33,821 nt of DNA from assembly GCA_947627195.1 (NCBI GenBank), contig CANQVC010000015.1:1-33821 (forward strand), read 5' to 3'. Under the pieces are notes generated by a model that saw only the letters and a list, made by a program, of their open reading frames with translations, searched no databases and was not told the origin of the DNA. Origin of the DNA: an uncultured Bacilli bacterium (GTDB lineage: Bacteria; Bacillota_I; Bacilli_A; ML615J-28; CAG-698). Position numbers and translations under genes: made by a program. Below, one piece after another: positions 1 to 33,821 of the stretch (positions are counted from its first letter, which is position 1; each line of letters starts with the position of its first letter).

Positions 1-96
1 AATAGCCATATTTAGGTGTTTTTTTAATGATTTCTGCATAAATTAATTTTTGTAGCACAATAACTGTCAAACTCGGGAAATTAAAAAAAATAGTAT

Positions 97-116
97 TTTA
101 TTGAATATTCAATAAA
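97..116. repeat. 20-bp perfect palindrome
   Basis: tttattgaatattcaataaa is a perfect inverted repeat with no spacer. It lies about 60 bp upstream of the -35 box of the giant gene and directly before a set of tandem repeats. A dimeric repressor or activator site is possible. The palindrome is seen; any binding role is inference. Confidence 0.5.
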
Positions 117-121
117 TATAT

Positions 122-172
122 ACATTTATTTAAGATAAACATTTATTTAAGATAATCATTTATTTTATAATA
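122..172. repeat. 17-bp direct tandem repeat, about 2.7 copies
   Basis: acatttatttaagataa occurs at 122-138 and again, identically, at 139-155. A decayed third copy follows at 156-172. The array ends three bases before the -35 box of the promoter at 175. It could be an iterated regulator site, or simply slippage in AT-rich DNA. Confidence 0.65.
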
Positions 173-174
173 TT

Positions 175-205
175 TTGCACAATTTTTAAAAAAGTGTGAT
201 ATAAT
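175..205 (+). promoter_or_regulatory. Promoter of the giant CvpA-repeat gene
   Basis: TTGCAC at 175-180 and TATAAT at 200-205 are separated by 19 bp. The long spacer is offset by an extended -10, since TGA directly precedes TATAAT. Predicted transcription starts near 212, leaving a leader of about 50 nt before the ATG at 262. Confidence 0.6.
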
Positions 206-261
206 AATATGTCTTATTGTAACTTTATTACAATAATTATAAAGATAGAGAGGTATGAAAG

Positions 262-3200
262 ATGTTAGACGTTTTACCATTTGCACCTGAACTAATTTTA
301 CAATATTTTGATTTGGTCATTTTAGGAATTGTCTTATTATGTGCCCTTGTCGGATTTATTCGCGGAACTTATAAGTCGACATATTATTTTATTGTTACAT
401 TAGTTATTTTCCTAGTAAGTTGGTTTTTATTTGATCCAATTGCGAAAGCAATTCTTAATTTTGATATGTCGTCATTTAATATTTCAATTGATGGGACTAA
501 ACTCACAACTTTAAAGGAATATGTTTTTAATTTAATTTCTACTAATTCACCTGATTTTGCCTGGATTGTTGAAAATGGAAGTTATTCTAGTGCTTTAGTA
601 GTTGATGTATTAACAATGGCAATAAGATTAGTATTATTAATTCTTACAATTATTCTTTCATTTACTTTATATAGAATAATAAGTGGTATTATTTGGCTTA
701 TTGTACGTCCGAAAAAATCTAAGAGAAAAAAGAAAAAAATTGGCTCAAGATTTGGCGGAATGGGAATTGGTGCTTTAAAAGGTTTGGGATATTCTTTATT
801 ATTGGTTTTTATAATTGCTGGAATATCTTCAGTTACCCAATCAATTACATCAATTACCGAAGAAACAAATGAACATGCATTAGTTTTAGTTGGTGATACA
901 GCTACTTTAGTTAAACTTGATAAGGATTCTAATAATTTAGATGATACTATATTTGGTGAATATAGTGATGTTATTGATTTATTAAATGGTTATCATGATA
1001 CCATAACAGGTAAAATATTTGGAGCTGTAAAATTTGGTAAAGCTGGTTCGATTGATGAAATGATGTTTGATTCAATCTTTTCTGTTAAGAATAAAAATGG
1101 TAATGTGAAACTTAGAAAAGAATTACAAACAGTTGCTAAAGCTTTATCAACAGATGCTGTTAAAGAAATAATGAGTGATGGTTTCTCTACTGAGAAATTA
1201 TTTGAATTAGATAAAGAAGATATAAAGAAAATAGCTGATGCTTTATCAGAATTAAAAATTGTTAAAGTTGTTGTCCCAGTTGGATTAGAATTTGTTTTAT
1301 ATTCTGATGTTTTAGGCGAAGAATTTGCTTCAATAAAAGAAGAACTAGCTAATAATTTTGCTCAATTTAATGATATTAATTATTCAGCTGATATTAAAAG
1401 ATTAGGATATGCTTTTGCCGACTTTACTGATTTAATACCTGGTGGAGATTTTGAAAATATTGATTATTTAAATTTAGATGCTGATTTAGTAGATCAAATT
1501 ATGTCTCAAATTGGTGAACTTGAATTATTAGAAACAGTTGCGCCAATTGCTGTATCATATATATTAAATATGGAAAATATTAAATCAATATTTGAAGAAA
1601 TGAATATGCCAATTGAAGATTTAGGTTTAACTGATCTAACAGGAAAAGATTGGCAAACAGAACTAGGAGTAAATTTACCTAGTATTTATCGCTCTTTCCA
1701 AGAAATTGGTATTAAAATGATTGAATCAGAAATTGATTTAACTGATATAGATATTAGTAAAGTCGATAATTTAAGTGAAAAAATAATGGATTCAAAAATT
1801 TTAGGTAAAGCTGTACCTGTTTTATCTAAATTTGCTGTTAATGAATTTTTACCAGATCAATATAATGATTTGTTTGATGTTAAAGTATTTGATGAAATAA
1901 CTCAAGAAAATCTTTGGGGCGATGAACTTAAAAATTTATTAAAAGCGGCTATTACATTAGTACAAAAAGGTATTATGGAACCTGATGTTGACCCACTGCA
2001 AGTAATCAAAGATTTAAAAGCTAAAGATATTGAAGATTTAGGATTATATTTATCTCAAAGTATTATTATTACTAAACATTTAAATCCACTTATTGATTTC
2101 TTATTTGCTGGTTCTATATTTGGTGATGGTACATTACAAGGATTATCTGATGAAGAATGGCAAAATCCTTTAGAAATTCAATCATTATTTTTTGCTATTC
2201 AAGATATAGTTATAACAGGTTTACTTGAATCTGATGATCCAATGTCATCTATTGGTAGTTTAGATGATGCAAGAATTCAATCATTAAGTGATAATTTATC
2301 TTCATCTAAATTTATTACCAAGAATTTAAATCCAATTATTAGCCTTGTTATGGAACAAGCTGGATTTGAAAAAGATACATTACAAGGTTTAACTGATGAA
2401 GAATGGCAAGATAAAAACGAACTTAGATCATTATTAATGGGTATAAAAGATATTTTTAGTATTGGTTTACTAGATTCAAATGATCCAATGTCAGCTCTTG
2501 GTAATTTAGAAGATACGCAAATTCATTCATTAAGTACTAATTTATCTTCATCTAAATTCATTACCAAGAATTTAAATCCAATATTAGATATGGTAATGTC
2601 TAATGCTAATTTAGGATTTGAAATTCAAGGATTAGATGAATCAAAAGGAGAAAAGTGGACAGAAACCGAATTATATTCAGTATTTAACTCTATTTGTATA
2701 TTAGCAAAGAATAATATAATTAGTGATTCAACTTCAATAAAATCATTTAAAAATATTGAAGATAATGCAATTGAGGATTTAGCAAAATCAATTTCTAACT
2801 CAGTATTTATGAAGAAAAATCTAAGTGGTATTATGGATTTTGCTTTAGATGAAGTAGAATTTAATATTTATCATTTAAATCAAGATGAATGGACAGTAAC
2901 TGAAATTGATGCAATATTTAAATCTGTAAAGATTGTTGCTAACATGAGTGAAAATGGTGAATTTTCAATTGATACAATAATGAATATTGAAGAAAATGAT
3001 TTAGATACATTCTTACAATCTAAATTAATGAGAGAAAGTATTAAAAATACTTTAATAGATTTAGCACAAGATGGTAAAGAATTAGAAGTATTAAAAGGTG
3101 TTGAAGAAAATCCTAACCCTAATAAATATGTATGGGATGATGTTACTTCTCCAACAACTATCTCTTTAAAAAATCAATCATATGATATAACTCCAGTGAC

Positions 3201-6200
3201 AAATGCTAATAAATATTATATTTATGGTGACGGAATCTTTTTAGGATCTACTTCATTAACATCTATTAATTTAGATTCATTTAATGAAACATTCTTAAAT
3301 AATAATACTTATGAAAATTATACTGCTGTTGCCGTAACAAAAATTGGCGAATTAAATCATTTGTTTAGAGCTATAACATGTTTAGAAATAAATGATGTCG
3401 ATAACTTTAATTTAGATTTAAAACAAGTAATTGATAATCAAGATCAAATATTATCATCATACATTTTATTTGAAACAATTGTTGATCAAATAATTAATTT
3501 AGGTGATGATGTAATTAATCTTCCGGAAAAATATAAAGCATCAAGTGATGCTTGGCGTGATGATGCCGTAACAAAAGAAAATGGCGAATTAAAAAGATTA
3601 TTAAGAGCTTTAGATTTAACATTAGGAGTTAGTACATCTGATGAACCAATATATGTTCAAGATATTTCATCTGATTCAATTAGTTTAAGTAATGTAATTG
3701 ATAATCGTAGTGAAATATTAAAGTCCGAAATTTTATTTGAAACTGTTGTAAGTGAAATAAAAAAACAAAATGGAACTTTAGTTATTCCAGAAGATTATTT
3801 AAATGATGATACAAATGAAAAATGGAAGAACCATGATGGTAAAAATGGTGAATTAGAACGTCTATTAAATGGTGCTAGTAAAATTATTAATTTTGAAGAA
3901 AATGATTCAATGAATATTGATATTGATAAAATATATTTAGATGTTATCATCAATAATAAAGATGAAATATTATCTTCTAAAATATTAACAGCAACATTTA
4001 TGAAAAATATAATTGATTTAAATGGTGATTCTTTATTAGTTCCAACTGAATATATTGAAGATTCTGTCGTTAGTGATTCCAAGTCAACTATTTGGGAAAA
4101 TACATATGATGAAAAAGATAATGTAATTACTCATGGAGAATTATCTAGATTATTAGATTCTTTAAAATTAGCTTTACAAATAGAAGATGGATCTAATATG
4201 AATATTAATTCAATTAATACTGATCAATTAGATTTATATACAATTATTAATAATCGTAATATTCTTTTATATTCTGATATATTAACGGCAACTATTGTGA
4301 AAAACATTAAAGCAATGGATGATGTTATTACCATTCCTGAAGAATATCTAAATGATGATATTTCATTATGGGAAAATAAATATGAAAATAAAACATCTAA
4401 TAATGTTGATGCTAAATTAGTTATTGAAGGTGAATTATCTAAATTATTAGAATCTATTAGAATTACTTTAAATCTACAAGAAGATTCTGATAAGCCATTA
4501 GATTCAATTACTGCTGATGATATTTTATTATATCAAGTAATTGAACAAAGAAATGAAGTATTAAAATCTGTTATTATGACAGCAACAATTGTTAGTCATA
4601 TTCAAGATTTAGATGGAGATGCTTTATATTTACCTACTATGTATAAAAAAGAAACAACTAATTATTTAAATAATTGGGAAAATAGTTATAATGATAAAGA
4701 AGTAACTAAAGAAGGAGAATTATCTAAATTTTTATTATCAGTTCAACATGCATTAGACATAAATGAACAATCATCAATGGATGAATTTAATAATTTAAGT
4801 AGTAATGATCTTACTTTAAATAAAATATTAACTGAAAAAGATAATATTTTATATTCTGAAGTTATGACTTCAACGATTGTTCATCATATTCAAACAATTG
4901 ATAATGATTCAATTGTTATTCCAGAAAAATATCAAGATAATGATGATATTTCTTTATGGATGAATGAATATACAGATGATAAAGTAGTTTCAATTCATGG
5001 TGAATTATCTAAATTTTTAACATCAATTGGTATTGCATTAGAAATTAGTGAAGAAAATGATAAATCAATTAACGATATTGATGCTAATTCGATTCGTTTA
5101 TATAATATTATTCAAAAGAAAGATAATATTTTATATTCAGAAATAATGACAGCAACGATTGTGAAAAACATTCAAGATTTAGGAAATGATGGTACATTAA
5201 CTATTCCAACAAAATATTCTAGTAGCACATTAGGTTATTTTGATTTATGGAAAAATCAATATCTAGATGATACAGTTGATAATATCGATGCTAATGTTAA
5301 TATTGAAGGTGAATTATCTAAATTCTTAGATTCTGTTGGCAATGCTTTAGAATTAAATGAAGAATCAGATTCTAATATTAATAATATTTCTGTTGATAAT
5401 ATTCATTTAGTCCATATAATTGATGAAAGTGATAAAATACTTTATTCTGAAGTAATGATGGCAACTTTTGCGAAAAACATTCAAGATTTAAATAATCAAG
5501 GATTAGTTATTCCTAAAGAATATCAAGGAAATGATTACGATAATTGGAAAAACATTTATGAAGATAAATATGTTGTGAAAACTAATGGTGAATTATCTAA
5601 ATTCTTAACTTCAATTAAAGTAGCCATGAAATTAGATTCAACATCAACTGATACTGTTGATAATATTGATAGTAAAAATATTTATCTAAATACAATAATT
5701 AAAGAACAAGATATTATTTTAAAATCAGATATTATGACGGCAACATTTGTATCTAATATCCAAGATTTAGATAATAATGGTATTAATATTCCTGATCAAT
5801 ATAATGTAAGAGAAGATATAACATTGTGGAAAAATATTTATAATAATGATAAAATTACTAAGATGGAATTAGCTCATTTTATTACTGCTTTAGGAATTGC
5901 AATGAATATTGATGAAAATACTGATATGCGTATTGATGAAATAGATGCTTCTAAAATTAATTTAAGTCAAGTAATGAATGAAGAAAATAGTACTATTGTT
6001 TTATTATCACAAGTATTTTCTGAAACTCTTAAAGTACAAATAATTGAAAATGCTAATGATGGTTCTAAATTAAAATTACCTGAAGGATATGATGATCCAT
6101 CTAGCATTAATCATATTGATTGGAATAATGTTTATGATAATGATAATTTAGTTGAACAACATGAATTAGCTTATTTATTAATTGGTTTAAATGAAATTAA

Positions 6201-7695
6201 AGATGATGATACATCAATTGATAATATGTCTAGCTTTAATTTTAATAATTTGTTTGATAAGGAAAAACAAAATATTATTCTTAAATCAAGAATATTATCG
6301 GAAACTATTATTACCGAAATTATGAATTCTGATAGTTTAATTGCTCCTGATGGTTATAAATTAAAAGAAGCTAATGATCGTAGTGAATGGTATAATCAAT
6401 ATCAAGAATTTAATATTAATAGTGATGTAAGTAAATATGGAGAAATTGCTCATTTATTAAATGCTTTAAATATTTTATTAGATGATAATAATTTTGCCAC
6501 ATTAGATACATCATCTATTGATTATACTAAGATATTTAATTTAGATTATCAAGATGAAATATTAAAATCAAAAGTTTTATCAGAAACTATTATCCATAAT
6601 TTAACAAACAATGAAGGTGTATATATTCCCGAAAATCAAGGACTAACTGATAATGAAATAAGTACAAATCATCGTGATAATTGGTTTAATATATATCAAG
6701 ATGATATTTGTATTCAAAGAAACGAATTAGCGGCAATGTTAAATGCATTTAATGAAATATTATCAGATGAACAAAAGAACAACTTGGATAATATTTATTT
6801 CAGTCAAGTAATTAATCAAACATTAAATGTTATTCAAGATGAAGTCAAGAGAACAACAATCTTAAAATCATTTGTTGTTTGTGAAAGCATAGTTTGTATA
6901 TTATGTGATCAAAATGCAATTAAGAATCATATTGAAGAAGCAGAAGTTCATAGCAATAAAAACTTTGTTACTAACAAACTTGATCGAAGTGATTGGTATA
7001 AGATTAGTGTTGATGATATAACTCATGAACGTAATGTTGAACATTTAGAATTGTGGAATATTTTATTTGCTTCATCAAGATTATTAAATGGTAAAAAGTT
7101 TGCTGATATAAGTGAATTTAGTATGGATGATATGATGTCATTAACATTAAATGTTTCATTTAATCCAGTTTCTTATGAAATTGAAAACAGTGAAATTGAA
7201 ATGATATTAAATTCATATATTATGGAAAGTATCTTTGCAAAATTAATTGAAACTGAAGGTATATTTGAAAGCTTCAATGGCTTAATTACTAAACCAAATG
7301 ATGTTAAATGGTATCGTAATGAACTTCAAGAAAATGAAGAATATGATTTACAAAACTTCCTTGAATCATTATTCTTAATGAAAGATTACATCAATTATAA
7401 GAATCCAAATGCTGATACAATAACTCATTTCTATCAAATGGATGATTCATCAATTAGTAAATTAGGTGTTTCAATGGTTCATTCACGTATATTTAAATCA
7501 TCAATTGCCCAAATGTATAATACATTCTTTGAAATTCCTTATAAAGCAGCTTTATTAATAGTTTCAGATGCTAAAGGATGGGATGAAGTTAAATTTGTTC
7601 AAGAAGAATATGATTCATTAGATCGTATATCTGCTCATGATAAATTTGTTACAGAATTTAAGACTATATTAGATGTTATTAAACAATCATTATAA
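262..7695 (+). CDS. Giant CvpA-like membrane protein with tandem repeat modules (2,477 aa)
   Basis: The N-terminus looks like the CvpA (colicin V production) family. Membrane segments lie at about residues 17-33, 41-57, 120-148 and 176-196. A polybasic cytoplasmic loop at 149-162 is followed by a Gly-rich RFGGMGIG stretch typical of CvpA. By the positive-inside rule, about 2,280 residues after the fourth helix face outside. These consist of about 23 degenerate modules of 78-108 residues from about residue 287 to the end, interrupted near 950-1025 by a beta-rich, Fn3-like stretch. The modules are rich in Asn, Asp, Ile and Leu and poor in Cys. No enzyme motif or sorting signal is visible. The start is set by GAGAGG about 8 bp upstream. 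The gene has its own promoter and a hairpin after the stop, so it is probably monocistronic. The CvpA assignment is fairly sure; function is unknown, with a surface stalk, adhesin or envelope scaffold as possibilities. Confidence 0.9.
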   Translation: MLDVLPFAPELILQYFDLVILGIVLLCALVGFIRGTYKSTYYFIVTLVIFLVSWFLFDPIAKAILNFDMSSFNISIDGTKLTTLKEYVFNLISTNSPDFAWIVENGSYSSALVVDVLTMAIRLVLLILTIILSFTLYRIISGIIWLIVRPKKSKRKKKKIGSRFGGMGIGALKGLGYSLLLVFIIAGISSVTQSITSITEETNEHALVLVGDTATLVKLDKDSNNLDDTIFGEYSDVIDLLNGYHDTITGKIFGAVKFGKAGSIDEMMFDSIFSVKNKNGNVKLRKELQTVAKALSTDAVKEIMSDGFSTEKLFELDKEDIKKIADALSELKIVKVVVPVGLEFVLYSDVLGEEFASIKEELANNFAQFNDINYSADIKRLGYAFADFTDLIPGGDFENIDYLNLDADLVDQIMSQIGELELLETVAPIAVSYILNMENIKSIFEEMNMPIEDLGLTDLTGKDWQTELGVNLPSIYRSFQEIGIKMIESEIDLTDIDISKVDNLSEKIMDSKILGKAVPVLSKFAVNEFLPDQYNDLFDVKVFDEITQENLWGDELKNLLKAAITLVQKGIMEPDVDPLQVIKDLKAKDIEDLGLYLSQSIIITKHLNPLIDFLFAGSIFGDGTLQGLSDEEWQNPLEIQSLFFAIQDIVITGLLESDDPMSSIGSLDDARIQSLSDNLSSSKFITKNLNPIISLVMEQAGFEKDTLQGLTDEEWQDKNELRSLLMGIKDIFSIGLLDSNDPMSALGNLEDTQIHSLSTNLSSSKFITKNLNPILDMVMSNANLGFEIQGLDESKGEKWTETELYSVFNSICILAKNNIISDSTSIKSFKNIEDNAIEDLAKSISNSVFMKKNLSGIMDFALDEVEFNIYHLNQDEWTVTEIDAIFKSVKIVANMSENGEFSIDTIMNIEENDLDTFLQSKLMRESIKNTLIDLAQDGKELEVLKGVEENPNPNKYVWDDVTSPTTISLKNQSYDITPVTNANKYYIYGDGIFLGSTSLTSINLDSFNETFLNNNTYENYTAVAVTKIGELNHLFRAITCLEINDVDNFNLDLKQVIDNQDQILSSYILFETIVDQIINLGDDVINLPEKYKASSDAWRDDAVTKENGELKRLLRALDLTLGVSTSDEPIYVQDISSDSISLSNVIDNRSEILKSEILFETVVSEIKKQNGTLVIPEDYLNDDTNEKWKNHDGKNGELERLLNGASKIINFEENDSMNIDIDKIYLDVIINNKDEILSSKILTATFMKNIIDLNGDSLLVPTEYIEDSVVSDSKSTIWENTYDEKDNVITHGELSRLLDSLKLALQIEDGSNMNINSINTDQLDLYTIINNRNILLYSDILTATIVKNIKAMDDVITIPEEYLNDDISLWENKYENKTSNNVDAKLVIEGELSKLLESIRITLNLQEDSDKPLDSITADDILLYQVIEQRNEVLKSVIMTATIVSHIQDLDGDALYLPTMYKKETTNYLNNWENSYNDKEVTKEGELSKFLLSVQHALDINEQSSMDEFNNLSSNDLTLNKILTEKDNILYSEVMTSTIVHHIQTIDNDSIVIPEKYQDNDDISLWMNEYTDDKVVSIHGELSKFLTSIGIALEISEENDKSINDIDANSIRLYNIIQKKDNILYSEIMTATIVKNIQDLGNDGTLTIPTKYSSSTLGYFDLWKNQYLDDTVDNIDANVNIEGELSKFLDSVGNALELNEESDSNINNISVDNIHLVHIIDESDKILYSEVMMATFAKNIQDLNNQGLVIPKEYQGNDYDNWKNIYEDKYVVKTNGELSKFLTSIKVAMKLDSTSTDTVDNIDSKNIYLNTIIKEQDIILKSDIMTATFVSNIQDLDNNGINIPDQYNVREDITLWKNIYNNDKITKMELAHFITALGIAMNIDENTDMRIDEIDASKINLSQVMNEENSTIVLLSQVFSETLKVQIIENANDGSKLKLPEGYDDPSSINHIDWNNVYDNDNLVEQHELAYLLIGLNEIKDDDTSIDNMSSFNFNNLFDKEKQNIILKSRILSETIITEIMNSDSLIAPDGYKLKEANDRSEWYNQYQEFNINSDVSKYGEIAHLLNALNILLDDNNFATLDTSSIDYTKIFNLDYQDEILKSKVLSETIIHNLTNNEGVYIPENQGLTDNEISTNHRDNWFNIYQDDICIQRNELAAMLNAFNEILSDEQKNNLDNIYFSQVINQTLNVIQDEVKRTTILKSFVVCESIVCILCDQNAIKNHIEEAEVHSNKNFVTNKLDRSDWYKISVDDITHERNVEHLELWNILFASSRLLNGKKFADISEFSMDDMMSLTLNVSFNPVSYEIENSEIEMILNSYIMESIFAKLIETEGIFESFNGLITKPNDVKWYRNELQENEEYDLQNFLESLFLMKDYINYKNPNADTITHFYQMDDSSISKLGVSMVHSRIFKSSIAQMYNTFFEIPYKAALLIVSDAKGWDEVKFVQEEYDSLDRISAHDKFVTEFKTILDVIKQSL
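1120..7695 (+). repeat. Degenerate protein-level tandem repeats inside the giant gene
   Basis: Modules were registered on the GEL..LL/GELSKFL-type helix start. Anchors fall near residues 287, 377, 474, 555, 638, 720, 803 and 881, then 1029, 1108, 1196, 1292, 1390, 1485, 1580, 1683, 1776, 1868, 1967, 2060, 2154, 2262 and 2361. Spacing is 78-83 residues in several early units and mostly 92-103 later. A typical later module reads W.N.Y, GELSKFL.SI, I..I....I.L, D.IL.S.IM, TATIV..I, then IP..Y. The best-conserved units lie between nt 4100 and 5860. Earlier and later units are more diverged, consistent with repeated internal duplication. Anchors were placed by eye. Confidence 0.85.
2281..2582 (+). 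repeat. Near-identical 56-bp DNA repeat pair in the giant gene
   Basis: 2281-2336 and 2527-2582 match at 53 of 56 positions, exactly 246 bp (82 codons) apart. Both encode the segment SSSKFITKNLNP with its flanks. This is the clearest DNA-level trace of module duplication in the gene. Confidence 0.85.
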
Positions 7696-7729
7696 AAAAG
7701 TCTTAAAGGTGTCATTTGTTTAATATAAT

Positions 7730-7767
7730 GGGCTACTTTAATATCATAAATTAGAGTAGCCCTTATT
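7730..7767 (+). terminator. Hairpin after the giant gene
   Basis: gggctact (7730-7737) pairs with agtagccc (7755-7762), and ttattt follows. The stem is GC-rich for this genome. The U-tract is interrupted, so termination may be partial. Confidence 0.6.
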
Positions 7768-7796
7768 TAAAAAAATCAAATGTAAACACTTTTTTC

Positions 7797-7824
7797 TTGC
7801 ATTTATAATATTATGTGATATAAT
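7797..7824 (+). promoter_or_regulatory. Promoter of tRNA-Cys
   Basis: TTGCAT (7797-7802), 16 bp, TATAAT (7819-7824), with the extended element TGA just before the -10. The mature tRNA begins 20 nt after the -10. Confidence 0.7.
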
Positions 7825-7843
7825 AATAGGGCATAATGAATGT

Positions 7844-7917
7844 GGCTCCTTAGCCAAGTGGTAAGGCGTGGGTCTGCAACACCCTGATCGTTGGTTCAAA
7901 TCCGACAGGAGCCTCCA
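7844..7917 (+). tRNA. tRNA-Cys(GCA)
   Basis: The acceptor arms GGCTCCT and AGGAGCC pair fully. The discriminator base is T(U), as expected for tRNA-Cys, and CCA is encoded. The anticodon loop CTGCAAC, closed by GGGT/ACCC, gives anticodon GCA. The T-loop TTCAAAT is intact. The gene has its own promoter and terminator. Confidence 0.97.
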
Positions 7918-7933
7918 AATAAAATAATTATAA

Positions 7934-7978
7934 AAATCGCTATATTGCCCATTTATAAGAGGATGTAGTGATTTTTTT
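7934..7978 (+). terminator. Terminator of tRNA-Cys
   Basis: aaatcgctata (7934-7944) pairs with tgtagtgattt (7964-7974), with two G-U pairs, and runs into a T-tract at 7972-7978. Confidence 0.75.
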
Positions 7979-8003
7979 ATTATAATAAATTGAGTTTTTT
8001 AAT

Positions 8004-8487
8004 ATGATTATAGTTGAACAATATCGTGATACATGGTTAGTGGAAAAATTTGATACATTTATTGGTTTTTATCCTAGAGAATTTTTTTGTTTTGCTAATT
8101 TTTCTTCATTTATAATTGTTTATAATAATATAAAATATCCAACAGTAGAACATGCTTATCAATCTTTAAAATTCATTTAAACAAATAATTATATAGCTTT
8201 AAATATATTATATAGTTTTTCAGCTCATGAAGCACAAAAGATTGCTTATGCTAATAAAGATAAACACTCATTGGGATGAAATAAAAGTAGAAATAATGGA
8301 AAAGCTTTTAAGATTAAAATTAGAACAAAACCCTTATGTCAAACAAAAATTATTACAAACAAAAGATTATTTAATTTGTGAAGATAGTCCTAAAGATTCA
8401 TTTTGGGGTATTGGTAAAAATAGAGATGGACAAAACCAATTATGAAAATTATGGATGAAATTAAGAAGTGAATTAATTAAAAAATAA
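8004..8487 (+). pseudogene. Decayed NADAR (YbiA/DUF1768) family gene
   Basis: The frame from ATG 8004 encodes typical NADAR N-terminal signatures: GFYPREFFCFANFS and then YPTVEHAYQSLKF. A TAA at 8178-8180 breaks it. The same frame resumes with AHEAQKIAYANKD, then a frameshift near 8260 moves homology into the next frame: HWDEIKVEIM, the family-typical DSFWGIGKNRDGQNQL, a TGA at 8443 where a Gly codon is expected, and LRSELIKK to the TAA at 8485. At least two nonsense changes and one frameshift are therefore visible. Intact NADAR proteins process ADP-ribose derivatives, including removal of ADP-ribose from guanine bases in DNA. No DarT-like toxin gene is seen nearby. An open frame at 8227-8445 is only the C-terminal remnant. 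Confidence 0.85.
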
Positions 8488-8512
8488 CTTTAAAAAAATT
8501 AATATTTTTTCT

Positions 8513-8540
8513 TTTAAATTTAAGAATTTTAATATATAAT
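8513..8540 (+). promoter_or_regulatory. Weak promoter before the lgt-like gene
   Basis: A perfect TATAAT at 8535-8540 has a poor -35 candidate, TTTAAA at 8513-8518, with 16 bp between them. The region is extremely AT-rich, so the -35 is doubtful. Confidence 0.35.
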
Positions 8541-8567
8541 ATTATATGTATTTAATGGAGGAAATTT

Positions 8568-9347
8568 ATGTATCCAACAATATTTAAAGTAATACATATG
8601 TATGGATTATCCATTGCTATTGGTATAATTTTATGTTTTTTAGTACTTCGTTTTATTGGTAGAAGAAAAAACATTGATGAAAATTTTTTAAATTTCGTTG
8701 AAACTAATGCAATTATATCAATTGTTTTTGGGTTTTTATCTGGTATGTTATTCCAATCTTTTTATGATTTTATAGAAAATCCTAAAAATGGTTTCCATTT
8801 TACTTTTAGTATAACCTTTATTGGGGGATTAATTGGTGGAACAATTACTTTTTTCATAATTTATTTTTTATATGGAAGAAAGAAATATGGACCTAAATTT
8901 ATTGAAGTTCAATCAATTATTCCTTGTTGTATATTAGTTGCTCATTGTTTTGGTAGAATTGGTTGTTTCTTTGCTGGATGCTGTTATGGAAAAGAAACTG
9001 ATTCATTTTTAGGAGTTCAATTTCCTGATTTAAGAGAAAAAGTTTTGCCAACACAATTATTTGAATCATTATTTTTATGTATAATGTTTTTAATTTGTGT
9101 ATTTTTAGTTGTGAAAAAAGATTTTAAATATACTTTTCCTCTTTATTTATCAAGTTATGGAGTCTTTCGTTTTTTAATTGAATTTATTCGTGGTGATCAT
9201 CGTGGTAAATTATTAGGAGCTATTTCTCCATCACAATTTTGGTCAATTTTAATGGTTGTATTAGCTATTATAATTATTTTCTTAATCAAACATTTTAATA
9301 ATCCACCTAAGAAAGATGAAATTAAAGAAGAATCAATTATTGAATAG
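8568..9347 (+). CDS. lgt: Prolipoprotein diacylglyceryl transferase family protein (Lgt-like)
   Basis: This is a 259-residue polytopic membrane protein of the Lgt family, which transfers diacylglycerol from phosphatidylglycerol to the lipobox cysteine of prolipoproteins. Supporting motifs are the early FIGGLIGG, the central HCFGRIGCFFAGCCYGK (His at about 126, Arg at about 130), PTQLFE, and the C-terminal SYGVFRFLIEFIRGDHRG. About seven hydrophobic segments are present, and the tail is charged. Length fits the family. The Gly-Cys-Cys-Tyr-Gly form of the signature differs from the Asn-containing form of E. coli Lgt, so this may belong to a divergent Lgt-like branch rather than being the housekeeping enzyme. 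The GGAGG site 8-9 bp before ATG 8568 fixes the start. At least one lipoprotein substrate is encoded in this window, at 19809. Confidence 0.85.
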   Translation: MYPTIFKVIHMYGLSIAIGIILCFLVLRFIGRRKNIDENFLNFVETNAIISIVFGFLSGMLFQSFYDFIENPKNGFHFTFSITFIGGLIGGTITFFIIYFLYGRKKYGPKFIEVQSIIPCCILVAHCFGRIGCFFAGCCYGKETDSFLGVQFPDLREKVLPTQLFESLFLCIMFLICVFLVVKKDFKYTFPLYLSSYGVFRFLIEFIRGDHRGKLLGAISPSQFWSILMVVLAIIIIFLIKHFNNPPKKDEIKEESIIE

Positions 9348-9360
9348 TTTTATAAAAATT

Positions 9361-9399
9361 TCCTATGATTTTTATCTTTTGATTTATCATAGGATTTTA
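9361..9399 (+). terminator. Hairpin after the lgt-like gene
   Basis: tcctatgat (9361-9369) pairs with atcatagga (9386-9394), and ttttattt follows. This is a plausible intrinsic terminator. Confidence 0.6.
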
Positions 9400-9507
9400 T
9401 TTAAATTTTTTATAGAAAAAACTATTTTGTTATGGTAAAATTACTATACAATATTATATACAATAAAATTAATAATAAAATTAGATGAAAGGGGAATTAA
9501 CTATTTA

Positions 9508-12500
9508 ATGGATAATCTAGAAAAAAAAGTAAAGTTATTTAATGAAATACTATTACAAGAAATGAAAATGGAAGTAATTGATGATTATGTAAGTGGTAGA
9601 ATTGAAGAATTAATTGTTAAAAGAAATACTTTATATTTAAAATTAGTAATTGCCTTTCCTAAAGTTTTATCTCTTAATTCTTTTTTACGTCTTAGAACAG
9701 CTCTTATGACTTATATAACTGAATCATTAGGATTTACCAAATATGATTTATTTTTTCAATATGATGACAACACAGTAGATGAAAAATCTCTAGAAGAATA
9801 TTATAATGCTGTTGTATCATTTTTAGAAATGAATCATTCTCGTTATAGTATTTTAAAATGTTATACTAAATCATTTAATAATAGTGAAATTACAATATTT
9901 GTTGCTAATGAAGATGAAATATTTACAATTCAACCTTTATTAAACGATGTAGAAAAACAAATGAACAAATATGGACTTAAAGTACAATGTGGAATAAATG
10001 TCAGTCCATTTATTATGTCAGTTCAGTCAATGATTGATGAAAGAAATCGTAAATCAACCCAAGAAATATTAGAGAGGCAAAAAAATATTGAACGAAATAA
10101 TATTGTTGAAGAGAAAAAAGAAAGAACACTTAAAAGACCTAAAGCAACAAGGGGAATTAATGGACAAATTACTTCATTAAAAGATTTACCTTCATCAGAA
10201 TCTGAAATTGTTGAACACAGTCAAAAATTTGGCAATCGCAATTTTACTATTTTAATTGATTTATTAGAAACAGAAATTAAAGAAGTAGTTTCTACTAAAT
10301 CAGGAGCAGAAGTAACATATAAAATATATAAAGCAACAGGAACAGACAATACAGGTACAATTGTCATTACAACATTTATTAATTCATATACTAAAGATGA
10401 TTTAAATTTCTTTAAAGAAAAAGCTGTTAAAGGAAAAAGAGTTAGAGTATATGGTTATGCTGAATATGACAAATATAGTCGGGATGTTGTTTTAAAAATT
10501 AATGATATTCAAGTTGAAGGAGATTCACCAAAAACAAAAGTAGTTGATAATTATGAAGATAAACGTGTAGAATTACATGCTCATACAAAAATGTCAACGC
10601 AAGATTCGGTATTAGATGTCAATGAATATGTTGAAAGAGCTAAAGAATATGGCTATAAAGCTTTGGCCGTAACTGATCACTATAATATTCATGTTTTACC
10701 TGATTTTTATGAAGCTTGCAAAAATGCTGATATTAAACCAATATTTGGTGTTGAAGGTGCCCTTGTTGATGAAGATAAATATAAAATAGCTTATACTGTT
10801 GAAGATATTTCTTTAAATGATGCAACATATGTTGTATATGATTTGGAAACAACAGGTTTATCAAGCAATTATAATGAAATAATTGAAATAGCAGCATGTA
10901 AAGTTCATCATGGAATGATTATTGATAGATTTAGTGAATATGTTAAACCAAAAAGAGAAATAACTAATTTTATTACTGAATTAACTAGTATTACTAATGA
11001 TGATGTTAGAAATGCTGAAAGTATTGAAATTATTTTACCAAAATTTAAAGAATTTTTTGAAGGATCGATATTAGTTGCTCATAATGCATCATTTGATAAT
11101 TCACATATTTATGCTAATTTAAAAAGACTTGGTATTTATGAAAAACAATATCCTACCATTGATACATTACAATTATTAATGGTAAGATATGGTGATAAAT
11201 TAAAAAGATATAATTTAGCAGCCATGGCAAAATTTTTTGATGTTGAATTAGAACAACATCATAGAGCTATTTATGATGCTGAAGCAACTGCAAAATCATT
11301 TATTAAAATGTTAAATGATTTATTAGATAATAATATTACCAATTATAATCAAATTAATTCTTTAATTCATGAAGAAGTATATAAACTTGTTCATCCTAGA
11401 CATTTTTGTATATTAGCTAAAAATGAAATTGGTAAAAAGAATTTATATAAAATTATATCTGATTCACATACTACTCATTTTTATCGTATTCCTCGTATAT
11501 TAAAGAAATATTTACAGGAACATCGTGAAGGATTATTAATTGGTAGTGGTTGTGTTAATGGTAGTGTTTTTGCCACAGCTTATGAAAAGAGTTATGAAGA
11601 ATTAAAAGATGAAATGAAATTTTATGATTATATTGAAATTCAACCACCTTCATTATATGAAGTACTTGCTGAAGATGAAGATAGTCGCGAATATATAAAA
11701 GAAAATATTCGTTTAACAATTTTAAATATCATTAAAGCAGCCAAAGAACTTAATAAATTACTTGTTGTAACTGGTGATGTTCACCATTTAACAAAAGATG
11801 ATAAAAAATATCGAGAAATTTATATTGCTGCACCTATGATTGGTGGTGGACGACATGAATTATCTGAATTAAAAGAAGTTCCATCATTTCATTTTATGAA
11901 TACACAAGAATTATTTGATGAATTTAATTTCATTGATTATGATTTAGCTTATGAAATGATAATTACAAATACTAATAAAATTGCTGATCAAATTGAAGAA
12001 TTTGCCTTATTCCCGAAAAAACTATTTGCTCCACAAGATGATTTCTTAGCTGATCGTGGTATTCCATCTGTAAAAGATGAAACTAAAAAAATGGTTTATA
12101 ATCAAGCTATTTCCTTATATGGTGAAAATATGCATCCATATATTTTAGATAGATTAGAAAAAGAATTAACTAGTATAATTGATAATAAATTTGCCACAAT
12201 CTATTATATTTCTTATCTATTAGTTAAATATTCCAAAGATGCTGGATATGTAGTTGGTAGTCGTGGCTCTGTTGGCTCAAGTTTAGTCGCTTATATGATG
12301 GGTATTACTGAAGTAAATGCTTTACCACCTCATTATTATTGTCCTAAATGTCATTTTACAGCAATTAAATTGACAGATAATGAAAAGAAGATGTATCCTC
12401 TTGATGATAATCAAAAATTATTTGATGATGAATTACAAAAAGTTGGTACTGGATATGATTTACCAAAGAAAATTTGTCCAATATGTCATGAAGAATTAAA

Positions 12501-14034
12501 ACAAAATGGTGTTGATATTCCTTTTGAAACCTTTTTAGGATTTAAAGGTGAAAAGACACCTGATATTGATTTAAATTTCTCTGGTGACTTTCAACCTCAA
12601 GCTCATGAATTTTGTCGCACTATTTTTGGTGTTGACCGTGCATTCAGAGCTGGTACAATAGGTACGATTGCGGAAAAAACAGCTTATGGATATGTTAAAG
12701 GATATTTAGAAAGAAAAGGTTTAATCGCTAGAACTACTGAAATTAACCAAATGGTAAAAAAAATAGATGGAGTTAAACGCTCAACAGGTCAACATCCTGG
12801 AGGAATTGTTGTTATTCCAAAAGAAATTGAATATTCTGATGTTATTCCTATTCAATATCCAGCTGATGATACAACAGCAAAATGGCGTACAACTCATTTT
12901 GATTATCACAAATTTGAACATAATTTATTAAAACTTGATATATTAGGACATGATGATCCAACAATGATTCGCCATTTAATGAATTACGTTGAAGAATTCC
13001 CTAATGAATTTCCTTTTTCCACAGTTGATGACATTCCATTAACTGATAGAGAAGTATTTAAATTGTTTAGTGGATTAGAAAGCTTACATTTAACTCCTGA
13101 TAAAACATTTAATCAAACAATTGGTACTACAGGTATTCCTGAATTTGGTACATCACTTGCTAAAGATATGTTAAATGATATTCGTCCAACAACAGTAGAT
13201 GCTCTTTTAAAAGTTTCAGGATTAAGTCATGGTAAAGGTGTTTGGGCAGGAAACGCGAAAGATTTTATGATGGGTAAAAATTCTAATTTCCCTAAAATTC
13301 CATTTGATGAATTAATTGGATGTCGTGATGATATTATGGTATATTTAGTTAATAAAAAAATGCCTGCATCTGATGCCTTTGCAATTATGGAAAGTGTTCG
13401 TAAAGGTAAAGGTGTTTCTAAAGAAAATGAGAAAAAAATGTTAGCTTATAATGTTCCTGAATGGTACATTGCTTCATGTAAACTAATTCAATACATGTTT
13501 CCTAAAGCTCATGCTACAGCTTATGTTATTATGGCATTAAGAATTGGCTGGTTTAAAGTTCATCGTCCAATATTTTATTATGCAGGATTTTTTTCAAGAA
13601 GAGCTGATGCCTTTGATGTTGAAGTTATGGCTAGAGGATATGAAGCAATTAGAACTAAATTAGTAGAATTAGATAATAAAATTAAAAATAAAGTAGCATC
13701 TAATAAAGAAATAGATGTTTATGCTACACTTTTATTAGCTATTGAAATGACAGCTAGAGGAATGAAGTTCAAACAAATGAATATTTTTGAAAGTGAAGCA
13801 ATTAATTTTAAAATATCAGATGATCGTAAAACTTTATTAATTCCTTTTGGTGCTATGGATTCTTTAGGTGAAGCAACTGCTAAAAGTATTGTTGAAGCAA
13901 GAGAAGAACGAATGTTTAGTTCTAAAAAAGATGTTTTAATTAGAACAAAACTAAATAGTACTTTATATGAAAAAATGAATGAAATGGGAGTTTTTGATGG
14001 ATTACCAGAAGATGACCAAATTGGTTTATTCTAA
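9508..14034 (+). CDS. polC: DNA polymerase III PolC-type alpha subunit
   Basis: This is the replicative polymerase of low-GC Gram-positives, with built-in 3'-5' proofreading. Domain order is an N-terminal domain (1-230), OB fold (about 245-345), PHP domain starting at RVELHAHTKMSTQDS (His357, His359) and split by the exonuclease, a DnaQ-like exonuclease with VYDLETTGL (Asp445, Glu447), AHNASFDN (Asp530) and HRAIYDAEAT (Asp590), the rest of PHP, then the polymerase core. In the core, a zinc finger has cysteines at 945, 948, 990 and 993, and TPDIDLNF supplies catalytic Asp1019 and Asp1021. The C-terminus ends DDQIGLF, a beta-clamp binding peptide. At 1,508 residues it is slightly longer than B. 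subtilis PolC. The AAAGGGG site lies about 13 bp before ATG 9508, which is loose; I see no better start. No clear strong promoter is visible in the AT-rich leader. Confidence 0.98.
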   Translation: MDNLEKKVKLFNEILLQEMKMEVIDDYVSGRIEELIVKRNTLYLKLVIAFPKVLSLNSFLRLRTALMTYITESLGFTKYDLFFQYDDNTVDEKSLEEYYNAVVSFLEMNHSRYSILKCYTKSFNNSEITIFVANEDEIFTIQPLLNDVEKQMNKYGLKVQCGINVSPFIMSVQSMIDERNRKSTQEILERQKNIERNNIVEEKKERTLKRPKATRGINGQITSLKDLPSSESEIVEHSQKFGNRNFTILIDLLETEIKEVVSTKSGAEVTYKIYKATGTDNTGTIVITTFINSYTKDDLNFFKEKAVKGKRVRVYGYAEYDKYSRDVVLKINDIQVEGDSPKTKVVDNYEDKRVELHAHTKMSTQDSVLDVNEYVERAKEYGYKALAVTDHYNIHVLPDFYEACKNADIKPIFGVEGALVDEDKYKIAYTVEDISLNDATYVVYDLETTGLSSNYNEIIEIAACKVHHGMIIDRFSEYVKPKREITNFITELTSITNDDVRNAESIEIILPKFKEFFEGSILVAHNASFDNSHIYANLKRLGIYEKQYPTIDTLQLLMVRYGDKLKRYNLAAMAKFFDVELEQHHRAIYDAEATAKSFIKMLNDLLDNNITNYNQINSLIHEEVYKLVHPRHFCILAKNEIGKKNLYKIISDSHTTHFYRIPRILKKYLQEHREGLLIGSGCVNGSVFATAYEKSYEELKDEMKFYDYIEIQPPSLYEVLAEDEDSREYIKENIRLTILNIIKAAKELNKLLVVTGDVHHLTKDDKKYREIYIAAPMIGGGRHELSELKEVPSFHFMNTQELFDEFNFIDYDLAYEMIITNTNKIADQIEEFALFPKKLFAPQDDFLADRGIPSVKDETKKMVYNQAISLYGENMHPYILDRLEKELTSIIDNKFATIYYISYLLVKYSKDAGYVVGSRGSVGSSLVAYMMGITEVNALPPHYYCPKCHFTAIKLTDNEKKMYPLDDNQKLFDDELQKVGTGYDLPKKICPICHEELKQNGVDIPFETFLGFKGEKTPDIDLNFSGDFQPQAHEFCRTIFGVDRAFRAGTIGTIAEKTAYGYVKGYLERKGLIARTTEINQMVKKIDGVKRSTGQHPGGIVVIPKEIEYSDVIPIQYPADDTTAKWRTTHFDYHKFEHNLLKLDILGHDDPTMIRHLMNYVEEFPNEFPFSTVDDIPLTDREVFKLFSGLESLHLTPDKTFNQTIGTTGIPEFGTSLAKDMLNDIRPTTVDALLKVSGLSHGKGVWAGNAKDFMMGKNSNFPKIPFDELIGCRDDIMVYLVNKKMPASDAFAIMESVRKGKGVSKENEKKMLAYNVPEWYIASCKLIQYMFPKAHATAYVIMALRIGWFKVHRPIFYYAGFFSRRADAFDVEVMARGYEAIRTKLVELDNKIKNKVASNKEIDVYATLLLAIEMTARGMKFKQMNIFESEAINFKISDDRKTLLIPFGAMDSLGEATAKSIVEAREERMFSSKKDVLIRTKLNSTLYEKMNEMGVFDGLPEDDQIGLF

Positions 14035-14071
14035 TTAAATAAAATTTTCTTAATAATCTATCATAATTTTA

Positions 14072-14100
14072 TTGAAATTTTTAATTATTTAATGTATAAT
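14072..14100 (+). promoter_or_regulatory. Promoter of the yccA-like gene
   Basis: TTGAAA (14072-14077), 17 bp, TATAAT (14095-14100). It gives a leader of about 65 nt before ATG 14172. Confidence 0.75.
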
Positions 14101-14171
14101 TAAGCTAATAATAGTAATATTATTATATATAAGATTGTAGTCATACAATAAAAGAAAGAGGTGTATAAAAT

Positions 14172-14921
14172 ATGGCTTTTAGATCAGGAAATCCTGTGTT
14201 TAAAAAAGTTTTAAATAATGGTGATAGTTTTGCTGGTGTTGATTATGAAGTTGCTTCATATAAAGGAATTGGACTTAAAATTTTATATTATGTTGCCATA
14301 ACATTCATTGCCGCAATTCTTGGTATTTTTATATTAACAATGGCACCTGTAGTAGCAATACCTTTTACAACAGTTGGTGGTATATTAACATTTATATTTG
14401 CTTTTGTTGCTATTTTAATGCCAAGTGCTTCAAAAATATTTGGTACATTATATTGTATTTTTGAAGGTATTTTCATTGGTATGATATCCTTTGTTTTTGA
14501 AGAACTTATTCCTGGCGTTGTACTAACTGCTTTACTTGGAACACTTTCTGTTGTTTTAGTTATTAGTGTTATGTATATGACTGGAATTGTGAAAGTTGGT
14601 AGTAAATTTAGAAAATTCTTATTAATGTTTGCTTTAAGTTTCTTATTATGTAATTTGTTTGTGTTGATTCTTTCTATATTCCCTAATTTCCGTGATATTT
14701 TAAAAAGTTATTGGATTGTTTTAATTACATCTGTTGCATCAACTTTACTTGCATCATTATATTTATTATTTGATATGCAATCAATTCGTGAAATTGTGGA
14801 AAGTGGTCAACCTAAAACAATGGAATGGTATGCTGCATTTGGTATGTCATATACTATTTTATGGTTATATATTGAAATATTACGTTTAGTCTTTATTTTA
14901 TTTGCAAATAATCGTAATTAA
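14172..14921 (+). CDS. Bax inhibitor-1/YccA family membrane protein
   Basis: The N-terminus MAFRSGNPVFKK is characteristic of the bacterial Bax inhibitor-1 subgroup (BaxI_1). Seven hydrophobic segments follow from about residue 35, ending with an aromatic-rich FGMSYTILWLYIEILRL helix. Length (249 residues) fits. Family members such as B. subtilis YetJ have been described as pH-sensitive calcium leak channels; some YccA proteins interact with the FtsH protease. Which role applies here cannot be read from the sequence. AAGAAAGAGG lies about 10 bp before the ATG. The gene has its own promoter and a strong terminator, so it is probably monocistronic. Confidence 0.9.
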   Translation: MAFRSGNPVFKKVLNNGDSFAGVDYEVASYKGIGLKILYYVAITFIAAILGIFILTMAPVVAIPFTTVGGILTFIFAFVAILMPSASKIFGTLYCIFEGIFIGMISFVFEELIPGVVLTALLGTLSVVLVISVMYMTGIVKVGSKFRKFLLMFALSFLLCNLFVLILSIFPNFRDILKSYWIVLITSVASTLLASLYLLFDMQSIREIVESGQPKTMEWYAAFGMSYTILWLYIEILRLVFILFANNRN

Positions 14922-14935
14922 TGAATAATGTTTAT

Positions 14936-14965
14936 AAAAATGACTAGTTTACTGGTCATTTTTTT
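14936..14965 (+). terminator. Terminator after the yccA-like gene
   Basis: tgactag (14941-14947) pairs with ctggtca (14952-14958) around the loop ttta. It is extended by A5 on the left and T7 on the right, a good intrinsic terminator. Confidence 0.85.
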
Positions 14966-15023
14966 ATAAAATATATTATGTATAATAATATTATGTAAAA
15001 TATTATGTTGGAAAGGAGTTTAT

Positions 15024-15479
15024 ATGAAAATATTAATTATTAATGGACCTAATTTAAATTTTTTAGGAATTCGTGAACCAAATATTTATGGAACTAAATC
15101 ATATTCTGATTTAATTAATTATTTGAAAGAATTTACAAAACAATTAAATGATAAAAAAATAAATTTAAATGTTTTATTTTTTCAATCAAATCATGAAGGA
15201 GCAATAATTGATAAAATTCAAGAAGCTTATCTTAATCATATTGATGGAATTATCATTAATCCTGGAGCTTTTACGCATTATTCATATGCCATTCATGATG
15301 CTATAAAAAGTGTTAATATAAAAACAGTTGAAGTACATTTATCTAATATCAATGAAAGAGAAGAATTCCGTAAAATTTCTGTCATTCGTCCAGCTTGTAT
15401 TAATACTTTTATGGGAAAACAATTTGAAAGTTATAGAGAAGCTATTTTATATTTAATTGATGAGATAAGTAAAGAATAA
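15024..15479 (+). CDS. aroQ: Type II 3-dehydroquinate dehydratase
   Basis: It dehydrates 3-dehydroquinate to 3-dehydroshikimate in the shikimate pathway, as a small dodecameric cytosolic enzyme. The 151-residue protein carries the whole type II signature: NGPNLNFLG, REPNIYG (catalytic Tyr22, Arg17), FFQSNHEG, IINPGAFTHYS (Asn79, His85), VEVHLSNI (His105), REEFR and S.I. No other shikimate gene is in the window. AAAGGAG ends about 6 bp before ATG 15024. A TATAAT at 14981-14986 is a candidate -10 without a convincing -35, since its expected position falls in the preceding terminator. No strong terminator separates it from the gap control region, so some read-through into gap is possible. Confidence 0.96.
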   Translation: MKILIINGPNLNFLGIREPNIYGTKSYSDLINYLKEFTKQLNDKKINLNVLFFQSNHEGAIIDKIQEAYLNHIDGIIINPGAFTHYSYAIHDAIKSVNIKTVEVHLSNINEREEFRKISVIRPACINTFMGKQFESYREAILYLIDEISKE

Positions 15480-15482
15480 TTA

Positions 15483-15502
15483 TTTTGATAACGTTATCAA
15501 AA
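15483..15502. promoter_or_regulatory. cre-like / LacI-family operator upstream of gap
   Basis: ttttgataacgttatcaaaa is a perfect 20-bp palindrome with a central CG. Its core TGATAACGTTATCA matches the CcpA cre consensus TGWAARCGYTWNCW at all but one position. It is centred about 63 bp upstream of the predicted gap start and above the -35, a position where CcpA activates some glycolytic or overflow genes in Bacillus. Binding by CcpA or another LacI-family regulator is inference. Confidence 0.65.
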
Positions 15503-15520
15503 CAAAAAAGTACATTTAAC

Positions 15521-15549
15521 TTGAATTTTGTTTAAAATAATGATAAAAT
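15521..15549 (+). promoter_or_regulatory. Promoter of gap
   Basis: TTGAAT (15521-15526), 17 bp, TAAAAT (15544-15549). Transcription would begin near 15556, about 30 nt before ATG 15585. Confidence 0.65.
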
Positions 15550-15584
15550 AAAATGAAAGAATTCAATAAGGAGGAATTTTTAAA

Positions 15585-16613
15585 ATGGCAGTAAAAGTAG
15601 CTATTAATGGTTTCGGTCGTATTGGACGTTTAGCTTTCAGACAAATGTTCGGTGCAGAAGGATATGAAATCGTTGCAATTAATGACTTAACAAGTCCTAA
15701 GATGTTAGCACATCTATTAAAGTATGATTCAGCTCAAAAGAGATATGAATATGCTGATAAAGTAAGTTTTATTGATGAAGAAAATGGAGAAAAAGCAATT
15801 ATTGTTAATGGTAAAAAAATTACAATTTATGCTGAAAAAAATCCTGCAGATTTACCTTGGGGTAAATTAAAAGTTGATGTTGTTTTAGAGTGTACAGGTA
15901 TGTTTGCTTCTAAAGCAAAATCAGAAGCTCATATTCAAGCAGGTGCAAAGAAAGTAGTTATTTCTGCTCCAGCTGGAAATGATTTACCTACTATTGTATT
16001 TGGTGTAAATGAAAAGACACTTAAAGCAAGTGATACAGTTATATCTGCAGCTTCTTGTACAACAAACTGCTTAGCACCAATGGCTAACACTTTAAATAAA
16101 TTAGCACCAATTGAAAAAGGATTTATGACAACAATTCATGCTTATACAGGTGATCAAATGATTCTTGATGGTCCACATAGAAAAGGTGACTTAAGAAGAG
16201 CACGTGCAGGAGCTTGTAATATTGTTCCTAATTCCACAGGTGCAGCTAAAGCAATTGGCTTAGTTATTCCTGAATTAGCAGGAAAATTAGACGGATCTGC
16301 TCAACGTGTTCCTGTACCTACAGGATCAATTACTGAATTAGTTGCTGTTGTTAATAAAGAAGTTACTAAAGAAGATATTAACAATGCAATGAAAGAAGCA
16401 GCTAGTCCATCATTTGGTTATAACGAAGATGAAATTGTTTCATCTGATGTTATTGGTATTACAGTAGGTTCATTATTTGATGCTACATTAACTAAAGTTA
16501 CTCCACTTGGTGAAGGCAAAACATTAGTTAAAGTTGTTTCATGGTATGATAATGAAAATTCTTATACAAGCCAAATGGTTCGTACAATTAAATATTTTGC
16601 TGAATTAAAATAG
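15585..16613 (+). CDS. gap: Glyceraldehyde-3-phosphate dehydrogenase, type I
   Basis: It oxidises glyceraldehyde-3-phosphate to 1,3-bisphosphoglycerate with NAD and phosphate in glycolysis. The N-terminal Rossmann motif INGFGRIGR, the active-site [12 protein letters not shown] (nucleophile Cys158), [26 protein letters not shown] and the C-terminal SWYDNENSY are all present. The length of 342 residues is slightly above the usual 330-340. The NAD-binding region contains INDL, consistent with NAD rather than NADP preference. AAGGAGGA stands about 9 bp before the ATG. The gene appears monocistronic, with its own promoter, an upstream palindromic operator and a strong terminator. pgk or tpi do not follow, unlike many Bacillota. 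Confidence 0.98.
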
Positions 16614-16622
16614 TTATTTAAG

Positions 16623-16650
16623 AAGTCATTCTCATTGAGGATGACTTTTT
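16623..16650 (+). terminator. Terminator of gap
   Basis: aagtcat (16623-16629) pairs with atgactt (16641-16647). It continues through a T-G pair and ctc/gag to a 3-nt loop, and T5 follows. This is a strong intrinsic terminator. Confidence 0.9.
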
Positions 16651-16707
16651 ATTTTATCTTTCACATAAAAAAATAAAACAATCATAAAATAATTGTAAGA
16701 GGTTTTT

Positions 16708-17763
16708 ATGATAAATAATTTAATAAAGAAATTAATATTTATTTTATTGGCATTTGTTACAATATATTTAGGAATTTTAGTCTTACCCAATTTTATTAAA
16801 GTAATTAAATTTCTGTTTAATATCTTTTTACCATTTTTTATAGCTTTTGTGTTTGCTTTTATTTTACAACCAGTTGTTTGTTTTATTCAAAAATATGTAA
16901 AAAAAAGAATTCTTGCAGTTATAATTGTATTAACAATGTTTTTTGGCTTTATCGTTTTTACTTTATGGTCGACTATTCCTGAACTTATAAATGATATTAA
17001 AATGTTAGAAACAAAACTTCCAGAAATAACAAAAGAAGTAGAAACGTTTATTAATAAAATATTCCAATCATTTTCATTTTTACCTGATGATTATCAACCA
17101 ACATTTGATAATATTACCGAATATTTTAATCATTACATTGATAGATTTAATATTGCATCTGATGTGTTTTTTTCGAAAATCTTTCATTTTTTAAGTTTTT
17201 TTATAATTGTACCAATTATTTTAATTTATTTTTTAATTGATTATGAAAAAATAATATGTAGTTTTAGAAATTTTTTGATTAAACATAATAAAATACGTTT
17301 TAAAAATTATTTAGCAGATTTAAATAAAACAATGAGCTCTTATTTTCGAGGTGTATTAATTGTAATGATAATTTTAGTTATCTTATTTACAATATCTTTT
17401 TCCATAATTGGCTTAGAATATGCTTTATTTTTTTCTCTTATAATTGCCTTAACAAATATAATTCCTTATTTAGGAGCATATATAGGGGCAATTTTACCAG
17501 TTTTATATGCCTTACTAGATTCACCTAAAAAAGCAATAATTGTCATTGTTATTAGTTTATTATTACAAACATTTGAATCAGATGTTTTAACACCTTATAT
17601 CCAAGGTAAAAAAATGAAAATGCATCCTTTGATAGTTATGATTTCATTAGTTTTATTCGGAGGTATATTAGGAATATTTGGCATGATGATAGCAGTTCCA
17701 GTAGTATCATTTATTAAAATTACTCTTCATCATTATCCAATTAGATTTAAAAATGATAAATAA
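16708..17763 (+). CDS. AI-2E family transporter (PerM/YtvI-like permease)
   Basis: This 351-residue polytopic membrane protein matches the AI-2 exporter family. N-terminal helices lie at about 8-30, 35-55 and 65-85. They are followed by a charged extramembrane loop (90-150) and C-terminal helices containing the family signature ALTNIIPYLGAYIGAILPV and then LTPYIQGKKMKMHPLIVM. Homologues export AI-2 or act in sodium/proton exchange; most, including this one, have unproven substrates. AAGAGG lies 5 bp before ATG 16708. The stop is 5-45 bp upstream of the possible starts of the next gene, so co-transcription is possible, though that gene has its own strong promoter candidate. Confidence 0.9.
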   Translation: MINNLIKKLIFILLAFVTIYLGILVLPNFIKVIKFLFNIFLPFFIAFVFAFILQPVVCFIQKYVKKRILAVIIVLTMFFGFIVFTLWSTIPELINDIKMLETKLPEITKEVETFINKIFQSFSFLPDDYQPTFDNITEYFNHYIDRFNIASDVFFSKIFHFLSFFIIVPIILIYFLIDYEKIICSFRNFLIKHNKIRFKNYLADLNKTMSSYFRGVLIVMIILVILFTISFSIIGLEYALFFSLIIALTNIIPYLGAYIGAILPVLYALLDSPKKAIIVIVISLLLQTFESDVLTPYIQGKKMKMHPLIVMISLVLFGGILGIFGMMIAVPVVSFIKITLHHYPIRFKNDK

Positions 17764-17787
17764 TTATTTTGCATATTTATTCAATAT

Positions 17788-17816
17788 TTGACATATTATA
17801 TATTGATATGTATAGT
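17788..17816 (+). promoter_or_regulatory. Strong promoter candidate before the hypothetical gene
   Basis: Consensus TTGACA (17788-17793), 17 bp, TATAGT (17811-17816). If used, transcription begins near 17822, downstream of ATG 17808, which would make ATG 17844 the start on that transcript. Confidence 0.6.
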
Positions 17817-18320
17817 AGATTATTTTATAAATTAAGTAATTATATGATTAATTATCCTATCAAGTGGTATACATTTGTAAATCGTCTTTTACCTCGTTTT
17901 ACTACTTATGATAATATAATAATAATTAATAAAAATGTTTTAGAAAATAATTTAATATGTTTAAAAGAAATAGAAGAATTATTTAAGAATTGTAAAATGA
18001 TAAAAGAAATTCAAGAAAATAAAGATTTTATATTATGGTATTTTAATAATAAAAATCAAATTAATTTTATTGATAAATGGTTAGAAATATTAATTATTCA
18101 CATTTTAAATGAATTAAAAATACAATTTAATTATAGTTCGTTTTTAAATAATCAATTTTTTATTCAAACATATTTTATACGTATTTATGTACGTGATGAA
18201 AAAGTTGTTGTAAAAAACATGATTAATAATAATGTGAAAATAATTGATTATTCATATCAATACTTTTCTATTAAAGAGCAATTTGTATCAATACTAATTG
18301 CTTTTTTTAATTTTGTTTGA
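17808..18320 (+). CDS. Hypothetical protein, unrecognised
   Basis: I do not recognise this protein. The open frame extends back to a TTG at 17769. ATG 17808 (170 aa) and ATG 17844 (158 aa) are the realistic starts, and none has a good ribosome site. The strong promoter at 17788-17816 would favour 17844. The product is rich in Asn, Ile, Phe and Tyr, with no signal peptide, clear membrane helix or catalytic motif. There is a mildly conserved-looking RIYVRDEKVVVKNMI stretch near residue 120. Codon use matches its neighbours. It is the only gene here ending in TGA; read-through would add just three codons before a TAA. The rlmD promoter overlaps its 3' end. It is probably a real, fast-evolving gene. 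Confidence 0.6.
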   Translation: MYSRLFYKLSNYMINYPIKWYTFVNRLLPRFTTYDNIIIINKNVLENNLICLKEIEELFKNCKMIKEIQENKDFILWYFNNKNQINFIDKWLEILIIHILNELKIQFNYSSFLNNQFFIQTYFIRIYVRDEKVVVKNMINNNVKIIDYSYQYFSIKEQFVSILIAFFNFV

Positions 18321-18326
18321 TATAAT
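18298..18326 (+). promoter_or_regulatory. Promoter of the rRNA methyltransferase gene
   Basis: TTGCTT (18298-18303), 17 bp, TATAAT (18321-18326), with TGA as an extended -10. It lies inside the last codons of the upstream hypothetical gene. The start site would be about 17 nt before the GTG start. Confidence 0.65.
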
Positions 18327-18348
18327 GTTTAAGAAATGAGGAAAAAAC

Positions 18349-19689
18349 GTGAAAATTAATGATATTATAAATACAAAAATTATAGATCTTACTCAAGATG
18401 GTGATGGTGTTGCCAAAGTTGATGGGTATACAATTTTTATAAATGATGTTTTACCACAAGAAGAAGTAGAATGTAAAATTTATGAAATGAAAAAAAATTA
18501 TGGTAAAGCTCAATTAATTAAGATTATAAAAATAAGTCCATATAGAATTAAACCAATGTGTGATAATTTTGGAAAATGTGGTGGATGTGATTTACTACAT
18601 ATGGATTATAATTCGCAACTCAAAATGAAGAAAAAAATGGTTGAAGATAGTATTAAACATATTGGTAAAATAGATAATTTTAATATTGAAGAAGTAATAG
18701 GTATGGAAAATCCTTATTATTACCGCAATAAAATCCAAATGCCTTTTTCATATTTTAATGGTAAAACCCAATGTGGATATTATCAAAAAAGAAGTCACCA
18801 AATTATTTCAATTAAGGATTGTATCTTACAACCTAAAGAAGTTACTGAATTAATTATTTTTATTCGTAATTTATGCAATGAATTAAATATCAAAGGATAT
18901 GATGAAATTAATCATCAAGGATTTATTAGACATCTAATTGTACGATGTAATTATAAAATGGAAATGATGATTATATTTGTGACAACAAATTCGTTATTTC
19001 CTAAAAAAGATATATTAATATCTAAATTATTAAATAGATATAAAAATATTGTTTCAATTATTCAAAATATAAATGATAAAAAAACTAATGTTATATTAGG
19101 TGATGAATCATTAATATTATATGGCAAAGATGAAATTATAGATAAATTATTTTCATATGATTTTTCAATATCACATCGTTCATTTTTTCAAATAAATCGT
19201 ATACAAACAGAAAAACTCTACCAAAAAGTTTTAGAATTTTCTAATCTTACCAAAGATGAAGAAGTAATAGATGGTTATTGTGGAATTGGAACAATTAGTT
19301 TATTATTAGCAAAAAATGCTAAATTTGTTTATGGAATTGAAGTTGTTAATGAAGCTATAAAAAATGCTAAAGAAAATGCGAAAATTAATAATATAAATAA
19401 TGTTTCCTTTCAGGTTGGAAAAGTAGAAGATAATATAGAAGAATTTGTTAAAAAAAATGTTCAATGTATTGTCCTTGATCCACCAAGAAAAGGATTAGAG
19501 AAAAATGTTATTGATACATTAATTTCTTCATCAATTAATCGTATTGTTTATGTTTCATGTAATTTTTCTACCCTTGCTAGAGATTTAAATTTATTAAAAG
19601 AAAAATATTTCATTAAAAGATTTTGTCTTGTTGATATGTTTTGTCATACTAGTGGAATTGAATCGGTTGCTTTACTTGAAAAAAAATAA
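18349..19689 (+). CDS. rlmD: 23S rRNA (uracil-5-)-methyltransferase, TrmA/RlmD family
   Basis: It transfers a methyl group from S-adenosylmethionine to C5 of a uridine; in Bacillota RlmCD-type enzymes modify 23S rRNA. An N-terminal TRAM domain (about 2-58) is followed by the iron-sulfur cluster cysteines C71, C77, C80 (CDNFGKCGGC) and C158. The methyltransferase domain carries FFQIN, the SAM-binding DGYCGIGTISLLLA, VLDPPRKGLE and YVSCNFSTLARDL, with nucleophile Cys404. Length (446 aa) is normal. The start is GTG, chosen because GAGGA lies 6 bp upstream and the TRAM domain begins at once. I cannot tell from the sequence whether it modifies U747, U1939 or both. Confidence 0.95.
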   Translation: MKINDIINTKIIDLTQDGDGVAKVDGYTIFINDVLPQEEVECKIYEMKKNYGKAQLIKIIKISPYRIKPMCDNFGKCGGCDLLHMDYNSQLKMKKKMVEDSIKHIGKIDNFNIEEVIGMENPYYYRNKIQMPFSYFNGKTQCGYYQKRSHQIISIKDCILQPKEVTELIIFIRNLCNELNIKGYDEINHQGFIRHLIVRCNYKMEMMIIFVTTNSLFPKKDILISKLLNRYKNIVSIIQNINDKKTNVILGDESLILYGKDEIIDKLFSYDFSISHRSFFQINRIQTEKLYQKVLEFSNLTKDEEVIDGYCGIGTISLLLAKNAKFVYGIEVVNEAIKNAKENAKINNINNVSFQVGKVEDNIEEFVKKNVQCIVLDPPRKGLEKNVIDTLISSSINRIVYVSCNFSTLARDLNLLKEKYFIKRFCLVDMFCHTSGIESVALLEKK

Positions 19690-19739
19690 AAATTTTAATT
19701 TATACCTTAATTATCCAATGATAAAAATATAAAAATCTA

Positions 19740-19768
19740 TTGAAAATATTATCATAAAGTGTTATAAT
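19740..19768 (+). promoter_or_regulatory. Promoter of the amidase lipoprotein gene
   Basis: TTGAAA (19740-19745), 17 bp, TATAAT (19763-19768). A partial cre-like sequence tgaaaacgttgtaca lies just downstream of the start site, at 19784-19798, immediately before the ribosome site. Confidence 0.75.
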
Positions 19769-19808
19769 ATCATAGAATATAAGTGAAAACGTTGTACAAG
19801 GAGGATTT

Positions 19809-21716
19809 ATGAAAAAGTTTTTACTTTGTGCTTTTATGTTTGTTTTTGTTGTTGCTTTTTCTGGATGTAATAATACAAAAATTCCTGAAGATGAACTTGA
19901 AACAATAAAAGAAGAATTTGAAAAAACATTAATGTTTGAAACATTTGGTGAAAAAATAGATTTACCTACATCTATTCCTGATCAAAAAGGTAGTAAAGTT
20001 AAATGGCAATCTTTTTCTCCAGATGTTATTGATGATGAAGGAAATGTTGTAGGACTTGATTCAACAAAAAAAGGTGCTGAAAAAATAACTTTATCTTACA
20101 ATGCTACTGTTGGCAGTCAAACTTTTGATGGTATGGTTGATGTCGTTGTTTATTATAGTTCATTAGATGAAGTTGCTGAAAAATTTAAAAGTCAATTCTC
20201 AGTAATTATTACTCGTAATTATGATGTTATAACTAATTATTATGATGCATTCAATGTTGAATGGCATAGTAGTAATCAACAATTATTTGATGATAATGGT
20301 AGATATTTCCAACCAGCAAATGATACTATTGTTACAGTCAATTTCACAGTTTCAACATTATATGGTACATCTAAAAATGATTATTCAGTTGATTTAAATA
20401 TTCAAGGTATGCCAGCATTACAAAAAGTAGATAATACTTATCAATGGTTACTTGCTGAAGGAATGAAAGATTTATATTTATCAAATGATATAACTCTTCC
20501 TACTAAATATGATTTATACAATACAACAATTACATGGAAATCAAGTGATCCATCTATAGTTTCCCCAGATGGTAAAGTAACTCATTATGTTTTTGAACGT
20601 TATGTTACATTAACAGCTGTTATTACTTTAGATAAGAGTATTAGAGAATGTCTATTTGAATGTATTGTTGAACCTCTTGATTTATCTAAAATGACAGAAG
20701 ATGAAATTTTAGAAAACTTCTTACAAGCTATAGCTGTTGATGAATATCATGGAGTTAATTTTAATTCAATTTATGATGACATTAATCAATCATTTGGTTT
20801 CTTAAATTTCTATGAAAATAAAGATGCTGAAATTGAAGAAATGATTTTACCACAAGGTCAAAAAAATAGACCAGGTATTAAACGTAAAGTAGAATTAGTT
20901 GTTGTTCATGATACAGGTAATAATGGAAATGGCGCTACAGCAAGAGCTAATGCAAGTTATGTATATAGTGGTTATAGTGGTCAATCTACTGGTTGGCATT
21001 ATACAGTTGGTAATGATGGTATCTTTAGAACAATCCCTGATGATGAAGTTGCATATCATGCAAATGGTGAAGCTGATACTCCATTTAATTTAATACCAAC
21101 TGGTATTAAAGCTACAGCAAAAAAACCTAATGCTTATATTTCGGCTCATTATTTATACATCAATGGTGAAAAAACTAATATTTCTGTTCCTGATGAAGAT
21201 AGAATATTTGCATCTGATGGACCTATGGTTGAAGTTGTAAATGGTGAATATTATGTTGACCAAATGTGGTATTGTAGTGGACATGGCTATAATGCTAATA
21301 TTGGTGGTAATGCTAGTGGTATTGGTATTGAATCTGCTGTTAATCCAGGCACTGATTATGCTACAACATGTCGTAAACTTGCAAAATTAATTGCTGAATT
21401 ATTAATTAAGCATGGATTAAATCCTTTACGTATAGTTCAACATAATACAATGAGTGGTAAAGATTGTCCTAAAGCTATTCGTGATACTCATTTCTGGTAT
21501 AATTTAAAAGATATGGTTTCACTTGAAAAATTTGCTAAAGAAAATTTAAGTTCTTATCAATTTACATGGACATCTAATAGTACTAATGTTATGGATAATA
21601 CAGGAAAAATTGCTAAAGATTTAAATGGCGTTAAATCTGTTTCTTATAGCGTTTCCGTAACTAAGAATGGTACTGAAGTATTATCTAAAAATTATACAAC
21701 TAATTTAGTTTATTAA
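19809..21716 (+). CDS. Surface lipoprotein N-acetylmuramoyl-L-alanine amidase with Ig-like domains
   Basis: The N-terminus is a lipoprotein signal peptide with lipobox FSGC, Cys20 becoming the lipidated residue. About 280 residues of beta-rich, bacterial Ig-like repeats follow (about 35-110, 115-205 and 215-295, the third with ITWKSSDPSIVSPDGKV). An Amidase_2/PGRP-type domain spans about 360-560: VVVHDTGN (His367), GWHYTVGNDG, GIGIESAV (Glu508), VQHNTMSGKDCP (His545, Cys553). His367, His545 and Cys553 are the expected zinc ligands. A final Ig-like segment ends the protein. The enzyme would cut the MurNAc-L-Ala bond in peptidoglycan outside the membrane, in cell-wall turnover or separation. 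AAGGAGG lies 4-5 bp before ATG 19809. The gene is flanked by its own promoter and terminator. Confidence 0.93.
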   Translation: MKKFLLCAFMFVFVVAFSGCNNTKIPEDELETIKEEFEKTLMFETFGEKIDLPTSIPDQKGSKVKWQSFSPDVIDDEGNVVGLDSTKKGAEKITLSYNATVGSQTFDGMVDVVVYYSSLDEVAEKFKSQFSVIITRNYDVITNYYDAFNVEWHSSNQQLFDDNGRYFQPANDTIVTVNFTVSTLYGTSKNDYSVDLNIQGMPALQKVDNTYQWLLAEGMKDLYLSNDITLPTKYDLYNTTITWKSSDPSIVSPDGKVTHYVFERYVTLTAVITLDKSIRECLFECIVEPLDLSKMTEDEILENFLQAIAVDEYHGVNFNSIYDDINQSFGFLNFYENKDAEIEEMILPQGQKNRPGIKRKVELVVVHDTGNNGNGATARANASYVYSGYSGQSTGWHYTVGNDGIFRTIPDDEVAYHANGEADTPFNLIPTGIKATAKKPNAYISAHYLYINGEKTNISVPDEDRIFASDGPMVEVVNGEYYVDQMWYCSGHGYNANIGGNASGIGIESAVNPGTDYATTCRKLAKLIAELLIKHGLNPLRIVQHNTMSGKDCPKAIRDTHFWYNLKDMVSLEKFAKENLSSYQFTWTSNSTNVMDNTGKIAKDLNGVKSVSYSVSVTKNGTEVLSKNYTTNLVY

Positions 21717-21728
21717 TTATAAAATAAT

Positions 21729-21766
21729 AAGATCCTTATCTAGATATTAGTTTAAGGATCTTTTTT
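21729..21766 (+). terminator. Terminator after the amidase gene
   Basis: aagatcctta (21729-21738) pairs perfectly with taaggatctt (21753-21762), with T6 at 21761-21766. Confidence 0.9.
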
Positions 21767-21775
21767 AATTGGGTC

Positions 21776-21804
21776 TTGAAAAAAAAGGAAAAAAGTAGTA
21801 AAAT
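21776..21804 (+). promoter_or_regulatory. Promoter of pfp
   Basis: TTGAAA (21776-21781), 17 bp, TAAAAT (21799-21804). The predicted start near 21811 falls inside the 13-bp palindrome at 21810-21822. Confidence 0.7.
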
Positions 21805-21809
21805 ATACA

Positions 21810-21822
21810 CGATTTAAAATCG
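21810..21822. promoter_or_regulatory. Palindrome at the pfp start site, next to the ribosome site
   Basis: cgatttaaaatcg is a perfect odd-length palindrome (6 bp arms, 1 bp centre). It covers the predicted transcription start and abuts CGGAGG. It could be an operator, or a 5' hairpin that stabilises the mRNA or limits translation. The role is inference. Confidence 0.4.
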
Positions 21823-21833
21823 GAGGTAATGAA

Positions 21834-23084
21834 ATGAAAAATTTAAAAGGCGCATGCATTTTTGGACAATCTGGTGGTCCAACATCTGTTATTAACGCTA
21901 GTGCTGCAGGAGTATTTCTTGAAGCCTTACAACAAGAAGCAATTACAGAAATTTATGGTGCAGAACATGGAATTAGAGGTATTTTAGAAGAAAAATTCTT
22001 TGATATTCGTAAAGAAGATGTAAAAGAACTTGAATATTTAAAAAATACTCCATCATCAGCTTTAGGTTCAGTACGTTACAAATTAAAACCAGTAGAAGTA
22101 GATGATACTGATTATAAAAGATTATTAGAAGTATTTAAAAAATATAATATTCGTTATTTCTTTTATAATGGTGGTAATGATTCAATGGATACTTGTAATA
22201 AAGTAAGTAAGTATTTACAATCTGTTGGCTATGAATGTAATGTAATTGGTGTTCCTAAAACTATTGATAATGATTTAGCAACAACAGATCATTGCCCTGG
22301 ATATGGATCTGCTGCTAGATATGTTGCTACAACAATGATGGAATTATATAAAGACATGACAGTATATGACACTGGCTTAATTTGTGTTGTTGAAGTAATG
22401 GGTAGAAATGCAGGATGGTTAACAGCTGCAAGTGAACTTGCAAATGTTCATGGATGTGGTCCAGATTTAATTTATTTACCTGAATTAGATTTTGATGTTA
22501 AAAAGTTTGTTAATGATGTAAAAGAAGTAGCAAAGAAGAAAAATAATCAAGTTTTAATTGCTGTATCAGAAGGAATTCATGATAAAGATGGTAAATATAT
22601 TTCTGAATTATTCTCTGATGCTGCTCGTGATTCATTTGGACATGCTCAATTAGGTGGATTAGCTTCAGTTTTAGCTAATTTATTAAAAGATGAAATTGGT
22701 GTTAAAGTTCGTCCAATTGAATTTAGTTTAATGCAAAGATGTGGTGCACATGTTGGATCAGGAAGAGACATAGAAGAAGCATTCAATGCAGGAAAATGGG
22801 CTGTAAAATATGCTGTTCAAGGAGAAACTGATAAAATGGTTGTCTTTGAGCGTGTAGCAAATGGTAAAGATTACAAAATTGAATATAAATTGTTAGATGT
22901 TGCATTAGCTGCTAATGCAGAAAAGAAAATTCCAAACGAATGGATAAATAAAGAAGGTAATGGTGTTAATAAACAATTTGTTGAATATGCTTTACCATTG
23001 ATTCAAGGCGATCCAAAGATGCCATTAGAAGATAATTTACCTAGATTTGCTAAATTAAAGAAGGTTTATGCTAAAAATAAATAA
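21834..23084 (+). CDS. pfp: Pyrophosphate-dependent 6-phosphofructokinase
   Basis: It interconverts fructose-6-phosphate and fructose-1,6-bisphosphate, most likely with pyrophosphate as phosphoryl donor. N-terminal GQSGGPTSVIN is the phosphate-binding loop. GGNDS at 113-117 has Asp116 where ATP enzymes have Gly, and PKTIDND at 141-147 has Lys142 where ATP enzymes have Gly; both are hallmarks of PPi enzymes. MGRNAGW and a late RPIEFSLMQRCG substrate region are also present. The length of 416 residues exceeds the roughly 320 of bacterial ATP-PFK and fits the longer PPi clade. CGGAGG lies 7 bp before the ATG. A PPi enzyme is reversible and saves ATP, as in many anaerobes. PPi dependence is inferred from these residues. 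Confidence 0.94.
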   Translation: MKNLKGACIFGQSGGPTSVINASAAGVFLEALQQEAITEIYGAEHGIRGILEEKFFDIRKEDVKELEYLKNTPSSALGSVRYKLKPVEVDDTDYKRLLEVFKKYNIRYFFYNGGNDSMDTCNKVSKYLQSVGYECNVIGVPKTIDNDLATTDHCPGYGSAARYVATTMMELYKDMTVYDTGLICVVEVMGRNAGWLTAASELANVHGCGPDLIYLPELDFDVKKFVNDVKEVAKKKNNQVLIAVSEGIHDKDGKYISELFSDAARDSFGHAQLGGLASVLANLLKDEIGVKVRPIEFSLMQRCGAHVGSGRDIEEAFNAGKWAVKYAVQGETDKMVVFERVANGKDYKIEYKLLDVALAANAEKKIPNEWINKEGNGVNKQFVEYALPLIQGDPKMPLEDNLPRFAKLKKVYAKNK

Positions 23085-23211
23085 TTTTATCAAAATTATT
23101 TAAAAAAATATAAAAAAAGTTGATTTTATGCTTTTTTCGCATATTTTGATAAAAAAATGAAAAAAATGAATTTTAAATGCCGTTTTTTATCATTTTTTAC
23201 AACTTCAATAG

Positions 23212-23240
23212 AAAAAGTCGTTGAAAAACGGCTTTTTTTT
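23212..23240 (+). terminator. Terminator downstream of pfp
   Basis: aaaaagtcgtt (23212-23222) pairs with aacggcttttt (23227-23237), including one T-G pair, around a gaaa tetraloop, with T8 following. A competing 9-bp pairing of 23179-23187 with 23224-23232 exists. The terminator lies about 130 nt after the pfp stop; the gap between is extremely AT-rich and shows no gene. Confidence 0.85.
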
Positions 23241-23254
23241 AAGCTTAAAGCAAT

Positions 23255-23283
23255 TTGCATTAAAAATCAATATAGTTTATAAT
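23255..23283 (+). promoter_or_regulatory. Promoter of ssb
   Basis: TTGCAT (23255-23260), 17 bp, TATAAT (23278-23283). It leaves a leader of about 36 nt before ATG 23326. Confidence 0.75.
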
Positions 23284-23325
23284 ATTACCATAAGCCGGCA
23301 AAAGAATGATGAAAGGAGGAGATTA

Positions 23326-23697
23326 ATGTTAAATAATGTTATTTTGGTAGGTCGTATTACAGATACACCACGTATTCATGATTTAGAAGATGGAACAAAA
23401 GTATGTAATATTACTTTAGCTGTAACTAAACCATTTAAAAATCAAACTACAGGTGAATATGGTGTTGATTTTATTCCTATTTCTTTATGGCAAGGTTCAG
23501 CTGCCATTACCCAACGATGGTGTGAAAAAGGTGATATTGTTGGAATAAAAGGTCGTATTTCCACAAGAGTTTCAGATGTAAAAGGAGTCAATGTACATAC
23601 ACTAGAAGTAATTGGTGAAAGAATTGTATTTATTTCGTTAAAATCAAATCAAGAACAAGTATCTGAAGATGTAGAAGATGAAGATATAAATGAATAA
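23326..23697 (+). CDS. ssb: Single-stranded DNA-binding protein
   Basis: This is an OB-fold protein of 123 residues that coats single-stranded DNA. It opens with MLNNVILVGRITDTPRI and shows the family pattern VCNITLAVTKPF, FIPISLWQG, KGDIVGIKGRIST and LEVIGERIVF. The open frame extends upstream to a TTG at 23221, but ATG 23326 is right: AAGGAGGAG sits about 8 bp before it, the promoter -10 lies inside the longer frame, and the OB fold starts here. The C-terminus is acidic (DVEDEDINE) but lacks the terminal Ile-Pro-Phe that recruits partner proteins in most SSBs. rpsF and rpsR, its usual neighbours, are absent. It may be a second SSB or a lineage with a modified tail. Confidence 0.93.
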   Translation: MLNNVILVGRITDTPRIHDLEDGTKVCNITLAVTKPFKNQTTGEYGVDFIPISLWQGSAAITQRWCEKGDIVGIKGRISTRVSDVKGVNVHTLEVIGERIVFISLKSNQEQVSEDVEDEDINE

Positions 23698-23771
23698 GAT
23701 AAACTCATGTATTTAATGATATGTTGCCACACCCATATCGTTTCCATTCTGATTCATTTGATTAACAATTC

Positions 23772-23812
23772 AAAAGAAGTTTAACTCTAATAATAAAGTT
23801 AAACTTCTTTTT
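23772..23812 (+). terminator. Terminator downstream of ssb
   Basis: aaaagaagtttaact (23772-23786) pairs with agttaaacttctttt (23797-23811), a 15-bp stem. The arms are A- and T-flanked, so it could act in both directions: for ssb on plus and for any minus-strand transcript. Confidence 0.85.
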
Positions 23813-23889
23813 ATATTTATTTATAAATAAGATTTTATAAAGATATATAGTTCAAATAAAGTAGAATTTCAACATTTAAAATATATGTA

Positions 23890-24057
23890 TCAACTTTTTT
23901 TATTATTTGTTTTCTTTAAAAGTTTTGCATCTTCTAAATAATCATGAATAAAGTCTTTTGCTGTATTTATTAGATTAGAAAATCTAATAATTTAACCTCA
24001 TATAGACAATCTGCCATTTTCTACACAAACAATGTCATCATATTTGTTAATAAGAAC
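23890..24057 (-). pseudogene. Possible minus-strand coding remnants, one ABC-ATPase-like
   Basis: On the minus strand, 24057-23998 reads VLINKYDDIVCVENGRLSI then stop, resembling the region after the Walker B/H-loop in ABC transporter ATPases, where a 'd.I.vl..G.i' pattern is usual. A second frame, 23988-23890, reads like protein (INTAKDFIHDYLEDAKLLKK) and ends in TGA. No start, Walker A or longer context remains. This may be the tail of a lost gene, or chance. Confidence 0.25.
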
Positions 24058-24123
24058 TTTAATAAATATATAACAATATATATGTTATTATAGTACTATA
24101 TTCTATAAAAATATATTATTTCA

Positions 24124-24161
24124 TAAAAAAAGTGCTGATTCAAAAAACTTGTATCAACACT
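24124..24161 (-). terminator. Terminator of tRNA-Gly (minus strand)
   Basis: On the minus strand agtgttga pairs with tcagcact (plus coordinates 24154-24161 and 24131-24138) through one U-G pair, then runs into T6-7 (plus A-tract 24125-24131). The stem is better paired as minus-strand RNA than as plus-strand RNA, which fixes the direction. Confidence 0.8.
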
Positions 24162-24173
24162 GTCGTTCTTTAA

Positions 24174-24248
24174 TGGAGCAGGTAACGAGAATCGAACTCG
24201 CATCTTCGCCATGGCAAGGCGGTATAATAGCCGTTATACTATACCTGC
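24174..24248 (-). tRNA. tRNA-Gly(GCC)
   Basis: Read on the minus strand: acceptor GCAGGTA pairs with TACCTGC, the discriminator is T and CCA is encoded. The anticodon loop TTGCCAT between CGCC and GGCG gives anticodon GCC. The T-loop GTTCGATTC is intact. It is the only well-supported minus-strand gene here, with its own promoter and terminator. Confidence 0.97.
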
Positions 24249-24260
24249 AAATGTATTAAT

Positions 24261-24289
24261 ATTATATCAAATAATTTCCTAAATTGCAA
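24261..24289 (-). promoter_or_regulatory. Promoter of tRNA-Gly (minus strand)
   Basis: Minus strand TTGCAA (plus 24284-24289), 17 bp, TATAAT (plus 24261-24266). The tRNA begins 12 nt after the -10. Confidence 0.75.
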
Positions 24290-24389
24290 GATATATTTTA
24301 ATTTTTTTTATAATTTTGAGTTTTTATTTTATGATAATATAATTTCAATATAGCAAATATTTTATATAATTTATTTAAACAAAAAAAGA

Positions 24390-24418
24390 TTGAAAAAAAT
24401 AGTCGATTGATATATAAT
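24390..24418 (+). promoter_or_regulatory. Promoter of the HAD-cca pair
   Basis: TTGAAA (24390-24395), 17 bp, TATAAT (24413-24418). The leader before ATG 24436 would be only about 11 nt, so the mRNA begins close to the weak GGTGAAG ribosome site. Confidence 0.75.
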
Positions 24419-24435
24419 AATATTGGTGAAGCTTT

Positions 24436-25125
24436 ATGAAAAAAGGTATTTTAATGGATATGGGTGATACATTAATTCATATAAATGATTTTAGCTTTAA
24501 TCGCTCTTTAAATCATATTTATGAATTAGCATATAACCCCAAAATTGATAAAGAATCCTTTTTGAATTTTGCCCATCTTATCCAAGAAGAACTATTTAAT
24601 AATAGATTATATATTGAAATTAAGTGTAAAGATTATATTAGATTATTAGTTGAACGTTTTCGTTTAAAATTCTCTTATACAATAGAAGAATTAGAATGGG
24701 AATTTGCTAATAAAATTGGTGAAATTACATATGTTAATGATGTAGAAGAAATTTTAAAATATTTTAAAAGTAAAAATTATAAATTAATTGTTTTATCTAA
24801 TACAATGTTTAGTTCTAATGTAATAACAAAACAATTAAATAAATTATCTTTATATTTTGATGAAATTATTGCATCAGGTGATTATGCTGCAAGAAAACCA
24901 GATAAATCATTTTTTGAATTAGGTATTGGGCGACTAAATCTACCCAAAGAAGATATTGTCTATATAGGTAATGATTATTTTTTTGATGTATATGGGGCAA
25001 ATAATGCAGGACTTGACTGTATTTGGTTAAATGAAAATAATATTTTACCTAATGATAAATATAAATGTGAAAAATATAAAATGATTTTATCATATAAGGA
25101 GTTATTAAATGATGGAATTGATTAA
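24436..25125 (+). CDS. HAD-superfamily hydrolase
   Basis: This 229-residue cytosolic phosphatase-like protein has all four HAD motifs. Motif I is MDMGDTL (Asp8 nucleophile, Asp11), motif II VLSNT, motif III a Lys in ARKPDKSFF, and motif IV IGNDYFFD (Asp180, Asp184) followed by GANNAGL. A helical cap lies between motifs I and II (about 17-100), giving a type C1, phosphoglycolate-phosphatase-like architecture. The substrate cannot be predicted. The DMGDT form of motif I rather than DxDGT is common in one HAD subgroup. It overlaps the next gene by 17 nt, so the two are probably translationally coupled; a link to tRNA or nucleotide metabolism would be inference only. Confidence 0.9.
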   Translation: MKKGILMDMGDTLIHINDFSFNRSLNHIYELAYNPKIDKESFLNFAHLIQEELFNNRLYIEIKCKDYIRLLVERFRLKFSYTIEELEWEFANKIGEITYVNDVEEILKYFKSKNYKLIVLSNTMFSSNVITKQLNKLSLYFDEIIASGDYAARKPDKSFFELGIGRLNLPKEDIVYIGNDYFFDVYGANNAGLDCIWLNENNILPNDKYKCEKYKMILSYKELLNDGID

Positions 25126-26314
25126 AAATAATAAATCTATTCAATTCATATTTGATAATTTTAAGAAAAATAATTATGAATGTTATTTAGTTGGTGGCGC
25201 AGTTAGAGATATTCTTTTAAATAAAGAACCAGACGATTATGATTTTACAACAAATGCAACTCCTGATGAAATAAAAGAAATTTTTCACGATTTCCCAAAT
25301 TTAAATTATGGATCTCATCATGGAACTGTAACTATAATTATTGATAATATACCTTATGAAATTACCACATATCGTATTGATGGTAAATATCTTGATTATC
25401 GTCATCCAACTAATGTTTCATATACAAAGTCATTAAAAGACGATTTATCTCGGCGTGATTTAACAATCAATGCTTTTGCAATAACAAAAGATGATAACAA
25501 TAATTTTAAAATTGTTGATTATTTTAATGGTTTAGATGATTTAAAAAATCATGTTATTAAATGTATTGGTAATCCATCTGATAGATTTAATGAAGATGCT
25601 TTAAGAATATTAAGAACTCTTCGTTTTGCATGTCAATTAGGATATACAATAGAAGAAGAAACTAGTAATGCTATTATTTCTTGTTCTAAATTACTAAATT
25701 ATATTAGTATTGAAAGAATTATAAGTGAAATAAAAAAGATGATTATTCATTCATGCAGTGATATCATAAATAAATATTCATCTGTTTTTATGAAAAGAAT
25801 TTATATTCTTAATGATAAATCTTTAAAGAAAACCGCCAAAATTATAGATTCAGTTGATCCAATATTTGAATGTAGATTTGCGACATTTTTTGTTCCAATT
25901 AAAAATATTGAAAATTTAAGTACATTTATTAAAAGACTTAGAATTTCTAATGAATCAAATGAATTAATATGTGCATTATATAATGAGAAGAAAATGAAAA
26001 TACCTAAAACATCTTATCAAATGCGGAAAGTTTTAGGTAAATATCAAGATAAAACTGAAATAATTTTACGTTTTACTTGTCAAATTCAAAAAAAAGATTT
26101 AACTAATGTGTTACAATTATACATGAAAGAACTAGGAAGTTGCTATTGTTTAAAAAAATTAAAAATTAATGGTAATGATTTAATTAATTTGGGTATTAAT
26201 GATGGCTTTAAAATTAAAAATTGTTTAAATGAAGTTTTAGATAAAGTCATGTTAGGTAATATCGATAATAATTTTGATGATTTAATTAATTATATTAAAA
26301 ACCATTATTTATAA
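25109..26314 (+). CDS. cca: CCA-adding tRNA nucleotidyltransferase
   Basis: It belongs to the class II nucleotidyltransferase family that adds or repairs the CCA end of tRNAs. The head carries YLVGGAVRDILL and DDYDFTT, with metal-binding Asp43 and Asp45. The neck has the nucleotide-selecting RRDLTINAFA and then DRFNEDALRILRTLRFACQLG, covering motifs B to D. A helical tail follows to residue 401. Both tRNA genes in the window encode CCA, so a repair role is likely. AAGGAG (25096-25101) lies 7 bp before ATG 25109 inside the HAD gene; a second ATG at 25112 is an equally possible start. A poly(A) polymerase relative cannot be fully excluded, but the motif set and lineage favour CCA addition. Confidence 0.93.
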   Translation: MMELIKNNKSIQFIFDNFKKNNYECYLVGGAVRDILLNKEPDDYDFTTNATPDEIKEIFHDFPNLNYGSHHGTVTIIIDNIPYEITTYRIDGKYLDYRHPTNVSYTKSLKDDLSRRDLTINAFAITKDDNNNFKIVDYFNGLDDLKNHVIKCIGNPSDRFNEDALRILRTLRFACQLGYTIEEETSNAIISCSKLLNYISIERIISEIKKMIIHSCSDIINKYSSVFMKRIYILNDKSLKKTAKIIDSVDPIFECRFATFFVPIKNIENLSTFIKRLRISNESNELICALYNEKKMKIPKTSYQMRKVLGKYQDKTEIILRFTCQIQKKDLTNVLQLYMKELGSCYCLKKLKINGNDLINLGINDGFKIKNCLNEVLDKVMLGNIDNNFDDLINYIKNHYL

Positions 26315-26344
26315 TTATTTTCCTTTATCTTTTTTTAAAAAAAA

Positions 26345-26380
26345 GAAAAGACCGATAGTGGGAACTCTATCAGCCTTTTC
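26345..26380 (+). terminator. Hairpin after cca, possible terminator
   Basis: gaaaag (26345-26350) pairs with cttttc (26375-26380), and gatag (26354-26358) with ctatc (26367-26371), separated by a 3 x 3 internal loop. The T-run lies within the stem rather than after it, so termination may be weak. It could also be a leader element of the cvpA gene. Confidence 0.4.
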
Positions 26381-26401
26381 ATAAAGATTGAGGGAAATTT
26401 A

Positions 26402-26417
26402 CACTTTTCTCAAAGTG
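26402..26417 (+). other. Small hairpin in the cvpA leader
   Basis: cacttt and aaagtg pair perfectly around a tctc loop. It lies 60 bp before cvpA, next to a poorly defined promoter (possible TTTACA at 26398, TATATT at 26422). No T-tract follows, so a terminator is unlikely. Confidence 0.35.
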
Positions 26418-26476
26418 CACCTATATTATACATGCGATTTCTTAAGAATAACTTAAAATAGAAAGGAATTTTTAAA

Positions 26477-27190
26477 ATGGGAATTATTGACATCGTAATT
26501 ATTGTAGTATTAGCATTGCTTGTATTGATTGGTGTGTTCAAAGGATTGTTTAAACAATTACTTGGAACGTTTGCTTTATTTATTGCTATCATATTAGCAT
26601 TTCTTGTTTGTAAACCTGTTAGTGCCGCCCTTGATAAATCAAGTTTAGGTGAAAATTTAAGTGAGAAAATCACTGGATGGGTTTCAGAAAAAAGTGATTT
26701 GTTTACTGAATCTATTCAAAATACTGATGAATCAGTTATTAATGAAGCGTTAAGTGAAGTAGGTATTCCTAAATTTCTGCATAAAATTATTATAAATGAA
26801 GCTGTTGAAAAAATAGATGATATGAATCTTGGGGAATATGTTGGTTTACGACTAGCTCATTTTGCCATTGTATGTATATCATTTATTGTACTATTTATTG
26901 TAATATTTATTTTATTAAAAGTTTTATCGCATATTTTATCCAAAATCATTCATGGCACATTACTTGCACCAGTTGATAGGGTATTAGGTGGTGTTGTAGG
27001 CTTTATTAAAGCTGCAATGATAGTTAGTATTGTAATGATATTTTTATCTTTTTTAGCAAGTCTTGTACCAAGTATTAATGATTTTGTAATTGAAGATATG
27101 AAAATTAATGCTGAGGGATTTGGAATTGCAAAATTCTTTTATACAAATAATCCATTGTTAACACTTATTTCTAAATATGTGTTTAAATAA
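26477..27190 (+). CDS. cvpA: CvpA family membrane protein
   Basis: This 237-residue protein has the CvpA four-helix plan. Helices lie at about 4-19 and 28-45, then a soluble loop of about 80 residues, then helices at about 130-152 and 172-195. VDRVLGGVVGFIKAA is the family's Gly-rich motif before the last helix. CvpA is needed for colicin V production in E. coli and affects envelope integrity in several bacteria; its molecular job is unclear. This is the normal-length version of the domain that begins the giant protein at 262, and both share the topology placing the C-terminus outside. GAAAGGAA lies about 9 bp before the ATG. Rubrerythrin follows 21 bp downstream, probably in the same transcript. 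Confidence 0.92.
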   Translation: MGIIDIVIIVVLALLVLIGVFKGLFKQLLGTFALFIAIILAFLVCKPVSAALDKSSLGENLSEKITGWVSEKSDLFTESIQNTDESVINEALSEVGIPKFLHKIIINEAVEKIDDMNLGEYVGLRLAHFAIVCISFIVLFIVIFILLKVLSHILSKIIHGTLLAPVDRVLGGVVGFIKAAMIVSIVMIFLSFLASLVPSINDFVIEDMKINAEGFGIAKFFYTNNPLLTLISKYVFK

Positions 27191-27211
27191 ATTAAAAGGA
27201 GGTTTTAAAAA

Positions 27212-27745
27212 ATGGAATTAAAAGGATCAAAGACAGAAAAAAATTTAATGACAGCTTTTGCTGGTGAATCGCAAGCTCGTAATAAATATACTTATTACGC
27301 TAGTGTTGCAAAAAAAGCAGGTTTTGAACAAATTGCCGCAATTTTTGAAGAAACAGCTAATAACGAAAAAGAACATGCTAAATTATGGTTTAAACAACTT
27401 GGTTTATTAAAAACAACTGAAGAAAACTTATTAGCTGCAGCCTGTGGTGAACATGAAGAATGGACAGAAATGTACAAAGAATTTGCCCAAACAGCAAAAG
27501 AAGAAGGATTTTTAAAATTAGCCGCAATGTTTGAAGGTGTTGCAGCAATTGAAAAACATCATGAAGAAAGATATCGTGCTTTATTAAAAAATATTGAAGA
27601 AGGTAAAGTATTTAATAAAAATGGGGAAACTGCTTGGGTTTGTCGTAATTGTGGACATATTCATTTTGGTAAAGAAGCTCCTGAAGTATGTCCAGTATGT
27701 GCTCATCCAAAAGCATATTTTGAAGTTTTAAAAGAAAATTATTAA
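27212..27745 (+). CDS. rbr: Rubrerythrin
   Basis: This non-haem iron peroxidase reduces hydrogen peroxide in anaerobes, usually with electrons from NADH-linked rubredoxin-type carriers. The ferritin-like four-helix domain (about 1-135) has [21 protein letters not shown] and IEKHHEERY, supplying the Glu and His ligands of the diiron site. The C-terminal rubredoxin-like domain has WVCRNCG and CPVCAHP, with cysteines 144, 147, 160 and 163 binding one iron. The length of 177 residues is typical. AAAGGAGG precedes the ATG by about 9 bp. It points to an anaerobic or microaerobic organism. Probable co-transcription with cvpA is inferred from the 21-bp gap. Confidence 0.97.
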
Positions 27746-27766
27746 TTAATACCAATAAATTATATA

Positions 27767-27822
27767 GTAAACACGAAAAGTTTTGTTTAAACTTAAAGAT
27801 ACTTTTTTGTGTTTGCTTTTTT
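27767..27822 (+). terminator. Terminator of rbr
   Basis: gtaaacac (27767-27774) pairs with gtgtttgc (27809-27816). The stem is extended inward by gaaaag/cttttt-type pairs, and T6 follows at 27817-27822. The -35 of the next promoter lies in its right arm. Confidence 0.75.
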
Positions 27823-27841
27823 ATATATTTCATGATATAAT
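27813..27841 (+). promoter_or_regulatory. Promoter of the GNAT-phosphoesterase pair
   Basis: TTGCTT (27813-27818), 17 bp, TATAAT (27836-27841), with TGA as an extended -10. The -35 overlaps the right arm and U-tract of the rbr terminator. Confidence 0.65.
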
Positions 27842-27883
27842 TGTTATGTATAAAAATTTATAATATATAAGTTGGTGAATTAA

Positions 27884-29026
27884 ATGGTTGTTATAAAAGA
27901 AGTAAAAACAAAAAAAGATTTAAAAAAATTTGTTGAATTTCCAAATATATTATATAAAGATAATCCTTATTATTGTCCACCAATGTATGGTGATGAATTA
28001 AAAACTTTTATACCTAATAAAAATCCTGTTTTTGATTTTTGTGAAAGCAAACAGTTTTTAGCATTCCAAAATAATAAAATTGTTGGTAGAATTGGAGCTA
28101 TTATAAGTCATGCTCATATAAAGAAACAAAATAAAAAACAAATTCGTTTTACTCGATTTGATGCAATTGATGATATTAATGTTACGAAAGCATTATTTAA
28201 CGCAGTTGCAACTTATGCCAAAGAAAATGGTCTTGATGAAATAATTGGACCACTTGGCTTTGTTGATACAGATCGTGAAGGAATGTTAATCGATGGATTT
28301 GATGAATATAATTTATCTATTACTATATATAATGCTCCATATTATATTGAACATATGAAAGCATTGAACTTTCAAAAAGATGTTGATTGGTTTGAATATC
28401 AAATTACATTACCTGAAAAAATAGATCCTAGAATATCAGAATTATCTGATAGAATTATGGAAAAAAGAGGATACCATTTAATTCATTTTAAAAAGAATAA
28501 AGATATTTTTCCATATGCAAGACAAGCATTTGAGGTAATTAATGATGCATTTGAAAAATTATATGCTACAGTCCCATTAACAGATCATTTAATTGATCAA
28601 TATTTACATGATTATATTCCAATTGTTAATCGTGATTATGTTTATGTAGTTTGTGATAAAGATGAAAAAGTAATTGGATTTGGCTTACTTGTTCCATCTC
28701 TTGCCAAAGCATGTCATAAAACAAATGGTCACATGTTTCCATTTGGTTGGATTCGTTTCTTAAAAGCCTTAAAAAGTAAGAAAAATGATATTCTAGAAAT
28801 GTATTTCATTGCTGTATTGCCTGAATATCAAAGAAGTGGTGTGAATGTTATTATTTTAAATGAGGCAATGAAAACTTGTATTAAAAATAATATAAGAATT
28901 GCGGAAACTGGACCTGAACTAGAATATAATGTAGATGTTCAAGGTTTATGGAAAAGTTTTAATGCAAGACAACATCGTAAAAGAAGAAGTTGGATTGCTA
29001 AAATAGATGATTTAAATTTAGATTAG
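27884..29026 (+). CDS. GNAT-like N-acetyltransferase family protein (YghO-type)
   Basis: This 380-residue protein resembles the long, E. coli YghO-like acyltransferase family. The N-terminus has the typical VEFPNILYKDNPYYCPP opening, then NKIVGRIGAI. The middle has IIGPLGFVDTDREGMLIDGF. The C-terminal half carries a GNAT-like core, VIGFGLLVPS and MYFIAVLPEYQRSGVNVIILNEA, matching the acetyl-CoA-binding motif A pattern Q/R-x-x-G-x-G/N only loosely. The substrate is unknown. It is cytosolic by sequence, with no membrane segment. The next gene begins 8 nt after its stop, and that gene's AGGAGG overlaps the TAG stop, so the two are an operon. Function by family similarity only. Confidence 0.75.
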   Translation: MVVIKEVKTKKDLKKFVEFPNILYKDNPYYCPPMYGDELKTFIPNKNPVFDFCESKQFLAFQNNKIVGRIGAIISHAHIKKQNKKQIRFTRFDAIDDINVTKALFNAVATYAKENGLDEIIGPLGFVDTDREGMLIDGFDEYNLSITIYNAPYYIEHMKALNFQKDVDWFEYQITLPEKIDPRISELSDRIMEKRGYHLIHFKKNKDIFPYARQAFEVINDAFEKLYATVPLTDHLIDQYLHDYIPIVNRDYVYVVCDKDEKVIGFGLLVPSLAKACHKTNGHMFPFGWIRFLKALKSKKNDILEMYFIAVLPEYQRSGVNVIILNEAMKTCIKNNIRIAETGPELEYNVDVQGLWKSFNARQHRKRRSWIAKIDDLNLD

Positions 29027-29034
29027 GAGGATAT

Positions 29035-30996
29035 ATGAAGAAATTATTATTTTGTTTTAGTGTTATTTTAATTTTATTTTTATGTATAACAATTAATGTT
29101 AATGCCAAAGAAGTTACAACGTTTTATCGTTATCTAAATGTTAGTTTAGGTGAAACATATGAAACAGCAGGTGTAAATTATCAATCTAATGTTGCTGGAA
29201 CAAAAGTAGTTTATAGTGAAAATAGTTCATTTTCTAATGCTAAAACTATTAATCCTACTGAAACAAAATGGCATTTTGATAAAATTGATACATCATCTGA
29301 TTCAAGTTATGATGATTTCAAAGAAAGATTTATTTGTAAAGCCCAATTAAATGATTTACAAGAAAATACTAAATATTATTATAAAGTCACATATCAAAAC
29401 AATGAAAGTCCTGTATATTCATTTGTTTCAGGATCTTCATCTAAAACTAAGACAACATTTGGATTTGTAACTGATACACAAGCATATGGACAATATTATT
29501 CAAGAGCTAATACCGCAATTACTAATATGTTAGCCAAAAAGCCCGATACTTCCTTTTTACTAGTTACAGGTGATATAGTAGATAGAGGTGGTATAGAAAA
29601 TGAATGGATTAATTTCTTTGATAATACTAAAGCTATTCAAAATATAGCTTGGGCAACAATTCCAGGTAATCATGAATATTATCATTCATCTGCATCAGGA
29701 TATGTTAGTGCAGAAATTTATAATCAATTTTTAAATAATCCTAATAATGGACCACAAGAAAGACTTAATTCAACATATTATTTTAGATACAATAATATTT
29801 TATTTATTATGTTAGATACAATTCGTTCTGATGCATATACTGAAACAAAAGAATGGTTTAAAACAGTCGTTGATGAAAATCCGTCTGATTATATTTTTGT
29901 TGGTATGCATTCAGGACCATATTCATTAGGATATTATGCATCAGCAGCTCAAAGTTCATATTCTAAATTTAATGATTTATTTGAAGAGTGTGGAGTTGAT
30001 ATGGTATTCAGTGGACATGAACATATTTTTGCTTATACATTTCCAATGTTAAACAAGCAAAAAAATGAGTCAGGTATTACTTATGTAATTGGTTCAGCTG
30101 GTGGTAATAAGAGTAGTAATCCTGATAATTATACCCAAGCAGAACAAAAGAAGTGGTATCAAGAAAATAAAGATTTCTTTGAATATTATAGTGTTCGTAA
30201 TTTAAGTACATGTTCTATTGATGTCGATGGATCAACAATTAAAGTTACATTAATTGATGAACAAGGTAATGAAGTTAAATCTTTTGAAAGAACTGGTGGA
30301 GTTGAAAAAGCTAAGAAATATGCTAATAGTGTTGTTAATGAAAAATCAAATACATCAAATTTAAATGAAAGATATTATGATGAAGTAAATAATATCAAAG
30401 ATGAATTTAATAAAAAAATGAATAATGCAACATCTAAATTAGATATTGATAATGCTAGAAAAGAAGCTAGTGATAAATTAGATTTAATAATTGAAAAAAA
30501 TAAAGCTTGTAAAGAAGTTGAAAATAGATATGATAGTAGTAAATATTATGATCCTCAATTACAAGAATTAAATAACATTATTAAAAATGGTATTAATTCT
30601 ATTGATAGTGCTATTGAAATAAATGATATAAAAGATAAACAAACTAATACCTTTGTAGCTATTGGTAAAGTTCCAACAAAAACAATTATTGATAATAAAA
30701 CAAATGATTTATTAATCTTTTCTCAAGATATTATCTTAAAAGATTTATCAACGAAACAAGAAGAAGATTATACAAAATTTGTTGATGAAAAAATGAATGA
30801 ATTAAAGCAAGTGGTCTCAACAATAGATTTGGATGACAAATATAATCAATTAACAATTGAAATTGAAACTTATTATAATGAATTGACTGCCAAAAAATCA
30901 GGTTGTAAAAATGCAAAAGATTCAATAATTTATATTATTGCTGCTTTATCATTATTATCAATTAGTTTATTGTTTGGATTTAAGAAAAAAGATTAA
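29035..30996 (+). CDS. Secreted, membrane-anchored metallophosphoesterase (purple acid phosphatase-like)
   Basis: It has a signal peptide (1-24, ending VNAKE), an Fn3-like N-terminal domain typical of purple acid phosphatases (about 30-135), and a calcineurin-type phosphoesterase domain (about 140-380). The motifs are FVTDTQA (Asp147), GDIVDRG (Asp180), GNHEYY (Asn212, His213), GMHSG (His292) and GHEHIF (His328, His330). The usual D-x-H first motif reads D-T-Q, so one metal ligand is replaced. Residues 400-625 are helical, Lys-, Asn- and Asp-rich, probably a stalk. The end is SGC, a membrane helix (about 630-648) and a KKKD tail, an anchor-like C-terminus without LPXTG. It likely hydrolyses phosphoesters outside the cell; the substrate is unknown. 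Confidence 0.88.
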   Translation: MKKLLFCFSVILILFLCITINVNAKEVTTFYRYLNVSLGETYETAGVNYQSNVAGTKVVYSENSSFSNAKTINPTETKWHFDKIDTSSDSSYDDFKERFICKAQLNDLQENTKYYYKVTYQNNESPVYSFVSGSSSKTKTTFGFVTDTQAYGQYYSRANTAITNMLAKKPDTSFLLVTGDIVDRGGIENEWINFFDNTKAIQNIAWATIPGNHEYYHSSASGYVSAEIYNQFLNNPNNGPQERLNSTYYFRYNNILFIMLDTIRSDAYTETKEWFKTVVDENPSDYIFVGMHSGPYSLGYYASAAQSSYSKFNDLFEECGVDMVFSGHEHIFAYTFPMLNKQKNESGITYVIGSAGGNKSSNPDNYTQAEQKKWYQENKDFFEYYSVRNLSTCSIDVDGSTIKVTLIDEQGNEVKSFERTGGVEKAKKYANSVVNEKSNTSNLNERYYDEVNNIKDEFNKKMNNATSKLDIDNARKEASDKLDLIIEKNKACKEVENRYDSSKYYDPQLQELNNIIKNGINSIDSAIEINDIKDKQTNTFVAIGKVPTKTIIDNKTNDLLIFSQDIILKDLSTKQEEDYTKFVDEKMNELKQVVSTIDLDDKYNQLTIEIETYYNELTAKKSGCKNAKDSIIYIIAALSLLSISLLFGFKKKD

Positions 30997-31038
30997 TTAT
31001 ATTTACTAATAATATTTAAAAATTAGCAAAAATTTAAA

Positions 31039-31067
31039 TTGACTTTTGCATGTAAAAAGTGTATAAT
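31039..31067 (+). promoter_or_regulatory. Promoter of the rplU operon
   Basis: TTGACT (31039-31044), 17 bp, TATAAT (31062-31067). It leaves a leader of about 90 nt before rplU. Confidence 0.8.
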
Positions 31068-31074
31068 ATATATT

Positions 31075-31150
31075 GTTGTGGAATGCAACCGCACAGAATG
31101 GGTTTTAAGTGATATTTCCACCCTAATGGCGTGTCTTAAAATTATGTAAA
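31075..31150 (+). promoter_or_regulatory. L21 (rplU) leader RNA
   Basis: The leader carries the sequence aaccgcacagaatgggtt and pairs ttttaag (31103-31109) with cttaaaa (31135-31141), enclosing a small cca/tgg hairpin. Position, the CCGCACAGA-type motif and the rplU-prp-rpmA context fit the L21 leader known in Bacillota, proposed to bind L21 and autoregulate the operon. The family match is from memory of the motif, not an alignment. Confidence 0.55.
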
Positions 31151-31162
31151 GGAGGTATGCAA

Positions 31163-31462
31163 ATGTTCGCAATTATTGAAACTGGTGGTAAACAATATCG
31201 TGTTTCTGAAAATGATTTTCTTTTCATTGAAAAAATTGAAGGAGAAGAAGGAGCAAATGTTGTTTTTGATAAAGTTTTAATGTCTGATGGTAAGATTGGA
31301 ACTCCATATGTTGAAGGTGCTAAAGTTAATGCAACCATTGTTAAACAAGGTAGAGCTCCAAAAATCATAGTTTATAAATATAAATCTAAGAAAAATTACC
31401 ATAAAAAACAAGGTCATAGACAACCATTTACTAAAGTGCAAATTACTTCAATTGAAGGTTAA
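31163..31462 (+). CDS. rplU: 50S ribosomal protein L21
   Basis: This 99-residue ribosomal protein begins [18 protein letters not shown], the standard L21 opening. It ends with the 23S rRNA-binding [28 protein letters not shown]. An in-frame ATG lies six bases upstream at 31157, but that leaves only about 1 bp after GGAGG; ATG 31163 gives 7 bp and the conserved N-terminus. It is the first gene of the rplU-prp-rpmA operon; prp starts 2 nt after its stop. Confidence 0.97.
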
Positions 31463-31464
31463 TT

Positions 31465-31776
31465 ATGATTATTGCTTCTGTTAACATTATGGATAATAAC
31501 CTTTTAATAGAAGTAAAAGGTCATTCTGGATATGATGAATTAGGTAAAGATATTGTTTGTAGTTCTGTATCAACAGCAATGTATATGACAGTTAATCTTT
31601 TAGAAAAAATGAAAGAAAATATTTCATTTAATGCTGATGATAAAATACCTAAAATGATATTAAATGTCAATAAAACTAATTCTTCACAAATTGTATTTGA
31701 AAATTTATTAGAAACATTACGAGGGATTGAACAACAATATCCTCAATATTTAAAAATAAAAGAAGTAAGGAGGTAA
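31465..31776 (+). CDS. prp: Ribosomal-processing cysteine protease Prp
   Basis: Prp removes the N-terminal extension of ribosomal protein L27 in Bacillota, a step essential in Staphylococcus aureus. The 103-residue product has the family signature GHSGYDELGKDIVCSSVS, with catalytic His20 and Cys32 twelve residues apart as expected. It lies, as usual, between rplU and rpmA. The ATG is 2 nt after the rplU stop; GAAGG in the end of rplU can serve as ribosome site, so translational coupling is likely. Its last codons and stop overlap the AAGGAGG of rpmA. The matching cleavage site is present in the downstream L27. Confidence 0.95.
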   Translation: MIIASVNIMDNNLLIEVKGHSGYDELGKDIVCSSVSTAMYMTVNLLEKMKENISFNADDKIPKMILNVNKTNSSQIVFENLLETLRGIEQQYPQYLKIKEVRR

Positions 31777-31782
31777 ACTCTC

Positions 31783-32064
31783 ATGTTATTTATGAATATT
31801 CAATTTTTTGCTTCGAAAAAAGCTGCAGGTTCAACAAAAAATGGTCGTGATTCTCATGCTAAACGTTTAGGAGCTAAGAAGAGTGATCTTGAATTTGCAA
31901 CTGCTGGTTCAATCATTTATCGCCAAAGAGGAACTGTAATTTATCCAGGTAATAATGTAGGTAAAGGTGGAGATGACACATTATTTGCATTAATTGATGG
32001 ATATGTAAAATATGAAAGAAAAGGCAAAAATAAAAAACAAGTTTCTGTATATAGTGAGAAATAA
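31783..32064 (+). CDS. rpmA: 50S ribosomal protein L27 with cleavable N-terminal extension
   Basis: This 93-residue L27 has the mature motif [20 protein letters not shown] followed by [10 protein letters not shown], whose N-terminal tail reaches the peptidyl transferase centre. Ahead of it is the extension MLFMNIQFF, which matches the Prp site (Asn, hydrophobic, Gln, Phe, Phe, then Ala), so cleavage before Ala10 is expected. Ile6 replaces the usual Leu. The ATG at 31783 lies 9 bp after AAGGAGG; starting at the Met at 31792 would remove half of the extension and lengthen spacing to 18 bp. Confidence 0.97.
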
Positions 32065-32068
32065 AAAT

Positions 32069-32093
32069 ATGCACTTTTATAAGTGCATTTTTT
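32069..32093 (+). terminator. Terminator after rpmA
   Basis: atgcactt (32069-32076) pairs perfectly with aagtgcat (32081-32088) around ttat, followed by T6. It separates rpmA from obg, although no clear promoter lies in the 19 bp before ATG 32113, so obg may depend on read-through. Confidence 0.85.
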
Positions 32094-32112
32094 AAAATAA
32101 AGGAGGCATATA

Positions 32113-33390
32113 ATGTTTGTTGATGATGTCAAATTTACTGTCGTTGCTGGAAATGGTGGCAATGGTGCAGTTTCGTTTCGTCATGAAAAATATGTTGCTA
32201 AAGGTGGTCCTTATGGTGGTAATGGCGGAAAAGGCGGTAGTATAATATTTGTTGGTGATCAAGGCTTAACTACATTACTAGATTTAAAATATCGAAAAAA
32301 AATAACTGCTGATAATGGTGAAAATGGTATGACTAAAAATATGTTTGGTAAAGATGCCAAAGATATTTATATTCATGTTCCAATTGGTAGTGTAATATAT
32401 GATGCTGATTTAAATATTGTAATTGCTGATATAACAAAACATAATCAAGAAGCAATTATTGCTAAAGGTGGAAAAGGTGGTAGAGGTAATACAGCATTTG
32501 CAACTGCTCGTATTCCTGCTCCACAATTTGCCGAAAAAGGCGAGCCAGGAGAAACAAAAAATATTCATATTGAATTAAAAGTTTTAGCTGATGTTGGCAT
32601 TGTTGGTTTTCCAAGTGTTGGTAAATCAACATTAATTTCTGTTTGTTCAGCTGCTAAACCTAAAATAGCTGATTATCATTTTACAACATTAGTTCCTAAT
32701 TTAGGTGTTGTTAAAGTTAAAGATGGAAGAAGTTTTGTTATGGCTGATTTACCTGGTTTAATTGAAGGAGCATCCCAAGGAGCAGGATTAGGCATTCAAT
32801 TTTTACGTCATATTGAAAGGACAAGAGTAATTGTTCATGTTATAGATATGTCCGCATTTGAAGGAAGAAATCCAATTGAAGATTATCAAAAAATAATCAA
32901 AGAATTAAAAGAATATAATGAAGAATTATTACTTCGCCCACAAATTATTGCTGCTAATAAAATGGATATTCCTTCATCTCATATTAATTTACAATTATTT
33001 AAAGAAGCATATCCCAATTTAAAAATTATTCCTATTAGTGCTTTTACAAAAGATAATTTAGATGAATTGTTGTATGAAATTGCTAATACATTAGATACTA
33101 TTTCTATTAATGAATTTACAAATTCTAAGGTCGATGAAGTTGTTGAATATAAATTTATTCCACAAGAAGAACCTTTTCATATTGAAAAAACTGCAGAAGG
33201 AATATATAATGTTGTAGGTCCAGTAATTAAGAAAATGTTTGATGCAACTGATTTTAATCGTGAAGAAAGTGTTAAAATGTTTGCAAGAAGAATAAGACAT
33301 TTAGGCGTTGATGATAAATTACGTGAATTAGGCGTTAAGCATGGCGATACTGTTTATATACTCGGATATGAATTTGAATTTTTTGATTAA
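32113..33390 (+). CDS. obg: Obg-family GTPase (CgtA)
   Basis: Obg is an essential GTPase of 50S ribosome assembly that also links to (p)ppGpp and sporulation or stress control in Bacillota. The N-terminal glycine-rich Obg domain (1-158) has FTVVAGNGGNGAVSFRHEKY and GGPYGGNGGKGG. The GTPase domain has G1 GFPSVGKST (165-173), a G2 Thr in HFTTL, G3 DLPGL, G4 NKMD and G5 ISA. The C-terminal OCT domain (about 345-425) is present and ends LGVKHGDTVYILGYEFEF. The length of 425 residues is typical. AAAGGAGG lies 6 bp before the ATG. Position after rpmA is the usual one in Bacillota. Confidence 0.98.
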   Translation: MFVDDVKFTVVAGNGGNGAVSFRHEKYVAKGGPYGGNGGKGGSIIFVGDQGLTTLLDLKYRKKITADNGENGMTKNMFGKDAKDIYIHVPIGSVIYDADLNIVIADITKHNQEAIIAKGGKGGRGNTAFATARIPAPQFAEKGEPGETKNIHIELKVLADVGIVGFPSVGKSTLISVCSAAKPKIADYHFTTLVPNLGVVKVKDGRSFVMADLPGLIEGASQGAGLGIQFLRHIERTRVIVHVIDMSAFEGRNPIEDYQKIIKELKEYNEELLLRPQIIAANKMDIPSSHINLQLFKEAYPNLKIIPISAFTKDNLDELLYEIANTLDTISINEFTNSKVDEVVEYKFIPQEEPFHIEKTAEGIYNVVGPVIKKMFDATDFNREESVKMFARRIRHLGVDDKLRELGVKHGDTVYILGYEFEFFD

Positions 33391-33412
33391 TTAAATTTTG
33401 AAAGGTATTAAA

Positions 33413-33821
33413 ATGAGAAATGAAAAAATAAGAAATATTACATTTTGCTCGATTATTATTGCATTAATTCTTTTATTAACATTAACAGGATGGGGTTATT
33501 TTCCAATAGGGCCAATTCCTGTAACTATTGTTCATATTCCAGTATTAATTGGGGCAATTGTTTTAGGAAAGAAATATGGATTAATATTAGGAGGAGCATT
33601 TGGTCTTACTTCAATGATTTTATCTTTCTTTTCCCTTACAACTCAAGCACCATTTACTAATCCATTACTTTCTGTATTACCAAGAATGCTTTTTGGCTTT
33701 ATTGTTTTTCCAATTTATTCTTTTTTAAATAAAAAAATTAAAGTAAAAGCAGTTGCTAATGGGTTATCTTTAGCTTTATCAACATTATTTCATACAGTAC
33801 TAGTATTAACAATTTTATATT
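33413..33821 (+). CDS. ECF transporter S component, partial (3' end outside window)
   Basis: The first 136 codons of a membrane protein run off the window end. The N-terminal pattern matches S components of energy-coupling-factor vitamin transporters: a first helix, then PIGPIPVTIVHIPVLIGAI, LGKKYGLILGGAFGLTSM, and the conserved NPLLSVLPRMLFG. These proteins bind a vitamin or cofactor precursor and work with the shared EcfA/EcfT module. This general pattern fits the pantothenate- or unspecified-substrate group, but the ligand cannot be assigned. AAAGG precedes ATG 33413 by 8 bp. Obg lies 22 bp upstream, so co-transcription is likely. Confidence 0.88.
   Translation, partial: MRNEKIRNITFCSIIIALILLLTLTGWGYFPIGPIPVTIVHIPVLIGAIVLGKKYGLILGGAFGLTSMILSFFSLTTQAPFTNPLLSVLPRMLFGFIVFPIYSFLNKKIKVKAVANGLSLALSTLFHTVLVLTILY

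What the first reader, a model, noticed from the sequence alone, without database searches (positions are those of the whole stretch)
262..7695. Giant CvpA-anchored repeat protein of an unrecognised family
CvpA proteins are normally about 160-240 residues. Here a CvpA-like four-helix domain is followed by about 2,280 residues made of some 23 degenerate, probably helical modules with one beta-rich insertion. The basic loop at residues 149-162 places the repeats outside the cell. No LPXTG, cell-wall-binding or enzyme motif is present. A CvpA domain used as the membrane base of a giant surface fibre would be a new role for it. The length and repeats are seen; the CvpA match and topology follow family knowledge; the fibre idea is inference.
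Basis: partly seen in the sequence, partly recalled or inferred. Interest (0 to 1): 0.8.

Follow-up and report, generated by a model that had tools for sequence, protein, structure and literature searches.

The report
CvpA-anchored giant surface repeat protein
This gene encodes a 2,477-residue protein that is probably pinned in the membrane by a small CvpA domain and carries about 21 repeated modules outside the cell; relatives up to about 6,000 residues occur across a group of gut and environmental Bacilli, many of them without a cell wall, and never in sampled genomes that have sortase, the usual enzyme for anchoring surface proteins.

Summary
Window 262-7695 (+) is one intact 2,477-aa gene with a ribosome-binding site, a promoter-like site and a terminator. 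Its N-terminus is a real, divergent CvpA domain: PF02674 matches 21 of 44 family N-termini, and a profile comparison with ordinary CvpA gives 97.5% probability. A repeat HMM finds 21 modules (residues 460-2449). AlphaFold models three modules confidently (pLDDT 88), and no PDB or viral structure matches them. The protein is not an oddity. In its GTDB class, 124 of 395 sampled genomes carry a hit and 122 carry an accepted giant. The CvpA domain is N-terminal in all 44 members examined with an intact start. Ectodomains are strongly acidic and cysteine-poor, and none has LPXTG. The gene occurs in walled and wall-less lineages, even within one family, so it does not depend on peptidoglycan. It is absent from every sampled sortase-positive genome (0 overlap between 122 and 108), although this is confounded by phylogeny. 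The best explanation is a membrane-anchored, sortase-independent surface stalk or coat whose length evolves by tandem duplication. Outside location, fibre shape and function are inferred. MarP is a precedent for a CvpA-type domain holding an exported domain, so "a new role for CvpA" is only partly new.

The parts
262..7695 (+). Giant CvpA-anchored repeat protein gene, 2,477 aa
   Evidence: single open frame from ATG to stop
176..205 (+). Promoter-like site TGCACA-18-TATAAT with TG before the second hexamer
   Evidence: consensus match only; such sites are as frequent in shuffles
247..253 (+). Ribosome-binding site AGAGAGG, 8 nt before the ATG
   Evidence: read directly from the sequence printed
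304..861 (+). CvpA/Colicin_V four-helix membrane domain, residues 15-200
   Evidence: PF02674 residues 16-192; hhalign with ordinary CvpA prob 97.5; four hydrophobic helices
706..750 (+). Basic loop between helices 3 and 4, residues 149-163, RPKKSKRKKKKIGSR
   Evidence: conserved in the family alignment; positive-inside rule puts it in the cytoplasm
862..1638 (+). Juxtamembrane region, residues 201-459, alignable across relatives, with degenerate module-like stretches
1639..3126 (+). Type-A modules, residues 460-955, about 82-aa period, six copies
3127..3300 (+). Beta-rich insert between type-A and type-B modules, about residues 956-1013
   Evidence: no Pfam or PDB match; a longer gap between modules at the matching place in several relatives
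3301..7608 (+). Type-B modules, residues 1014-2449, about 84-106 aa each, 15 copies
   Evidence: AlphaFold of three modules pLDDT 88, pTM 0.88
7609..7695 (+). C-terminal tail without LPXTG or membrane helix
7730..7762 (+). Intrinsic terminator, 13-bp stem and T-rich tail

Best explanation
The protein is a membrane-anchored giant surface protein. The CvpA four-helix domain inserts with the basic loop inside, so everything after helix 4 (about 2,280 residues) is exported. This part is a conserved juxtamembrane base followed by a linear array of about 21 modules of roughly 80-105 residues that acts as a long acidic stalk or coat on the cell. It needs neither sortase nor peptidoglycan. Array length changes by tandem duplication of central modules. 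I think it most likely serves surface contact (adhesion, spacing or coat formation) in Bacilli that lack sortase. Shown here: the CvpA homology, the repeats, a confidently modelled module without a known counterpart, the distribution, and recent duplication in relatives. Inferred: outside location, extended shape, function.
For: CvpA domain. Four helices with a conserved basic loop. Modules; the same module in 38 of 46 members, 513 copies, the only control hits being five in L052 2-1564, itself a fragment of a family member. Confident model with no PDB or viral match. Ectodomain net charge from -5 to -16 per 100 aa; Cys 0.14% against 0.93% in neighbouring ORFs. Sortase 0 of 36 carriers and zero overlap across 395 genomes. 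Present with and without peptidoglycan genes. Neighbouring modules up to 94-98% identical in some relatives (any-pair maximum 100%). Precedent MarP.
Against: No experiment on location. The AlphaFold model of the N-terminus failed (pLDDT 36). The positive-inside rule is indirect. An exported amidase in the same window has 1.1% Cys, so low Cys is not a general export mark here. Extended shape was not measured. Members from f2, f7 and f18 have no detectable copy of this module. No ligand, adhesion domain or conserved operon points to one function.
Confidence: 0.62

Rival explanations
1. Mechanical or osmotic envelope element: the acidic array forms a layer that supports or senses the membrane, tied to c-di-AMP signalling, comparable in role to the staphylococcal giant protein Ebh.
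For: Kept after peptidoglycan loss within family f1. In six f1 relatives the next gene downstream is a c-di-AMP receptor, PF06153, E about 1e-35 for the two tested and the other four in the same BLAST cluster. Literature links Ebh with hyperosmotic tolerance (search result).
Against: The window's own genome has no PF06153 gene. Most carriers outside f1 have other neighbours. Lengths from 722 to about 6,000 aa do not look like a fixed structural part.
Confidence: 0.17
2. The CvpA part is an active channel or transporter and the repeats are its exported gate or substrate-capture domain.
For: A published proposal that CvpA may export solutes such as deoxycholate (PMC6705877). The base is better conserved (57% between G000 and G002) than the later array (42%).
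Against: Two ordinary-length CvpA genes are present in the same genome. Array length is free to vary, which is odd for a gate.
Confidence: 0.1
3. The repeats lie in the cytoplasm as an intracellular scaffold on the membrane.
For: No signal peptide other than the membrane helices; alpha-helical repeats are common in cytoplasmic scaffolds (general knowledge).
Against: The basic loop before helix 4 and the four-helix count put the C-terminus outside. Acidic and Cys-poor composition. MarP has the same topology with an exported C-terminus.
Confidence: 0.07

Closest known systems
CvpA / Colicin V production protein (PF02674), e.g. E. coli CvpA
   Same: Four-helix membrane domain, G-x3-G after helix 1 and R-x2-G-x3-G before helix 4; homology shown by profile comparison
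   Different: CvpA ends after the membrane domain (162 aa in E. coli, 237 and about 195 in this genome); here about 2,280 residues follow
MarP family serine protease (NF033740), Mycobacterium tuberculosis Rv3671c
   Same: N-terminal CvpA-type four-helix domain (E. coli CvpA and this genome's CvpA both match the MarP model) and an exported C-terminal domain
   Different: MarP carries one trypsin-like protease; here there is no enzyme, only a module array
Staphylococcal Ebh and other giant repeat surface proteins
   Same: Thousands of residues of repeated modules on the cell surface
   Different: From general knowledge Ebh uses a signal peptide, different three-helix modules and a C-terminal anchor; no sequence relation was tested here

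Membership tests
CvpA/Colicin_V domain (PF02674) | Match to the family profile | tested here: met
   21 of 44 family N-termini, best E 4.1e-10; the window protein itself is below the gathering score
CvpA/Colicin_V domain (PF02674) | Profile-profile match with ordinary CvpA | tested here: met
   hhalign probability 97.5, E 8.7e-12 over 190 columns
CvpA/Colicin_V protein (stand-alone) | Protein of about 160-240 aa ending after the membrane domain | tested here: not met
   2,477 aa; relatives 722-6,049 aa
MarP family | Trypsin-like protease domain after the membrane domain | tested here: not met
   no such Pfam or NCBIfam match
Sortase-anchored surface protein | LPXTG-type signal and sortase in the genome | tested here: not met
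   no LPXTG; no PF04203 in this genome
Giant surface repeat protein | Exposed on the cell surface | not testable with these tools
   only topology and composition arguments
Giant surface repeat protein | Long array of related modules | tested here: met
   21 modules
Known repeat fold | Structural match of the module | tested here: not met
   best Foldseek E 0.71 in PDB, 1.0 in BFVD, with a pLDDT 88 model; AlphaFold DB was not available

The most novel reading that the evidence does not exclude
CvpA-anchored giant arrays are a lineage-wide surface system that takes the place of sortase-anchored proteins in these Bacilli, was already present before the repeated losses of peptidoglycan, and in wall-less members forms the main protein coat of the cell.
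Probability: 0.25. Interest if true: 0.85.

Novelty: new variant of a known kind. Interest (0 to 1): 0.62.

Why it matters
Published work predicts that several of these uncultured orders lack sortases and have lost peptidoglycan many times, and concludes that surface protein display is probably reduced (PMC10868615). This family suggests the opposite: very large surface proteins are kept, on a different anchor, with and without a wall. It gives a concrete candidate for the surface of wall-less Bacilli, a testable use for the poorly understood CvpA domain, and a repeat module with no counterpart found among solved structures.

Tried and rejected
The first multi-module alignments were out of register because overlapping windows align on themselves and were replaced. 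Conserved operon idea: neighbours differ between families, apart from the c-di-AMP receptor in part of f1 and a trypsin-like peptidase gene in the three f22 loci read. Fn3-like identity of the insert: no support. PDB sequence searches gave nothing meaningful. The hit in G220 is a 260-aa ordinary CvpA and the one in G152 sits in a 269-aa frame; both were left out of the counts. Paper searches for a description of this family found none, within an open-access library only.

Full report
What is there. The window is contig C15:1-33821 of a 1.84-Mb genome, 98% complete. Bases 262-7695 (+) form one open frame of 2,477 codons from ATG to a stop. An AGAGAGG lies 8 nt before the ATG (sequence), a promoter-like site lies at 176-205 and a 13-bp terminator at 7730-7762. 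The promoter match is not above chance. Downstream come tRNA-Cys, lgt and polC, so the gene looks like a unit of its own.

The CvpA domain. For the window protein alone Pfam gives Colicin_V at E 0.0018, or 3.6e-5 when only the N-terminus is scanned, below the curated cut-off. The family settles it. Twenty-one of 44 N-termini match PF02674, best 4.1e-10, and a profile comparison with this genome's own CvpA plus E. coli CvpA gives 97.5% probability over 190 columns. Residues G31, G35, R163, G166 and G170 are invariant in the 19-member alignment; G31 and G35 stay invariant, and R163 and G166 nearly so, in the 44-member one. Hydrophobicity gives four helices near 15-33, 43-61, 116-134 and 174-192. 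A basic loop between helices 3 and 4 is conserved. By the positive-inside rule the C-terminus is outside.

The repeats. An HMM from hand-cut modules finds 21 domains over residues 460-2449, none in 200 shuffles. Iterating it over 46 family members finds 513 copies in 38 of them, with spacings mostly 70-110 aa. Its only control hits, five in all, are in L052 2-1564, which is itself a contig-end fragment of a family member. Members from f2, f7 and f18 keep the CvpA base but have no detectable copy of this module. In several relatives neighbouring central modules are 80-98% identical (L039, L099, L103), the sign of recent tandem duplication; in the window protein the maximum is 62%. AlphaFold models three type-B modules at pLDDT 88 and pTM 0.88: short strands ahead of several helices in each module. 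Foldseek finds nothing below E 0.7 in PDB and 1.0 in BFVD. A library of predicted cellular structures was not available.

Distribution. In the same GTDB family 23 of 28 genomes match the full protein. In the order 35 of 43 match the base profile, with open frames up to 6,056 aa. In the class 124 of 395 match, of which 122 were accepted as giants. The phylum sample gave hits only in this class, but every genome it listed was of this class, so it does not test other classes. Among 44 members examined with an intact start the CvpA domain is always N-terminal and no LPXTG is present. Families f2 and f22 often carry two such genes, a larger and a smaller one.

Cell wall. PF00905 transpeptidases are missing from most carriers outside f2 and f8. 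Of the 122 accepted carriers, 36 have PF00905 and 86 do not. MraY gives the same split within f1: present in 10 of the 26 f1 genomes searched, absent in the rest, in step with PF00905. The giant gene is found on both sides. So it does not depend on peptidoglycan. Field et al. (PMC10868615) describe repeated peptidoglycan loss in the orders RFN20, RF39 and ML615J-28, and absence of srtA/B sortases in RFN20 and ML615J-28.

Sortase. PF04203 is absent from all 36 carriers tested. Over 395 genomes, 108 have sortase and 122 have the giant gene, with no overlap. The naive Fisher p is 1e-21, but the genomes are related and the two traits sort by family, so the effective number is small. By family the tally is 12 with the giant, 8 with sortase, none with both. 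The base profile loses power with distance, so absence elsewhere is less certain than presence.

Location and function. Ectodomains carry a net charge from about -5 to -16 per 100 residues, and family-wide cysteine is 0.14% against 0.93% in neighbouring genes. That fits export, as does the MarP precedent, in which four N-terminal helices hold an exported protease (PMC4992679); the CvpA-MarP link was tested by E. coli CvpA and the local CvpA matching the MarP model, weakly for the former (E 0.004) and better for the latter (E 2e-5). Low cysteine is not universal among exported proteins here, since the amidase at 19809-21716 has 1.1%. My best reading is a sortase-independent surface stalk or coat. 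The c-di-AMP receptor gene next door in six f1 relatives keeps an osmotic role open, but the window's genome lacks it.

Verdict. Observation confirmed. Interpretation partly supported: base, repeats and probable exposure stand; the fibre remains inference; the anchoring role of CvpA has a precedent. The distribution across walled and wall-less, sortase-free Bacilli is the more interesting result.

Noticed in passing
L042 14795-15118, L044 13150-13473, L045 10998-11339, L049 8818-9141, L051 6837-7160, L052 8185-8523: A c-di-AMP receptor (PF06153) gene follows the giant gene directly in six f1 relatives; two were tested against Pfam, the other four cluster with them by BLAST. The window's own genome has none.
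   Followed up: partly
L095 3665-4522, L096 4031-4858, L097 13586-14458: A divergently transcribed gene beside the paired giant genes in three f22 genomes; the L095 copy is a trypsin-like peptidase, reminiscent of MarP split into two genes.
   Followed up: no
window 26477-27190: An ordinary 237-aa CvpA gene lies in the same window; a third, about 195 aa, is on contig C2 of the genome.
   Followed up: partly
window 19809-21716: Exported-looking protein with atrophied Ig domains and an N-acetylmuramoyl-L-alanine amidase domain, fitting a walled cell.
   Followed up: no
family f1 genomes: Peptidoglycan genes (PF00905, mraY) are split within one GTDB family and even within genus g14, which suggests several recent wall losses.
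   Followed up: partly
G194:C1:982238-983569: The f10 homologue in G194 has an in-frame TAG.
   Followed up: no
L095, L097, L098, L101, L105, L106 C-termini: Giants of f8, f13 and f22 share a C-terminal motif like YEDGDxxTFLTxxAI, perhaps a half-module that caps the array.
   Followed up: no
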